Source: Protaetiibacter mangrovi (GTDB lineage Bacteria > Actinomycetota > Actinomycetes > Actinomycetales > Microbacteriaceae). Taken from it: a stretch of DNA of 64,000 nucleotides. The stretch lies in the NCBI RefSeq assembly GCF_024752305.1, contig NZ_JANTHX010000004.1, forward strand, positions 372,001-436,000, in the 5' to 3' direction. The position numbers and the translations under genes were made by a program. Within the stretch, counting starts at the first letter, position 1. The number at the start of each line of letters is the position of its first letter. A model generated the notes under the pieces. It made no database searches. It saw nothing but the letters and a program-made list of their open reading frames with translations, and had not been told where the DNA came from. Below, piece by piece: positions 1 to 64,000 of this stretch.

Positions 1-1
1 G

Positions 2-565
2 CTCGGGCTCGTGGCCGAGATCAAGCACGCCGTGTACTTCGACGCGATCGGGATCCCGCTCGGCGAGCTCGTCGCGGAGGCGCTCGCCCGCTTCCCCGGT
101 CCGCTCGTGGTGGAGAGCTTCGAGGAGACGGTGCTCGGCGAGGTGCGTGCGCGGGGCGTCGACGCGCGCTACGTGTACCTGCTCGAGGCGAGCGGCACCG
201 CACCCGATCTGCTCATGCGGCTCGGCGCATCCGCTCCCGACTACTCGACCCAGCTCGGTGAGGAGGGCCTCGCCGAGCTCGCGACCCGCGTCGACGGCAT
301 CAGCGTCGACAAGGCGCGGCTGCTGAAGCCGGATGCGCGCGCCGGGGTGGAGCTCGTGGATCGCGCCCACCGCCTCGGCCTCGACGTCTTCACCTGGACG
401 CTGCGACCCGAGAACGCCTACCTCACGAAGCCCTTCCGCGCGGGCGACGGCCGCGCGGCGTGGGGCGACTGGCGGGGCGAGTTCGCATCCGTGCTCGCCA
501 CCGGGGTCGACGGCGTGTTCGCGGACCATCCGGATCTCGCCGTCGCGGCGCTCGACGGCGACTGA
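2..565 (+). CDS. Glycerophosphodiester phosphodiesterase, C-terminal part
   Basis: The gene enters from outside the window; the reading frame is already open at base 2, so only the last 187 or so residues are visible. GDPD enzymes hydrolyse glycerophosphodiesters to glycerol-3-phosphate and an alcohol in a TIM barrel. What supports the call is the C-terminal half of that barrel: VVESFEE (the strand that normally reads SF), VFTWTLRPEN (the V-x-W-T strand) and the closing GVDGVFADHPD, which matches the usual G-hDGhhTDxP end of the family. The N-terminal metal-binding HRG motif lies outside the window and cannot be checked. It stops 81 bp before the signalling operon, in the same direction. Confidence 0.85.
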   Translation, partial: LGLVAEIKHAVYFDAIGIPLGELVAEALARFPGPLVVESFEETVLGEVRARGVDARYVYLLEASGTAPDLLMRLGASAPDYSTQLGEEGLAELATRVDGISVDKARLLKPDARAGVELVDRAHRLGLDVFTWTLRPENAYLTKPFRAGDGRAAWGDWRGEFASVLATGVDGVFADHPDLAVAALDGD

Positions 566-574
566 GGGACAACC

Positions 575-592
575 GCCCCTGGATTCCGGGAC
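575..592 (+). promoter_or_regulatory. Shared inverted-repeat promoter motif, copy 1
   Basis: Imperfect inverted repeat GCCCC-N8-GGGAC, 54 nt before the ATG at 647. The same arrangement stands at 4603-4620 and 6930-6947. Flanking bases also match (GAGG about 11 nt upstream, CG a few bases downstream). It could be the site of the response regulator encoded at 3903, or the -35 part of a promoter for an alternative sigma factor; sequence alone does not decide. Confidence 0.55.
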
Positions 593-646
593 GGCGGACG
601 CGGCATCCTGGCCTGCAGAGACCGCGCGACGCGGAAGGATGCAGGA

Positions 647-2674
647 ATGAGCGCCCCGGGCGACGCCGCGCGGTTCGACCCGCGATGGGCCCCCGTGCGC
701 CCTCGCCGAACCGCACTCGCGGTGGGGGTCGCGGTCACGGCCGCGTCGTGGGCGCTCGCTCTCGCGGGCGTCGTCGCGGCGACGCTCATCGGGCCCCCGT
801 ATCTCGTCGAGGGCGACCTCGCGGTCGTCTACCTCGGATACGCCGTCGTGTGGGGTGCGGTCGCGGGCATCATCGTCGCGCGGGGCGCGCGCCTCGTCGG
901 AGCCATCCTGGCCGTGCAGGGGGTGGGCGCCGGGCTCTCGCTCCTGCTGACCGTGTCGGCGCGGCACGGCGCCGGCGACCCCGCCGTCGACGGGCTCCTC
1001 GCTCACCTCGCCGATCGGGCGTGGATACCGGGTGCCCTCGCGAGCTTCTCGATCCTCCCCCTCCTGCTCACGTCGCGGCCGCTCGGCCGCGGGGTGCGCG
1101 GCCTCGTCGCGGCGGGGCTCGTGATCGCCGTCGTGCCCGTCGTGCTCGCCCCGTTCCGCCAGCGCGAGGGCGTCGCCGACAACCCGCTCGCGATCGCCGA
1201 CCCCGTCGCCCAGGAGGTGCTGCGGGCGGTGATCGTCGCGGCCTTCACGGCCGCGGTCGCCCTCGGCGCCGTCAGCCTGGGTGTGGCCGTCTGGCGCCGG
1301 TGGGTCGGGCCGCCATCCGATCGACCGGGCCAGGGATGGATCGTCGTGGGCCAGGCGCTGCTCGTCGGGCTCGGATCGCCGATCTTCCTGCCCATCTGGC
1401 CCGAGCTGGCGCAGTCCTTCACGCGCGTCTCGCCGCTGGCCCCCCTCGTGGCGCTGCTCTTCATGCCGGCCGCCGTCATCGTCTTCGCCCTCGGCCGCCG
1501 CGTCGGAGGCATCGAGGTCGCCGTCAACCGCGCGGTCGTCAACGTGCTGCTGGTCGCCGTGCTCGTGCTCGCCTATTCGGCGATCGCGACGACGATCGCG
1601 ATCGCCTTTCCCGTCGCGCCGCTGGTCGCGGGGGCGTTCGGGGTGGCGGTGCTGGCGCTCGGCATCGACCCGCTGCGCACCTGGATCCAGAGCCGGGTCG
1701 ACGAGCTCGTCTACGGAGACGCCGCCGATCCGGCGCAGCTGATGCGCACGCTCGGCGACCGTGTGCCGGACGACGTCGACGTCGACGACCTGCGGGCCCT
1801 CGCCGAGGAGCTCCGCTCGGCGCTGCGCCTCGCACGACTGGAGCTGAGCTCGGCGGAATCGAACGGGGTGCGCGTGGTCGCCGGATCGCCCGGCGGCCCT
1901 CCGGCGCGCGTCGCATTGCGCGGCTCGTCGGGAGAGGTCGGTTGGATCGAGGCGGCGGCCCCGGGGCGGCAGCGGGTCGATCGCCGCATCGTCCACGTGC
2001 TCGACCAGGTCTCCGGAGTGCTCGCGGTCGCGGTGCGGCTCGCCGACATCAACCGGGGCATCCTCGACGCGGGCGAGCGCGCTCGCGAGGTCGGCGCAGA
2101 GGAGCGGCGGATGGTGGCCCGCGAACTGGAGACGGGGCTCGGACCGGGACTCGCACGGAGCGCGGATCGGCTGGACGGGGTGCCGGGCCTCGTCGCCGTC
2201 GGGGATCCCGCCGCCGCTGCAGAGCTCGCCGGGATCCGCGGGGAGCTGGCCGAGCGGACGACGGAGGTGCGCGACCTGGCCCGCACGCTCCTGCCGGGCG
2301 CCCTGGATTCCGGCGACGTCGACCAGGCCCTGCGGGAGCTCGCGGCCCGCTTTTCGAGCGCGCGACTCGAGATCGCGGTCGAGGGTCGTCTCGGCGACGC
2401 CGTCCCCGAAGGCCGGGAGGCGGCGGTGCATCACCTGGTCGCCGAGCTCGTGCTGCTGGCGCGGCGGACGCCGGATGCGCGCCTCGCCCGGATCGCGATC
2501 GAGGTCGGTCCGCGCGAGGTCCGCGTCGCGCTCACGGTCGACGGTCGTGGGCGGGCGGCCGACGAGGAGCCGATCCTGGGATCCGTGCGCGATCGTGCGG
2601 TCGAGCTGGGGGGCAGCCTCGACGACCGGGCGACGGGAGCGCGTCGCGAACTCGTCGTGGAGGTGCCGCGATGA
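647..2674 (+). CDS. Membrane sensor with degenerate histidine-kinase core (pseudokinase)
   Basis: 675 residues. Residues about 20-345 hold roughly eight to ten hydrophobic segments, then comes a GAF-like stretch (about 355-465) and a C-terminal region aligned with the next gene's kinase core. In that gene the H-box reads RRELHDGIGP; here it reads ARELETGLGP, so the phospho-accepting His is Glu495. The N-box Asn is absent and the G1 motif is only VDGRG. It should therefore neither autophosphorylate nor bind ATP well. It overlaps the true kinase by 4 bp (ATGA), so the two are co-translated and probably form a heteromeric sensor in the membrane. The start at 647 has GGAAGGATGCAGGA just ahead. 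Ligand unknown. Confidence 0.75.
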   Translation: MSAPGDAARFDPRWAPVRPRRTALAVGVAVTAASWALALAGVVAATLIGPPYLVEGDLAVVYLGYAVVWGAVAGIIVARGARLVGAILAVQGVGAGLSLLLTVSARHGAGDPAVDGLLAHLADRAWIPGALASFSILPLLLTSRPLGRGVRGLVAAGLVIAVVPVVLAPFRQREGVADNPLAIADPVAQEVLRAVIVAAFTAAVALGAVSLGVAVWRRWVGPPSDRPGQGWIVVGQALLVGLGSPIFLPIWPELAQSFTRVSPLAPLVALLFMPAAVIVFALGRRVGGIEVAVNRAVVNVLLVAVLVLAYSAIATTIAIAFPVAPLVAGAFGVAVLALGIDPLRTWIQSRVDELVYGDAADPAQLMRTLGDRVPDDVDVDDLRALAEELRSALRLARLELSSAESNGVRVVAGSPGGPPARVALRGSSGEVGWIEAAAPGRQRVDRRIVHVLDQVSGVLAVAVRLADINRGILDAGERAREVGAEERRMVARELETGLGPGLARSADRLDGVPGLVAVGDPAAAAELAGIRGELAERTTEVRDLARTLLPGALDSGDVDQALRELAARFSSARLEIAVEGRLGDAVPEGREAAVHHLVAELVLLARRTPDARLARIAIEVGPREVRVALTVDGRGRAADEEPILGSVRDRAVELGGSLDDRATGARRELVVEVPR

Positions 2675-3906
2675 GCCGCCGTCGTGTCGCCGCAGCGGTG
2701 TCCCGGATGCTCCTCTGGGCGATCCTGGTGAGCACGGCGATCGCCGCGTACCTCGCCGTCGCGGAGTTGCTCGCGGTCGTCACCGCCTTCGACGAGGTCG
2801 TGATCGGCGTCGTGTCGGCGGCGCTCGTCGCACTCCTGCTCCAACGGGTCCGCGGAGGGATCGCGTCGGGCGTCGACCGCCTGGTCCACGGCCCGGGAGG
2901 CGATCCGGCGCGACTGCTCGGAAGGCTCGGCGAAAGGGTGGGGGAGTTCGACTCCGGCGCCGAGGGTCTCGCCGGTCTCGCCGCGGCTTTGCGGGCGGCG
3001 CTCGGGGTCGCCGCCATCGAGATCGTGCCCGACGAGCACGGCTCGGACGCGATCGTCGTGGGTGAACCCGGCGAGGACCCGACCGTGCTCGAGCTGCGCA
3101 CCGCAGGCGTCCGGATCGGGGAGCTCCGGGTGAGTCCGCGGCACGGCGAGCGCCTGTCGCGCAGCGCGCTGCGCCAGCTGGAGGAACTCGTCGGCGTCGT
3201 CGCGACGGCGCTCCGGTTGGCGCTCGCGAGCGCACGGCTCGGCGATGCCCGGGACGGTCTCGTGGCCGCGCGCCAGGCGGAGCGTCGCACACTGCGACGC
3301 GAACTGCACGACGGCATCGGCCCCGCGCTCGCGGGTGTGGGGTTCGGTCTCGCGGCCGTCGACAACCTCCGTGCCACGGATCCGGTCGCGGCCGCCGGAC
3401 TCGCCACCCGGCTCGCGCAGGACCTGCGAGCGCAACTCGGGGAGGTGCGGCGCGTGGCGCGCAGCGTGCGCGTGGTGGGCACCGGGTTCGAGCTGCCGGT
3501 CGAGCTCGTGGAGCTCGGCGCCGACTTCGCCGGGTCCGGCGTCGAGATCGCGGTGGACGCGCCGCCGGCCGTGCGGCTGCCGCCGCACGCGATCCGGCCC
3601 CTCTATCTGGTGGCGGCGGAGGCGGTCCACAACGCCGTGCGCCACGCGGCCGCGAGGTCCGTCGCGATCCGGCTCGTCGAGCACTCCGGCGACGTCACCC
3701 TGTCCGTCGCCGACGACGGGCACGGCTTCGACCCGGCCGCCGTCGCCGACGGCGTCGGTCTCGCGACCATGCGCGAGCACGCGGTCGAGGCGGGCGCCGA
3801 GCTCGCCCTCGACTCCGGTCCGGGGGGCACCCGCATGGTGCTCCGCGTGCCGGGCGGCGCGATCGTCCCCGCATCCACCTCCGCATCCCGGGAGCACACG
3901 GAATGA
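2671..3906 (+). CDS. Sensor histidine kinase, HisKA_3 (NarL-type) family
   Basis: 411 residues. Two N-terminal membrane segments (about 10-35 and 42-58), a GAF-like middle part, then a complete kinase core: ERRTLRRELHDGIGP with His213 as phosphorylation site, N-box EAVHNAVRHA, G1 box DDGHGFD and G2 box GVGLATMREH. This is the usual partner of LuxR/NarL-type regulators, one of which follows with a 4-bp ATGA overlap at 3903. The ATG at 2671 overlaps the stop of the pseudokinase gene. Both membrane proteins share the segment around 'R(V/I)D(E/R)LV(Y/H)G' after the last helix, which suggests they arose by duplication, with one copy losing catalysis. Confidence 0.88.
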   Translation: MSRRRVAAAVSRMLLWAILVSTAIAAYLAVAELLAVVTAFDEVVIGVVSAALVALLLQRVRGGIASGVDRLVHGPGGDPARLLGRLGERVGEFDSGAEGLAGLAAALRAALGVAAIEIVPDEHGSDAIVVGEPGEDPTVLELRTAGVRIGELRVSPRHGERLSRSALRQLEELVGVVATALRLALASARLGDARDGLVAARQAERRTLRRELHDGIGPALAGVGFGLAAVDNLRATDPVAAAGLATRLAQDLRAQLGEVRRVARSVRVVGTGFELPVELVELGADFAGSGVEIAVDAPPAVRLPPHAIRPLYLVAAEAVHNAVRHAAARSVAIRLVEHSGDVTLSVADDGHGFDPAAVADGVGLATMREHAVEAGAELALDSGPGGTRMVLRVPGGAIVPASTSASREHTE

Positions 3907-4565
3907 GCACCGCATCCGACCCCATCCGGGTCGTCGTCGTCGACGACCACCCGCTGTTCCGCATCGGCATCATCTCGCTGCTCGAGACCCTCGACGGCGT
4001 GCAGGTGGTCGGATCGGCCGAGACGGCCGACGAGGCCGTCGGGGTGGTGCTCGCCGCATCGCCCGCGGTCGTGTTGATGGACCTCGACCTCGCGGCGGGA
4101 TCGTCGGGTATCGATGCGACCCGGCGGATCACCCGCGAGCGACCGGACATCGGCGTGCTGGTGCTGACGATGCTCGGCGACGACGAGTCGCTCTTCGCCG
4201 CGGTGCGGTCGGGCGCGCGCGGGTATCTGCTCAAGACCGCCGCCCCCGACGAGGTGCAGCGCGCCATCCATGCCGTGGCGGCGGGCGACATGCTGCTGGG
4301 TGCGGATGTGGCGCGTCGGGCTCTCTCCTACCTCACGGATGCGAAGCGGGCGGGTGGGCGCCCGTTCCCCGAGCTGACCGAGCGCGAGCGCGAGGTGCTC
4401 GATCTGGTCGCCCGTGGACAGGACAACCCCACGATCGCGCGCACCCTCGTGCTCACCAACAAGACGGTGCGCAACTACGTGTACGGCATCGCGACGAAGC
4501 TCGGCGCACCCGACCGCTCCGCGCTCATCGTGATGGCGCGCGAGGCGGGGGTGGGCGTCGACTAA
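3903..4565 (+). CDS. LuxR/NarL-family response regulator
   Basis: 220 residues. Receiver domain at about 8-125 with the acidic pair Asp14-Asp15 (VVVDDHPLFR), phospho-acceptor Asp60 (VLMDLDL) and the conserved Lys in YLLKTAAPDE. A C-terminal LuxR helix-turn-helix follows (about 155-215, LTEREREVLDLVARG and the recognition helix around TNKTVRNYVYGI). It is the last gene of the three-gene operon and the obvious target of the kinase encoded just upstream. The repeated inverted repeat found before this operon, before 4683 and before 7002 is a good candidate for its binding site, which would make the system autoregulated and tie it to the surface-protein genes downstream. Confidence 0.93.
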   Translation: MSTASDPIRVVVVDDHPLFRIGIISLLETLDGVQVVGSAETADEAVGVVLAASPAVVLMDLDLAAGSSGIDATRRITRERPDIGVLVLTMLGDDESLFAAVRSGARGYLLKTAAPDEVQRAIHAVAAGDMLLGADVARRALSYLTDAKRAGGRPFPELTEREREVLDLVARGQDNPTIARTLVLTNKTVRNYVYGIATKLGAPDRSALIVMAREAGVGVD

Positions 4566-4602
4566 TCCGCTACCCTGGTGTGGTGGTGAATTGAGGACAT
4601 CC

Positions 4603-4620
4603 GTCCCTGGGAGTCGGGAC
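4603..4620 (+). promoter_or_regulatory. Shared inverted-repeat promoter motif, copy 2
   Basis: Perfect GTCCC-N8-GGGAC, 62 nt before the ATG at 4683. Beyond the repeat, 17 nt after GGGAC, comes CGGTCGTCGGCGC, and the copy at 6930-6947 has CGGACGTCGGCAC at the same distance. That two-part pattern (GGGAC, 17 nt, CGGWCGTC) would also fit an ECF-sigma-type promoter. Confidence 0.6.
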
Positions 4621-4682
4621 ATCGGGTCGGGAAGTCTCGGTCGTCGGCGCAGTCCCGCGCCGACACGAGAGGACCACCCGAC

Positions 4683-6806
4683 ATGTTGCACACCCCCCTG
4701 CGCCGGCTCGCCGCCGGTGCGACCGCCACCGCGCTCCTCGCGGGCGCCTTCCTGATCCCGGCGGCGATCGCCGCGGCCGATGAGCTCCCCCCGGGCGAGG
4801 CGACGGAGTCCGTCGTCGGCGAGCCGAGCCCCGAGGCGGCGGCACCCGACGACGCGGAGGCGTCCGAGCTCGACGCGGCCCCGGATGAGGCGGACGAGCA
4901 GACCGCCCTCGCACCCGAGCAGGCGGCCGAGGCGGTCGACCTCCCGACCCCGGACGCCGCGACCCCGGAGACCCCGGTCGCCGCCGAGCAGCTCGTCCCC
5001 ACGGCCGCCTCGACGGACGACCCGCAGGACCCGTCCGGCGAGATCGCGCCCGGCGACACCCTCGAGATCCCCTACACCGTCACGGGCGCCAAGATGGTGT
5101 TCGTCTACGCGATCGGCGCGAGCATCGACGCCGCGGTCGTCCGCGGCGACGGCTTCCGCGTGCCGCTGAACGCCAACGGCGTCGTCCACTCGGGCGAGTA
5201 CTACTGGCTCGGCCAGCCCGACGGCGTCTGGACCCTGCAGATCAGCAACATCGGCACGCGCCCCATCACCCCCGAGTACGAGCTGAGCTACTCGACCTCC
5301 TCGGGCACCCTCGAACTCTTCAGCAGCGCCAACGCACCCGCGCTCTCGCTCACGGCCGACCCGATCGTCGACGGTTCCCGGCGCAGCGGCCTGACCGTGC
5401 TGTCGGAGCTCACCGGCCCGGACGGAACCACCTACAGCAAGCCCGTGCCCCCGATCTTCCCCGGTTCGACCCAGTACTCGGTGAACTACACCGGGCTGCC
5501 GGACGGCCGGTACTTCGCGCGGGTGTGGACCGTCGTCGACGGTGTCACGTACCAGTCCTCCCGCACGGTCGGGGTGCACGCCGCCGAGACCGACCCGCCG
5601 ACCGTGACCCTCTCGACGACACCCGACGCCCCGAACGCGAACGGCTGGTTCCGCAGCGTGTCGCTCGCCTTCTCCGGCACCGACGCCGGCTCCGGATACC
5701 TCGACGCCGCGTTCGCCATCGACGGCGGTGCCGAGCAGATCGGCTACCTGGGCGTTCGCTACCCCCTCGCGGGAGACGGCGAGCACACCGTCCGCTACCG
5801 CGGACGCGACTATCAGCACAACTACAGCGCCTGGGAGGAGGCCACCGTCCGCGTCGACGCCACGGCGCCGCAGATCGCCCTGTACGGCATCGCCGAGGGG
5901 GCCCGCTACGCGGTGGGCGAGGAGCTGTTCGTCGAGTACCAGTGCGGCGACGCGACCTCCGGTCTCGTCGGCGGCGACTGCACGGCCGATCTGCCCGACG
6001 GCGCCCGCGTCGACACGACGACCCCGGGCGAGTACCGCTTCACGATCGAGGCGACCGATCTCGCCGGCAACACGAACCGCGTCGTGCGTCAGTACAGCGT
6101 GATCGCGCCGGACACGACCGACCCCGTCGTCGACGTCGAGCAGCCCGCGGTGCCGGCGAGCGGCTGGTACCTCGACGAGGTCACGGTGCGCTTCACCGCG
6201 AGCGACGAGAGCGGCATCCGTCTCATCCACTACGAGTACGAGACCAACCAGGGCACCGTGCGCCGCGACATCGAGGCGGATACCGCCGAGGTGACGTTCG
6301 ACCGCAGCCAGTACTACCGGCTGAGCTACTGGGCCGAGGACGCCGCGGGCAACCGCAGCGAGTCGCGCGACCTCGACCTCTACGTCGACGCGACCGCGCC
6401 GTGGGTCGACATGACCACGCCGGCCGATGAGCCCTCGATCCTGCCGAACGGGCACTACGCACAGCACGAGAGCGTCGTGGTCGACTTCAGCTGCGACGAC
6501 GACGCCTCGGGCATCGCGAGCTGCGAGGGGTCGACGCCGGACGGCGAGCTGCTGCCCACCGGCACCCCCGGCACCCACGAGCTGCGCATCGTGGCCACGG
6601 ATGTCGCGGGCCACCGCACCGAGCGCGTCGTCAGCTACACGGTCGACGCGGCGCCCGCTCAGGGCGGCACCGGCACCGGATCGAGCGGCACCGGGGGGCT
6701 CGCCTCGACGGGTGCGGAGAACGTCGTCGCGGCGCTCGGGCTCGCCGCGCTCCTCCTCGGAGCGGGGGCTGCCCTGACCATCCGGCGACGCGTGCGCACG
6801 CGGTAG
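4683..6806 (+). CDS. Sortase-anchored surface protein with Ig-like repeats
   Basis: 707 residues, exported. The N-terminus has a basic patch, a hydrophobic core and an Ala-rich cleavage region ending near residue 33. Next is an acidic, Ala/Pro-rich segment (about 35-120), a pre-peptidase-like beta domain, and at least three similar beta-sandwich repeats that open with DPP/DTTDP/DATAP and contain a W/Y-rich strand and SG turns (about 300-660). Two repeats carry a close Cys pair. The C-terminus is a sorting signal: LASTG at 673-677, a hydrophobic helix and a basic tail, which fits the LAxTG motif known for class E sortases of high-GC Gram-positives. A binding or adhesin role is likely; the ligand is unknown. 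SD sequence GAGAGGA precedes the ATG. Confidence 0.82.
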   Translation: MLHTPLRRLAAGATATALLAGAFLIPAAIAAADELPPGEATESVVGEPSPEAAAPDDAEASELDAAPDEADEQTALAPEQAAEAVDLPTPDAATPETPVAAEQLVPTAASTDDPQDPSGEIAPGDTLEIPYTVTGAKMVFVYAIGASIDAAVVRGDGFRVPLNANGVVHSGEYYWLGQPDGVWTLQISNIGTRPITPEYELSYSTSSGTLELFSSANAPALSLTADPIVDGSRRSGLTVLSELTGPDGTTYSKPVPPIFPGSTQYSVNYTGLPDGRYFARVWTVVDGVTYQSSRTVGVHAAETDPPTVTLSTTPDAPNANGWFRSVSLAFSGTDAGSGYLDAAFAIDGGAEQIGYLGVRYPLAGDGEHTVRYRGRDYQHNYSAWEEATVRVDATAPQIALYGIAEGARYAVGEELFVEYQCGDATSGLVGGDCTADLPDGARVDTTTPGEYRFTIEATDLAGNTNRVVRQYSVIAPDTTDPVVDVEQPAVPASGWYLDEVTVRFTASDESGIRLIHYEYETNQGTVRRDIEADTAEVTFDRSQYYRLSYWAEDAAGNRSESRDLDLYVDATAPWVDMTTPADEPSILPNGHYAQHESVVVDFSCDDDASGIASCEGSTPDGELLPTGTPGTHELRIVATDVAGHRTERVVSYTVDAAPAQGGTGTGSSGTGGLASTGAENVVAALGLAALLLGAGAALTIRRRVRTR

Positions 6807-6825
6807 GAGGACACCGCCGCGCACG

Positions 6826-6861
6826 GGGACGGCCCGCCCTTTCGGGAGAGCGGGCCGTCCC
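6826..6861 (+). terminator. Hairpin after the surface-protein gene
   Basis: Perfect 12-bp stem (6826-6837 with 6850-6861), 12-nt loop, 20 bp past the stop codon. There is no T-run after it, as is common for terminators in high-GC actinobacteria. Confidence 0.65.
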
Positions 6862-6929
6862 GACCTCCGCGACCGGGACGCGGGTCCCGGTCGGATCCGG
6901 GCCCCATCCGGGCGCGATCGAGGGCTCCC

Positions 6930-6947
6930 GACCCTGGGGCTCGGGAC
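6930..6947 (+). promoter_or_regulatory. Shared inverted-repeat promoter motif, copy 3
   Basis: GACCC-N8-GGGAC, 54 nt before the ATG at 7002, the same distance as copy 1. It shares CCCTGGRNNYCGGGAC with the other copies and the CGGWCGTCGGC box 17 nt downstream with copy 2. Confidence 0.55.
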
Positions 6948-7001
6948 ACCGCGCGCGCGAAGGTCGGACGTCGGCACCCGCCGCCCGCAGGAAGGACCCC
7001 C

Positions 7002-7202
7002 ATGACCACCACCGACGGGATCGAGTCGGCCGCTGAGGATCAGACCACCACGATCCTCACCGTCCCCGCCTCGCCCCTGCCCACCGACCCCCGACTGGGA
7101 CAGACCGGCGGCGAGCTCGCGATCCTCGGGATCGTGCTCGTCGCAGCTCTCCTCGCGGCAGGAGCCCTGCTCCTGACCACGCGGAGACTCGGCGGCCGCT
7201 AG
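7002..7202 (+). CDS. Small protein made almost only of a sorting-signal-like tail
   Basis: 66 residues. The first 30 or so are polar (Thr/Asp/Pro rich) with no signal peptide. Then LGQTG at 32-36, a single hydrophobic helix and a tail ending RRLGGR. The distance from the LxxTG motif to the C-terminus is 35 residues, exactly as in the surface protein encoded upstream, so this looks like a free-standing sorting signal. Translation is well supported by GGAAGGA before the ATG, and it has its own hairpins on both sides and its own copy of the shared promoter motif. It could be a membrane microprotein, a sortase competitor or regulator, or a remnant of a larger gene. I know no named family for it. 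Confidence 0.6.
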   Translation: MTTTDGIESAAEDQTTTILTVPASPLPTDPRLGQTGGELAILGIVLVAALLAAGALLLTTRRLGGR

Positions 7203-7220
7203 TCGGGTTGCGGCCGCCGC

Positions 7221-7258
7221 GCGTCCGGGCGGGGACCGGGGGTTCGCCGCCCGGACGC
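7221..7258 (+). terminator. Strong hairpin between the 66-residue gene and the protease gene
   Basis: Perfect 12-bp stem (7221-7232 with 7247-7258) and 14-nt loop, starting 18 bp after the stop at 7202. It should separate transcription of the small gene from that of the protease. Confidence 0.7.
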
Positions 7259-7336
7259 ACCCGCGGCCCATGCACCACCCGCACCACCACCCCATCACCC
7301 CCGACTCCCAATCCGACACACGAAAGAAGAAGAACG

Positions 7337-8869
7337 ATGTCCCGAACCACCACACGCGCCCTCGCGGGCGTGATCACGGCGGGCGGCCTGACCGCCGCCC
7401 TCGCCGGCTGCAGCCTGCTCCCGGGCCAGGGCGGCGGCTCCGCCGAACCCGGCGCGCCGGTCGGCTTCGAGCAGGTGCAGCAGGCCGTCATCCAGCTCGA
7501 GGCGCGCGGCACCTTCGTCGACCCCGAGTACGGCGGCTACGAGGGCGCCGGCCGCGGATCCGGCTTCATCATCAGCGAGGACGGCCTCGCCATCACCAAC
7601 AACCATGTCGTCGTCGGCGCGGGCACGATCGACGTGTGGCGCGGCGGCGACCAGAGCGACACCCTCGACGCCCGGGTGCTCGGCGCATCCGAGTGCCTCG
7701 ACATCGCCGTGGTGCAGCTCGAGAAGGGCGACTACCCCTACCTCGCCTGGCACACGGGCGAGATCACGACCGGCATCGACGTGTACGCGGCGGGCTTCCC
7801 GCTCGGCGACCCGACGTTCACCATGACGCGCGGCATCGTGTCCAAGGCCGACATCGAAGGCGACACCGCGTGGGCCTCGATCGACTCGATCATCGAGCAC
7901 GACGCGCGCATCCGCCCCGGCAACTCGGGCGGTCCCCTGGTGGACTCGAGCGGTCGGGTCGTCGGGGTCAACTACGCGGGCGAGGACACGTACGACTACA
8001 ACTTCGCGATCCACCGCGACGAGGTGCAGGGCGTCATCGACCAGCTCGCGGCCGGCGAGTCGGTGCTGAGCCTCGGCATCAACGGCCAAGGCATCGCGGG
8101 CGAGGACGGCGGGCTCGGGGTCTGGGTCGCCTCGGTCGCCGCCGGGTCTGCGGCCGACAAGGCGGGCATCGAGCCCGGCGACCTGATCACCCGCCTCGGC
8201 GGCGTGAGCGTCGGCACCGACGGTTCGATGCGCGAGTACTGCGACGTGCTGCGCACCCACGGTCCGGAGGCGACGCTCGACATCGAGCTGTTCCGGCCCT
8301 CCGACCAGTCCTACTACCGCGGACAGGTCAACTCCGACCGCGTGGTCGCTGCGGTCGCCAACGTCGGCGGCGGGGGCGGCGGCGAGCCGTCGGGCGACTT
8401 CGTCGACATCTCCGACGACTCGGGACGCATCGGCGTCTCGGTGCCCGTCGAGTGGGACGAGGTCGACGGCTCCGGCTTCACCGACGACTCCGGCAACGCG
8501 TGGGCGACGGTGAGCGCCAGCCCCAGCCTGTCGAAGTACCAGAACGGCTGGACCGCGCCGGGTGTCACCGTCGCCGCGACGCAGTCGAACGTGAGCGCCG
8601 CGTCGATCGATGCGCTGCTCGGCTCCACCCGCGCGAGCGTCACCCCCGACGGGTGCGTGTCGCAGGGCGTGCAGAGCTACGCCGACGGCTATCACACCGG
8701 CAGCTACGAGTACTACACGGGATGCGGCTCCACCTCCGCCGACTACGTCGCCATCGCGGCGATCGCGGACGACGGCAGCTACCTCGTCTACGTGCTGGTG
8801 CAGGCGCTCGACGATGACGACGTCGCCGCCCTGGACCGCATCGTCAGCAGCTTCATCGCGGGCTTCTGA
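7337..8869 (+). CDS. HtrA-like serine protease lipoprotein with PDZ and C-terminal domain
   Basis: 510 residues. Lipobox L-A-G-C with Cys25, so the protein is a lipid-anchored extracytoplasmic protease. The S1C core has the full triad: His90 in ITNNHVV, Asp122 in CLDIAVV, Ser197 in RPGNSGGPL. A PDZ domain follows (about 255-345; AGSAADKAGIEPGDLI). After a Gly-rich linker (GGGGGGE) lies an extra domain of about 145 residues with two Cys and many Gly/Tyr/Asp, which I do not recognise. The ATG at 7337 is chosen because it yields the signal sequence at once. HtrA proteins handle damaged exported proteins, which fits its place behind a sensor operon and surface proteins, though it lacks the shared promoter motif. 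Confidence 0.9.
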   Translation: MSRTTTRALAGVITAGGLTAALAGCSLLPGQGGGSAEPGAPVGFEQVQQAVIQLEARGTFVDPEYGGYEGAGRGSGFIISEDGLAITNNHVVVGAGTIDVWRGGDQSDTLDARVLGASECLDIAVVQLEKGDYPYLAWHTGEITTGIDVYAAGFPLGDPTFTMTRGIVSKADIEGDTAWASIDSIIEHDARIRPGNSGGPLVDSSGRVVGVNYAGEDTYDYNFAIHRDEVQGVIDQLAAGESVLSLGINGQGIAGEDGGLGVWVASVAAGSAADKAGIEPGDLITRLGGVSVGTDGSMREYCDVLRTHGPEATLDIELFRPSDQSYYRGQVNSDRVVAAVANVGGGGGGEPSGDFVDISDDSGRIGVSVPVEWDEVDGSGFTDDSGNAWATVSASPSLSKYQNGWTAPGVTVAATQSNVSAASIDALLGSTRASVTPDGCVSQGVQSYADGYHTGSYEYYTGCGSTSADYVAIAAIADDGSYLVYVLVQALDDDDVAALDRIVSSFIAGF

Positions 8870-8878
8870 TCGTCGGGC

Positions 8879-8909
8879 GGGTGCCGCGCTCCTTCCTGGC
8901 GCGGCACCC
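8879..8909 (+). terminator. Hairpin terminator after the protease gene
   Basis: Perfect 11-bp stem (8879-8889 with 8899-8909), 9-nt loop, followed by GTCCCCTC; 10 bp after the stop codon. Confidence 0.75.
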
Positions 8910-8969
8910 GTCCCCTCACCGCGCCGGGCGCCGGACGCTGTGGGCGGTGACGCCTAGACTCGTCACGCC

Positions 8970-11357
8970 ATGACGTTCCTCCTCGACGGATTCGACAGCG
9001 ATCCGGGTGATTCCGGGCTGCCCTCCTCGGGTGCGCCCGCGGTCGACGAGGCGCTGCTCGCGGGGCTGAACCCGCAGCAGCGCGAGGCGGTGCTGCACCG
9101 CGGGAAGGCGCTGCTGATCGTCGCGGGCGCGGGGTCGGGCAAGACGAGCGTGCTCACCCGCCGCATCGCGAGCCTGCTGCAGACCCGGGAGGCGTGGCCG
9201 AGCCAGATCCTCGCGATCACCTTCACCAACAAGGCCGCCAACGAGATGCGCGAGCGCGTCGAGCAGTTGGTGGGCGGTGCGGCGGAGGGCATGTGGATCT
9301 CCACCTTCCACTCGGCGTGCGTGCGCATCCTGCGGCGCCAGGCCGAGGCGATGGGGCTGAAGACGGCGTTCACCATCTACGACTCGGCCGATTCGCGCGC
9401 CCTCCTCAAGCGCATCATCAAGGAGCTCGAGGTCGACACCCTCGGGCTCACGGTGCCGAGCGTCGCCGGGAAGATCTCGAAGCTCAAGAACGAGCTGTCG
9501 GACGTCGACTCCTACGCGCGCAGCGTCAACGCCGACGACCCCGCCGACGCGGCCTTCCTCGAGGTGTTCCGCCGCTACACCGAGAGCCTGCGACGGGCCA
9601 ACGCGCTCGACTTCGACGACCTCATCGCCGAGACCGTGCACCTGTTCCGGGCGTTCCCCGAGGTGGCCGCGCTCTACCAGCGTCGGTTCCGGCACATCCT
9701 CGTCGACGAGTACCAGGACACCAACCACGCCCAGTACGCGCTCATCCGCGAGCTCACCCGTCCGGTCGAGCCGCAGCACGTGCCCGCCGACACGCGGATG
9801 CGGCTGGATGCGAACGGCGGCATCCCGGGGGCGTCGCTCACCGTCGTGGGCGACTCCGACCAGTCGATCTATGCGTTCCGCGGAGCCGACATCCGCAACA
9901 TCGTCGAGTTCGAGCGCGACTACCCCGAGGCGCGTGTGATCCTGCTCGAGCAGAACTACCGCTCGACGCAGAACATCCTCGACGCCGCCAACTCCGTCAT
10001 CGCCTCGAACTTCGACCGCCAGGAGAAGAACCTCTTCACCACCGCAGGGGCGGGCGACAAGATCACCGGCTTCACCGGATACAGCGCCTACGACGAGGCG
10101 CAGTTCGTGGCCGACGAGATCCAGAAGCTGCGCGAGGCGGGCGCCGCCTACTCCGACATGGCGGTCTTCTTCCGGGTCAACTCGCAGACCCGGGCACTGG
10201 AGGACATCCTGATCCGCTCGGCGATCCCGTACCGGATCGCGGGCGGCACCAAGTTCTACGAGCGCGCCGAGATCAAGGACGCGATGGCCTACCTCGTGCA
10301 GGTCGCGAACCCCGCCGACGACCTGGCCCTGCGGCGCATCATGAACACCCCGAAGCGCGGGATCGGTCCGGCCACCGAGGCGGCGCTGCAGGCGCACGCC
10401 GACCGCCTGGGCGTGCCGCTGCGGGAGACGCTGCGCGATGCCGACCAGCTGGGCCTCGGCCCGAAGGTCACGAAGGCGATCATCGACCTCGGCACGACCC
10501 TCGACGAGGTCGAGGCGATGGTGCCGACCGCGCCACCGGCCGACGTGCTCACCGAGCTCATCGTGCGCACCGGCTACGTCGACGCCCTGCGGGCGACGCG
10601 CGACCCGCAGGACGAGGTGCGCGCCGAGAACGTCGAGGAGCTGCTCTCGTTCACGAAGGAGTTCGCGCGTCGCAACCCCGAGGGCCGGCTGATCGACTTC
10701 CTCACCGAGGTGGCCCTCGTCGCGGCCGCCGACGAGATCGACGACGCGTCCGGATCGGTGACGCTCATGACCCTGCACACCGCGAAGGGCCTCGAGTACG
10801 ACACCGTGTTCCTCACGGGCATCGAGGAGGACCTGCTGCCGCACCGGATGTCGGCGGGGGAGCCGGGCGGCATCGCCGAGGAGCGGCGACTGTTCTACGT
10901 CGGCATCACGCGCGCGAAGAAGCGGCTGTTCCTCTCGCTCGCGATGACCCGCGCGCAGTTCGGCGACACGGCGGTCGCGATGCCGAGCCGCTTCCTCCAG
11001 GACGTGCCCGGCCACCTCATCGAGTGGCGCCAGTCGCCCGGCCAGGCGAACTCGCGCGGCGGCACCCGCTCGCGGGCGCTCAACGCCCCGACCCGGCAGC
11101 GCTTCAGCTACAGCACCTCGCTCCCGCCCGCGCCGAATCGCGAGAAGCGCGAGTGGACGAGCGCCGTCACGGGCGCCGTGCGCGACAACGGCGACCTGAC
11201 GCTCGCCCCGGGCGACCGCATCCGGCACACCGACTTCGGCGAGGGTCGCGTGGTCGACGTCACGGGCACCGCCCCGAAGGCCGTGGCCGAGGTGCAGTTC
11301 GACACCGCCGGTCGCAAGCGCCTGCTCATCAAGATCGCGCCCATCGAGAAGCTGTAG
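8970..11357 (+). CDS. pcrA: ATP-dependent DNA helicase PcrA/UvrD
   Basis: 795 residues, the usual size for the family. SF1A motifs run in order: Q-motif LNPQQREAV (33-41), Walker A VAGAGSGKTS (51-60), motif Ia ITFTNKAANEM, Walker B LVDEYQDTN, motif III GDSDQSIYAFRGAD, motif IV EQNYRST, motif V LMTLHTAKGLEY and motif VI GITRAKKRLFLS. The C-terminus has the Tudor-like segment GDRIRHTDFGEGRV that binds RNA polymerase in PcrA. It unwinds DNA 3' to 5' in nucleotide excision repair and in clearing replication-transcription conflicts. A TAGACT hexamer lies 9 nt before the ATG, so the mRNA has little or no leader. Confidence 0.96.
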   Translation: MTFLLDGFDSDPGDSGLPSSGAPAVDEALLAGLNPQQREAVLHRGKALLIVAGAGSGKTSVLTRRIASLLQTREAWPSQILAITFTNKAANEMRERVEQLVGGAAEGMWISTFHSACVRILRRQAEAMGLKTAFTIYDSADSRALLKRIIKELEVDTLGLTVPSVAGKISKLKNELSDVDSYARSVNADDPADAAFLEVFRRYTESLRRANALDFDDLIAETVHLFRAFPEVAALYQRRFRHILVDEYQDTNHAQYALIRELTRPVEPQHVPADTRMRLDANGGIPGASLTVVGDSDQSIYAFRGADIRNIVEFERDYPEARVILLEQNYRSTQNILDAANSVIASNFDRQEKNLFTTAGAGDKITGFTGYSAYDEAQFVADEIQKLREAGAAYSDMAVFFRVNSQTRALEDILIRSAIPYRIAGGTKFYERAEIKDAMAYLVQVANPADDLALRRIMNTPKRGIGPATEAALQAHADRLGVPLRETLRDADQLGLGPKVTKAIIDLGTTLDEVEAMVPTAPPADVLTELIVRTGYVDALRATRDPQDEVRAENVEELLSFTKEFARRNPEGRLIDFLTEVALVAAADEIDDASGSVTLMTLHTAKGLEYDTVFLTGIEEDLLPHRMSAGEPGGIAEERRLFYVGITRAKKRLFLSLAMTRAQFGDTAVAMPSRFLQDVPGHLIEWRQSPGQANSRGGTRSRALNAPTRQRFSYSTSLPPAPNREKREWTSAVTGAVRDNGDLTLAPGDRIRHTDFGEGRVVDVTGTAPKAVAEVQFDTAGRKRLLIKIAPIEKL

Positions 11358-11363
11358 CCGCGG

Positions 11364-12635
11364 TCAGCTCTCGCCGATCGCCTCCGGCTCGCTCGGCTCG
11401 ACGCGTCCGGCCGCGGCGAGCTCCATCCGCCGCCGCCGTGCGAGCACCACGAGCAGCAGCGCCGTCGCCGCCGCGAGCAGCAGCGCCGCGTCGATGCCGA
11501 TCGCCCAGGTCACGCCGAGCCAGGCGCCGAGGGCCGCGACGAGGATGCCGGCGCCCACCCGCGATCCGTTGCTCGCCATCGCGAAGGCGCCGATGAAGCG
11601 CCCGCGTCGGTCGGCGGGCGCCTCGAGCTGCACGACCGCCTGCGAGGTGGAGCTCGACACCAGGTTGGCCGTGCCCGCGATCACCAGGGCGACGAGGCTC
11701 AGCGCGAAGCTGCGCGAGAGGGCGAAGATCACGAGAGCCGTCGCGAACACGACCGTCGCCGTGGTGGCGAGCCGCACGCTCACCCGGACCCGGCCGATCG
11801 CCTCCAGGCCGATGCCGCCCGCGACGGCGCCGGTGGCCATGGCGATGAGCAGCATGCCGTAGGCGAACCCCGACTCGTCGAGCCCGAGCAGCTCGCCGAA
11901 CTCCGGTAGCAGGGTGACGACGGCCGACCCGATGAAGAGCCCCGCGCACGCCTGCAACACCATGACGGCGAGGATCGGCGGATGCGCCGGCACCTCCCGC
12001 AGCACCCCGAGCACGTCGCGGATGCGTGCGGCGGCGGGGCGGTCGCCCGCACGGCTGTGGCCGTCGTAGGGGACGACCAGCAGGTAGCCGACGAACGGCA
12101 GGTACAGCAGCACGTTGATCGCCATGCCCCACGCCGGTCCGACGGTGAACAGCAGGGCGGCGCCGATCGCCGGGCCCACCAGCATGCCGAGGTTGAGCCC
12201 GGTGGCCATCAGGCGCACCGCGCTCGGGAGGTCCGCAGGTCCGACGATGTCGTAGAGCATGAGCTGATCCGCCGGACCCCAGAAGGTGCCCGCGAGCCCG
12301 TGCAGCACGAGCAGGATGACGCAGTGCCACGGCTGCAGCGTGCCGGTGGCGATGAGCACCGCCCACCCCGCGGAGGCGAGCATGAAACAGGCCGCCCCGA
12401 GCTGGATCAGCCGTCGGCAGTCGAAGCGGTCGGCGAGCGCCCCGAAGGGGATCGCGAACAGCAGCTGGGGGAGCCAGTGGCTGATCACGGCGAAGCCGGC
12501 CAGCACGGGCGAGTGGAACAGCTGCCACATCACGAAGTACGTGATGGCGTGCTCGACGTGGTCGGCGCCCATCATGAGCGAACCGCCGGCGAGGTATCCC
12601 TTGTACCAGGGGGCGCGGAGGGCGGCGAATCGCAT
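11364..12635 (-). CDS. MFS transporter
   Basis: 423 residues with about twelve hydrophobic segments, the two halves separated by a polar loop near residues 195-220. The family loop-2/3 signature appears as FGALADRFDCRRL, and the typical YFVMWQLFHSPVLAGF opening helix fits proton-driven exporters. The C-terminus is basic then acidic (RRRRMEL...EPSEPEAIGES). It converges on pcrA with only a 6-bp gap. On its own strand TAGAGT stands exactly 6 nt before the ATG, so it is probably leaderless. A TetR regulator is transcribed divergently and a clear operator lies between them, so this is very likely the exporter controlled by that regulator. Substrate unknown. Confidence 0.87.
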   Translation of the reverse strand: MRFAALRAPWYKGYLAGGSLMMGADHVEHAITYFVMWQLFHSPVLAGFAVISHWLPQLLFAIPFGALADRFDCRRLIQLGAACFMLASAGWAVLIATGTLQPWHCVILLVLHGLAGTFWGPADQLMLYDIVGPADLPSAVRLMATGLNLGMLVGPAIGAALLFTVGPAWGMAINVLLYLPFVGYLLVVPYDGHSRAGDRPAAARIRDVLGVLREVPAHPPILAVMVLQACAGLFIGSAVVTLLPEFGELLGLDESGFAYGMLLIAMATGAVAGGIGLEAIGRVRVSVRLATTATVVFATALVIFALSRSFALSLVALVIAGTANLVSSSTSQAVVQLEAPADRRGRFIGAFAMASNGSRVGAGILVAALGAWLGVTWAIGIDAALLLAAATALLLVVLARRRRMELAAAGRVEPSEPEAIGES

Positions 12636-12770
12636 CGCCCGACTCTATCCTCGCCGCGAGCGGCCCGACTGCGCTCGGGAGCGGCGCGTCTGCCCCCGGA
12701 CTGGTGCCAGGGCGGCACGCCGGTCGCCCTTGCGCGGCCGCGTCGGCGTCGGCCACGATGTCAGGCAATC

Positions 12771-12786
12771 TTGGACGAGCGTCCAA
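12771..12786. promoter_or_regulatory. Operator of the TetR regulator
   Basis: Perfect 16-bp inverted repeat TTGGACG-AG-CGTCCAA in the 179-bp divergent region between the MFS gene and the tetR-type gene, 28 bp before the latter's ATG. Position and symmetry are as expected for a TetR dimer site. Confidence 0.75.
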
Positions 12787-12814
12787 CCGCCGCACGACCC
12801 GACGACGAGGTGCG

Positions 12815-13420
12815 ATGTCCCGCCGCATGAGCCCCGACGACCGACGCGACGCCCTGATCCAGGCCGCCATCCGGGTGATCGCCCGCGGGGGTGTGGCCGC
12901 GGCCACCGCCCGCGCGATCACCGCCGAGGCGCGGATGCCTCCCACCTCGTTCCGCTTCGTGTTCTCCTCCCGCGAGGATCTGCTCTCGCAGGTGATCCGC
13001 GCCGTGACGGACGGCGAGCGGATGGCGGCGGAGCTGTCGATCCCGTACGGCGTCGCGGCCACCCTCGAGCAGGTGATCGTCGCGGCGTTCGACGCCTACC
13101 TCGACCTGCTCGTGCAGGACCCGGATCGCGAGCTCGCCCTCGTCGAGCTGGCGCTGTACGGGGTGCGGTACGAGCCCGCACTGGCCGATCGCCAGTACGG
13201 CTTCTACTACCGCGAGGCCGAGGGGATGCTGACGCAGCTCGCGCAGGTCTGCGGCATCACGTGGCGCGAGCCCGGCCCGGTGCTCGCCCGGCGGCTCGTG
13301 GTGGTGATGGACGGCATCACGACCACCTGGCTCGCCGACCGCGACACCCAGGCGGCGCGCGCCTTCATCCGCGGCATCGCCCCGTGGTTCGCCGCCTCGG
13401 CGCTGCGCGTCGCCGCCTGA
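12815..13420 (+). CDS. TetR-family transcriptional regulator
   Basis: 201 residues. Helix-turn-helix at about 10-55: DDRRDALIQAAIRVIARGGV, then ATARAITAEARMPPTSFRFVF with the SFRFVFSSREDLL signature (more usually S-x-Y-x-Y-F-x-S-K-E-x-L-L). The remainder is the all-helical ligand-binding domain. The frame is open further upstream, but the ATG at 12815 is preferred: GACGAGG sits just before it and the operator would otherwise be inside the coding region. It presumably represses both itself and the divergent MFS exporter. Its TGA stop is the first three bases of an intergenic palindrome. Confidence 0.9.
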   Translation: MSRRMSPDDRRDALIQAAIRVIARGGVAAATARAITAEARMPPTSFRFVFSSREDLLSQVIRAVTDGERMAAELSIPYGVAATLEQVIVAAFDAYLDLLVQDPDRELALVELALYGVRYEPALADRQYGFYYREAEGMLTQLAQVCGITWREPGPVLARRLVVVMDGITTTWLADRDTQAARAFIRGIAPWFAASALRVAA

Positions 13421-13472
13421 GGCGCCAGGTCGTGTCGCGCCGGCCGCGCGCGACGCGACGCACGATGACGCC

Positions 13473-13475
<3 letters not shown>
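13418..13475. repeat. Intergenic palindrome, TGAGGCG type
   Basis: Imperfect inverted repeat: 22-nt arms 13418-13439 and 13454-13475, 16 of 22 positions paired, outer seven and inner four to six perfect. The left arm begins with the TGA stop of the tetR-type gene and the right arm overlaps the stop region of the convergent oxygenase gene. A related element is at 52273-52330. Could act as a bidirectional terminator. Confidence 0.6.
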
Positions 13476-16402
<2,927 letters not shown>

Positions 16403-16415
16403 TCCGATCCGACAC

Positions 16416-16451
16416 GATGCGCCCCGTCCGGTCCGCCGGGCGGGGCGCATC
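16416..16451 (+). terminator. Terminator hairpin of sucCD
   Basis: 15-bp stem with one G-U pair (16416-16430 with 16437-16451) and a 6-nt loop, 14 bp after sucD; followed by CGTTCCT. Confidence 0.8.
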
Positions 16452-16473
16452 CGTTCCTGCGTAGGGTCGTCCC

Positions 16474-17880
16474 ATGGGCACCGACGACCTTCCCCACTCG
16501 ACCCCCGGTGCCGAGGAGGTCGACGCCCGCGGCATCTCGGCGCTCCTCGACGCCCTCGAGGCCGACCCGGCGATCCGCCCGCACGGCCTCGTGCTGATGC
16601 GGCACGGGTCCGTGATCGCCGAGGGCTGGTGGGCTCCCTACCGCGCCGACCGGGTGCAGCTGCTCTACTCGCTGAGCAAGAGCTTCACGTCGGCGGCCGC
16701 CGGTCTCGCGCGCGCGGACGGCCTGCTCGACCTCGACACCCCGGTGCTCGACTACCTGCCCGAGTACGCGTCCGACCTGGCCGACCCGAGGATGCAGCGG
16801 ATGACGGTGCGCCACCTCGCGTCGATGGCGAGCGGGCACCGCGAGGAGACCCTCGACCGTGCGATCGCCGCGGGCGACGGCGACCTCATCCGCGGATTCC
16901 TCCGCACCCCGCTCGACGCCGAGCCGGGCACCGTCTTCGCCTACAACCAGCCGTGCACCTACACCCTCGCCGCCATCGTGCAGCGCGCGGTGGGGCGGTC
17001 GCTCGTCGACTACCTGCGACCGCGCCTGCTCGATCCCCTCGGCATCCGCGAGGCGTACTGGATCGAGCAGCCCCCGGGTCGGGACCTCGGCTTCAGCGGC
17101 CTGCACGCGACGACGGATGCCGTGGCGCGCCTCGGACTGCTCTTCCTGCGGGGCGGCCGGTGGGGCGAGGCGCAGCTGCTCGACGCCGACTGGGTCGCCG
17201 AGGCGAGCCGGGTGCAGGTGGCCAACCCCGGCGACTGGGGTGCCGACTGGAGCCAGGGCTACGGCCTGCAGTTCTGGATGTCGCGGCACGGCTACCGGGG
17301 GGACGGCGCCTACGGGCAGTTCTGCGTGATCCTGCCCGAGCAGGACGCCGTGCTGGCGATCACCTCCGAGACCCACGAGATGCAGCGGGTGCTCGACCAC
17401 GTCTGGAACCTGCTGCTGCCGGCCTTCGACGGGCCGCCCGACCCGGTCGCGGACGCGGCGCTCGCCGCGCGACTCGGGTCGGCCTCCTTCCCCGCGTCGA
17501 CCGCGGATGCGCACCCCGCCGACGCCGCACCCTGGGAGGGCGCCGTCTTCCGCGTCGCCGCCGCGGGTGCGCCCGCCGGCGGTATCCGCGAGATCCGACT
17601 GCGCCGGCCGGCGCCCGAGCAGTGGGAGCTCGCCCTCGTCGACGACCACGGAGAGCTCGTCCTGCCCGTCGGCGCCGGAGGCTGGGCGGAGTCGGAGCCC
17701 GACGGTCTGCCGGCGGCGGTCTCGGGCGGCTGGGACGCGCACGGCTTCGTCGCCGAGGTGCTGCTGCTCGAGACGCCGCACACGCTCCGCATCCGCTGTC
17801 GGGCCGACGGTTCGGCCACCACGCGCTGGGTGACCGATCCGATGCACTCACCGCTCGCGCGGGCGCAGCGGCATCCGTGA
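16474..17880 (+). CDS. Serine hydrolase, beta-lactamase/class C-like family
   Basis: 468 residues. The SxxK catalytic tetrad is Ser66-Leu-Ser-Lys69 in LLYSLSKSFTSAAAG, followed by LLDLDTPVLDYLPEY and MTVRHLASMASGH, standard for the class C / esterase / D-peptidase branch. A second active-site segment is FAYNQPCTYTL. The C-terminal 130 residues form a separate beta-rich domain. No signal peptide is visible, so it is likely cytoplasmic and more likely an esterase or amidase than a resistance beta-lactamase. TAGGGT is exactly 6 nt before the ATG, suggesting a leaderless mRNA. Confidence 0.87.
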   Translation: MGTDDLPHSTPGAEEVDARGISALLDALEADPAIRPHGLVLMRHGSVIAEGWWAPYRADRVQLLYSLSKSFTSAAAGLARADGLLDLDTPVLDYLPEYASDLADPRMQRMTVRHLASMASGHREETLDRAIAAGDGDLIRGFLRTPLDAEPGTVFAYNQPCTYTLAAIVQRAVGRSLVDYLRPRLLDPLGIREAYWIEQPPGRDLGFSGLHATTDAVARLGLLFLRGGRWGEAQLLDADWVAEASRVQVANPGDWGADWSQGYGLQFWMSRHGYRGDGAYGQFCVILPEQDAVLAITSETHEMQRVLDHVWNLLLPAFDGPPDPVADAALAARLGSASFPASTADAHPADAAPWEGAVFRVAAAGAPAGGIREIRLRRPAPEQWELALVDDHGELVLPVGAGGWAESEPDGLPAAVSGGWDAHGFVAEVLLLETPHTLRIRCRADGSATTRWVTDPMHSPLARAQRHP

Positions 17881-17891
17881 TCCGGCCCCCC

Positions 17892-17920
17892 CGCGCCTCA
17901 CCCCGTCGGGGTGGGGCGCG
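17892..17920 (+). terminator. Terminator hairpin after the serine hydrolase gene
   Basis: 13-bp stem with one G-U pair (17892-17904 with 17908-17920) and a 3-nt loop GTC; 11 bp after the stop codon and followed by CGGTGGTTTC. Confidence 0.8.
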
Positions 17921-17967
17921 CGGTGGTTTCAGGAGGATGATGAGCCCAGTGGAGGAGAGGATCCGTC

Positions 17968-19362
17968 ATGCCCCGTGAGACGCAGGCTCAGAAGATCGCC
18001 CGCATGGAGGAGGAGAACTCCCGGCTCCGCGAGGAGCTCGACGCCGCACGGGGAGCCCTCGAGGCACGCGCAGCCGCCGACGCCGAGGCCGCAGCCGCAC
18101 CGCCCGCGGAGGTCGCCGCATCCCCGGCGAAGCGCGGTCGCGGAACCGGGCGCGCCGTCGCCTCCGTCGTGCTCATCGTGATCGCCGCGATCCTCGCGCC
18201 CATCGCGCTCGTCGCGAACACGGCCGACCGCCTGCTGACCGACACCGACTACTTCGTCGACACCCTCGAGCCGATCATCGAGGACCCGGCGGTGCAGCAG
18301 CTCATCATCGACGAGGTGACCGATGTCATCCGCACCCAGGCGAAGCTCGACGATGTCGTGTCGAACCTGTTCGACGGGCTCGACGGCCTCGACCTGCCGC
18401 CGGCCGCGATCCGCGCGCTCCAACTGCTGGAGCAGCCGGCGATCAACGGCCTCGACACCCTCATCGACCGCCTCGTCACCCAGGTCGTCACCTCGGACGC
18501 CTTCCGCGACGTCATCACCCAGTCGCTGCGCATCACCCATGCGCAGGTCATCGCCGCGCTCTCCGGGCACGGCGACGTGCTGCAGATCAGCGCCACAGGC
18601 GAGATCGGCATCGCGCTCGGGCCGATCGTGGAGCAGGTGAAGACCTCCCTCGCCGACGCGGGATTCCCGTTCGCCGACCTCATCCCCGCGGTCGACAGCG
18701 TGATCGTCGTCGCCGAGTCCTCGCAGGCCGCACAGCTCGTCTGGCTGTACCAGCTGGCCGTCGCCGTCGGTCCGTGGCTCCAGTGGGTCGTCATCGCCCT
18801 GTTCGTGGTCGCGGTGCTCGTGGCGCGCCGCTGGGCGGTCGCGATCTTCGGCGCGGGCCTCGCGCTCGCCATCTCCGCGTCGGTGCTCGCGGCGGGGATC
18901 GGCGTGGGACGGGTCTTCGCCCTCACCGCGACGGCCGGCACCATCCCGGGGAACGCACTCGGGGCCATCTACGACACGGTGGTCGCGTCGATCGTCGCCT
19001 CCGCGGTCGCCGCCATCATCGTCGGGCTCGCGCTCGCCGTCGTCGCCGCGCTCGCCGGACCGTGGGGGTGGGCGGTCGCGCTGCGCGGACTCGCCGACAC
19101 CGGCGCCGACACCCTCCGCACCCGCGGCGAGGAGCACGGGCTGAGCACCGGCCGCTTCGGGGAGCTCGTGTACCGGGGGAGGATCGTCATCCGGGTCGTG
19201 GTCGCGTTCGTGGCCGCCGCCATCATCCTCTTCGTGCGCCCGTTGACGCCGGCCATCATCATCTGGACGCTCGTGCTCTCGCTGCTCGTGGTGGCGATCG
19301 CGCGCATCCTCGAGCGCCCCGTCGCGGCACCCGAGGAGGCGGAGCCTCTGCCCGTAGGCTGA
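17968..19362 (+). CDS. Polytopic membrane protein with N-terminal coiled coil
   Basis: 464 residues, function not recognised. Residues 5-45 are a charged heptad-type coiled coil (QKIARMEEENSRLREELDAA), followed by an Ala/Pro-rich linker and a first membrane helix (about 58-80). A long extracytoplasmic loop of about 170 residues comes next (TADRLLTDTDYFVDTLEPI and on), then five or so further helices between 265 and 450. The loop is rich in Ile/Val/Asp and free of Cys. A layout of cytoplasmic coiled coil plus large external domain suggests an envelope or division-linked scaffold, but this is a guess. SD GGAGAGGA precedes the ATG. The following gene starts 4 bp after its stop. Confidence 0.7.
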   Translation: MPRETQAQKIARMEEENSRLREELDAARGALEARAAADAEAAAAPPAEVAASPAKRGRGTGRAVASVVLIVIAAILAPIALVANTADRLLTDTDYFVDTLEPIIEDPAVQQLIIDEVTDVIRTQAKLDDVVSNLFDGLDGLDLPPAAIRALQLLEQPAINGLDTLIDRLVTQVVTSDAFRDVITQSLRITHAQVIAALSGHGDVLQISATGEIGIALGPIVEQVKTSLADAGFPFADLIPAVDSVIVVAESSQAAQLVWLYQLAVAVGPWLQWVVIALFVVAVLVARRWAVAIFGAGLALAISASVLAAGIGVGRVFALTATAGTIPGNALGAIYDTVVASIVASAVAAIIVGLALAVVAALAGPWGWAVALRGLADTGADTLRTRGEEHGLSTGRFGELVYRGRIVIRVVVAFVAAAIILFVRPLTPAIIIWTLVLSLLVVAIARILERPVAAPEEAEPLPVG

Positions 19363-19366
19363 GCGC

Positions 19367-20926
19367 ATGACGACCTCCCGCCGAGTCGGCGACCTCGCCG
19401 TCGTGTTCGCAGCCGCCCTCGCCCTCAGCGGATGCGGCATCCTGCCCCTGTTCCCGGTCGGCGGCGGCACCGCCACCAGCAGCCCCGCCCCCGCCGACGA
19501 CGTGCCCGCCGAGCTCCAGCCGTTCTACACGCAGCAGCTCGACTGGTCGGGATGCGGGGCGAGCGGCATCGACTGCACCGAGGTCACCGTGCCGCTCGAC
19601 TGGAGCGACCCGACGGGCGACACCATGCAGCTCGCCGTCGCGCGGCACCGGGCGACGGGCGCCTCGCTCGGGTCGCTGCTCATCAACCCGGGCGGTCCCG
19701 GCGGCTCGGGCTACGACTTCGTGCACGACTCGGTCGACTACATCGTCACCCAGGACGTGCTCGCGAACTACGACGTGATCGGCTTCGACCCCCGCGGGGT
19801 CAACCACTCCGACCCGATCGCCTGCTACACCGACGCGGCCGACCAGGACGAGTGGCTCTACGGCACCTACTCCTCGGCCTACGGCACGCAGGGCTGGCTC
19901 GACGAGCTCACCGGCCGCGCCGAGGACTGGGCGTCCGCGTGCGAGGAGAACACCGGGGCGCTGCTCGGCCACCTCGACGCCGCATCGGTCGCCCGCGACA
20001 TGGACGTCATGCGGGCGGTGCTGGGCGACACCGAGCTGCACTACCTCGGCTACTCCTACGGCACCTACCTCGGCACGGTGTACGCCGAGCTGTTCCCGGA
20101 GAAGGTCGGTCGGATGGTGCTCGACGGCGCCGTCGACCCGCAGGTCGGCGACCTCGACGCGCTCGCCGTGCAGATGGCCGGCTTCGACTCGGCCCTGCGC
20201 GCCTACATGCAGTGGTGCCTGCCGCAGTCGGACTGCCCGTTCTCCGGAAGCGCCGACACCGCGCTGAAATCGGTGCGGCAGATGCTCGACACCGTCGACG
20301 CACGCCACTTCGTCGCCTCCGACGGGCGCGAGCTCGACTCGGCGACCACGGCGACGGGCATCATCTTCACGCTGTACTCGGAGAGCTACTGGCCCTATCT
20401 CTCGGAGCTCTTCACCGACCTGCGCAAGGGGGACGCCGACACGGTGTTCACCTACGCCGACGCCTACAACGGCCGACAGGCCGACGGCAGCTACTCCGAC
20501 AACTCCATGGACATCTACACGGCCGTGACCTGCGACGAGGGCACCCTCGGCTCCGACGGGGTCGACGTGTTCGACGGGCTGGCGAAGATCGACGCCGCGG
20601 CGCCCATCCTGGGGCGCTACGCGGCGTACGACGACTACGCGGTGCTCAAGGTGGTGTGCGCGAACTGGCCGGTGCCGACCGCGACCCTGCCCGACGCCTT
20701 CACGGCCGACGGGGCCGCCCCGATCATGGTCGTCGGCACCACCAACGACCCCGCCACCCCGTACGCGAACGCGAAGTCCCTGGCGAACCAGCTCTCGAGC
20801 GGGTTCCTCGTGACCTATCAGGGCGAGGGGCACACGATCTACGCCCAGGGCGTGGCCTGCGTCGACGACACGGTCGACGCCTACCTGATCTCGGGCACCG
20901 TCCCCGCGGCGGACCCGCAGTGCTGA
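19367..20926 (+). CDS. Alpha/beta-hydrolase lipoprotein, tripeptidyl-aminopeptidase-like
   Basis: 519 residues. Lipobox L-S-G-C near residue 23, so it is membrane-anchored outside the cell. Family marks: VPLDWSDPTGDTMQLAVARHRA, the oxyanion loop NPGGPGGSG, FDPRGVNHSDPI, and the nucleophile elbow GYSYGTYLG. A C-terminal cap ends with VVGTTNDPATPY (catalytic Asp) and GEGHTIYA (catalytic His). This is the Streptomyces SlpD/SlpE-tripeptidyl peptidase group, which trims peptides from N-termini. TAGGCT lies exactly 6 nt before the ATG although the previous gene ends only 4 bp upstream, so it may have its own leaderless transcript. Confidence 0.88.
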   Translation: MTTSRRVGDLAVVFAAALALSGCGILPLFPVGGGTATSSPAPADDVPAELQPFYTQQLDWSGCGASGIDCTEVTVPLDWSDPTGDTMQLAVARHRATGASLGSLLINPGGPGGSGYDFVHDSVDYIVTQDVLANYDVIGFDPRGVNHSDPIACYTDAADQDEWLYGTYSSAYGTQGWLDELTGRAEDWASACEENTGALLGHLDAASVARDMDVMRAVLGDTELHYLGYSYGTYLGTVYAELFPEKVGRMVLDGAVDPQVGDLDALAVQMAGFDSALRAYMQWCLPQSDCPFSGSADTALKSVRQMLDTVDARHFVASDGRELDSATTATGIIFTLYSESYWPYLSELFTDLRKGDADTVFTYADAYNGRQADGSYSDNSMDIYTAVTCDEGTLGSDGVDVFDGLAKIDAAAPILGRYAAYDDYAVLKVVCANWPVPTATLPDAFTADGAAPIMVVGTTNDPATPYANAKSLANQLSSGFLVTYQGEGHTIYAQGVACVDDTVDAYLISGTVPAADPQC

Positions 20927-20945
20927 GGGTGCGGGGCCGCCTGCG

Positions 20946-22169
20946 GTGAGCCGCCGTCTCACCATCCTGTTCGCGGGGGCCGAGGCGCTCCTGGTCGCCG
21001 CGATCGGCGTCGCGATCCCGCTGCTGCTCGCGACCCTGCTGTGGGCGATCCAGTTCGGCTTCGGACCCGACTGGGCGGGGTTCTGGCGGGCCGCCGTCGA
21101 CGTGTGGCTGATCGGTCACGGCGTCGACGTCACCTTCGTGCTCGACGAGGTGACGGCCGTCACCATCGGCGCGCCCGAGGGGACCGTCGTGCTCGTCTCG
21201 ATCGCCGCGCTCGGCTTCGCGCTGCTGACCCTGCTGCTCGGGGTGCGCGCGGGGGCGCGGGTGGCGGAGACCGGGCACCGGATGCTGGGGGAGCTCGCCG
21301 CGTTCCTCGCGTTCGGCGGCGTCTCGCTGCTGCTGACGCTCTCGGCCGTGCACCCGGCGGCGCGCCCGTCGATCTGGCAGGGCGCCCTGCTGCCCGCGCT
21401 GGTGTTCGGCCTCGGGCTGCTGCTCGGCGTGCTGCGCGCCGACGCCGACCGCGGTGCCGGCACCTGGGACCGGCTGGGACGCGTCACCGCATCCTGGGGC
21501 GCCCCCCTCCGCGGCGGTATCGTGGCCGCGCTCAAGGCGGGCGCCGCATCCGTGATGCTCGTGCTCGCGGCGAGCGCCGTGGCCGCCACCGTCGTGCTCG
21601 TGCTCGGGTACGCCCAGGTGATCCGCATGTACGAGACCCTGCACACCGAGGTGCTCGGCGGCGTCGTGCTGACCGCCGCCCAGTTCGCGTTCGTGCCGAA
21701 CATCGTCGTCTGGGTCGCCTCCTGGTTCGCGGGCCCCGGATTCGCGCTCGGGGTCGGTTCGCAGGTGTCGCCGCTCGGCACCTCCGTCGGGCCGCTCCCG
21801 ACGATCCCCGTGCTCGGCGCCCTGCCCGCCGGCGAGCTGACGTTCGGCTTCGTCGGCCTCGCGGTGCCGGTCGTCGCCGCCTTCCTCGCGGCCACCGCGG
21901 TGCGCCCGGCGCTCCTGCGCGCCGTCGGCGAGGGATCCCGTCTCGGATGGTCGGCGTTCGCGGCGCTCGCGGGCGGCGTGACGGGCGGACTGCTCTTCGC
22001 CCTGCTCGCCGCGGCATCCGCCGGCGGACTCGGTCCGGGGCGCTTCAGCCAGGTGGGCCCCGACCCGCTCGCCGTGGGACTGGCCTCCGGGCTGGAGTTC
22101 GCCGTGGGCCTCGCACTCGGCTTCGCCGCCGCCTCCCTCCCCGCGCTCCTGCGCGGGCGTGGCCGGTAG
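20946..22169 (+). CDS. DUF6350 family polytopic membrane protein
   Basis: 407 residues with about ten hydrophobic segments and short loops, start GTG 20946. The position directly before purN and purH and the topology are what is usual for DUF6350 proteins in Actinobacteria; a role in division or envelope has been proposed for relatives but nothing in the sequence proves it. Visible motifs include [21 protein letters not shown] and a Pro/Gly-rich re-entrant-like stretch after it. It lies 19 bp after the peptidase gene and 9 bp before purN. Confidence 0.72.
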
Positions 22170-22178
22170 GCTGGGCGG

Positions 22179-22766
22179 GTGCTGCGGGTCGTCGTCCTCA
22201 TCTCCGGGGGCGGGTCCAACCTCCGCGCCCTCCTCGAGGCCGCGCAGGACGCCGAGTTCCCCGCCCGCGTCGTGGCGGTCGGAGCCGACCGGCAGGCCGA
22301 CGGCCTCGCCCACGCGGAGCTCTTCGGCATCCCGTCGTTCGTCGTGCCCTACAGCTCCTTCGCATCGCGGGAGGCGTGGGGCGAGGAGCTGCTGAACCGG
22401 CTGCGCGAGTGGCAGCCCGACCTGGTGATCCTGTCGGGCCTCATGAAGCTGCTGCCGCATCAGGTCGTCGCCGAGTACAGCCCCCGGATCATCAACACCC
22501 ATCCCGCGTATCTGCCCGAGTTCCCCGGGGCCCACGGGGTGCGCGACGCGCTCGCCGCGGGCGCCGAGCAGACCGGCGCGAGCATCATCGTCGTCGACGA
22601 CGGCGTCGACGAGGGGCCCATCCTCGCCCAGCGGCGGGTGCCGATCGAGCCGGGCGACACGGAGACGTCGCTGCACGAGCGCATCAAACCCGTCGAGCGG
22701 GAGCTGCTGATCCAGACCGTGCTCGACATCGCGAACCAGACCATCCACCTCGAGGAGTACCGTTGA
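22179..22766 (+). CDS. purN: Phosphoribosylglycinamide formyltransferase
   Basis: 195 residues. It transfers formyl from 10-formyl-THF to GAR in purine synthesis. Phosphate loop [10 protein letters not shown] at 10-19, and catalytic Asn106, His108 ([10 protein letters not shown]) and Asp144 ([10 protein letters not shown]), which fall on the same residue numbers as in the E. coli enzyme. GTG start at 22179; TAGGCT is exactly 6 nt upstream, so it is probably leaderless despite lying 9 bp after the preceding gene. The stop overlaps the purH start. Confidence 0.96.
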
Positions 22767-24349
22767 GCGGCCCCGCGATCGACCCGTCCCTCTACCGCGA
22801 ACGCGACCGGGTTCCCATCCGCCGTGCGCTCGTCGCCGTCTCCGACAAGACCGGGCTCGTCGAGCTGGCGCGCGCCCTCGTCGAGGCGGACGTCGAGATC
22901 GTCTCCACCGGAGGCACCTCGAAGGCCATCGCGGATGCCGGCCTGCCCGTCACCCAGATCGGCGACCTGACCGGCTTCCCCGAGCACCTCGACGGCCGGG
23001 TGCGCACCCTGCACCCCAAGGTGCACTCGGGCCTCCTCGCCGACCTGCGACTCGAGAGCCACGAGGCCGAGCTGGCGCGCTTCGAGATCGAGCCATTCGA
23101 GCTCGTCGTCGTCAACCTCTACCCCTTCGCCGAGACCGTCGCCTCGGGGGCTGCCCCGGACGCGGTGATCGAGCAGATCGACATCGGCGGCCCCGCGATG
23201 GTGCGCGCCTCCGCCAAGAACCACGCCAACGTCGCGGTCGTCGTGTCGCCCGCCCGCTACGGCGACATCGTGCACGCGCTGGAGGTGGGGGGCACGACCC
23301 TCGCCGAGCGCCGCGAACTGGCCCGCGAGGCGTTCCGCCACACGGCGAGCTACGACGTCGCGGTCGCGAGCTGGATCGGAAACGTGCTCGCCCCGGACGA
23401 CGAGGGCTCCGGCTTCCCCGGGTGGGCGGCCGCCACCTGGACCCGCGCCGAGGTGCTGCGCTACGGCGAGAACTCCCACCAGCGCGCCGCCCTCTACCGC
23501 GAGCCCCACGGGCTCGGCATCGCCGAGGCCACCCAACTGCAGGGCAAGGAGATGTCCTACAACAACTACGTCGACGCGGATGCGGCGCTCCGTGCCGCCT
23601 ACGACCACCACGGCCCCGCCGTCGCGATCATCAAGCACGCCAACCCGTGCGGCATCGCCACCGCCGACACCATCGCCGCCGCCCACGCCCTCGCGCACGC
23701 CTGCGACCCGGTGTCGGCGTACGGCGGCGTCATCGCCGCGAACCGCCCGATCACGCGCGAGGCGGCCGAGTCGATCGCGCCGATCTTCACCGAGGTGATC
23801 GTGGCCCCCGGGTTCGAGCCGGGAGCGCTCGAGGTGCTCGCCGCCAAGAAGAACCTGCGTCTGCTCCAGCTGCCCGAGGGCTACGCGCGCACCGAGACCG
23901 AGCTGCGTCAGATCTCCGGAGGACTGCTGCTGCAGCAGTCCGACGACCACTTCACGCCCGCCCTGCAGTGGAAGCTCGCGACCGGCGAGCCCGCCGACGC
24001 GGCCACCCTCGCCGACCTCGAGTTCGCCTGGCGGGCCGTGCGCGCGGTCAAGTCGAACGCCATCCTGCTCGCCTCCGGCGGCGCCTCCGTCGGGGTCGGC
24101 ATGGGGCAGGTCAACCGGGTCGACTCCTGCAAGCTCGCCGTCGAGCGGGCCGGGGAGCGCGCCGCGGGCTCGGTCGCCGCATCCGACGCGTTCTTCCCCT
24201 TCGACGACGGCCCCCGCATCCTGCTCGAGGCCGGCGTGCGCGCCATCGTGCAGCCCGGCGGTTCGATCCGCGACGACGACGTCATCGCGGCATGCGCCGA
24301 GTACGGCGCGACCCTCTACCTCACCGGAGAACGCCACTTCTTCCACTGA
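22763..24349 (+). CDS. purH: Bifunctional AICAR transformylase / IMP cyclohydrolase
   Basis: 528 residues. It carries out the last two steps of IMP synthesis. The N-terminal IMP cyclohydrolase domain has [24 protein letters not shown] and the [17 protein letters not shown] signature; the C-terminal transformylase domain has the catalytic Lys-His pair in [10 protein letters not shown] and the closing [10 protein letters not shown]. The start is a TTG at 22763 (TTGA overlap with the purN stop); no ATG or GTG fits better, since this frame must begin before residue [12 protein letters not shown]. Coupled translation with purN is likely. Confidence 0.95.
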
Positions 24350-24368
24350 GTCTTCTTGCGCCGCGATA

Positions 24369-24541
24369 ATCCGCGGCGCCGGCCGTATCCGCGCACGAGC
24401 GCGGTCGCGCGCGGATCCGGGTGCCGACACAGTCGCGGTCGTGCGAGATCCGCGGCGCCGGCCCGATCCGTGCACGAGCGCGGTCGCGCGCGAATACGGG
24501 TGCCGACACAGTCTCGGTGGTGCGGGATCCGCGGCGCCCCG
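24369..24541. repeat. 79-bp tandem repeat, two full copies and part of a third
   Basis: Copies begin ATCCGCGGCGCC at 24369, 24448 and 24527, an exact 79-bp period. Copies 1 and 2 differ at only a few bases; the third stops after about 13 bp. The unit contains GCACGAGCGCGGTCGCGCGC and TGCCGACACAGTC blocks and can fold on itself. It fills most of the 486-bp gap between purH and the ABC exporter genes. No gene is visible in it. Confidence 0.85.
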
Positions 24542-24572
24542 GGGGCATCTGCTCAGCGCGGATGAGCGGGTG

Positions 24573-24602
24573 TTGCAGTGTCGGAGGCGGCGGGCATATT
24601 CT
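24573..24602 (+). promoter_or_regulatory. Sigma-70-type promoter ahead of the leader ORF
   Basis: TTGCAG (24573-24578), 18-nt spacer, TATTCT (24597-24602). Transcription would start near 24609, about 50 nt before the leader ORF and 225 nt before the first ABC gene. Confidence 0.5.
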
Positions 24603-24658
24603 GTAGGGCTGCTCGGGCATCATCCGGGCGGACGAGGCTCGCACAACGAGGAGGCATC

Positions 24659-24733
24659 ATGACGAACACCGGTAGCAAGCGCCCTGTCGAGGCCGCGAAG
24701 CCGGCCGTCGCCTCCCTCCCGCGGCGTCCGTAG
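24659..24733 (+). CDS. 24-codon leader ORF
   Basis: Short ORF starting ATGACGAACACC, encoding 24 residues that end VASLPRRP then TAG. It has one of the best SD sequences in the window (GAGGAGG, 5 nt before the ATG), a promoter upstream, and a hairpin 24 nt after its stop. The Pro/Arg-rich C-terminus would slow ribosomes. This is the layout of a regulatory leader peptide for the ABC exporter genes that begin 102 bp later. A fortuitous ORF is possible, but the SD argues for translation. Confidence 0.5.
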   Translation: MTNTGSKRPVEAAKPAVASLPRRP

Positions 24734-24756
24734 CGGCGCAGCCCGCCCGCCTGTCA

Positions 24757-24777
24757 CGACGGATCCGGAATCCGTCG
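24757..24777 (+). terminator. Hairpin between leader ORF and ABC exporter genes
   Basis: 8-bp perfect stem (24757-24764 with 24770-24777), loop CCGGA, followed by AATCCCCTC. Possible attenuator; weak as a stand-alone terminator because there is no T-run. Confidence 0.4.
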
Positions 24778-24835
24778 AATCCCCTCAACGTTCCACCACT
24801 CGTGCGCGAACTCTCGCGCGTTCCCTGGATGTCCC

Positions 24836-26662
24836 ATGTCTGATCAGTCGATCCCGCCCTCCTCGTCCCCCGGGACGGTGCGCACGCTGCTGCGCATCCT
24901 GCCCTTCGTCCGGCCGTTCCTCGGCCGCACCATCGTGAGCTTCGTCGTCTACGTCGTGCTCGTGCTCGTGCAGCTCGCGGTGCCCGTGGTGCTGCAGTGG
25001 ATCGTCGACGGTCCGCTCGCGACCGGCGACGCCCGCCAGATCTGGCCCGCCGCCGGGCTCGTGCTCGCGCTCGGCGTGGCCGAGGGGCTGCTCATCATGC
25101 TGCGGCGCTTCCTGGTGCTCACCCCCTCGACGCACATCGAGGCGTCGATGCGCAACACCCTCTACGCGAAGCTGCAGGATCTGCCGGTCGCCTTCCACGA
25201 CCGCTGGCAGTCGGGCCAGCTGCTCTCGCGCGCCATGGGCGACCTCGGCACCATCCGCCGCTGGCTCGCGTTCGGCGTGATCCTGCTGGTCGGCAACGTC
25301 GTCGTGATCGTCGTCGGCTTCGGCATCCTGTTCACCTGGTCGTGGCAGCTCGCGCTCGTCTTCATCGTCGCGTCGGTGCCGATGTGGGTCGTCGGGTTCC
25401 GCTTCGAGCACCGCTACTCGCTCGTGTCGCGTCGCGCACAGGACCAGCAGGGCGACCTGGCGACGACCGTCGAGGAGTCGGTGCACGGCATCCGGGTGCT
25501 CAAGGCCTTCGGTCGCGGCAAGCACAGCCTCGAGGCCTTCCTGCGGCAGGCCGAGGAGCTGCGCGGCACCGAGCTGGAGAAGGCCCGGTCGATCGCCGGC
25601 CTCTGGCTCTGGCTGCTGCTCATCCCCGACACCGCGTTCGCGCTCTCGCTGCTCGGCGGCGTGGTGCTGGCCGCGAGCGGTCAGCTCACGGTCGGCGGAC
25701 TCATCGCCTTCTTCGCCGCCGCGTCCGTGCTGCGCTGGCCGATCGAGTCGATCGGGTGGCTGCTGTCGATGACGTTCGAGACCCGCACCGCGGTCGAGCG
25801 GCTCTTCGAGGTGCTCGACGAGCCCAACCCGATCCGCGATCCGGAGCACCCGGTGACGGTCGCCGAGCCGCGCGGCCGGCTCGTCTTCGAGCACGTGCAC
25901 TTCCGCTACCAGGATTCGCCGGCCTCGGTGCCCGACCTGCTCGAGGACATCACCCTCGAGGTGGAGCCGGGCGAGACCATGGCGCTCGTCGGGCTGACCG
26001 GTTCGGGCAAGACCACCCTCACCGCGCTCACCACCCGGCTCTACGACGTGACGGGCGGCCGGGTGCTGATCGATGGCGTCGACGTGCGAGACCTCACCCG
26101 CGAGGAGCTGCGCGCCCGGATCGCGATGGCGTTCGAGGAGGCGACGCTGTTCTCGGCCTCCGTGCGCGAGAACGTGCTGCTCGGGCGCCCCGAGCTCGAC
26201 GTCGACTCGCCGGAGGGCGAGGCGGTGCTCGCGGAGGCGCTCGACATCGCGCAGGCCGAGTTCGTGGAGCGGCTCCCGATGGGCGCCGACACGACCATCG
26301 GCGAGGAGGGGTTGAGCCTCTCGGGCGGCCAGCGCCAGCGCATCGCGCTCGCCCGCGCGGTGGCGGCTCGGCCCTCGGTGCTCGTGCTCGACGACCCGCT
26401 CTCGGCGCTCGACGTCGACACGGAGGCGCGCGTCGAGGCGGGGCTGCGCCGCGTGCTCGCCGACACGACCGCGCTCGTCGTGGCCCACCGTCCGTCGACC
26501 GTCATGCTCGCGGACCGCGTCGCCCTGCTCGAGGACGGCCGCATCACCGATGTCGGGCGGCACTCGGAGCTGCTCGAGCGCAACCCCCACTACCGTCACG
26601 TGATCTCGTCGCTCGACGACGATCGCGATACCGAGCAGGCCCCCCAGGAGGTGATCGCGTGA
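24836..26662 (+). CDS. ABC exporter subunit with degenerate ATPase site
   Basis: 608 residues: six-helix exporter membrane domain (about 20-320) fused to an ATPase domain. Walker [11 protein letters not shown], signature [11 protein letters not shown] and H-loop VAHRPSTV are intact, but Walker B reads [11 protein letters not shown]: the catalytic Glu is Asp. This is typical of one half of heterodimeric type IV exporters such as TM287/288 or BmrCD. The second half follows with a 4-bp GTGA overlap. No good SD is seen before the ATG at 24836, which is consistent with control from the upstream leader. The cargo could be a drug, lipid or peptide; the sequence does not say. Confidence 0.92.
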
Positions 26663-28470
26663 GCACGCTCGAAGGCGTCGAGGGCGAAGACCGTCAGGAC
26701 TACACGCGCGAGGAGAGCCGCGCCATGCGGCAGCGCTCGCTCGTGCTGCTCGGCTCGCTGCTGCGACCCCTGCGCGGTCGGGTGATCGTCGCGATGGTGA
26801 TCGTCGCGGCGAGCACCGGGCTGCAGACCGCGGGCCCGGCGCTCATCGCGTTCGGCATCGACGCGGGGCTGCCCGCCATCGTCGAGCGGCAGGACGCGAT
26901 GCCGCTCGCGCTCGTCGTGCTGCTCTACCTGACGGCGGCCATCGTGGGCGCCGTCCTGATGTGGCACTACACGATGCTGTCGGCGCGCATCAGTCAGGCG
27001 TTCCTGTTCGACCTGCGCGGCCGCATCTACCGGCACGCGCAGCTGCTGAGCCTCGAGTTCCACGAGAGCTACACCTCGGGGCGCATCATCGCGCGGCAGA
27101 CGAACGACCTCGACTCGATCCGCGAACTGCTCGACTCGGGGATCCAGGGGCTCATCCGCGGCGTGCTCTACATGGCGTTCATCGCGGTCGCCCTGCTGTT
27201 CCTCGATCCGCTGTCGGCGGTCGTCATCGCGTGCTCGCTGCCGATCCTGGCGCTGCTGACCCGATGGTTCCAGGTGACGTCGCAGCGCGCCTTCCGCGCC
27301 ACCCGTGTGCACTCGGCGCGGCTCATCGTCAAGTTCGTCGAGACGATGACGGGCATCCGGGCCGTGAAGGCGTTCCGCGCGGAGCGACGCAACGAGCGGG
27401 AGTTCGGCGCGACCACCGAGGCGTATCGCGACGCCAACGCGAAGGCGATCGGCGTGTTCGGCGTCTTCGACCCGAGTCTCGTCGTGATCGGCAACGTGGT
27501 CGTGGCGGTGGTGCTGCTCGTCGGCGGGCTCCGGGTGGCCGAGGGGTCGCTCGCGGTCGGCGTGCTGCTCGCCGCGCTCATGTACACCCGCCGGTTCTTC
27601 GACCCGATGGAGGAGATGGCGCAGTTCTACAACTCCTACCAATCGGCCGCGGCGGCGCTCGAGAAGATCTCGGGAGTGCTCGACGAGAACCCGACGGTTC
27701 CGGATCCGACCCGGCCGGTCGACCTGTGGAGGGCGCGCGGGGCCCTCGACTTCGACGACGTGCGCTTCGCCTACCGCGAGGACCTCGTGGTGCTGCCCGA
27801 CTTCGAGCTGCACATCCCGGCCGGCCAGACCGTCGCGCTCGTCGGATCGACGGGGGCCGGCAAGTCGACGCTCGCGAAGCTCGTAGCGCGGTTCTACGAC
27901 CCCACCACGGGGTCGGTGCGGCTCGACGGCGTCGACCTGCGCGAGCTGCACCCGAAGGATCTGCGCCGGGCCATCGTCATGGTGACGCAGGAGGCGTACC
28001 TGTTCTCGGGCTCGGTGGCCGACAACATCGCGCTCGGCAAGCCCGGAGCCTCGCTCGACGAGATCCAGGCGGCGGCGCGCGCGGTCGGGGCGCACGAGTT
28101 CATCACGGCGCTGCCCGACGGCTACGACACGGATGTGAACAAGCGCGGCGGGCGCGTCTCCGCCGGTCAGCGGCAGCTGCTGTCGTTCGCGCGCGCGTTC
28201 CTCGCCGACCCGGCGGTGCTGATCCTCGACGAGGCGACGGCCTCGCTCGACATCCCGAGCGAGCGGCTCGTGCAGGAGGGCCTCACCACCCTGCTCTCGG
28301 ATCGCACCGCGATCGTCATCGCGCACCGTCTGTCGACGGTCGCGATCGCCGATCGGGTGCTCGTGATGGAGCACGGTCGGATCGTCGAGGACGGCACCCC
28401 CGAGGAGCTCATCGGAGGAACGGGACGCTTCGCGGCGCTGCACAAGGCCTGGAAGGACTCGCTGGTCTGA
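26659..28470 (+). CDS. ABC exporter subunit with canonical ATPase site
   Basis: 603 residues, GTG start at 26659. Exporter membrane domain (about 35-330), then the ATPase: Walker [11 protein letters not shown], Walker [13 protein letters not shown] with the catalytic Glu present, H-loop IAHRLSTV. Its signature is the slightly altered [12 protein letters not shown]. In a heterodimer this signature faces the degenerate Walker site of the partner, so one composite site is weak and the other is active, as known for this exporter class. Confidence 0.93.
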
Positions 28471-28487
28471 GCGCGCGCTGGAGCCCC

Positions 28488-28964
28488 TCAGCCCAGGGCG
28501 TTGACGATGATCACCAGCACGAGCACGACCGCGGCGACGCCGCCGGCCGCGACACCGAGCATGGTGAACAGCTTCTTCCGGTCGAGGGCCTCGCGGAATC
28601 CGAGCCCGCCCGCCTCGCGGCGCACGAAGCGGCGGATGGGCTCGGCGCTCACCCGCAGGTCGACCTCGTCCTTGAGGCTCTGCTTGACCCCGCCGACCGG
28701 CGCCGCCACGAAGTGGGGTGCCTCGTCGCCACCCCACTCGATGTGGCGCGGGATCTCGACGATCGTGAACGTCGAGTCGATCTCGTCGGTGATGATCTGG
28801 AAGCTCGACGTCTCGCTGAGGTTGGTGTGCGCGATGAGCGGCCACCACTGCCGGTTCGCGAGGTCGAGGTCGATCGTGAATCCCTTGGCGGTGCGGGAGA
28901 ACACGAATGCCGTGCCCTGCATGTGCCTCTGCATCATCGCCATGAGGTCGTCGGTTCGGGTCAT
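28488..28964 (-). CDS. Tail-anchored protein of unknown function
   Basis: 158 residues. A soluble N-terminal domain with alternating strands (FVFSRTAKGFTIDLDL, WWPLIAHTNLSE, FTIVEIPRHIEWG) and a single C-terminal helix (about 133-155, LFTMLGVAAGGVAAVVLVLVIIV), so the domain faces the cytoplasm with the tail in the membrane. I do not recognise the family. On the minus strand TACCCT is 7 nt before the ATG, pointing to a leaderless mRNA. It converges on the ABC exporter operon with an 17-bp gap. Confidence 0.65.
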   Translation of the reverse strand: MTRTDDLMAMMQRHMQGTAFVFSRTAKGFTIDLDLANRQWWPLIAHTNLSETSSFQIITDEIDSTFTIVEIPRHIEWGGDEAPHFVAAPVGGVKQSLKDEVDLRVSAEPIRRFVRREAGGLGFREALDRKKLFTMLGVAAGGVAAVVLVLVIIVNALG

Positions 28965-29051
28965 GGCAGCGAGGGTACCGGCGCCACCCTCGGCCGGATA
29001 CGCGCCATTTCGGGGGAGGGGCGACCGCGCGGGCGACCGTAGACTCGTCGG

Positions 29052-30818
29052 GTGATCGCCGCCTGCCTCATCGTGGCGGGGCTCGGGCTCGCGGCGGCTC
29101 CGTGGGCGATCGTCGCGGTGCGGCGGCTCGGCGGCCGGCTGGGGGCGACCCTCGTCTTCGCATCCGCACTGACGGTGCTGCTCCTCGCCTCCATGATCAG
29201 CGGTGCCGCACCCGTGTCGCTCGCCGCCGCGATGGTGACCGTGGCGCTGCTGTCGATCACGAGCGGGACCGCGGTGCTGGTCCGTTCGGGTCGCACCCGC
29301 CGCTCGCGCCGCCCCGGCCGGTGGCTCGAGTGGGTCGCCGCCGGACTCGGCGGCGTCGCGTGGCTGGTCGCCCTGGGTGTCGCCTCGGCGGTTCCGGGGG
29401 CGGTGCGCGTGGGGTGGGTGCTCGCGGGAGACGGATTCAACAACATCGAGCTCGCCCGCCTGCTGGCGGACGCGGACGGCCCCTTCACGGGCCCCGATCT
29501 GAACCCCGCACCGCTTCCCGCGCTGCTGCTCGCGGTGCTGGGCGGTGCCGCGGGGACGACCGGGGACGCGGTGGTGGTCCTGGCGGTGCTGTGGTCCCTC
29601 GGGATCGTCGCGACGTGCCTGGTCACCGGGCTTCTGGCGTGCACGTTCATCGACCCGGTCCGTCTGCGACTGCGGGCGCTGGTCGCCGGCGTCGCCTCGT
29701 TGCTTCCCCTGACCGTGCTCGTCGGAACCCTTCCGATGTACTGGGGGTTCCTGAACGCCGCCCTCGTCGCCCCGATCGTCATCGTCACGGTGTTCGTGCT
29801 GACGGACGCCGCACGGCATCCGCGGGCCGCGCTCGCCGCCGCGCTCCTGCTGATCACGTCGGCGCTCGTCGCCTGGGCGCCCCTTGCGGCCGTCCCCGCG
29901 GCCGCCGCGGTCGCCATCGCGATGCGGTTCCGGGTGCTGCTGGGTGCGACGCGTGGGGTGGGCATGCTGGCGGTGCTCGTGCCCCTCGTCGCGCTGGGGG
30001 TCGTCTCGGTCTCGGTCGTGGTGCCCGCGATCTTCGGCAGCCTCCCCGGGTTCGCGGCCGACGGCATCGGCTTCCCGGCGCTGTGGGCACCGCTCGCGGT
30101 CGTCGCGGCGGGGATCGCCGTCGTGCTGCTGCTCGGCTATCGCGCGCATCCGGACGTGCGGTGGTCGGTGACCGGCTGGGGTGCCGGCGTGATCGCCGCG
30201 ATCGCCGGCACCGTCGTGCTCGCCGCGGGCGACCCGTCGGGCTACTACCCCGTCAAGATCGTGTGGTTCTCGGTCGTGGGCTCGGGTGTCGTGCTGGTGG
30301 CCCTGCTCGTGGGCTGGCTCTCGCGGACCTCGGGCGGACGACTCACTCTCCTGCCCGTGCTCGCGGCGGTCGGCCTCGCCGCCCTACTCCCGGTCGCGGC
30401 TCCGGGGGCGTCGCCCCTGCGTCCCGCGCCCGCCGTCCTGTTCTCGGGCGGACTGTGGTGGGGAGGCGCGGAGACCGAACGACTCGTCGCGATCGTGACG
30501 CGCGATGACGCCCCCGCCCTGCTCTGGCGCAGCGGCGAACCCGATGAGGCGCTCGTGGACATGTGGGCTCTGCTCGACGCCGGAGGGGGCTTCGGGGGAG
30601 ACAAGGATCTGCGGCTCCTGGCGTTCGACGGCTATCGCGCGCTCCGGGCAGGGCACTGGCAGGGAGGCGACGCCGGGGCGCTCTGCCGACCGATCGAGCG
30701 GATCGACGGGCTCGTCGTCTACACGGCCGACCCGGGTCTCGCGGCCGAGGTGGAGGCCGCCTGCGATCTCCCCGACCCTCCGGTGCGGCTGATCCCCGAC
30801 ACCTCGCAGCTCCGCTGA
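29052..30818 (+). CDS. Large polytopic membrane protein, GT-C-like layout
   Basis: 588 residues with about twelve hydrophobic segments up to residue 465 and a soluble C-terminal domain of about 120 residues. The first external loop carries VLAGDGFNNIELARLL followed by NPAPLPALLL, an acidic loop in the position where GT-C glycosyltransferases keep catalytic acids; GYYPVKIVW later in the protein also resembles that group. This is only a topological hint, and a transport or scaffold role is equally open. GTG start at 29052, with TAGACT exactly 6 nt upstream (leaderless type). Confidence 0.6.
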   Translation: MIAACLIVAGLGLAAAPWAIVAVRRLGGRLGATLVFASALTVLLLASMISGAAPVSLAAAMVTVALLSITSGTAVLVRSGRTRRSRRPGRWLEWVAAGLGGVAWLVALGVASAVPGAVRVGWVLAGDGFNNIELARLLADADGPFTGPDLNPAPLPALLLAVLGGAAGTTGDAVVVLAVLWSLGIVATCLVTGLLACTFIDPVRLRLRALVAGVASLLPLTVLVGTLPMYWGFLNAALVAPIVIVTVFVLTDAARHPRAALAAALLLITSALVAWAPLAAVPAAAAVAIAMRFRVLLGATRGVGMLAVLVPLVALGVVSVSVVVPAIFGSLPGFAADGIGFPALWAPLAVVAAGIAVVLLLGYRAHPDVRWSVTGWGAGVIAAIAGTVVLAAGDPSGYYPVKIVWFSVVGSGVVLVALLVGWLSRTSGGRLTLLPVLAAVGLAALLPVAAPGASPLRPAPAVLFSGGLWWGGAETERLVAIVTRDDAPALLWRSGEPDEALVDMWALLDAGGGFGGDKDLRLLAFDGYRALRAGHWQGGDAGALCRPIERIDGLVVYTADPGLAAEVEAACDLPDPPVRLIPDTSQLR

Positions 30819-30829
30819 ACCGGGGGCGT

Positions 30830-31147
30830 TCAGTCCGGGAGGTGGCGCGCCCGCGCGAGGTCGACGCGGTACACCCGGCCGTCGCGCGACCAGAGCAGCG
30901 GCGTCCCCTCCGCGCGGAAGTGCTCCAGCGCCCGACCCTCGTGGTCGGGAGCGGGGTGACCGGATGCGCGCACCACGCGCCACCACGGCACCTCGCCGCC
31001 GTAGTACGCCATGACCTGGCCGACCCCGCGGGCCGCCCGCGATCCGACCGACGCGGCGACGTCCGAGTAGCTCATCGCGCGCCCCTCGGGGATCGCGGCG
31101 ACCACCTCGAGCACGGCCTCGACGAATTCGCCCGAGGGGTGCGGCAT
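30830..31147 (-). CDS. Alkyltransferase-like (ATL) DNA-damage recognition protein
   Basis: 105 residues, the length of the C-terminal DNA-binding domain of O6-alkylguanine transferases. MSYSDVAASVGSRAARGVGQVM matches the helix-turn-helix with the Arg finger. The active-site motif that in MGMT reads PCHRV here reads PWWRVV, so the alkyl-accepting Cys is Trp. That is the hallmark of ATL proteins, which bind alkylated guanine and hand it to nucleotide excision repair (UvrA/UvrD). pcrA lies elsewhere in this window. It follows the GNAT gene on the same strand after 15 bp and is probably co-transcribed. Confidence 0.9.
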   Translation of the reverse strand: MPHPSGEFVEAVLEVVAAIPEGRAMSYSDVAASVGSRAARGVGQVMAYYGGEVPWWRVVRASGHPAPDHEGRALEHFRAEGTPLLWSRDGRVYRVDLARARHLPD

Positions 31148-31162
31148 CCGGATGCGGTGGCG

Positions 31163-31615
31163 TCAGAGCGCGAGCGCGCCGAGGTTCTCGCCGTAGGGGG
31201 TCTCGCCCACGACCCGGAAGCCGACCGCCTTGAAGAACTCCTCGGGCCCGGCCTCGCCGGAGGCCCAGACGACGGTGAGCTGGTGGAAGCCGCGTCGGCG
31301 CGCCTCGTCGGCGAGCGCCTCGACGGCGAAACGGCCGACGCCCATGCCCTGGGCGTCCGCCTCGACATGGATGCGCCACAGCGCCGCCTTCAGGAACTCC
31401 TCGTGCGCGTCGGGGTCGAAGGCGCCCATGACGTAGCCCACGAGGCGGTCGCCGTCCATGACGACGCGGGGCCAGGAACCGGCGGGGTCGAGATCCTGTT
31501 CGACGTGCTCGTAGGTCTCGGGGGCGATGAAGGCCGCCTGCCCGGGCTTGAGGGCGAGGTTGCGAGCAGCGACGATCGTGTTCGCCGTCAGCTCTTCCAG
31601 TCTCAGGTCCGCCAT
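31163..31615 (-). CDS. GNAT-family N-acetyltransferase
   Basis: 150 residues. Acetyl-CoA-binding motif A appears as [26 protein letters not shown] (Q-x-x-G-x-G), preceded by the strand ALWRIHVEA and followed by [26 protein letters not shown], the usual C-terminal N-F-Y-x-x-x-GF type ending. The substrate (amine, amino acid or polyamine) cannot be read off. TAGCCT is exactly 6 nt before the ATG on the minus strand. It is divergent from icd. Confidence 0.87.
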
Positions 31616-31653
31616 TCAGACAGGCTAACCCGCTGGGCCGTCACACGCTCAGG

Positions 31654-31687
31654 TATCTCGATGTCAAGATATCTCGGATGCGGGGTA
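31654..31687. promoter_or_regulatory. Tandem operator upstream of icd
   Basis: Site 1, 31654-31671, is TATCTCGATGTCAAGATA (TATCT/AGATA inverted arms). Site 2 starts with TATCTCGG at 31670. Spacing is 16 bp, the same as upstream of sucC. TAGGCT at 31686-31691 could be the -10 box, so the second site overlaps the promoter. Confidence 0.65.
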
Positions 31688-31722
31688 GGCTGTTCCGCGG
31701 CGTACACGCGAAAGGACAGCAC

Positions 31723-32940
31723 GTGGTCGACAAGATCAAGGTCGAAGGAACGGTCGTCGAGCTCGACGGCGACGAGATGACTCGCATCATCTGGCAGTTC
31801 ATCAAGGACCGTCTCATCCACCCCTACCTCGACCTGGACCTCGAGTACTACGACCTCGGCATCGAGAACCGCGACGCGACCGACGACCAGGTCACGATCG
31901 ACGCGGCCCACGCCATCCAGAAGCACGGCGTCGGCGTCAAGTGCGCCACGATCACCCCCGACGAGGCGCGCGTCGCCGAGTTCGGCCTGAAGAAGATGTG
32001 GAAGAGCCCGAACGGCACGATCCGCAACATCCTCGGCGGCGTGATCTTCCGCGAGCCGATCGTCATCTCGAACATCCCGCGCCTCGTGCCGGGGTGGAAC
32101 AAGCCGATCATCATCGGCCGCCACGCCTTCGGCGACCAGTACCGCGCGACCGACTTCGTCTTCGACGGCCCGGGCACCCTGACCCTGTCGTTCCAGCCCG
32201 CCGACGGCGGCGAGGCGCAGAGCTTCGAGGTCTTCCAGGCGCCCGACGGCGGCGTCGCGATGGCGATGTACAACCAGGACCCGTCGATCCGCGACTTCGC
32301 GCGCGCCAGCTTCAACTACGGCCTCTCGCGCGGCTACCCGGTCTACCTGTCGACGAAGAACACGATCCTGAAGGCCTACGACGGCCGCTTCAAGGACCTC
32401 TTCCAGGAGGTGTTCGACGCCGAGTACAAGGAGCAGTTCGAGGCCGCCGGCATCACCTACGAGCACCGCCTCATCGACGACATGGTCGCCTCCGCGCTCA
32501 AGTGGGAGGGCGGCTACGTCTGGGCCTGCAAGAACTACGACGGCGACGTGCAGTCCGACACCGTGGCCCAGGGCTACGGCTCGCTCGGCCTCATGACCTC
32601 GGTGCTCACCACGCCCGACGGCAAGGTCGTCGAGGCGGAGGCGGCGCACGGCACGGTCACCCGCCACTACCGCCAGCACCAGGCCGGCAAGCCCACCTCG
32701 ACCAACCCGATCGCCTCGATCTTCGCGTGGACCCGCGGCCTCATGCACCGCGGCAAGCTCGACGACAACCAGGCGCTCATCCAGTTCGCCGAGACCCTCG
32801 AGGACGTCGTCATCACGACCGTCGAGTCGGGCAGGATGACGAAGGACCTCGCGCTGCTCGTCGGCCCCGAGCAGGAGTGGCAGACCACCGAGGACTTCCT
32901 CGCGACGCTCGACGAGAACCTCCAGGCGCGTCTCGGCTGA
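31723..32940 (+). CDS. icd: NADP-dependent isocitrate dehydrogenase, eukaryotic-like dimeric type
   Basis: 405 residues from the GTG at 31723 ([21 protein letters not shown]), chosen over an upstream in-frame ATG because AAAGGACA lies before it and the length then matches the family. Motifs: [15 protein letters not shown], the substrate phospho-site region [13 protein letters not shown], metal-binding DDMVA, and the NADP segment [11 protein letters not shown] with [12 protein letters not shown]. It converts isocitrate to 2-oxoglutarate. Upstream is the tandem operator also seen at sucC; a GC hairpin follows. Confidence 0.96.
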
Positions 32941-32955
32941 CGCTGCGGCGTCGGC

Positions 32956-32988
32956 CCCCCATCCCCGCCCCTCAACGGGGGCTGGGGG
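32956..32988 (+). terminator. Hairpin after icd
   Basis: Two-part stem: CCCCCA (32956-32961) with TGGGGG (32983-32988) and CCCCG (32963-32967) with CGGGG (32976-32980), small bulges between; 15 bp after the stop. Confidence 0.55.
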
Positions 32989-33017
32989 CGCCTCTCGGTG
33001 TGCAGCAGAGTTGACAC

Positions 33018-33896
33018 ATGCCCGAGAATCCGTCCGTTCCGTCGCGCCCGAAAGTCCCCCGGCAGCTGCTGGTGGCCGGGGGAGTCCTCGTCACCGTCGT
33101 GACGGCGGCGACCATCGCGATCCCGCTGATCGCCGACGCCAACCGGCGCGACACCTCCGCCGGCACCCTGACGGTCGAGACGGATGAGCCGATCGCGTCG
33201 GCCGCGCTGGCGAGCGTGGGCGTCGAACTCGCAGACGGGTTCAACCCGTACGACCAGACCGGCGACGGGGTCACCGACGTCTGGGCCATCCCCCTCGAGG
33301 CGTTCGACTCGATGCCCATCGACGGGGACGGGTGCACGCCGGAGCGGCTCGCCTGGCTGGCCGAGAACAACCTGCAGGACTCCGTTCCGCCCGCGGTCAC
33401 GCTGCGCAACGACGCGACCGACGGTCAGGCGATGACCGTCGACGAGATCCGGTTCGACGGGGAGCGCACGAGCGAGTCCACCCGCGTGGTCGCCGTCCAG
33501 TGCGCGGGCTACGGGGGCGATGCGGGGCTCCAGTTCGTCGATGTGCCCCTCGCGGGCGGGAGCGCCGTGTACGGGGAGCCGCCGTGGGGCGACTCCACCA
33601 CGGGCGTCGCCCCGGCGGGGAGCCCCGTCGTGCTGAACCTCTCGCCCGGTGAGCTCGTGCAGCTCATGCTCTACGCGAACCGCGACGGCTTCACCGGCGG
33701 CTTCTCGGGATCCATCGTCGCCGACGTCACGGTCGGCGACGCGAGGGAGACGGTGACGCTCGCAGACGGGTTGAGCTTCTACACCCTCGAGTACATGGAC
33801 ACGTTCTACCTCTACGGCCCCACGATCGGATGCGACCAGGGAGACTGCAGCCCCGCCCAGGCGAACGAGCTGATCGCCGGATACCGGACCCGGTGA
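33018..33896 (+). CDS. Membrane-anchored ectodomain protein, paralogue 1
   Basis: 292 residues. A short Pro/Arg-rich start, one membrane helix (about 16-38, LLVAGGVLVTVVTAATIAIPLIA) and a long external domain. That domain holds CTPERLAWLAENN, a strand-rich middle with one further Cys in VVAVQCAGYG, and the end segment around NLSPGELVQLML. The final stretch has IGCDQGDCSPAQ. The neighbour at 33896 has the same plan and matching motifs (CGPEQLAWLEANA; NLAPGENGTLVV), so the two are tandem paralogues. I recognise no family; an extracytoplasmic binding or structural role is possible. The next ATG overlaps its stop (TGATG). Confidence 0.65.
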   Translation: MPENPSVPSRPKVPRQLLVAGGVLVTVVTAATIAIPLIADANRRDTSAGTLTVETDEPIASAALASVGVELADGFNPYDQTGDGVTDVWAIPLEAFDSMPIDGDGCTPERLAWLAENNLQDSVPPAVTLRNDATDGQAMTVDEIRFDGERTSESTRVVAVQCAGYGGDAGLQFVDVPLAGGSAVYGEPPWGDSTTGVAPAGSPVVLNLSPGELVQLMLYANRDGFTGGFSGSIVADVTVGDARETVTLADGLSFYTLEYMDTFYLYGPTIGCDQGDCSPAQANELIAGYRTR

Positions 33897-34750
33897 TGAC
33901 CGATCCCCTGGTGTCCGAGGAGTCCCCGGTCGAGCAGTCCCCCGCGGAGGTCGACGCCGTCGAGCCCCCCGCGGCGGCGCCCCGCGAGTCGTTCTTCAAG
34001 CGACGCATCTGGACTCGTACCGGCAAGATCATCGCCGCCGTCGTATCGGCGGTGTCGTTCGTGACGGGGGTGATCGGCGTCATCCCCATCCTGACCCGCG
34101 ACGCGACAGGCCTCGGCTCGCTGGAGGTCTCCGCCGCACCCTTCGAGGCCGGCCCGCGCGAATACGCGCTGCCCCCGGACGCCGAGCTGTCGAGCTTCCC
34201 GACCGGCGCCGCATGCGGGCCGGAGCAGCTCGCCTGGCTCGAGGCGAACGCCGCACCGCTGACCCATCGGGTCGTGCTCGACATGGGCAACCACGCGAGC
34301 GAGGGCTCGATGCTCGCCCTCACCGAGCTCCGTGCGGTGACCACAGGGGTCGCCGGCGATCTGGGCGTGCGTGTGGTCTGCGACAGCCCCGCCCAGAACG
34401 TGCAGTCGGCCCGGCTGTTCGTCGATCAGCCCGGGGCGACGGCGTACTTCGGCGGCGACACCTTCGGCGGGTCGGGGCGTCCCGATTCGCCGGTCGCCTG
34501 GAATCTCGCCCCTGGCGAGAACGGCACGCTCGTCGTCGATCTGCTGAGCGCGACCGCTGTGGGCGGCTCGCTGCAGTTCACCGCCCACAGTGGAACCGAG
34601 TCGACGACCATCGACATCGAGGGCTCCGACTTCGTCCTGCCGCCGCTCGCGGCGTCCGGCGCGCAGTACCTGCTCGCGACCGCCGACGGATTCGTCTGCC
34701 GCGCCCTCGACGGTTCGGAGTGCGACCTGACGGCTCTGCTCGCCGGCTGA
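33896..34750 (+). CDS. Membrane-anchored ectodomain protein, paralogue 2
   Basis: 284 residues. A longer acidic cytoplasmic head (about 1-30, many Glu/Pro), basic FFKRRIWTRTGK, one helix (about 43-68), then an ectodomain aligned with paralogue 1: CGPEQLAWLEAN, a Cys in VRVVCDS, the segment FVDQPGATAYFGG (against FVDVPLAGGSAVYGE), NLAPGENGTLVV, and a closing Cys pair (GFVCRALDGSECDL). The ATG at 33896 shares its A with the TGA of paralogue 1, so translation is coupled. The ordered Cys pattern suggests one conserved disulfide in the C-terminal part. Partners and ligand unknown. Confidence 0.65.
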   Translation: MTDPLVSEESPVEQSPAEVDAVEPPAAAPRESFFKRRIWTRTGKIIAAVVSAVSFVTGVIGVIPILTRDATGLGSLEVSAAPFEAGPREYALPPDAELSSFPTGAACGPEQLAWLEANAAPLTHRVVLDMGNHASEGSMLALTELRAVTTGVAGDLGVRVVCDSPAQNVQSARLFVDQPGATAYFGGDTFGGSGRPDSPVAWNLAPGENGTLVVDLLSATAVGGSLQFTAHSGTESTTIDIEGSDFVLPPLAASGAQYLLATADGFVCRALDGSECDLTALLAG

Positions 34751-34807
34751 GCGGCGTCGGTCCCCGGGGGACCCAAGTCCCGGTCCTCCGGATGCGGTCC
34801 CGCGTAG

Positions 34808-35794
<987 letters not shown>

Positions 35795-35795
35795 C

Positions 35796-36368
35796 TCAGT
35801 ACGGGGTCTCGCCGCGCTCCATCATGGCGACGAACTCGCGCGCCCGGCGCTCCCGGGTCTCGGGTCGCACCGCCTGCTGGATGCGGAAGATGAACGCCCA
35901 GCGGTTCTGCGCCGAGACCGTCGCGAAGAACGCGGACGCCGCGGGGCTCGCGTCGAGCGCCGCCTGCAGCTCGGCGGGGACGGGTGCGTCCTTCTGGCGG
36001 TAGGCGGCATCCCAGCGCCCGTCGGCCTTCGCCCGATCGATCTCTGCCTGGCCGCCCGGCCGCATCCGCCCCTCGGCGATCAGGCGTTCGACGTGCTCGC
36101 GGTTGATCTGCGACCACGGGCTGCGCGAGCGCCTTGGCGTGTACGCCTGCAGGCTGTAGTCGGCGTCGAAGGCGCCCGCCTGGCCGTCGATCCAACCGAA
36201 GCAGAGGGCCACGTCGAGCGCCTCCTGGCGCGTGATGCCCGGCACCGAGGCGTTCTTCTTGAGGATCTTCACGCGCACGCCCTCGGCGGGGGGATCGTCG
36301 GCGAGGAACGCCTCCCACTCGCGCCAGTCCGTGAACGGCAGGATCGGCTTCTCGGCGAACGACGACAT
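35796..36368 (-). CDS. YdeI/OmpD-associated family protein
   Basis: 190 residues. Family marks are WREWEAFLADD, ILKKNASVPGITRQEALDVALCFGWIDGQ, FTPRRSRSPWSQIN-like YTPRRSRSPWSQIN and the C-terminal FVAMMERGETP. These proteins are small and cytoplasmic; some relatives have been tied to bacteriocin or peptide resistance, but the biochemical role is not settled. TAGGGT stands exactly 6 nt before the ATG on this strand. It converges on mdh with one base between the stops. Confidence 0.8.
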   Translation of the reverse strand: MSSFAEKPILPFTDWREWEAFLADDPPAEGVRVKILKKNASVPGITRQEALDVALCFGWIDGQAGAFDADYSLQAYTPRRSRSPWSQINREHVERLIAEGRMRPGGQAEIDRAKADGRWDAAYRQKDAPVPAELQAALDASPAASAFFATVSAQNRWAFIFRIQQAVRPETRERRAREFVAMMERGETPY

Positions 36369-36377
36369 GGACAGACC

Positions 36378-37040
36378 CTACGCGGCGCCGCCGACGGCGA
36401 AAGGCCCGCGGAGCACGGCCCACTGCAGCAGCATGATCGTCTTGGCGTCGACGATGTCGACCCCGATCCGCGCGATCGCGTCGTCGATGCCGACCTCGAC
36501 GACGTCGATGTGCTCGCCCTCGTCGTGGAGCCCTCCTCCGGCCGTGCGGGCGGTCGCCCCGGAGTACCGCGCGGCGAAGAAGTGCAGGCGTTCGGTCACG
36601 GACCCGGGGCTCATGTACACGTCGAAGACGTGCTGCAGCTCGCTCACCTCGTGCCCGGTCTCCTCGAGGGCCTCGCGGCGGATGGCGGTCTCGGGGTCGT
36701 CCGCGTCGAGCAACCCGGCCGCGGTCTCGAGCATCATCCCGTCGGGGTGGTCGTTGACGTAGACCGGGTAGCGGAACTGGCGGGTCAGCAGCACCGTCCG
36801 CCGCTCGGTGTCGTAGAGCAGGATGGTCGCGCCGTTGCCGCGGTCGTAGGTCTCGGCGACCTTCTCGTGCCAGTCGCCCGCCGCATCCCGTTCGCGGTAC
36901 CGGGTGCGTCGCAGCACGTGCCAGGCGGCGGCGACGAGCTCGACCTCGTCGACCCGGATGCCGGGGTTGCGGGTCAGGTCGAGCCCGGTGAGGTGCAGAC
37001 CGGTGCGGCCGCGGTGGTCGGGTTCGTCGGCGCCGCGCAT
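36378..37040 (-). CDS. NUDIX hydrolase, NudK/ADP-ribose pyrophosphatase type
   Basis: 220 residues from the ATG at 37040. The NUDIX box is readable as GLLDADDPETAIRREALEETG (G-x5-E-x7-REUxEExGU with the family's small variation), preceded by LTRQFRYPVY and the strand MLETAAG, and followed by YMSPGSVTERLHFFAARY, which is typical of GDP-mannose or ADP-sugar pyrophosphatases. The N-terminal 60 residues (LVAAAWHVLRRTRYRER) fit the dimerising strand of NudK-like enzymes. It starts 2 bp after the stop of the oxidoreductase gene and so ends the flavin-module operon; hydrolysis of FAD or another nucleotide sugar is a possible link. Confidence 0.85.
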   Translation of the reverse strand: MRGADEPDHRGRTGLHLTGLDLTRNPGIRVDEVELVAAAWHVLRRTRYRERDAAGDWHEKVAETYDRGNGATILLYDTERRTVLLTRQFRYPVYVNDHPDGMMLETAAGLLDADDPETAIRREALEETGHEVSELQHVFDVYMSPGSVTERLHFFAARYSGATARTAGGGLHDEGEHIDVVEVGIDDAIARIGVDIVDAKTIMLLQWAVLRGPFAVGGAA

Positions 37041-37041
37041 G

Positions 37042-38547
37042 TCAGTACCCGAGGAAGACGTCGGTGCGGATGCGGCGGGTGCCCGCGGCGCGCAGCGCGC
37101 GACGCAGCCGGGAGACGTCGGTGGGGGAGCCCGACAGGTAGACGGTGCGCTCGCGGGCGTCGGGGATGGCGCGATGCACGACCTCGGCGGTGAGCGCGTC
37201 CGAGCCCAGCCAGCTCCAGTGCGGCGGCAGCTCGCCGGGGTCGTCGGGGGAGAGCACGGCGACCCGCGCTCCGGTGGCGGCGAGCTCCTCGCGGTAGGCG
37301 AGGTCGGATGCCGCCCGCACCGCGTAGAGCAGCTCGGCATCCGCGGACCGCCCCGCGGCGGCGAGGGCGGCGAGCTGCGACACGAACGGGGTGACCCCGA
37401 TGCCCGCGGCGACGAAGGCGAGCCGGGCCTCCGGGTCGCGCGGCAGCGTGAAGTCGCCCCACACCCCCGTCGCACGCACCCGGGTGCCGGGCTCGAGGCT
37501 GCGCAGCGCCGTCTTGAACGACGACGCGTGCTCGCGGATGCGCACGCCGACGGTGACCTCGTCGGCGCCGGGCACGGAGGTGAGCGAGAACACCCGTCGG
37601 ATGCCGCCGAGGTCGTGCCGCCGGTGCGGCAGCGTCAGCTCGAGGTACTGCCCGGGCGCGAACCGCAGCGGAACCCGCGGCCGGAAGCGGAACTCCCACG
37701 CGGTCGGCGTGAGCTGTCGCGAGCCGAGGAACTCGAGCACCACGGCCCGGCGCTGCCCGAAGGCGAAGGCGGCGGCCCCGCCGATCACGAGGGCGAGCTC
37801 GGGGGTGTTGAGGAACGGGCCGACGGCGAACGGCACGCTCGTGAGCAGCGCGACGAGCAGGGAGTAGGCGAGCCGCTGCCAGCGACGCGGCGGCAGCGTC
37901 AGGGGCTCGCTCAGCATGAAGCCGGCGGCGAAGACGACGGGCGAGGAGAGCAGCGCGAACGAGAGCGCCGAGCCGAGGTCGCCGCCGAACGACAGGAAGC
38001 GCGCGGCCAGCACGCCGCCCGTGACGACCACGTAGAGCAGCCCCATCCCGATCCGGCGGGTGCGCCACAGCACGAGCAGGGCACCGATGGCGACGGCGGG
38101 CAGCATCGGCCCGGTCGCGACCCACCACGACGACAGCCCGAGCCCGCTCACCCCGATCACCACGGCCGCCAGAGCCGCCGGGTTCACGAGGTGCCGACCC
38201 CGCCAGGCCAGGAGGTACTTGGAGGCGGCCGCGATCGCGGCCGCGAGGGCGAGCACGAGCAGCCCCGAGGCGTCGGAGGCGGGCTCGAGCACGAAGAACA
38301 GCAGCATCGCCGTGATGAGGCCCGACTCGGTGAGGGGGCGGCTGCGCACCATGAGGCCGAGCGCCTGGTTGGCGATCCACGACGCGGCGAGCAGCACCGC
38401 CGCGCTCTCGAGCAGCGCGAGCGGGGCGAACGGCATCACGCCCGCGAGGCTCAGCACGAGGGCGAGCAGGGCGAGCACCAGGAGGATGCCGAGCACGAGC
38501 AGGTACATGGTGATGCGGCCGAGCAGCCGGTCGACGGCAGCGATCAT
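37042..38547 (-). CDS. RnfD-like membrane domain fused to FNR-type FAD/NAD reductase
   Basis: 501 residues from the ATG at 38547 (GGAGAGG upstream, 4-bp overlap with apbE). Residues 1-265 form about eight to nine helices; HLVNPAALAAVVIG and FMLSEPLTLPP resemble RnfD/NqrB segments (NPAA and the A-T-D-P loop). The C-terminal 235 residues are an FNR module: RRVFSLTSVPG is the FAD-binding R-x-[YF]-S motif and AAGIGVTPFVSQL the NAD-binding motif, with the closing VYLSGSPTDVSRLRRAL. It should pass electrons from NAD(P)H through flavin across the membrane, most likely to the FMN-binding lipoprotein encoded two genes upstream. Confidence 0.83.
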   Translation of the reverse strand: MIAAVDRLLGRITMYLLVLGILLVLALLALVLSLAGVMPFAPLALLESAAVLLAASWIANQALGLMVRSRPLTESGLITAMLLFFVLEPASDASGLLVLALAAAIAAASKYLLAWRGRHLVNPAALAAVVIGVSGLGLSSWWVATGPMLPAVAIGALLVLWRTRRIGMGLLYVVVTGGVLAARFLSFGGDLGSALSFALLSSPVVFAAGFMLSEPLTLPPRRWQRLAYSLLVALLTSVPFAVGPFLNTPELALVIGGAAAFAFGQRRAVVLEFLGSRQLTPTAWEFRFRPRVPLRFAPGQYLELTLPHRRHDLGGIRRVFSLTSVPGADEVTVGVRIREHASSFKTALRSLEPGTRVRATGVWGDFTLPRDPEARLAFVAAGIGVTPFVSQLAALAAAGRSADAELLYAVRAASDLAYREELAATGARVAVLSPDDPGELPPHWSWLGSDALTAEVVHRAIPDARERTVYLSGSPTDVSRLRRALRAAGTRRIRTDVFLGY

Positions 38548-39404
38548 GCGAACACCTCTCCGGGGAAGTCGCGGCTCGTCTGCAGCGTGCCGTCGGACAG
38601 CATCCTGACCCATTCGACGCCGCGCCGCGCGAGCCAGGACGGGTCGACGTCGAAGAAGAGCGCCGTGGCGGCGCCGTCGGCGGTCAGGTCGTCCCCCGCG
38701 ACGGCCCAGGTCGCGACGACGTCGCGAGCCGGCAGCCCGGTCACGGCGTCGAGCACGTGGTGGCGCCCGTCGGCGTGGCGGCGCCTGTTCCCCGCGCTCG
38801 CCGAGAGCGCACCCCCCGAGACCTCGGCCACCCCGATCGCCTTCGTCGCATCGCCGGGATGCTCGAGGGCGATCCTCATGGGCACGTCGCGGATGCGCAG
38901 GTCGCCCGACCCGTCGACGACGGAGCGCCCGATGCCGGCGTCGGCCAGCGAGCCGCTCACGAGGTCGACGAGGTAGCCCTTGCCCGCGGCCCCCACGTCG
39001 AGCATCACGGGGTGCGCCGTGTCGAGGTGCTCGCCGTCCCAGGCGAGCGCGTCCTCCCAGCGCGGCACGACGTCGGCGACACCCGTCAACCGGGGCCCGA
39101 AGCCGGAGGCGGCCAGCGCGCCGCCGACGAGCGGCGAGACGCGTCCGGCGGTCGCCTCGTAGAGCTCCGCGTAGAGGCCGAGCAGCGGCCCGGCGTCGTG
39201 CGGCAGCCGGTGGCGCCCCGGGTCGCGGGCGATCCGCGAGACGAGCGAGTCCGCACGGTAGCGCGACCAGTCGCGGTCGAAGCGGTCGATGAGCGCGGCG
39301 ACGGCGGCGCGCACCTCATCCGGCAGCGGCTCCTCGCTGTCGACGCGCCAGGGCGTGCCGAGCGCGTCGAAGTGCCAGGCGCAGGGGAGCGGGTCGGCGA
39401 TCAC
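38544..39404 (-). CDS. apbE: FAD:protein FMN transferase
   Basis: 286 residues. ApbE proteins attach FMN from FAD to Thr or Ser of exported proteins, with Mg. Seen here: WRVDSEEPLPDEVRAAVAALIDRFDRDWSRYR at the start (family F-D-x-x-xSRF), LDVGAAGKGYLVDLVSG, SGDLRIRD and the Mg/FAD end motif DDLTADGAATALFF. No signal peptide is evident, so it may act inside or at the membrane face. The gene lies between the FMN-binding lipoprotein (15 bp away), its presumed substrate, and the RnfD/FNR gene (4-bp overlap). Confidence 0.92.
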   Translation of the reverse strand: MIADPLPCAWHFDALGTPWRVDSEEPLPDEVRAAVAALIDRFDRDWSRYRADSLVSRIARDPGRHRLPHDAGPLLGLYAELYEATAGRVSPLVGGALAASGFGPRLTGVADVVPRWEDALAWDGEHLDTAHPVMLDVGAAGKGYLVDLVSGSLADAGIGRSVVDGSGDLRIRDVPMRIALEHPGDATKAIGVAEVSGGALSASAGNRRRHADGRHHVLDAVTGLPARDVVATWAVAGDDLTADGAATALFFDVDPSWLARRGVEWVRMLSDGTLQTSRDFPGEVFA

Positions 39405-39419
39405 GCGGGCCGCGCCGGG

Positions 39420-39866
39420 TCAGGACGCGAGCGCCTCGGACTTGATCGTCTCGATCGCCTTGTTGAAGCCGCCGCTCGTGAGCGAGGAGCCGGCGACGCG
39501 CGAGACGTCGAGGGTGTCGATGTCCTTGCCGACCACGACGTCCGCGATGCCCCCGGCGAACTTCTCCTGGAACCCTTCGGCCTGCGGGTCGTCGGCCTCG
39601 GGGGTCACGGTGACGGCGGTCACGACGTCGCCCTCGAGGGTGAGCTCGACGGCGACCGACTGCTCGCCGGCGGGGGAGATGTAGCTCCCCTCCGCCGTGT
39701 AGGTGCCGTCGGTGTAGGAGGCGGAGGTGTCGGTTCCCGTGTCGGCCTCGGCCGAGGAGCCCGTCGTGCCGCTCGCGCACCCGGCGAGGGCGAGCAGTCC
39801 GAGGCCGGCGGCGCCGATCGCGCCGAGCCGGACAGGTGCGGGGACGGTGCGGATGGTGTCGGTCAT
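39420..39866 (-). CDS. FMN-binding domain lipoprotein
   Basis: 148 residues from the ATG at 39866. Signal peptide with lipobox L-A-G-C near residue 29, a Ser/Thr/Asp linker, then an FMN_bind domain: TYTAEGSYISPAGEQSVAVELTLEGD, and the flavinylation segment VAGSSLTSGGFNKAI, where relatives have S-G-A-T-x-T-S and the Thr carries FMN. Here the acceptor position would be Ser. Together with apbE and the RnfD/FNR reductase downstream it makes up an outward-facing flavin electron-transfer chain. CATTGT lies 7 nt before the ATG. Divergent from the ROK regulator gene. Confidence 0.85.
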   Translation of the reverse strand: MTDTIRTVPAPVRLGAIGAAGLGLLALAGCASGTTGSSAEADTGTDTSASYTDGTYTAEGSYISPAGEQSVAVELTLEGDVVTAVTVTPEADDPQAEGFQEKFAGGIADVVVGKDIDTLDVSRVAGSSLTSGGFNKAIETIKSEALAS

Positions 39867-39952
39867 GCGGACCACAATGGCAGCGATTCCTTGATCTGGG
39901 CTGGCAATTCCGATGTGTTCGCATGGAGTGCTCTCGGATCGCCGTATTACGA

Positions 39953-40012
39953 GTTTGTAAACCGTCCGTTCAAACCTTGCGGGTTGTTTGTTCGTACGCT
40001 TTACTAACAAAC
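39953..40012. promoter_or_regulatory. Operator region of the ROK regulator
   Basis: A 27-bp inverted repeat at 39986-40012, GTTTGTTCGTA-N5-TACTAACAAAC (11-bp arms, one mismatch), ends at the base before the ATG of the ROK regulator. A weaker GTTTG-N13-CAAAC pair is at 39953-39975. TACGCT inside the repeat may be the -10 box, so bound regulator would block its own promoter and start codon. Confidence 0.7.
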
Positions 40013-41164
40013 ATGTCCGCCCCGGAAGCGCAGCGCAGCGCTCCTCTCCGCGCACTCCGCCCCTCGGCGAAGGTGCTGCCCGAGCACGCGCGCAGCCACA
40101 ACCGCTCCCTGGTGCTGCAGAACCTCTACCGCGGCGGCCTGCTCAGCCGCGCCGACCTCGCCCGCGAGACCGGCCTCACCCGCGTCACGATCTCCGACCT
40201 CGTCGCCGAGCTGATCGGCGACGGCCTCGTCGTCGAGACCGGCCAGCGCGAGGAGGGCCGCCCGGGCAAGCCCGCGATCCTGCTCGACATCAACCGCGCC
40301 GGGCACCGCATCATCGGCGTCGACCTCTCCGACACCGGCGTCTTCCGCGGCGCCGTGCTCGACCTCGACGGCGGCATCGTCACCCGGATGGAGGCCGAGA
40401 CCGACGGTGCCGAAGGCGACGAGGTGGCCGCGATCGCCGTGCAGCTCGTGCGCGACCTCGTCGCCGCCGCCGACGCCCCGCTCCTCGGCATCGGCATCGG
40501 CTCGCCGGGCATCGTCGACCTCGCCGGCACCGTGCTGTCGGCGCCGAACCTCGGGTGGTCGGACGTCGCCCTGCAGCAGCTCGTCGCCGACGCGACGGGG
40601 CAGCCGGTCGTGGTCGCCAACGACGCCAACGCCGCGGCGCTCGCCGAGCACAGCTTCGGATCCGCCGTCGGCGACTTCATGCTCATCCGCGTCGGACGCG
40701 GCGTCGGCGCCGGCCTCATCCTCGGCGGCACGCCCGTCTACGGCAGCCGCTTCGCGGCAGGCGAGCTCGGCCACGTCGTCGTCGGCACCGACGGCGGCGA
40801 CCTCTGCGTCTGCGGCAAGCACGGATGCCTCGAGACCTGGCTCTCGGTGCCCCACCTCACCGCCGGCCTCGCGGCCGCCCCGGATGCCGCCTCCCGCGAC
40901 GCCGTGCTGCGTCGCGCCGGGGAGCGCCTCGGCATCGCCCTCGCGCCGGTCGTCGGCGCCCTCAATCTCGACGAGGTCGTCATCAGCGGCCCCGTCGAAC
41001 TCCTCGACGGTTCCCTCACCGAGGCGGCCATCGAGACCTTCCGCGCCCGCACGATGGCCGAGTTCCACGGCGATCTGACGGTGCGGATGTCCAGCCTCGG
41101 CCAGGACATCGTCATGCGCGGCGCCGCCGCCATGGTCCTGTCGGGGAGGCTCGGGGTCTCCTGA
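40013..41164 (+). CDS. ROK-family transcriptional regulator (NagC/XylR type)
   Basis: 383 residues. A winged helix-turn-helix at about 20-80 (RSLVLQNLYRGGLLSRADLARETGLTRVTISDLVAELI) is followed by a ROK sugar-sensing domain with IIGVDLSDTGVF, GIGIGSPGIVD, VVANDANAAALAE, and the zinc motif CVCGKHGCLETW. Such regulators bind N-acetylglucosamine or its phosphate and release DNA. It heads the amino-sugar operon. No SD is possible because the operator runs right to the ATG, so translation is probably leaderless or nearly so. The binding protein gene starts 77 bp after its stop. Confidence 0.93.
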   Translation: MSAPEAQRSAPLRALRPSAKVLPEHARSHNRSLVLQNLYRGGLLSRADLARETGLTRVTISDLVAELIGDGLVVETGQREEGRPGKPAILLDINRAGHRIIGVDLSDTGVFRGAVLDLDGGIVTRMEAETDGAEGDEVAAIAVQLVRDLVAAADAPLLGIGIGSPGIVDLAGTVLSAPNLGWSDVALQQLVADATGQPVVVANDANAAALAEHSFGSAVGDFMLIRVGRGVGAGLILGGTPVYGSRFAAGELGHVVVGTDGGDLCVCGKHGCLETWLSVPHLTAGLAAAPDAASRDAVLRRAGERLGIALAPVVGALNLDEVVISGPVELLDGSLTEAAIETFRARTMAEFHGDLTVRMSSLGQDIVMRGAAAMVLSGRLGVS

Positions 41165-41241
41165 ACCCGATGACGCAACACCCTGCACCAGCGGTGCCGC
41201 CACCCGGCATCACCGCAATTCGAAGAAGAAGGAAAGCACGA

Positions 41242-42540
41242 ATGAAGCGAAAGATCGGAGCCCTCGCCGCGGCGACGGCTGCGCTCGTCGTCCTCGCGGG
41301 CTGCTCGACCTCGGGCGACACCACGGACACGGGCAGCGCCGACGGTCAGGACATCACGTTCTGGCTCATGGGAGGTGACACCCCGGACGCTCTGCGCGAC
41401 TACCTGAAGACCGAGTACAACAAGGCGACCGGGGGCACCCTCACTATCGAGCAGCAGGACTGGAGTGACGCTCTCGCGAAGCTCACCACCGCTCTGCCCG
41501 ACGCCGACAATACTCCGGATGTCACCGAGATCGGGAACACCTGGTCGCCCACGTTCACGACGGTCGGCGCCTTCTCGGACATCTCCGACATGTACGACGA
41601 GCTGGGCGGCTCCAAGCTGCTGCAGTCGTTCGTCGACGTCGGCGCGGTCGACGGCAAGAACTACGCCATGCCGTACTACTTCGGCTCGCGCTACGTCTTC
41701 TACCGCAAGGACCTCTACGCGGCCGCCGGCCAGGAGGTCCCGACCACCCTGCCGCAGCTGACCGAGGCCGCGACCGCCCTCCACACCGACGCCCTCTCGG
41801 GCTTCTACCTCGGTGGCGAGGACTGGCGCAACGGCGTCTCGTGGATCTTCGCCTACGGCGGGGACCTCGCGAAGAAGGACGGCGACACCTGGAAGTCGAG
41901 CCTGTCGGACCCGAAGACCATCGAGGGCCTGACCGCGCTGCAGGAGCTCTACACCTCGGCGTCGAACGCCCCGGTGACCGAGTCCGACAGCACCCCGTGG
42001 GTCAACATCAACACCCAGCCGAACGCCACCGCCCCCGAGGCGGCGACCATCATCGCCCCCGGTTGGGCGCACTGGTCGATCGGCGACCTGGCCGAGGACC
42101 CGAACGACAGCACCAAGACGGTCGCCACCTGGAACGACGACGTGTTCGGCACCTACGTGCTGCCCGGCGTCGACGGCGGCGTCGCCCCGGTGTTCGCCGG
42201 CGGCTCCAACATCGCGATCTCGGCGGCCTCGAAGAACCAGGCCGGCGCCCGCGAGCTCATGAAGATCATCTTCAGCGACGAGTACCAGCAGATGCTCGGT
42301 GAGAACGGCCTCGGGCCGGCCAACTCGGACTTCCTGTCGTCGCTCGGCGACGACCAGTTCGCGAAGGCGCTCGCCGACTCGGCTCAGGGCTCGAAGCTGA
42401 CCCCCGCCGCGCCCGGTTGGGCCGCGGTCGAGGGCTCGGGCCTGCTCGAGGAGTTCTTCGGCAAGGTCAACGGCGGCGGCGACATCGCCTCGCTCGCGGC
42501 CGAGTACGACCAGAAGATCGACGACATCATCAACGGATAG
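41242..42540 (+). CDS. ABC sugar-binding lipoprotein (amino-sugar importer)
   Basis: 432 residues. Signal peptide with lipobox L-A-G-C near residue 22. It belongs to the family-1 extracellular solute-binding proteins: TFWLMGGDTPDALRDYLKTEYNKATGG near the start, DVTEIGNTWSP, YAMPYYFGSRYVFYRKDLY and FAGGSNIAISAASKN are typical of the NgcE/chitobiose and other oligosaccharide binders. The downstream GH3 hexosaminidase, GlcNAc-type kinase and nagB suggest N-acetylglucosamine or chito-oligosaccharide as ligand. Start ATG 41242 has AGAAGGAAAG upstream. A strong hairpin separates it from the permease genes. Confidence 0.9.
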   Translation: MKRKIGALAAATAALVVLAGCSTSGDTTDTGSADGQDITFWLMGGDTPDALRDYLKTEYNKATGGTLTIEQQDWSDALAKLTTALPDADNTPDVTEIGNTWSPTFTTVGAFSDISDMYDELGGSKLLQSFVDVGAVDGKNYAMPYYFGSRYVFYRKDLYAAAGQEVPTTLPQLTEAATALHTDALSGFYLGGEDWRNGVSWIFAYGGDLAKKDGDTWKSSLSDPKTIEGLTALQELYTSASNAPVTESDSTPWVNINTQPNATAPEAATIIAPGWAHWSIGDLAEDPNDSTKTVATWNDDVFGTYVLPGVDGGVAPVFAGGSNIAISAASKNQAGARELMKIIFSDEYQQMLGENGLGPANSDFLSSLGDDQFAKALADSAQGSKLTPAAPGWAAVEGSGLLEEFFGKVNGGGDIASLAAEYDQKIDDIING

Positions 42541-42550
42541 TCGATCCGAC

Positions 42551-42588
42551 GCCGGTCGGGCAGCGCGCGCTGCCGCTGCCCGACCGGC
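42551..42588 (+). terminator. Partial terminator/attenuator between binding protein and permease genes
   Basis: Perfect 15-bp stem (42551-42565 with 42574-42588) with an 8-nt loop, 10 bp after the stop of the binding-protein gene and 115 bp before the first permease. It is placed to give more binding protein than membrane subunits, as in many sugar ABC operons. Confidence 0.75.
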
Positions 42589-42703
42589 ACCCCCGGCGCC
42601 GCCGCCGGACCTCCGCAGCGCCCCACGTTCTCCGCAGCCCCGCCGCATCCGGCCCGGGCGCGTCACACCTCACACCTCGTAGCCTTCGAAAGGAGGATCC
42701 CGC

Positions 42704-43630
42704 ATGTCCACGCACACCGCAGGGCGTCGCATCCAGCCCCGCCGCACGACCGGCGTCCCGTACGTGCTGATCGTGCCGGCCGTCGTCGCCCTGCTGCTGG
42801 GCCTCGGCTACCCGCTGGTCTGGCAGTTCATCACGGCGTTCCAGGACTACGGACTCGCCCAGCAGTTCGGCAAGCCGCCGGAGTGGGTCGGCTTCGACAA
42901 CTTCGCGAACCTCCTCTGGGACGGCGAGTTCTGGGCCGTGCTCGTGCGGTCCCTCGTCTTCTGCATCGTCACGGCCGCCGTGACGGTCGTCATCGGCGTG
43001 CTCATGGCGGTGCTCATGAACGCCGTCGGCCGCACCGTGCGCCTCATCCTGCAGATCTCGATGCTGCTGGCCTGGGCCATGCCGGTCGCCGCCGCGACCA
43101 CCGTGTTCATCTGGCTGTTCGACCGCCGCCGCGGCGTCGTCAACTACCTGCTCGACATGATCCCAGGCGTCGACATGAACCGCTTCGACTGGCTCGGGCA
43201 CCCGCTCACCTTCTTCCTGGTGGCGATGATCCTGATCGTCTGGATGTCGGTGCCGTTCGTCTCCTTCGCCGTCTACGCCGGACTCACCCAGATCTCCGAG
43301 GAGGTCATGGAGGCGGCGCAGATCGACGGTGCGAACGCCTGGCAGCGCTTCCGCCGGATCATCGTGCCGATGATCCGCCCGGTGCTGTCGATCGTGCTGC
43401 TGCTGCAGCTCATCTGGGATCTGCGGGTCTTCGCGCAGATCACCCTGCTCAAGGACGCCGGCTCCAAGGCGAGCGACTTCGACCTGCTCGGCACCTACAT
43501 CTACAAGCTCGGCGCCGCCGCCAACGACTTCGGCGTCGCGAGCGCGGTGTCCATCGTCGTGCTCGTCATCACCATCGCGATCAGCTGGGTGTACGTGCGC
43601 GAACTGATCAAGGAGGATGAGGCACAGTGA
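42704..43630 (+). CDS. Sugar ABC transporter permease (MalF type)
   Basis: 308 residues, six or more helices. The EAA loop, which contacts the ATPase, reads EEVMEAAQIDGANAWQRFRRIIVPMI, the expected E-A-A-x3-G-A...P form. The start has an ideal SD, AAAGGAGG, 9 nt before the ATG. It overlaps the next permease by 4 bp (GTGA). No ATP-binding gene occurs in this cluster, so the importer probably uses a shared MsiK-type ATPase encoded elsewhere, as known in other actinobacteria. Confidence 0.93.
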   Translation: MSTHTAGRRIQPRRTTGVPYVLIVPAVVALLLGLGYPLVWQFITAFQDYGLAQQFGKPPEWVGFDNFANLLWDGEFWAVLVRSLVFCIVTAAVTVVIGVLMAVLMNAVGRTVRLILQISMLLAWAMPVAAATTVFIWLFDRRRGVVNYLLDMIPGVDMNRFDWLGHPLTFFLVAMILIVWMSVPFVSFAVYAGLTQISEEVMEAAQIDGANAWQRFRRIIVPMIRPVLSIVLLLQLIWDLRVFAQITLLKDAGSKASDFDLLGTYIYKLGAAANDFGVASAVSIVVLVITIAISWVYVRELIKEDEAQ

Positions 43631-44469
43631 CCGGAGCCAGGGTGGGGCGCGTCGCGCTCAGCGTGCTCGCGATCGTGCTCGCGATCGTCTGGATCTTCCC
43701 CGTCTACTGGATGGTGAACTCCTCGTTCATCTCGACCGCGGTGCTGCAGCAGTTCACGCCGCACTTCTTCCCGGGCGAGTACTTCACGGTGTCGAACTTC
43801 ACCGGGGCGGTCGCCGACGGCTCGTTCTTCGGCGCGCTCGGCATGAGCGTCACGATCACGCTCATCGTGGTCGTGGTGTGCCTGATCTTCGCCTTCCTCG
43901 GCGCCGTCGCGATCAGCCGCTTCAAGTTCCGCGGGCGCAAGAGCTTCGTGCTCGCGCTGCTGCTGATCCAGATGCTGCCGGCCGAGGGTCTCTTCATCGC
44001 CCAGTACAAGATGGTGTCGTCGGTCGGGCTGCTCAACACCGTGCTCGGCGTGAGCGTCATCTACATCGCCGCCGTCATCCCGTTCACCATCTGGATGCTG
44101 CGCGGCTTCGTCGCCGGCGTGCCGGCGGAGCTCGAGGAGGCCGCCATGGTCGACGGGCTCAGCCGCTTCCAGGCGTTCATGCGCATCACCTTCCCGCTGC
44201 TCGCCCCGGGGCTCGTGGCATCCGGCGTCTACGCCTTCCTGCAGGCGTGGAACGAGTTCACGGTCGCGGTCGTGCTGCTGCCGGCCGAGTCGGCGCAGAC
44301 GCTGCCGCTGTGGCTGCGCGGCTTCGTGCAGGCGTCGGCGACGCGCGAGACCGACTGGGGCCAGGTGATGGCGGCGTCGACCATCGTCGCGATCCCGGTG
44401 ATCATCTTCTTCCTGATCGTCCAGGGCCGCATGACGAGCGGCATCGTCGGGGGTGCGGTCAAGGGATGA
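43627..44469 (+). CDS. Sugar ABC transporter permease (MalG type)
   Basis: 280 residues with six helices, GTG start overlapping the previous stop. The EAA loop is ELEEAAMVDGLSRFQAFMRITFPLL, and the C-terminal TSGIVGGAVKG is the usual end for this subunit. It pairs with the preceding permease and the binding lipoprotein as the amino-sugar importer. Stop and next start overlap (ATGA). Confidence 0.93.
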   Translation: MTGARVGRVALSVLAIVLAIVWIFPVYWMVNSSFISTAVLQQFTPHFFPGEYFTVSNFTGAVADGSFFGALGMSVTITLIVVVVCLIFAFLGAVAISRFKFRGRKSFVLALLLIQMLPAEGLFIAQYKMVSSVGLLNTVLGVSVIYIAAVIPFTIWMLRGFVAGVPAELEEAAMVDGLSRFQAFMRITFPLLAPGLVASGVYAFLQAWNEFTVAVVLLPAESAQTLPLWLRGFVQASATRETDWGQVMAASTIVAIPVIIFFLIVQGRMTSGIVGGAVKG

Positions 44470-45866
44470 TCTCCTCGCCTGTCCTGCTCCCCGGATTCGT
44501 CGGGACGGAGCTGCCGGGGTGGCTCGCCGCGCGACTGCGCGACGGCCTCGGCGGGGTGTGCCTGTTCGCCGAGAACATCGTGTCGCCCGAGCAGCTGCGC
44601 GCCCTCACCGCGGCGATCCGCGAGGCGAACCCGCGCGCCCTCATCGCGATCGACGAGGAGGGCGGCGACGTCTCGCGGCTGCACGCCGCCACCGGCTCGC
44701 CGTTCCCCGGGAACGCCGTGCTCGGGCGCCTCGACGACCTCGAGCTGACGGCCTCCGTCGGCGCGGCCGTCGCGGCCGAGCTGCTCGCGGCCGGCGTCAA
44801 CCTCAACTTCGCCCCGGATGCCGACATCAACTCGAACCCCGACAACCCGGTCATCGGAGTGCGCAGCTTCGGCACCGACCCCGAGCTCGTCGCCCGGCAC
44901 ACGGCCGCCTGGGTGGCCGCCCACGAGGCGGGCGGTGTCGCGGTCAGCGCGAAGCACTTCCCCGGGCACGGCGACACGGCATCCGACTCCCACCACGCGC
45001 TGCCGGTCGTCGACCTGCCGCTCGAGACGCTGCGCGAGCGCGAGCTCGTGCCGTTCCGCGCGGCCGTCGCCGCGGGGGCTCGCACGGTGATGTCGAGCCA
45101 CATCCTGCTGCCGCAGCTCGACGCGGACGCCCCGGCGACGTTCTCGTCGCGCATCCTCGAGGGGCTGCTGCGCGAGGAGCTCGGCTTCGACGGCGTCGTC
45201 GTCTCGGACGCGCTCGACATGGTCGGGGCCTCGGGCGAGATCGGCATCCCGGCGGCCGCGGTGCGTGCACTCGCCGGCGGGTGCGACCTGCTGTGCATCG
45301 GCACCCGCAACACCGACGCGCAGCTCGGGGAGATCGAGGCGGCGATCGATGCGGCCGTCGCCTCGGGTGCGCTCGCCGCCGACCGTCTCGCCGACGCCGT
45401 CGCCCGGGTGGCTGCGCTCGCCGAGTCGCTGCCGACGGCGCCCGGGCCCGCCCCCGAGCCGTTCACGACCGACCCGGGCCGGGTCGCCACCGCCTTCGAG
45501 GTCGCCGAGGGTGTGCGCCTGCCGGCCGCGACGCGCCTGGTGAGCATCGAGACCACCGCCAACATGGCGGTCGGCCCCGACGTGCCGTGGGGACCGGCGA
45601 GCGTCGGGATGACGCCCGACCCGCTGCGCGAGGGCGAGCCGCTGCCGGCATCCGACCTGCCCTACCTCGTCGTCGGCAAGGACAATCACCGTCGCGCGTG
45701 GACGCGCGCCGTGATCGACGAGGCACGCGCCGCCCAGCCCGGCACCGTCGTGGTCGACATGGGGTGGCCGTCACCCGATCGCGCGTACGCGGACGTGGCG
45801 ACCTTCGGGGCGTCCCGCAGCGTCGCCGCGGCGCTGCGCGAGCTGCTCGACGGAGGTGTGCTGTGA
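44466..45866 (+). CDS. Glycoside hydrolase family 3, beta-N-acetylhexosaminidase (NagZ-like)
   Basis: 466 residues, no signal peptide, so it works on imported oligosaccharides in the cytoplasm. GH3 marks: LIAIDEEGGDVSRL, NLNFAPDADINSNPDNPVIGVRSFG, the KHFPGHGDT segment with SDSHHALP (the His of the NagZ His-Asp general acid loop), and the nucleophile Asp in GVVVSDALDM. The NagZ-type Asp-His dyad indicates an N-acetylhexosaminidase rather than a beta-glucosidase. A C-terminal domain of about 130 residues is added beyond the usual NagZ core. Overlaps both neighbours by 4 bp. Confidence 0.88.
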   Translation: MISSPVLLPGFVGTELPGWLAARLRDGLGGVCLFAENIVSPEQLRALTAAIREANPRALIAIDEEGGDVSRLHAATGSPFPGNAVLGRLDDLELTASVGAAVAAELLAAGVNLNFAPDADINSNPDNPVIGVRSFGTDPELVARHTAAWVAAHEAGGVAVSAKHFPGHGDTASDSHHALPVVDLPLETLRERELVPFRAAVAAGARTVMSSHILLPQLDADAPATFSSRILEGLLREELGFDGVVVSDALDMVGASGEIGIPAAAVRALAGGCDLLCIGTRNTDAQLGEIEAAIDAAVASGALAADRLADAVARVAALAESLPTAPGPAPEPFTTDPGRVATAFEVAEGVRLPAATRLVSIETTANMAVGPDVPWGPASVGMTPDPLREGEPLPASDLPYLVVGKDNHRRAWTRAVIDEARAAQPGTVVVDMGWPSPDRAYADVATFGASRSVAAALRELLDGGVL

Positions 45867-46789
45867 GGGTCGGCCTCGACATCGGCGGCACCAAGACGGA
45901 TGCCGTCGCGATCGGCGACGACGGTCGCGTCGTGCAGACGCTGCGCCTGCCCACCGGCTTCGGCGCCGAGGTCGTGCTGCACACCGCCGTCGCGGCCGTC
46001 CATCAGCTCGCCACCGCGACCGGCACCCCGATCGAGGGCTTCCGCTCGATCGGCATCGGCATCCCGGGCGCGGTCGACCCGGCGACCGGCCGGGTCAGCC
46101 ACGCCGTCAACCTGGGCCTCGCGGATCTCGAGCTGGGCGCCGAGCTGCGCACCCGGCTCGGCCGGCCCGTGCGGGTCGAGAACGACGTGAACGCGGCGGC
46201 GCTCGGCGCGTTCCACCTGCAGGGGCTCGGCTCCGGCCAGTCCATGGCCTATCTCAACGTCGGCACCGGCCTCGCCGCGGGCATCGTGCTCGGCGGCGAG
46301 CTGTGGCGCGGCGTGAGCGGTGTCGCCGGCGAGATCGGCCACATCCCGGTCGACCCCGCGGGCCCGGTCTGCCCCTGCGGCCAGCGGGGCTGCCTCGAGC
46401 TCTACGCGTCCGGCTCGGCCGTCGCGCGCGAGTGGCCGAGCGAGGATCCGCTCCCCGTTCGCGCCCTGTTCACCGCCGCCGCGTCCGGCGACGCATCCGC
46501 CACGACGGTGCGGGACCGCCTGCTGCAGGGCGTCGCCGAGGCGACCCGTCTGCTCGTGCTGACCGTCGACGTCGACGACGTCGTGATCGGAGGCGGCATC
46601 AGCCGCATCGGCGAGCCGCTCATCTCGGGCGTGCGGGCGGTCATCGCGCGCTGGGAGGCCGCGTCCCCGTTCGTGGCGTCGCTCGACCTCGGCGGGCGGC
46701 TGCGCCTCCTGCCCCCCGATTTCCCCGCCGCCGCGGTCGGCGCCGCGTTCGTCGGCGACCCCGAGGCGAACGCCCTGGAGGTGGTGTGA
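45863..46789 (+). CDS. ROK-family sugar kinase, probable N-acetylglucosamine kinase
   Basis: 308 residues, GTG start at 45863. ATP-binding GLDIGGTKTDAVAI at the N-terminus (the DIGGTK that marks kinases rather than regulators), GIGIPGAVDPATG, ENDVNAAALGAFH with the catalytic Asp, EIGHIPV, and the zinc motif CPCGQRGCLELY. There is no DNA-binding domain, unlike the ROK protein at 40013. Between the hexosaminidase and nagB it would make GlcNAc-6-phosphate from imported GlcNAc. Confidence 0.9.
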   Translation: MRVGLDIGGTKTDAVAIGDDGRVVQTLRLPTGFGAEVVLHTAVAAVHQLATATGTPIEGFRSIGIGIPGAVDPATGRVSHAVNLGLADLELGAELRTRLGRPVRVENDVNAAALGAFHLQGLGSGQSMAYLNVGTGLAAGIVLGGELWRGVSGVAGEIGHIPVDPAGPVCPCGQRGCLELYASGSAVAREWPSEDPLPVRALFTAAASGDASATTVRDRLLQGVAEATRLLVLTVDVDDVVIGGGISRIGEPLISGVRAVIARWEAASPFVASLDLGGRLRLLPPDFPAAAVGAAFVGDPEANALEVV

Positions 46790-47580
46790 TGGCCGAGATC
46801 GTGATCCTGCCCGGATCCCCCGACGAGGCGAAGGCGGCCGCGGGGGAGCTCGCCGCCGACCTCATCGCGCGCGTCGTGCGGGGCAAGCCCGACGCGGTGC
46901 TGGGCCTCGCGACCGGCTCGACCCCGCTGCCCGTCTGGAGCGCCCTCGCCGCGCGCGACCTCGACTGGTCGCGCGTGCAGGGCTTCGCGCTCGACGAGTA
47001 CGTGGGGCTGCCCGCCGGCCACCCCGAGAGCTACCGCGCGGTGATCACGCGCGAAGTCGTCGACACCCTCGGCCTCACGCCGACCCTCGTCCACGTGCCT
47101 GGGGACGACGGCGGCGAGATCGCGACCGCGGGGCAACGCTACGAGGCCGCGATCGCCGCGGCCGGGGGTGTCGACATCCAGGTGCTCGGCATCGGGCGCA
47201 CCGGTCACATCGGCTTCAACGAGCCGGGGTCGTCGTTCGCCTCCCGCACCCGGGTCAAGACCCTCACGGAGGCGACCCGGCTCGACAACGCGCGGTTCTT
47301 CGACTCGATCGACGACGTGCCGCGGCACTGCCTCACCCAGGGGCTCGGCACCATCCTCGACGCCCGCGCGCTCGTGCTGCTCGCCTTCGGCGAGGCGAAG
47401 GCGGATGCGATCGCCGGTGCCGTCGAGGGGCCGGTCTCGGCCTCGCTGCCGGGCTCCGCGATCCAGCTGCACCCCGAGGTGACCGTGCTGGTCGACGAGG
47501 CGGCCGCCTCGAAGCTGCGCTTCGCCGACTACTACCGCTACGCCTGGGACAACCGGCCCGACTGGGCGCACTGGAGCTGA
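46789..47580 (+). CDS. nagB: Glucosamine-6-phosphate deaminase
   Basis: 263 residues. ATG at 46789 shares its A with the preceding TGA. Family motifs: LGLATGSTPLPVWSAL (phosphate loop), FALDEYVGLPAGHPESYR with the catalytic Asp, GIGRTGHIGFNEPGSSFASRTR and the His of the ring-opening dyad in that segment. It turns glucosamine-6-phosphate into fructose-6-phosphate and ammonia, the last step of the route. nagA lies convergent, one base after its stop. Confidence 0.95.
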   Translation: MAEIVILPGSPDEAKAAAGELAADLIARVVRGKPDAVLGLATGSTPLPVWSALAARDLDWSRVQGFALDEYVGLPAGHPESYRAVITREVVDTLGLTPTLVHVPGDDGGEIATAGQRYEAAIAAAGGVDIQVLGIGRTGHIGFNEPGSSFASRTRVKTLTEATRLDNARFFDSIDDVPRHCLTQGLGTILDARALVLLAFGEAKADAIAGAVEGPVSASLPGSAIQLHPEVTVLVDEAAASKLRFADYYRYAWDNRPDWAHWS

Positions 47581-47581
47581 C

Positions 47582-48715
47582 TCAGCGGATGCGCTCGCCG
47601 GCCGCCCAGACCGCGAAGACGCGGCTGTCGTCGTCGAGGGCGACCGCATCCGCGGCGTACCCCGGCTCGAGGAGCCCGAGCCGGTCGCCGAACCCGAGGG
47701 CCCGAGCCGGGACGGCGGTGACCGCACCCACGGCATCCGGCCAGGGCAGTCCTACGATGTCGACCGCGCGGCGCAGCGCCGCATCCTGGGTGAGCGTCGA
47801 GCCCGCGATCGTGTCGGTGCCGGACAGCATCGCCCGCCCGTCGCGCACCGTGACGTTGAGGGCGCCCAGGCGGTAGTCGCCGTCGGCGCTGCCCGCCGCG
47901 GCCATCGAGTCGGTGATGAACGCGACCCGGCCGGGGGCCTCGTCGAGGGTGAGGGCCACGATCCGCTCGTCGACGTGGTGACCGTCGACCACGAGCTCGA
48001 GCGTGACGCGCGGATCCGAGAGGGCCGCGACCACCGGGCCCGGGGCGCGGTGGTGGATCCCGTTCATGGCGTTGAAGGCATGCGTCAGGATGCTGGCCCC
48101 GCGGTCGAAGGCCCGAGCGGCCGTCTCGAAGTCGGCGTCGGTGTGCCCGACCGCGACCTTCACCCCGGCCGCGACGAACGCGTCGATCGCCTGGTCGGCT
48201 CCCGGTAGCTCGGGCGCCAGCGTGATCTGCCGCAGGGTGCCGTGCGCCGCCTCGATCAGCTCGTCGACCGTGATCGGGTCGGGCTCGCGCAGGTAGTCGA
48301 CGTGGTGCGCGCCGCGCTTGGCGGGGGCCAGGAACGGGCCCTCGAGGTGGGTGCCGAGCACGAGGGGGTCGGACTCCATCAGCTCGGCGATCTCGCCGAG
48401 GCTCGCCCGCAGCGCGGCGAGCGGGTTCGCGACGAGCGAGACGACCGAGCGGGTCGTGCCGAGCGCCCGGTGGGTGGCCAGCGCCGCATCCAGCTCCTCG
48501 CCCCCGTCGTCGTAGGCGTGACCGCCGCCGCCGTGGCCGTGGATGTCGACGAAGCCGGGCACCAGCCGGGCGCCCTCGAGATCGACCCGGTCGTCGGCAT
48601 CCGGCGCCTGCCCCGAGCCCGCCGCGCGGATGCGGTCGCCGTCGAACAGCACCCAGCCGTCCGGGGTCTCGCCGCGCTCGTCGGTGAGCAGTGCGGAGTG
48701 CAGGAGCAGCGTCAC
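47582..48715 (-). CDS. nagA: N-acetylglucosamine-6-phosphate deacetylase
   Basis: 377 residues. GTG start at 48715, with TACGCT exactly 6 nt upstream on this strand (leaderless type). Metal and substrate motifs: VPGFVDIHGHGGGG, the metal Glu in GTHLEGPFLAPAKRGAH, VGHTDADFE, THAFNAMNGIHHRAPG, VDGHHVDE and the catalytic Asp in FITDSMAAAG. It removes acetate from GlcNAc-6-P ahead of NagB. It is on the opposite strand from the rest of the nag operon and converges with it, so the two are controlled by separate promoters. Confidence 0.95.
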   Translation of the reverse strand: MTLLLHSALLTDERGETPDGWVLFDGDRIRAAGSGQAPDADDRVDLEGARLVPGFVDIHGHGGGGHAYDDGGEELDAALATHRALGTTRSVVSLVANPLAALRASLGEIAELMESDPLVLGTHLEGPFLAPAKRGAHHVDYLREPDPITVDELIEAAHGTLRQITLAPELPGADQAIDAFVAAGVKVAVGHTDADFETAARAFDRGASILTHAFNAMNGIHHRAPGPVVAALSDPRVTLELVVDGHHVDERIVALTLDEAPGRVAFITDSMAAAGSADGDYRLGALNVTVRDGRAMLSGTDTIAGSTLTQDAALRRAVDIVGLPWPDAVGAVTAVPARALGFGDRLGLLEPGYAADAVALDDDSRVFAVWAAGERIR

Positions 48716-48735
48716 GTGTCGAGCGTAGCGACGGG

Positions 48736-49593
48736 CTACGTGAAGATGATGGTGCGCGCGCCGTCGAGCAGCACGCGGTCCTCCGAGAACCACTTGACCG
48801 CCTGGGTGAGGGTGCGGCTCTCCTCGTCCTGCCCGATCGCGACGAGCTCGGCGGGGGTGCGGGTGTGGTCGACCCGCACGATGTTCTGCTCGATGATCGG
48901 GCCCTCGTCGAGGTCGCTCGTGACGAAGTGGGCCGTGGCGCCGATGATCTTCACCCCGCGGGCGTGGGCCTGCTTGTAGGGGTTCGCGCCCTTGAAGCCC
49001 GGCAGGAACGAGTGGTGGATGTTGATGATCCGCCCGGCGAGGGCGTCGCACAGCTCGGGGGAGAGGATCTGCATGTACCGCGCGAGCACGACGAGCTCGA
49101 TGTCGTGCTCCTCGACCACCTCGAGCACGCGCTCCTCGAAGGCGAGCTTCTGCCCGGGGCTCGTCACCGGGTGCGACTCGAACGGCACCCCGTAGAACGA
49201 GGCCAGCCCGCCGAGGTCGGGGTGGTTCGCGAGCACGAGGGGGATGTCGACCGCGAGCTGGCCTGCGCGCTGCCGGAACAGCAGGTCGTTGAGGCAGTGC
49301 GCGGCTTTCGACGCGAGCACGAGCGTGCGCAGCGGCCGGCCGACCACGTCGAGCTGCCATGTCATCCCGTAGCGCTCGGTGACGGGGGCGAGCGCCTCCT
49401 CGAAGCGCTCCCGGCTCGCCGTCGACTCGACCTGCAGCCGCATGAAGAACGTGCCCGTGTCGTCGCTCGAGAACTGCTGCGACTCGGTGATGTTGCCGTC
49501 GGCCTCCACGATCGCACCGCTGATGGCGTGCACGATGCCCGGCCTGTCCTCGCAGACGAGGGTCAGGATCCAGTGGGTGCTCTCGGGCGTCAC
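48736..49593 (-). CDS. purU: Formyltetrahydrofolate deformylase
   Basis: 285 residues. N-terminal ACT domain (about 8-85, ILTLVCEDRPGIVHAISGAI) and a C-terminal formyl-transferase-like domain with the catalytic Asn/His in INIHHSFLPGFKGANPY and Asp in VTSDLDEGPII. It hydrolyses 10-formyl-THF to THF and formate and balances the one-carbon pool; the ACT domain senses Met or Gly in relatives. GTG start at 49593; TACGCT is 8 nt upstream. It shares the neighbourhood with glyA and folD, though an MFS gene lies between. Confidence 0.94.
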   Translation of the reverse strand: MTPESTHWILTLVCEDRPGIVHAISGAIVEADGNITESQQFSSDDTGTFFMRLQVESTASRERFEEALAPVTERYGMTWQLDVVGRPLRTLVLASKAAHCLNDLLFRQRAGQLAVDIPLVLANHPDLGGLASFYGVPFESHPVTSPGQKLAFEERVLEVVEEHDIELVVLARYMQILSPELCDALAGRIINIHHSFLPGFKGANPYKQAHARGVKIIGATAHFVTSDLDEGPIIEQNIVRVDHTRTPAELVAIGQDEESRTLTQAVKWFSEDRVLLDGARTIIFT

Positions 49594-49637
49594 GAGACAC
49601 CAGCGTAGGGCGTCGGCGGCGCGGCTAGGCTCGACGC

Positions 49638-50825
49638 GTGAGCACGAGCACCACGGGGTTCCCCTTCTTCCGGCTGCTCGTCCTCACCGGGGCGATCTTC
49701 GCCTCCGTCTCGAGCGAGTTCCTGCCGACGGGGCTGCTGCCCGAGATGGCGGCCGAGCTGCAGGTCTCGGAGTCGCAGATCGGTCTGCTGGTCACCGTCT
49801 TCGCGGGCACGGTCGTGCTCTCCACCGCGCCGCTCACCGTGCTCACCCGGCGCTACTCGCGCAAGTGGCTCATGGTGCTGCTGCTCGGCGTCTTCGCCCT
49901 CACGAACGTGCTGTGCGCCATCGCGCCGAGCTACTGGTTCCTCGTGGGGGCCCGCATCGTCGGCGGTCTCGCGCACGGGCTGTTCTGGGCCGTCACGGGG
50001 CCGTATGCCGCGCGCCTCGTGCCGAAGCACCAGCTCGCCCGCGCCATCTCCATCACCAACGCCGGCGGCACGATGGCGTTCATCCTGGGGGTGCCGCTCG
50101 GCACCTTCCTCGGCCACGCGCTCGGCTGGCGGCTCGCCTTCGTGGCGATGGCCGCCGTGGTGCTCGTGTTCATGGTCTTCGTGATCGTCTACCTGCCGCC
50201 CGTGTCGCATCTCGTGCCGCTCGCGACGGGCGAGATCCCGCTGCCGGCCCGCAAGGACCGGTCGCTGCCCGCCGTCGTGATCGTGTGCGTCACGGTGGTG
50301 CTCATCATCACCGGGCAGAACATCTTCTACACCTACATCGCGCCGTGGGCGATCCAGATCGGCGGCATCGACGAGGCGGGCATCTCGGGTCTGCTGTTCG
50401 CCTACGGTGCGGCGGGCGCGATCGGCCTCGCGCTGGGCGGTGCGTTCGGCGACCGCTACCCGCGCGCCTCGGTCAACGTCTCGCTCGGCGGGGTCGTGGT
50501 GGCGATCCTGCTGCTCGGGGCGTTCGGCACCTCGGCGGTGCCGATCGTGGTCGGCATGATCCTGTGGAGCGTCTTCTTCGGCGGCGTGCCCGCGCTCATG
50601 CACTCGCGGGTGCTGCACTCGGCGTCGGAGCGCATCCGGGATCTCGCGGCCGCCTGGCTCACCACCGCGTTCAACCTGGCGATCGGCGGGGGTGCGCTGC
50701 TCGGCGGTGTGCTGCTCGACCACCTGGGCATCGCCGTGCTGCCGTGGGTGGGTGCCGCGGTCATCGCGCTGGGCCTCGTCTTCGCCGCGTCCACCGACCG
50801 CGTCCGCATGTCGCTGCACCGCTGA
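49638..50825 (+). CDS. MFS transporter, DHA1 (sugar/drug efflux) type
   Basis: 395 residues, about twelve helices. Opening SSEFLPTGLLPEMAAELQVSESQIGLLVTVFA is typical of the DHA1 family (AraJ/SotB-like), with RYSRKWLMV in loop 2-3 and GVPLGTFLGHALGWRLAF in helix 5 (motif C of antiporters). GTG start; TAGGCT exactly 6 nt upstream, and the start is 45 bp from the divergent purU start. Substrate unknown. It splits the folate-linked genes purU and glyA. Confidence 0.87.
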   Translation: MSTSTTGFPFFRLLVLTGAIFASVSSEFLPTGLLPEMAAELQVSESQIGLLVTVFAGTVVLSTAPLTVLTRRYSRKWLMVLLLGVFALTNVLCAIAPSYWFLVGARIVGGLAHGLFWAVTGPYAARLVPKHQLARAISITNAGGTMAFILGVPLGTFLGHALGWRLAFVAMAAVVLVFMVFVIVYLPPVSHLVPLATGEIPLPARKDRSLPAVVIVCVTVVLIITGQNIFYTYIAPWAIQIGGIDEAGISGLLFAYGAAGAIGLALGGAFGDRYPRASVNVSLGGVVVAILLLGAFGTSAVPIVVGMILWSVFFGGVPALMHSRVLHSASERIRDLAAAWLTTAFNLAIGGGALLGGVLLDHLGIAVLPWVGAAVIALGLVFAASTDRVRMSLHR

Positions 50826-50860
50826 CCCCTCACCCCTCGGACGGATCGCGTACACTCGGA

Positions 50861-50941
50861 GGCGTCGCGACTGGCGTTCGGATGGGTCACCATCGGGGAG
50901 CGACGATCACGAGTGCGGCGGCCGTACGCCTGGGCCGCCCC
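50861..50941 (+). promoter_or_regulatory. ZTP (pfl) riboswitch upstream of glyA
   Basis: All conserved parts are present: P1 GTCGC (50864-50868) with GCGAC (50900-50904), the GACTGGCG junction, P2 GATGG-GTCA-CCATC (50881-50894), GGGGAGC after it, and the 3' domain with GGCGGCC pairing GGCCGCC around GTACGCCTG, whose CGCC can pair with the upstream GGCG as the pseudoknot. TACACT (50851-50856) is a -10 candidate just before it. It senses ZMP/ZTP, which build up when 10-formyl-THF is short. No terminator follows, so control is probably at the SD (AAGGAGC) before the GTG. Confidence 0.9.
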
Positions 50942-50982
50942 CACCGCAACCGGGTAGTTTTCTCGTGACGTAAGGAGCGCCA

Positions 50983-52275
50983 GTGAGCACCGAATCCACC
51001 TTCCTCTCCCCCCTCGCCGAGGTCGACCCCGAGGTCGCCGCCGCGCTCGAGGCCGAGCTCGGTCGCCAGCGCTCGACGCTCGAGATGATCGCCTCAGAGA
51101 ACTTCGTGCCGCGTGCCGTGCTCGAGGCGCAGGGCTCCGTGCTCACCAACAAGTACGCCGAGGGCTACCCGGGCCGCCGCTACTACGGCGGCTGCGAGTT
51201 CGTCGACGTGGTCGAGACCCTCGCGATCGAGCGCGCCAAGGAGCTGTTCGGCGCCGCGTACGCGAACGTGCAGCCGCACTCCGGCGCCTCCGCCAACGCC
51301 GCCGTGCTGGCCGCGATCGCGCAGCCGGGCGACCGGATCCTCGGCCTCGAGCTCGCCCACGGCGGGCACCTCACGCACGGCATGAAGCTCAACTTCTCGG
51401 GCAAGCTCTACGAGGCGCACTCGTACAAGGTCGACCCCGAGACCTTCCGGGTCGACATCGACGAGGTGCGCCGGGTTGCGCTCGAGGTGCAGCCGCAGGT
51501 GATCATCGCCGGCTGGTCGGCCTACCCGCGTCAGCTCGACTTCGCCGCGTTCCGTTCGATCGCCGACGAGGTCGGCGCGAAGCTCTGGGTCGACATGGCC
51601 CACTTCGCAGGACTCGTGGCCGCGGGGCTGCACCCCTCGCCCGTGCCGTACGCGCACGTGACGAGCTCGACGGTGCACAAGACCATCGGCGGACCCCGCT
51701 CGGGCTTCATCCTCACCAACGACGAGGAGCTCGCCAAGAAGATCAACTCGAACGTGTTCCCCGGGCAGCAGGGCGGCCCGCTCATGCACGTGATCGCCGC
51801 GAAGGCGACCGCGTTCAAGCTCGCGGGCACCCCCGAGTTCCGCGACCGCCAGGAGCGCACCGTGCGCGGCGCCGCGATCCTCGCCGAGCGCCTGACCGCC
51901 CCGGATGCGAAGGCCGCGGGCGTCGACGTGCTGACCGGCGGCACCGACGTGCACCTCGTGCTCGTCGACCTGCGCACCTCCGAGTTCAGCGGCAAGGAGG
52001 CCGAGGACCGCCTGCACGAGGTCGGCATCACGGTCAACAAGAACTCGGTGCCGAACGACCCGCGCCCGCCGATGGTGACCTCCGGCATCCGGATCGGCAC
52101 CCCGGCGCTCGCGACGCGCGGCTTCGGCGACGCGGAGTTCACCGAGGTGGCCGACATCATCGCCCTCGCCCTGCAGCCCGGCGCCGACATCCCGGCGCTG
52201 CGCGCCCGTGTCGCGACCCTCGCCGACGCCTTCCCCCTCTACGAGGGCCTCACCTCCCCGAGCACCTGGGCCTGA
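50983..52275 (+). CDS. glyA: Serine hydroxymethyltransferase
   Basis: 430 residues. PLP-binding Lys233 in [50 protein letters not shown] at the N-terminus, and the folate-site region [11 protein letters not shown]. It makes glycine and 5,10-methylene-THF from serine and THF. GTG start at 50983 with AAGGAGC upstream. A ZTP riboswitch controls it. The TGA stop is the first codon-length of a palindrome at 52273-52330, and folD follows 58 bp later. Confidence 0.97.
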
Positions 52276-52330
52276 GGCGTCAGTTGGTGTCGCCTGAGCG
52301 CGCCCCGAAACGACAGAAAGTGACGCCTCG
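52273..52330. repeat. Intergenic palindrome, TGAGGCG type
   Basis: 19-nt arms (52274-52292 and 52311-52329) with perfect outer nine (GAGGCGTCA/TGACGCCTC) and inner five (TGTCG/CGACA) pairs and an unpaired centre. Starts with the TGA stop of glyA and ends 4 bp before the folD ATG. Same type as 13418-13475. Confidence 0.7.
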
Positions 52331-52333
52331 AGC

Positions 52334-53221
52334 ATGACGGCACAGGTACTCGACGGGATCGCGACGGCGTCGGCGATCAAGGGGGAGCTGACGCAGCGGG
52401 TGGCGGCGCTCGCCGCGCGGGGCGTCGTGCCCGGGCTCGGCACGCTGCTCGTCGGCGCGGATCCCGGATCGGTCTCCTACGTGACCGGCAAGCACCGCGA
52501 CTCCGCCGAGGTCGGTATCCGCTCCATCCGGGAGGAGCTGCCGGCCGATGCGAGCGAGGCGGATGTGCGCGCGGCCATCGCGCGGCTGAACGCGAACCCC
52601 GAGGTCACCGGCTACATCGTGCAGCTGCCGCTGCCGGCCGGCATCGACGAGAACGCGATGCTCGAGCTCATCGACCCCGACAAGGACGCCGACGGCCTGC
52701 ACCCGACCAACCTCGGGCGGCTCGTGCTCGGCGTGGAGGGCGAGCTGCACTCGCCGCTGCCGTGCACCCCTGCGGGGGTCGTCGAGCTGCTGCGCCGACA
52801 CGACGTGCCGATCGCCGGGAAGCACGTGACCATCATCGGGCGCGGCCTGACCGTGGGTCGACCGCTCGGGCTCGTCTTCACCCGCAAGGGCGTCGACGCG
52901 ACGGTCACCCTGACGCACTCGCGCACGACCGACATCGCGTCCGAGGTGGCGCGGGCGGACATCGTGGTCGCCGCGGTCGGCGTGCCGCACTTCGTGAAGC
53001 CGGAGTGGGTGAAGCCCGGTGCGGCCGTGCTCGACGTGGGCGTCACGCGGGTCGGGATGACGGAATCCGGCCGGGCGAAGCTCGCCGGCGACGTCCACCC
53101 CGATGTGGCGGACGTCGCCGGCTGGCTGTCGCCGAACCCCGGCGGTGTCGGCCCGATGACGCGCGCGATGCTGATCGCGAACGTGGTCGAGGCCGCCGAG
53201 AGGCGACTCGCGAACTCCTAG
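52334..53221 (+). CDS. folD: Methylene-THF dehydrogenase / methenyl-THF cyclohydrolase
   Basis: 295 residues. Catalytic Tyr49 and Lys53 in [38 protein letters not shown] (the family's PLP...I-x-P-x-KDVDG block), [13 protein letters not shown], the Rossmann loop [14 protein letters not shown] and the end [12 protein letters not shown]. It interconverts 5,10-methylene-THF and 10-formyl-THF, feeding purN and purH. It lies downstream of the riboswitch-controlled glyA and may share its transcript unless the palindrome terminates it. Its TAG stop shares CTAG with the stop of the convergent gene. Confidence 0.96.
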
Positions 53222-53493
53222 AGCTGCGGCGCGAGGGCGAAGCGGATGTTGCCCGTGCCGTCGATCTGCGCGTCGAGCGTCATCTCGTCGAGCACCTGGG
53301 CGACCGGCCCGTCCATGAAGACGCGCGCCCCGGACTGCTCCACGACGACCTCGCTGGGCGCGGGGGCGTCCGCGATCGCGATGTCGAAGCGGTTGTCGCC
53401 CTGCTGGATGCGCAGCCCGGCCGTGTCGGTCTCGCTCGCGCGCGAGACCAGGTCGGAGACGACGGTGCCGGCGTTCTCGGTGAGGGTGAGCAT
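53218..53493 (-). CDS. HesB/IscA-like protein lacking the cluster-binding cysteines
   Basis: 91 residues. Fold marks of the A-type carrier family are visible: [55 protein letters not shown]. The conserved Cys residues (C-x(n)-C-G-C) are entirely missing; there is no Cys in the protein. Cys-free relatives occur widely in actinobacteria and their role is unknown. The ATG is 10 nt after GGAAAGGGGA. Its stop overlaps that of folD in a shared CTAG. Confidence 0.75.
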
Positions 53494-53603
53494 TGCGGTT
53501 CCCCTTTCCCTTGGGTTTCGAAGTCGGCCACGATTCCGAGAATCAGGGGACGCCGCAACCCCTTCGGCGGCGAGTCGCCGGGTTTACGGAGGGGATTGCC
53601 AGG

Positions 53604-54766
<1,163 letters not shown>

Positions 54767-54770
<4 letters not shown>

Positions 54771-55852
54771 ACCGACGCCACCGCCTCCCGCAGCCGTGCG
54801 GCCGCATCCTCCGGAACGATATCCGCCACCCAGGCGCCCATGGCGGCCTCCGAGCCGGCGAGGAACTTGAGCCGGTCGGCGGCGCGGCGGGGCGAGGTGA
54901 TCTGCAGCATGAGCCGCACCTCGTCGCGGCCCTCGCGCACGGGGGCCTGGTGCCAGGCGCCGATGTAGGGCGTCGGGGTGTCGTAGAGCGCGTCGAGCCC
55001 CTGCAGCAGGCGCTTGAAGACGGTCGCGAGCTCTGTGCGCTCCGCCTCGTCGAGGGCGTCGATGTCGGGCACGTGGCGGTGCGGCAGCAGATGCAGCTCG
55101 ACGGGCCAGCGGGCGGCGAAGGGCACGAAGGCGGTCCAGTGCCCGCCGGACAGCACGACCCGCGGGCCGGCCTGCTCGCGCTCGAGGATGCGGGCGAAGA
55201 GGTCGGGACCGAGTTCGGCGATCGAGGCGAGCGTCGAGCGGGTGCGCGGGGTCACGTAGGGGTACGCGTAGATCTGGCCGTGCGGATGCCCGAGGGTCAC
55301 CCCGATCGCCTCGCCGCGGTTCTCGAACGGGAACACCTGCGCGACGCCGGGCAGGGCCGACAGCTCGCGCGTGCGGTCCGCCCACGCCTCGATGACGGTG
55401 CGGATGCGGCTGACCGACTGGGTGCCGAGCGATCCGGTCGACTCGGGGCTGAAGCACACGACCTCGCAGCGACCCACCGACGGCGAGGTGCGGTCGTATC
55501 CGATGCCCGGCGGCGGCACGGGTCCGTCGGTCTCGGGACCGAACGAGGGCGAGCGGTTCTCGAACACGACGACGTCGTACTGGTCGGGGATCTCCGACGG
55601 GTTCTCGGCCGTCTGGGGGGCGAGCGGGTCGAGGTGGGCCGGCGGCAGGAAGACGCGGTTGTTGCGGGCGGAGGCCACCGAGACCCAGTCGCCGGTGAGC
55701 ACGTCCTGGCGCATGGTCGCGGTCGCGGGTCGGGGGTCGAGCGCGCGTTCGTCGAGTCGGCGCTCGGGTGGGAGCGTCGAGTCGGCGTCGTCGAAGTAGA
55801 GCAGCTCGCGTCCGTCGGCCATGCGCGCGACGCGGCGGGTGACACCGGTCAT
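54767..55852 (-). CDS. galT: Galactose-1-phosphate uridylyltransferase
   Basis: 361 residues. Class I GalT: active-site LGHPHGQIYAYP with the covalent His, HLLPHRHV near the C-terminal half, VSVASARNNRVFLP at the start and FENRGEAIG. The ATG at 55852 has TATCGT exactly 6 nt upstream on this strand; that hexamer lies inside a perfect inverted repeat (55856-55871), so a bound repressor would cover the promoter. The DeoR regulator is transcribed divergently 51 bp away. Confidence 0.95.
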
Positions 55853-55855
55853 GCA

Positions 55856-55899
55856 CTTACGATAACGTAAGCGGATCTTGCTGAATCGAAAGGTTTCGA
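55856..55899. promoter_or_regulatory. Two operators between galT and the DeoR gene
   Basis: CTTACG-ATAA-CGTAAG (55856-55871) overlaps the galT -10 hexamer; TCGAAA-GG-TTTCGA (55886-55899) ends 4 bp before the ATG of the regulator. Both have perfect 6-bp arms, though the two sequences differ from one another. Confidence 0.65.
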
Positions 55900-55903
55900 A
55901 AGT

Positions 55904-56716
55904 ATGACGGATGCCGCGCTTCCCGCCGAGCTGCGGCGCGCGCGGATCGCCGAGCGGGTCCGCGAAGACGGCATCCTGCGGGTCGCCGAAGCGGCCGCCT
56001 GGTTCGGCGTGAGCGAGGTCACGATCCGCTCGGACCTGGGGCTGCTCGAGGGGGCCGGGCTGGTGCGCCGGGTGCACGGCTCCGCCTTGCCCGTGCTCGC
56101 CGGGCCGCGTGAGGAGCCCCTCGAGCGCGTCTCGGCGCGGGATGCCGCGGCCAAGCGGGCGATCGGACGGCGGGCGGCCTCGCTCGTCGGCAGCGGCACG
56201 AGCGTGCTGCTCGACGTGGGCTCGACCACGCTCGCCGTCGCCCACGCCCTCGTCGACCGGGTGGAGCGCGGCGACCTCGACGAGCTCGTCGTCGTCACCA
56301 ACGGGCTCTCGATCGCGCTCGCCCTCGAGGCCGCCGTACCGCGCATCACCGTCGTCCTCACCGGCGGCACCCTGCGTCCGCTGCAGCACTCGCTCGTCGA
56401 CCCGGGCGCCTCCGAGTCGATCGCGGGCCTGCACGTCGACCTCGCGGTCCTCGGCTGCAACGGCGTGGACGCCGAGGGGCGCGTCACCAACCTCAACCTC
56501 GCGGAGGCCGAGGTGAAGCGCGCGATGCTCGCCGCATCCGCCACCCACCTGGTGGTGGCCGAGTCGGCCAAGCTCGGCGCGCGCCACCTCGGCACCATCG
56601 GCCTGGCCGACGCGTCGACCACCATCGTGACGGCCGGCCCCTGGTCCGACGCCGCCTCGACCGCGGCATCCGCGCTCGCCGCCCTCGGGGTCCGCGTCAT
56701 CCGTGCCGATGGGTGA
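55904..56716 (+). CDS. DeoR/GlpR-family transcriptional regulator
   Basis: 270 residues. N-terminal HTH (RRARIAERVREDGILRVAEAAAWFGVSEVTIRSDLGLLEGAGLVRRVHG) and a C-terminal sugar-phosphate-binding domain (LLDVGSTTLAVAHAL, VVVTNGLSIALAL, LTGGTLRPLQHSLV). Such repressors are released by a phosphorylated sugar, here plausibly galactose-1-phosphate. It is divergent from galT-galK and followed, after a strong palindrome, by two aldose epimerase genes. Its TGA stop lies within that palindrome. Confidence 0.93.
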   Translation: MTDAALPAELRRARIAERVREDGILRVAEAAAWFGVSEVTIRSDLGLLEGAGLVRRVHGSALPVLAGPREEPLERVSARDAAAKRAIGRRAASLVGSGTSVLLDVGSTTLAVAHALVDRVERGDLDELVVVTNGLSIALALEAAVPRITVVLTGGTLRPLQHSLVDPGASESIAGLHVDLAVLGCNGVDAEGRVTNLNLAEAEVKRAMLAASATHLVVAESAKLGARHLGTIGLADASTTIVTAGPWSDAASTAASALAALGVRVIRADG

Positions 56717-56772
56717 GGGGTCGCAAAGTGCACCTGCGGCGGCGTGTCGGGTGCACTTTGCGACCCCTCACC
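56712..56772. repeat. Perfect 23-bp palindrome (hairpin), TGAGGGGTCGC type
   Basis: Arms 56712-56734 and 56750-56772 pair at all 23 positions with a 15-nt loop. The stop TGA of the DeoR gene (56714-56716) lies in the left arm. It is the longest perfect inverted repeat in the window and could end transcription in both directions, or be a repetitive extragenic element. Confidence 0.85.
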
Positions 56773-56791
56773 GGTGGCTAGGCTCGTCACC

Positions 56792-57727
56792 GTGCATTCC
56801 CCCCTCGGTGACGTGATCGAACTGCGCACGGCCGCCTCCACGGCCCGCATCGCGCCTCTCGCGGCGGCCCTCGCCGGGCTCGAGGTGCGCGGCGTCGAGC
56901 TCGCCGAGCGCACCCCCGACACCCGCATCCCCTCGCACGGGCACGGCATCGTGCTCGCGCCGTGGCCCAACCGGGTGCGCGGGGCGCGCTGGACGCACGA
57001 CGGGGTCGAGCAGTTCCTCGACGTCACCGACCCGAGCCGCGGCAACGCCATCCACGGCCTGCTGCGCAACACCGCCTATCGCGTCGCCGACCGCACGGAT
57101 GCCGCGGTCACGCTGGCGGCCCGCATCCACCCCCAGCACGGCTGGCCGTTCCTGCTCGACACGACCGTGCGCTACGCGCTCTCCGACGACGGCCTCACCG
57201 TCACGCACACCGCCCGCAACCTCGGCTCGGCACGCGCTCCCTGGGCGGTCGGCGCGCATCCGTACCTGCGCGTCGGCGCCGGGCCGCTCGACGAGGTCGC
57301 GCTCGAGGTGCGCGGCGGCGACCGCTATCTCGAGCTCGACGAGGCGCTCGTGCCCGTGGCGGTGCGCGAGGTCGAGACGGGGGGCCCGCTCGACGTGCGC
57401 ACGCCCCGCCCCCTCGGCGGGCTCGACCTCAACGTCGCCTACCAGGATGTCGCGACCGGCCCGGAGGGGGCGGCCGCCCTCATCGCCCCGGACGGAGTCC
57501 GCACCGTGGTCTGGCAGGACCCCGCCTTCCGCTGGCTGCAGGCCTACACCCCGCGCGACTTCCCGCACGTCGACGCCGACGGCGCCGAGGCGGCGGCGCT
57601 CGCCGTCGCCCTCGAGCCGATGACGGCCGCCCCCGACGCCCTCAACTCGGGCGAGGGGCTCGTGTGGCTGGAGCCGGGCGAGAGCTGGCAGGCGTCGTGG
57701 GGCATCCGATACGAGGAGAACGCATGA
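56792..57727 (+). CDS. Aldose 1-epimerase family protein, copy 1
   Basis: 311 residues. Mutarotase fold: APWPNRVRGARW (substrate Arg), GNAIHGLLRN and the catalytic His in HPYLRVG with the preceding IHPQHGWPF. It interconverts sugar anomers, for example alpha- and beta-galactose before GalK. The frame is open upstream into the palindrome, but the GTG at 56792 is preferred: TAGGCT lies 7 nt before it, as at many leaderless starts here. The next epimerase overlaps by 4 bp. Confidence 0.88.
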   Translation: MHSPLGDVIELRTAASTARIAPLAAALAGLEVRGVELAERTPDTRIPSHGHGIVLAPWPNRVRGARWTHDGVEQFLDVTDPSRGNAIHGLLRNTAYRVADRTDAAVTLAARIHPQHGWPFLLDTTVRYALSDDGLTVTHTARNLGSARAPWAVGAHPYLRVGAGPLDEVALEVRGGDRYLELDEALVPVAVREVETGGPLDVRTPRPLGGLDLNVAYQDVATGPEGAAALIAPDGVRTVVWQDPAFRWLQAYTPRDFPHVDADGAEAAALAVALEPMTAAPDALNSGEGLVWLEPGESWQASWGIRYEENA

Positions 57728-58647
57728 GCACCATCACGGGAGTCGGCGAGCGGTTCGAGCTGCACCTCGGCGACGCCGTCGCCGAGGTGGGCACGGTCGC
57801 GGCCGTGCTGTGCCGGCTGCAGGTGGGCGGGGTCGACCTCGTCGAGCCGCTGCCCCTCGAGACCGCGCCGCCGCCGTTCTGCGCGGGCATCGCGCTCGCC
57901 CCGTGGCCGAATCGGGTGCGCGCCGGCCGCTGGCTGCTCGACGGCCAGGTGCAGCAGTTCGACATCACCGAGCCGAAGCGCGGAGGCGCCCTGCACGGCC
58001 TGCTCGAGTTCGCCGAGTACGAGGTGCGCGAGCGCACGGATGCCGCCATCACCCTCGGCGCCACCATCCACCCCCAGCACGGCTGGCCGTTCCTGCTCGA
58101 CACCTGGGTGCGCTTCGAGCTCACCCCGGACGGCCTCGCGGTCACCCACGGCGCCCGCAACCTCTCGGCGGTGCGCGCGCCCTACGCGACCGGAACGCAT
58201 CCGTATCCGCGGATCGGCGACTTCGACGTCGCCGACCTGGTGCTGACGGTGCCCGCCGACGAGTACCTCGAGGTCGACGAGCGTCTCGACCCGATCGCGT
58301 GGCACCCGGTCTCCGGCGGCACCGAGCTGCGCGGCGGCGTGCCGGTCGGCGAGCTCGAGCTCGACACCGCGTTCCGGGGGCTCACGCCCGCAGACGGCGT
58401 GACGGCGACGCTGACCGCTCCGGATGGTTCGCGGCTCGAGGTCTGGCAGGACGCCGACTGGCGCTACCTGCAGATCTTCACCACGCCGATCTTCCCGAAG
58501 GCCGACGGTCTCGGCACCGCGGTCGCGATCGAGCCGATGACGGCCCCGCCCGACGCGCTCAACTCGGGCGACGACCTCATCTGGCTCGCGCCGGGTGAGA
58601 GCTACGAGGGCACCTGGGGCCTGCGCTACCGTCCCGCTCCCCGCTGA
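57724..58647 (+). CDS. Aldose 1-epimerase family protein, copy 2
   Basis: 307 residues, clearly a tandem duplicate of copy 1: both have IHPQHGWPFLLDT, APWPNRVR, EPMTAxPDALNSG and W-L-x-PGES near the end. The catalytic positions are kept (HPYPRIGD in place of HPYLRVGA). Sequence has drifted enough elsewhere to suggest a different substrate. ATG at 57724 overlaps the previous stop. Its own TGA stop is the first three bases of an extragenic palindrome at 58645. Confidence 0.88.
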   Translation: MSTITGVGERFELHLGDAVAEVGTVAAVLCRLQVGGVDLVEPLPLETAPPPFCAGIALAPWPNRVRAGRWLLDGQVQQFDITEPKRGGALHGLLEFAEYEVRERTDAAITLGATIHPQHGWPFLLDTWVRFELTPDGLAVTHGARNLSAVRAPYATGTHPYPRIGDFDVADLVLTVPADEYLEVDERLDPIAWHPVSGGTELRGGVPVGELELDTAFRGLTPADGVTATLTAPDGSRLEVWQDADWRYLQIFTTPIFPKADGLGTAVAIEPMTAPPDALNSGDDLIWLAPGESYEGTWGLRYRPAPR

Positions 58648-58681
58648 TCGAGTGTCGCCCGTAGGGCGGCGTATCGAGATC
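58645..58681. repeat. Repetitive extragenic palindrome, TGATCGAG type, copy 1
   Basis: TGATCGAG, then CGCCC-GTA-GGGCG (GC stem with 3-nt loop), then GTATCGAGATC. The opening TGA is the stop codon of the second epimerase gene. Two related copies lie at 60704-60789. Confidence 0.7.
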
Positions 58682-58723
58682 TTCGGCCCCCCGCAAAACG
58701 TATGCGGTCGGCAGAATGAATCG

Positions 58724-59797
58724 GTGACATCCCCCGACACCCCCACCCCCGCCCAGATCCGGCGCTGGCGCGGCTACCTCGCGGCCGAGCGCGCGGAGGC
58801 CCGCATCTACCGCGACCTCGCCGGGCGGCGGGAGGGGCAGGAGCGCGACATCCTGCTCGCCCTCGCCGACGCCGAATCCCGCCACGAGAGCCACTGGCTG
58901 GCGCTGCTCGGCGACCGTGCGGACCCCGCGCCGCGACCCGGAATCCGCACCCGGCTGCTCGGCTTCCTCGCGCGGCGGCTCGGTTTCCTCTTCGTGCTGG
59001 CGCTGGCTCAGCAGGCCGAGGGGCGCTCGCCCTACGACGACGACCCGCACGCGACCGAGCAGATGGCGGCCGACGAGCGGATCCACGGCGAGGTGCTGCG
59101 CGGGCTCGCCGCCCGCGGGCGCACGCGCCTCTCGGGGAGCTTCCGGGCCGCGGTGTTCGGGGCGAACGACGGCCTCGTGTCGAACCTCGCCCTCGTGCTC
59201 GGCATCGGCGCGACCGGCGCGGCGCCTCAGGTCGTGCTGTTCACGGGCATCGCGGGCCTGCTCGCGGGGGCGCTCTCGATGGGGGCGGGGGAGTACGTGT
59301 CGGTGAAGTCCCAGCGTGAGCTGCTGGCGGCATCCCGCCCCGACCCCGAGTCGCAGTCGGCGCTGCCGCACCTCGACGTCGACGCCAACGAGCTGGCGCT
59401 CGTCTACCGCGCGCGCGGCATGACCCAGGACGAGGCCGAGGACCACGCGCAGGGCGTGCTCGCGACGCTGCACCTCGACGCCGACGCGCCCCCCGAGGAG
59501 GTCGATCCGGATGAGGCGGTCGGCTCGCCGTGGCGTGCCGCGGTGTCGAGCTTCCTGTTCTTCGCATCCGGCGCGCTCATCCCCGTGCTGCCCTACCTGT
59601 TCGGGATGACCGGCTTCGGGGCCGTCGCGCTCGCCTCCGCGCTCGTCGGCCTCGCGCTGCTCGGCACGGGCGCCGTGGTCGGAATCCTCTCCGGCACCTC
59701 GCCGCTGTTCCGGGCGCTGCGGCAGCTCGCCATCGGCTACGGCGCCGCCGCCGCCACCTACGTCCTCGGCCTCCTCTTCGGCGCGACCCTGGGGTAG
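58724..59797 (+). CDS. VIT1/CCC1-family iron/manganese transporter with ferritin-like N-terminus
   Basis: 357 residues. Residues about 10-140 are a helical ferritin-like (rubrerythrin-type) domain with E-x-x-x-H-like pairs (AERAEARIYRDLA, ADAESRHESHW, ADERIHGEVL). The rest is the CCC1/VIT membrane domain: AAVFGANDGLVSNLALVLGIG, GALSMGAGEYVSVKSQRE, and three C-terminal helices. Fusions of this type bind and move Fe or Mn. GTG at 58724 is chosen because CAGAAT lies exactly 6 nt upstream, the same spacing as at other leaderless starts; the frame itself stays open further upstream. Confidence 0.88.
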   Translation: MTSPDTPTPAQIRRWRGYLAAERAEARIYRDLAGRREGQERDILLALADAESRHESHWLALLGDRADPAPRPGIRTRLLGFLARRLGFLFVLALAQQAEGRSPYDDDPHATEQMAADERIHGEVLRGLAARGRTRLSGSFRAAVFGANDGLVSNLALVLGIGATGAAPQVVLFTGIAGLLAGALSMGAGEYVSVKSQRELLAASRPDPESQSALPHLDVDANELALVYRARGMTQDEAEDHAQGVLATLHLDADAPPEEVDPDEAVGSPWRAAVSSFLFFASGALIPVLPYLFGMTGFGAVALASALVGLALLGTGAVVGILSGTSPLFRALRQLAIGYGAAAATYVLGLLFGATLG

Positions 59798-59806
59798 AAC
59801 TGACCC

Positions 59807-60229
<423 letters not shown>

Positions 60230-60248
60230 GCCGCCGTAGCGTTGCGGC

Positions 60249-60650
60249 ATGACGATCAGAATCCAGCACAGCTACATCGCCTTCGACGACGCGGAGGCGG
60301 CCCTCGGCTTCTACCGCGACGTGGTGGGCTTCGAGGTGTCGAACGACGTCGACATGGGCGGCGGGATGCGGTGGATCACCCTCGCCCCCGCCGGTTCCGA
60401 TGTCTCGATCGTGCTCACCCCGGTGGGCGCGGGGGAGTCGGATGCCGACCGCGAGGTCATGGCCGATCTGCTCGCGAAGGGCGTGCTCGGCGGGCTCGTG
60501 CTCGCCACCGACGACCTCGACGCCGACTTCGAGCGGATCGCCGCATCGGGCGCCGACGTGATCCAGGAGCCGATGGACCAGCCGTGGGGCGTGCGCGACG
60601 CCGCGTTCCGCGACCCGGCCGGCAACCAGCTGCGCCTCACCCAGCACTGA
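60249..60650 (+). CDS. VOC (glyoxalase/bleomycin-resistance fold) protein
   Basis: 133 residues. Two beta-alpha-beta-beta-beta modules: SYIAFDDAEAALGFYRDVVGFEVSND and ATDDLDADFERIAASGADVIQEPMDQPWGVRDAAFRDPAGNQLRLTQ. Predicted metal ligands are at the start of strand 1 and in FRDPAGN. Substrate unknown. TAGCGT lies exactly 6 nt before the ATG. It is probably controlled by the AraC regulator encoded just upstream. Confidence 0.87.
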   Translation: MTIRIQHSYIAFDDAEAALGFYRDVVGFEVSNDVDMGGGMRWITLAPAGSDVSIVLTPVGAGESDADREVMADLLAKGVLGGLVLATDDLDADFERIAASGADVIQEPMDQPWGVRDAAFRDPAGNQLRLTQH

Positions 60651-60703
60651 CGTGTGCGCGGTGATGCTGCCCGACGGGCGCTGGACGCATGTGCTCGTCA
60701 GTG

Positions 60704-60789
60704 GGTTGAGCAGCGCCCGGAGGGCGCGTGTCGAAGCCGCGGCGTGCCGGAGTGATCTCGACACGCCGCCTGCGGCGGCTACCCGATCA
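60704..60789. repeat. Two TGATCGAG-type extragenic palindromes in opposite orientation
   Basis: 60704-60738 reads GGTTGAGCA-GCGCCC-GGA-GGGCGC-GTGTCGAAGCC; 60754-60789 read on the minus strand is TGATCGGGTA-GCCGCC-GCA-GGCGGC-GTGTCGAGATC. Both match the copy at 58645. The minus-strand TGA at 60787-60789 is the stop of the methyltransferase gene. The remaining part of the 136-bp gap holds nothing recognisable. Confidence 0.7.
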
Positions 60790-61554
60790 GCGGGGGTGCG
60801 CCACCCCGACGACGCACGTGCCGTCCCGCTCCTCGTCGCGCACCACCCGCACCGCGAGCCCCTGCTCCACGAGTAGTGACGCCGTGCGCGGCGCCTGGCG
60901 CTCGCTCGTCTCGATGATCACGCGACCGCCGGGCGCCAGCCACTCCCGGCATCCGGCGGCCACCCGTGCCTGCACCTCGAGACCGCCCACGCCGCCGTCG
61001 AGGGCGACCCGATGCTCGTGGTCGCGCGCCTCGGAGGGCATGAAGGCGATCTCGTCGCTCGGCACGTAGGGGGCGTTCGCGACGAGCAGCGCGACCCGCC
61101 CGCGGAGCTCTGCGGGCAGCGGCGCGTAGAGGTCGCCCTCGAGCACGCGCTCCGGGGGCAGGTTGCTGCGGGCGACGGCGACCGCATCGGGGTCGATGTC
61201 GCACGCCCACACCTGCGCGTCGGGCCGGGTCGCCGCGATCGCGGCGGCGATCGCCGCGACTCCGCAGCACAGTTCCACCGCCACAGCGTCGTCGGGCAGC
61301 CCGTCGAGCGCCGCATCGACGAGCAGTTCGCTGCGCACCCGCGGCACGAAGACCCCCGGCGCGACGGTCACCCGCAGCCCCGCGAACCCCGCCCAGCCGA
61401 GCAGCGGCTCGAGCGGCTCGCCGGCGATGCGGCGCTCGACGAGCGCCTCCAGCGCGTCACCGGATGCCGCATCCCGCAGCAGCTCGGCCTCGTCCTCGGC
61501 GAACACGCAGCCCGCCGCGCGCAGCCGCTCGACCAGCGGATCCGGGGTGTTCAC
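60787..61554 (-). CDS. PrmC/HemK-related N5-glutamine methyltransferase family protein
   Basis: 255 residues from the GTG at 61554 (TACGGT 7 nt upstream on this strand). SAM-binding core: VAVELCCGVAAIAAAIA (variant of D-L-G-x-G) and WACDIDPDAVAVARSN. The substrate motif that is NPPY in PrmC reads NAPY here (LLVANAPYVPSDEIA), which marks the PrmC-related group. True PrmC methylates release factors RF1/RF2 at GGQ; whether this one does is uncertain, since a genuine prmC is usually found next to prfA. The frame is open further upstream, but those codons show no start signals. Confidence 0.83.
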   Translation of the reverse strand: MNTPDPLVERLRAAGCVFAEDEAELLRDAASGDALEALVERRIAGEPLEPLLGWAGFAGLRVTVAPGVFVPRVRSELLVDAALDGLPDDAVAVELCCGVAAIAAAIAATRPDAQVWACDIDPDAVAVARSNLPPERVLEGDLYAPLPAELRGRVALLVANAPYVPSDEIAFMPSEARDHEHRVALDGGVGGLEVQARVAAGCREWLAPGGRVIIETSERQAPRTASLLVEQGLAVRVVRDEERDGTCVVGVAHPR

Positions 61555-61654
61555 GCGGGCAACCGTACGGCATCCGACGACCGTGGACAGCGGTTCGGGC
61601 CGGGAGCATACTGACCGCACCGGCCGTGCGGACCGGGGAGAGGAGCACAGTGCC

Positions 61655-61972
61655 GTGCGATTCGATGTGAAGGCCGACGCGGGCGGCCACTTCTCATGGT
61701 GGCTGCTGTCGGGCAACGGTCAGCAGGTGGCGTGGGCGGGCGAGTCGTTCGCCTCGAAGTCCAACGCCAAGCGGGCCGCCGAGTCGTTCAAGGTCGGCGC
61801 GAGCGAGGCGCACTTCGAGCTCTACGAGGATGCGGGCGGCAAATGGCGCTGGCGTGCCCATCGCGGCAACCACATCGTGGCCGTGCCGGGGGAGTCGTTC
61901 GCCACCAAGTCCAACGCCAAGCGGGCGGCCGACAACGTGCGCGACAACGCCGCGGGAGCCGCGGGACCCTAG
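61655..61972 (+). CDS. YegP-like DUF1508 protein
   Basis: 105 residues with two tandem DUF1508 repeats: FDVKADAGGHFSWWLLSGNGQQVAW with the ending SFASKSNAKRAAESFK, then FELYEDAGGKWRWRAHRGNHIVAV with SFATKSNAKRAADNV. Each folds as a small beta-beta-alpha unit. The function of the family is not known. GTG start at 61655, with GGGGAGAGGAG about 10 nt upstream; it begins 100 bp from the divergent methyltransferase start. Confidence 0.82.
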   Translation: MRFDVKADAGGHFSWWLLSGNGQQVAWAGESFASKSNAKRAAESFKVGASEAHFELYEDAGGKWRWRAHRGNHIVAVPGESFATKSNAKRAADNVRDNAAGAAGP

Positions 61973-62020
61973 CTCGCGTGGGCGGCGGCGCGTATCCGGG
62001 GCTGCTGGCAGACTCGGAGG

Positions 62021-62575
62021 GTGACCGCCTCCGACCGATACGTGCTCGCCACCGACGGTGCCTGCAAAGGCAACCCCGGCCCCGCCGGCTGGGCGTGGGT
62101 GGGGGAGGACGGCGAGTGGGCCGCCGGTTCGCTGCCGTCGGGCACCAACAACATCGGCGAGCTGCTGGGGCTGCTGAACGCGATCCGCGACCACGCGCAG
62201 GTGCGAGAGCTCGTCGTGCAGGCCGACTCGAAGTACGCGATCGACACCTACTCGTCGTGGATGGACGGCCACAAGCGCCGCGGTTGGCTCACCTCCGCCA
62301 AGAAGCCGGTCGCCAACCGCGAGATCCTCGAGCAGCTGATCGCCGTGCGCGACGCCCGCCGCGCCGCGGGTCTGCCGGATGTCGTGCTCGAGCACGTGCG
62401 CGGCCACGCCGGCCACCGCCTCAACAGCTGGGCCGACGAGCGCGCCGTGCGCGCCTCCCAGCACGCCGCGAAGGGCGAGGAGTCGCAGTGGTCGTCGCTC
62501 GGCGGGGTGCAGCCGAAGCTCGACGTGTCCGTCGACCCGCCGCGCGGCGCCGCGGATCGCGTCGGGCGGCGGTAG
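62021..62575 (+). CDS. rnhA: Ribonuclease HI
   Basis: 184 residues. The four acidic catalytic residues are all visible: Asp in ATDGACKGNPGPAGWAWV, Glu in NNIGELLGLLNAI, Asp in VQADSKYAID and Asp in the C-terminal SWADERAV, with the mobile His in VRGHAGH. It cleaves the RNA strand of RNA-DNA hybrids. About 35 extra residues follow the domain. GTG start at 62021; CAGACT stands exactly 6 nt upstream. Confidence 0.94.
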   Translation: MTASDRYVLATDGACKGNPGPAGWAWVGEDGEWAAGSLPSGTNNIGELLGLLNAIRDHAQVRELVVQADSKYAIDTYSSWMDGHKRRGWLTSAKKPVANREILEQLIAVRDARRAAGLPDVVLEHVRGHAGHRLNSWADERAVRASQHAAKGEESQWSSLGGVQPKLDVSVDPPRGAADRVGRR

Positions 62576-62584
62576 CGTCCCCGG

Positions 62585-63100
62585 CTAACGCTGCTCAGGC
62601 ATGCCGGTGGGGGCCGGTTCGTGCAGCACCTCTCCGTTGATGGTGCCGACCGACGCGATCGTGTACGGATCGAGGTTGAGCACGTCGCCCTCCCAGAGCA
62701 TCCCCGTCGCCCCCCGGCGGATCTGGTTGAGCGCGACGATGTAGGGCCCGGGGAGCCCGAATCGCTCGGCGACGAAGTCCAGGATGTCCCCGGAGCCGAC
62801 CGTGTAGGCGACGGCGACGCCCCGGGCGTCGAGCGTGGCCGTTCCGATCGCGTACTCGCGGGGGCCGGCATCCACCGCATCCACGATCGGCCAACCACCG
62901 ATCTTGGGGGTGGGCGTCGTCGTGCGCACGGGTGCGGGAGCTGCGGACGACGGCGAGGCGGACGGCGTGGGGGACGCCGTCGTCCGGCCCGGTGTCGGTG
63001 TCGGGCTCGGCGGGGATGGGGCGGGCGTGCACCCGCCGAGTGCGACAGCGCAGACGAGGCCGACGGCCGCCCCCGCGATGATCGCACGACTCCCGGACAT
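62585..63100 (-). CDS. Lipoprotein with LysM-like domain
   Basis: 171 residues from the ATG at 63100. Lipobox L-G-G-C near residue 24, then a low-complexity Pro/Ser/Thr linker of about 40 residues that could span the cell wall, and a LysM-like domain (VAYTVGSGDILDFVAERFGLPGPYIVALN, then LWEGDVLNLDPY). LysM domains bind GlcNAc-containing glycans, so it probably contacts peptidoglycan. SD AGGATG precedes the ATG. It converges on rnhA and is followed upstream by the tRNA-Lys gene on the same strand. Confidence 0.82.
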   Translation of the reverse strand: MSGSRAIIAGAAVGLVCAVALGGCTPAPSPPSPTPTPGRTTASPTPSASPSSAAPAPVRTTTPTPKIGGWPIVDAVDAGPREYAIGTATLDARGVAVAYTVGSGDILDFVAERFGLPGPYIVALNQIRRGATGMLWEGDVLNLDPYTIASVGTINGEVLHEPAPTGMPEQR

Positions 63101-63141
63101 GACGACATCCTGAGGCACGCTCCGCGCGCTCTGCAATGGGG

Positions 63142-63214
63142 TGGGCCCGGTGGGGCTCGAACCCACGACCCGCGGATTAAAAGTCCGATGCTCTACCGAC
63201 TGAGCTACAGGCCC
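63142..63214 (-). tRNA. tRNA-Lys (anticodon UUU)
   Basis: 73 nt on the minus strand. Acceptor stem GGGCCTG with CGGGCCC (one G-U), D-arm GCTCAGTCGGTAGAGC, anticodon loop CTTTTAA (anticodon TTT), T-arm with GGTTCGAGCC, discriminator A. The 3' CCA is not encoded (next bases CCC). Confidence 0.95.
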
Positions 63215-63270
63215 GATGCCTCCAGGGTAGCCGTCAGCGGGGTGGCCGGTCGCCGGGGGAGAATGGGGCG

Positions 63271-63903
63271 ATGGCCGACGACTTCCACAAGCCCACGCTC
63301 TTCGGCGGGCGCGAGTTCGAGGCGTTCGAGAGCTCCTCGCCCGACCCCGCCGTCACCCGCCGCATCGCGCACGACACCGCGCGCAGCCTCGTCTCCCGGG
63401 TGCGCGACGCGGGGGATCCGAGCGTCGTCGACCGGGTCGTCGGATTCACCGACGAGCACGGCCTGGAGACGATCGCGGAACTCTGGGCGATGTCCGGCCC
63501 GCGCACCCTTCCGGGCGCCCTGTGGCGCATCTACCTGCTGCGGGTGATGATCCGCCAGGACCCGGACGGCGTCGCCCTGCTGTTCCAGCGGGGCACCGAG
63601 GTGCTCGCCACCATCGACCCGATCGTCGCGGGCGCGCCCACTCCCGCAGGGCCCCAGGAGGTGCTCGAGCTGTCCGACCGCATCCTGCGCGGCGTCTTCG
63701 AGGGCGACTTCGCGGATGCGCTGGAGCGCGCCGCGGCGTTCTGCCGTGTCGAGGCGGCGGGTGCCGCATCCGTGGCCGATGACCAGGACGCGGCGGCGCC
63801 CGAGCGCTCGACCGAGCTCACGACGCGGGCCGCCCGCCTCACGACGATCGCCGAGGACCTGGCATCCTGCGCCCGCCTCGCCCGCGACGACTCGCTCGAC
63901 TGA
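63271..63903 (+). CDS. Conserved helical protein of unknown function
   Basis: 210 residues, soluble, almost entirely helical by eye; no membrane segment or signal peptide. Recognisable stretches are SPDPAVTRRIAHDTARSLVSRV, ETIAELWAMSGPRTLPGALWRIYLLR and the C-terminal run of Ala/Arg/Leu helices ending in DDSLD. LWRIYLLRVMI suggests a protein-protein contact helix. I cannot assign a family. The start has GAGAAT with a 6-nt gap before the ATG, like the leaderless starts in this window. It is divergent from the tRNA gene. Confidence 0.6.
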   Translation: MADDFHKPTLFGGREFEAFESSSPDPAVTRRIAHDTARSLVSRVRDAGDPSVVDRVVGFTDEHGLETIAELWAMSGPRTLPGALWRIYLLRVMIRQDPDGVALLFQRGTEVLATIDPIVAGAPTPAGPQEVLELSDRILRGVFEGDFADALERAAAFCRVEAAGAASVADDQDAAAPERSTELTTRAARLTTIAEDLASCARLARDDSLD

Positions 63904-63916
63904 CCGCCGCCGCGGC

Positions 63917-63959
63917 ATCCGCAGCACCCCACCCCAGAAATGCAGGAGATTCTGCGGAT
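63917..63959. repeat. Inverted repeat after the last gene
   Basis: ATCCGCAG (63917-63924) and CTGCGGAT (63952-63959), 27-nt centre. Possible terminator or part of an extragenic element. The final 97 bp otherwise show no supported gene; an ATG at 63940 leads a frame open to the window end but has no SD or promoter I can defend. Confidence 0.35.
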
Positions 63960-64000
63960 CGGGCCCGGAACACGGATGCGGCTCCCCGTTCGACCGAGGA

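Follow-up and report, generated by a model that had tools for sequence, protein, structure and literature searches.

In the LiaFSR/VraSR and MadRS systems, a HisKA_3 kinase and a NarL-type response regulator are combined with a membrane-protein partner gene and act on envelope targets, and EsrISR is an envelope-stress NarL-type system with the same layout. In mycobacteria the DosRS/DevRS sensor is a GAF-domain heme kinase, DosS carrying GAF domains. The base contacts reported for DosR include Lys179, Lys182 and Asn183 (PMC4082495), the consensus given for its operator, TTSGGGACTWWAGTCCCSAA, contains GGGAC-N6-CCC (PMC2275270), and the DevR promoters described have close-packed sites, the proximal one overlapping the -35 region (PMC3029386).

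A gene cluster of Protaetiibacter mangrovi, contained in a 64,000-nucleotide stretch (the window; all features below are on its forward strand), encodes a two-component system that is new and uncharacterised but of this known kind. With DosR/DevR it shares a NarL-type regulator, a GGGAC half-site, close-packed sites of which the proximal one lies over the -35 region, and, as predicted here, autoregulation. The GGRC-N6-CCC palindrome that marks a DosR/DevR-type operator is found at 3/3 window sites, where the DosR spacing GGGAC-N6-CCC corresponds to that between the right arm of a distal half-site pair and the left arm of the proximal box. In contrast to DosR/DevR, the half-sites form an array with a 22-bp period at a fixed N11 from the -10 element, and the genes predicted to be controlled encode surface proteins and an HtrA protease rather than dormancy functions; Pfam detects no GAF domain in either kinase protein (HK1, HK2), unlike the DosRS/DevRS sensor. 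The layout of HisKA_3 kinase, NarL-type regulator, membrane-protein partner gene and envelope targets is that of LiaFSR/VraSR and MadRS, although scores fall under the NCBIfam cutoffs (response regulator versus MadR 146.1 bits against 300, MadS 42.3 against 500, HK2 versus LiaS 32.1 against 450). In other families the partner gene is DUF4386-like, under the Pfam cutoff. We know of no such box in LiaFSR/VraSR, MadRS or EsrISR. A literature search named neither the box nor the two-component system among the matches listed, which leaves absence from print unproven. A precise predicted operator is thus available for an apparently undescribed system that several families share within a single actinobacterial order. 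In it a DosR-like half-site and spacing serve envelope proteins, and one operon encodes what looks like a pseudokinase paired with a kinase. With the operator, promoter position and target list predicted, its function could be tested with one footprint and one deletion.

Three sites and their promoters

A preliminary description had reported a motif shared by three sites, and this observation is real and far from chance. Exact copies of CCCTGGRNNYCGGGAC occur just three times in the 2.98-Mb genome, all in one gene cluster: at 577-592 (CCCTGGATTCCGGGAC, site 1, 5' of the sensor operon), 4605-4620 (CCCTGGGAGTCGGGAC, site 2, 5' of the surface protein gene) and 6932-6947 (CCCTGGGGCTCGGGAC, site 3). 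From box end to start codon there are 54, 62 and 54 nt, within the 54-62 nt first given, and the GAGG noted upstream is present. The 5-bp inverted arms described there are perfect at site 2 (GTCCC/GGGAC), while sites 1 and 3 each have one mismatch. Related sites lengthen the motif to GGRC-N6-CCCTGG-N4-CGGGAC-N11-NANNNT, which at fixed spacing gains another half-site, 22 bp upstream, together with a sigma-A-like -10 box. The GGRC, which lies exactly 6 nt 5' of CCCTGG at 3/3 window sites and 28/30 aligned sites, belongs to the right arm of the distal pair (GGGAC at 566-570, AGGAC at 4594-4598, AGGGC at 6921-6925); in the genus to which the window belongs, that pair has a degenerate first half.

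The significance of the box varies with its context. Allowing up to two mismatches, the window contains the bare 16-mer about as often as chance predicts (7 copies against 6.55 expected). Its exact copies over 199 genomes of the family are likewise at chance level (34 versus 41 in a reversed control), and it was dropped as a genome-wide predictor. The extended form GGRC-N6-CCCTGG-N4-CGGGAC-N12-ANNNT picks out exactly sites 1-3 in the window, even with up to two mismatches (0.03 expected). Elsewhere in the same genome, the longer pattern with one mismatch gave two matches, C3:80639 and C7:254694, both missing the -10 letters and dropped as further targets. With up to two mismatches there were 54 matches, more than the 19 of the reversed control, and weak extra targets may be among them.

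A(-11) and T(-7) are the key bases of a sigma-A-type -10 element, and such an element lies at a fixed distance from the box: N11 past GGGAC at site 1 (putative hexamer CATCCT, 604-609, with both bases conserved), and at the same spacing at site 2 (AAGTCT, 4632-4637) and site 3 (GAAGGT, 6959-6964). Counted from the proposed -10, the proximal box extends over roughly -39 to -24, and a repressor, too, could act from a box placed over the -35 region.

None of the 30 sites shows a good -35 hexamer (the best match to TTGACA averages 2.9/6, only a little over the 2.5 of random positions), as expected for activator-dependent promoters. Since these promoters combine a sigma-A-like -10 at a constant distance with the lack of a clear -35, binding of the response regulator most likely recruits RNA polymerase. 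That the regulator would instead act from the same operator as a repressor, occluding the -35 region, fits the position of the proximal box and is nevertheless unlikely, given the lack of a -35 hexamer and the activation by DevR from -35-overlapping sites (in the promoters described; PMC3029386).

A further proposal was that GGGAC-N17-CGGWCGTC is a promoter recognised by an ECF sigma factor. Sites 2 and 3 do share CGGWCGTCGGC 17 nt past GGGAC, but this distal part is missing at site 1 and is not kept at site 3 in the same-genus relatives (CGGAGGGCGG in G203, CGGATGGCGG in both G180 and G200), so that the CGTC-type -10 is lost in 3/3 while A(-11) and T(-7) are retained. The conserved block is moreover palindromic, with its further half-site 22 bp upstream, and a Pfam scan of seven cluster proteins detected no sigma factor. 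The ECF promoter was rejected and has very little probability left; a better explanation for the CGGWCGTCGGC common to sites 2 and 3 is that it descends from promoters that belonged to two paralogous surface genes. Such paralogy, the genes behind sites 2 and 3 being paralogous surface genes either here or in relatives, could also suggest that the repeats are mere leader relics or transcribed hairpins with no regulatory role. The same box stands at site 1 before an unrelated gene, however, the N4 core varies whereas arms and -10 spacing are constant, and transcription is inferred to start only downstream of the box, leaving this the least probable of the alternatives.

Conservation of the box with the sensor operon

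The scan of the genome and its relatives that had been proposed found, besides the three exact copies, boxes kept before related operons. Sites are kept in place in the same genus (three each in G203 and G180, two in G200) and in another genus (three in G023). Identical copies of the site 1 16-mer precede HK1 in G203, G180 and G200; the place of site 2 holds an exact box in G203 and G180 and a 1-mismatch box in G023, and that of site 3 an exact box in G203 and 1-mismatch boxes in G180 and G200. The surface gene of G200, which matches only from residue 379 on, is without a box. A search of genome contigs with HK1 returned a sole contig, that of G203.

Across 248 genomes of the order, the extended pattern gave 23 matches versus 4 in the reversed control. 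Leaving the own genome aside, 20 matches remain, nine of which precede a membrane-protein-like gene followed by kinase and regulator genes. The other 11 are taken as chance, nine query proteins having no match in their 3-kb loci, where an operon more than 1.5 kb off would escape detection. Among genomes with an HK1 relative, 19/21 have an upstream box at no more than one mismatch (0.75 expected), the box being picked on its 12 letters alone and several of the 21 genomes being closely related to one another; 18 of these 19 boxes have both A(-11) and T(-7), positions unused in the picking. Some genomes speak against the link: where a box is expected, G421 has no better than a 3-mismatch copy, the 1-mismatch match of G321 is the distal box (its proximal box has two mismatches), and G006 (E 9.3e-26) has four mismatches at both best-scoring places. 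G320 has an HK1 relative (E 3.6e-26) and a regulator with a KTIRN helix, yet no box. A 296-genome sample of the phylum yielded, apart from the own genome, 3 matches (one within the order) compared with 4 in the control, and so no sign of the motif outside the order.

Within the genus, box and operon were lost together: at E<=1e-40 the regulator finds no match in G199, G058, G127 or G201, G202 has only one of 46% identity, and the sole exact box in these five genomes is a relic in G199, between GDPD and UvrD. The same site at the same promoter distance before related sensor operons in other families is very probably a binding site of the LuxR-type response regulator, one of the two readers first proposed. 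Another regulator, either a paralogous response regulator or an unrelated factor, might read the box, with the operon as one target among several. The genome has a second kinase-regulator pair whose regulator (L078), 51% identical, could in principle bind, and in G068, where the three matching regulators are only 52% identical, the box precedes a DoxX-like gene. Still, the box accompanies the operon from family to family and disappears with it within the genus, and the 10-kb locus of the paralogue has only two places with up to two mismatches, both without the -10 letters; a different reader is therefore improbable.

The one small regulon of autoregulation and envelope targets first suggested is supported. 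G023 also has an exact box, complete with GGGAC arm and -10, in front of a membrane-protein gene that lies unlinked on a different contig; this gene is probably distantly related to the one with which the operon begins in other genomes. The membrane-protein genes of G023, G180, G200 and G203 are joined to that operon-opening gene by profile-profile comparison (probability 96.9%, 205 columns; best blastp 2.6e-7, set of 15) and not by tblastn (1e-3) or hmmsearch, so the kinship is kept as probable. Pfam finds no family in the G023 membrane protein, and no box of their own was found for the membrane-protein genes behind HtrA in G180, G200 and G203. Conservation is mostly seen at promoters linked to the regulator gene, which weighs against reading the boxes as operators of that regulator.

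Encoded proteins and the predicted circuit

The operon behind site 1 opens with HK1 (647-2674), recognised from its open reading frame and alignment as a multi-pass membrane kinase-like protein. It has no Pfam match at E<=0.001, and both the phospho-acceptor His and the N-box are missing from its alignment; HK1 is a probable pseudokinase. HK2 (2671-3906) is a HisKA_3/HATPase_c sensor kinase by Pfam, without the N-terminal sensor half of its G203 counterpart, which aligns only from residue 284 on. The regulator (RR, 3903-4565) has a receiver and a GerE helix-turn-helix (Response_reg 71.3 bits, cutoff 30.2; GerE 56.5 bits, cutoff 23.5) and is of the NarL/FixJ (LuxR) type. The Lys, Arg and Asn of its recognition helix KTVRN align to DosR 179, 182 and 183 (equal-length alignment taken as gap-free, chain index as residue number), and would represent the DosR-type base-contact residues with one conservative change, to Arg. 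As KT[VI]RN occurs in 22/22 regulators examined, box-less G320 among them, the helix is by itself no predictor of the box. The residue that follows it varies with GG at box positions -35/-34 (Thr 8/8 sites, His or Val 0/6, Tyr 11/15, Asn 1/1), a link confounded by relatedness.

The surface protein behind site 2 (4683-6806) has Ig-like/OmpL47-type repeats (Pfam, NCBIfam) and a LASTG sorting-signal tail that scores 25 bits, slightly under the model cutoff of 27. Behind site 3, the 66-aa gene (7002-7202), likewise with a sorting-signal tail, had been regarded as an orphan. Its C-terminal 38 residues align to the tails of proteins of 710-715 aa that G203, G180 and G200 encode behind site 3, and it looks instead like a probable remnant of a second surface protein of about 710 aa. 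Next to it lies a gene for an HtrA/Do-like serine protease with a PDZ domain, a quality-control protease (7337-8869; Trypsin_2 and PDZ by Pfam, degP_htrA_DO model below cutoff), a probable further target. One box of G023 lies directly 5' of this protease gene, and it is more likely for the protease than for the 66-aa gene before it that site 3 is important.

Taken from sequence comparison, the three sites are with good confidence operators of the RR, which would exert positive autoregulation and activate the surface gene and the 66-aa/HtrA unit. HK2 would phosphorylate the RR, with HK1 as a putative kinase-dead partner. The RR may then bind directly, in the form of a tetramer or of two dimers, to GGGAC-type half-sites that together cover about -61 to -24, and would activate rather than repress its own operon, HK1-HK2-RR. 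The surface protein gene and the 66-aa/HtrA unit, presumably co-transcribed, would be activated likewise, yielding a small regulon that may respond to envelope or secretion stress. A fuller picture, which is tentative and somewhat less than an even bet, is that kinase-dead HK1 and active HK2 jointly drive the RR, that the half-site array replaces the -35 at a fixed -10 phase, and that the module with its box represents an envelope-stress circuit of old standing in the order, an island gained or lost within genera.

Between the surface gene and site 3 lies a strong, terminator-like hairpin without a T run (6826-6861), with a 12-bp GC stem and a minimum free energy of -40.9 for 6806-6880 (z -1.82; 9/200 shuffles fold equally well).

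The box and its promoter context

The sequence shared by three promoters of the window is a real box, a putative operator that several families of the order have kept and that belongs to a two-component system of which no description was found in the literature searched. Copies lie at 577-592 (site 1, before the sensor operon), 4605-4620 (site 2, before the surface protein gene) and 6932-6947 (site 3, before the genes for a 66-aa protein and HtrA), and the exact sequence CCCTGGRNNYCGGGAC occurs only at these places in the whole genome (2,981,289 bases). The 16-mer alone lacks specificity, its frequency in the window with up to two mismatches being at chance level and its exact copies in 199 genomes of the family numbering 34, compared with 41 for the reversed pattern. 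Specificity comes from the surrounding context. GGRC-N6-CCCTG-N5-CGGGAC has three exact matches in the genome, all of them sites 1-3, and the pattern with CCCTGG and the -10 positions finds only these sites in the window even with up to two mismatches (0.03 expected).

Among thirty aligned sites, part of which were collected with a -10 requirement, GG (-49, -48), C (-39), C (-37), T (-36), GG (-27, -26), A (-25), C (-24) and T (-7) are invariant; 29 sites carry A at -11 and 28 have GGRC over positions -49 to -46. No clear -35 hexamer was seen (the best match averages 2.9 of 6, against 2.5 at random positions). Predicted transcription starts lie 31, 39, and 31 nt upstream of the start codons at sites 1, 2, and 3, respectively. 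At 16 sites outside the window's family, a second CCC arm precedes the first by exactly 22 bp in ten and with a one-base shift in five, so that the palindrome is repeated in a distal part, of which the right arm, GGRC, is the sole piece kept in the window's genus. The GAGG previously remarked upon is this arm.

The sensor operon and the putative reader

The operon encodes HK1 (647-2674), HK2 (2671-3906) and a NarL/LuxR-type response regulator, RR (3903-4565). HK1 and HK2 probably form a pseudokinase-kinase pair, in which HK1 would be the pseudokinase: in all five family genomes examined its phospho-acceptor histidine is replaced (E, D, D, D, S) and its N-box lost, and HK2 keeps both. Compared with its counterpart in G203, a genome of the same genus, the window's HK2 is missing the N-terminal 283 residues and hence the membrane sensor half; the system is thus reduced in the window's genome relative to its neighbors.

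Either a LuxR-type regulator or an ECF sigma factor had been suggested to read the motif; the former is well supported and the latter is not. The operon's RR is taken as the putative reader. Its recognition helix reads KT[VI]RN in all 22 RRs examined, including that of the box-less genome G320, and by alignment ranges its K, R, and N fall at DosR/DevR 179, 182, and 183, positions described as base-contacting in DosR (PMC4082495). The DosR consensus (PMC2275270) contains GGGAC-N6-CCC, an arrangement also seen here, and DevR is described as binding cooperatively to sites that are closely packed, with the proximal one overlying the -35 (PMC3029386). Half-sites may pair as CCC-N10-GGG inside one box or, as in DosR, as GGGAC-N6-CCC across boxes. 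The RR would activate rather than repress, and envelope stress may be the stimulus.

Predicted targets of the sites

The site 2 product is a surface protein with Ig-like/OmpL47-type repeats and a LASTG tail. A strong GC hairpin (6826-6861) lies 3' of its gene, terminator-like with the T run absent. Behind site 3, the same-genus genomes G203, G180, and G200 carry a 710-715-aa paralogue whose aligned portion shares 39-42% identity with the window's surface protein. The 66-aa protein (7002-7202) aligns with the last 38 residues of this paralogue and its EDQTTT stretch resembles, by eye, the start region; it is therefore probably what is left of a second surface protein, rather than the orphan sorting-signal protein first proposed. 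On this reading, the CGGWCGTCGGC common to sites 2 and 3 probably reflects paralogous promoters. The HtrA gene follows (7337-8869) and is likely the relevant target of site 3, because the box stands directly before HtrA in G023, from another genus of the family.

On another contig of G023, an additional exact box lies 59 nt ahead of a gene whose 244-aa product resembles a membrane protein (locus L023). Its relatives (68-72% identical) are located, by coordinates, downstream of HtrA in G180, G200, and G203 (L179, L180, L181) with no upstream box of their own, and the gene is absent from the window's genome. In other families the operon starts with a DUF4386-like gene, to which this one is probably distantly related (hhalign probability 96.9%, 205 columns; no hmmsearch match).

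Conservation and further loci

G203 and G180 have the box at all three places and G200 at two, its surface gene matching only from residue 379 and lacking an upstream box. G023 has boxes before HK1, the surface gene and HtrA, each with one mismatch, the last without A at -11. In G199, of the same genus, GDPD is followed by UvrD (L156) with the island absent between them; a relic, CCCTGGATTCCGGGAC, remains there with its -10 lost, a trace of the lost regulon. At E<=1e-40, the RR has no match in G199, G058, G127, or G201 and one, of 46% identity, in G202.

HK1 relatives occur in 18 of 248 genomes of the order (E<=1e-25, own genome counted), and CCCTGG-N4-CGGGAC-N12-A-N3-T has 23 matches in 21 of the 248, vs. 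four in the reversed control. Of the 20 matches in other genomes, nine lie upstream of a gene cluster in which a membrane-protein-like gene precedes HK and RR (G420, G430, G290, G393, G299, G211, G221, G237, G264), the first gene differing in G264 from that in the other eight. Independently of the -10, 21 genomes that carry an HK1 relative (17 from the order search plus G203, G180, G200, and G023) were searched over 1.8 kb of upstream sequence, or 1.5 kb in two of them, for the closest match to the 12-letter box; some are closely related and so are not 21 independent cases. Ten boxes have no mismatch and 19 at most one (Markov-shuffled sequence, 0.05 and 0.75); in 18 of these 19, positions -11 and -7 are A and T, and in the remaining one, G321, the box picked is the distal box. 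G421 has three mismatches at the expected place, and no box was found upstream in G320 or in G006 (HK1 relative at E 9.3e-26, outside the 21). A phylum-wide sample showed no motif excess.

Elsewhere in the own genome, L078 (C3:546000-556000) holds a paralogous HK-RR pair (RR 51% identical, helix KTVKN); downstream of the pair is a frame with a further sorting-signal-like tail, and the locus has no box that carries the -10 letters. In G068 (L028), a box accompanied by a stretch resembling the distal box and by the -10 TAGCTT lies 66 nt upstream of a DoxX-like gene, a possible unlinked target.
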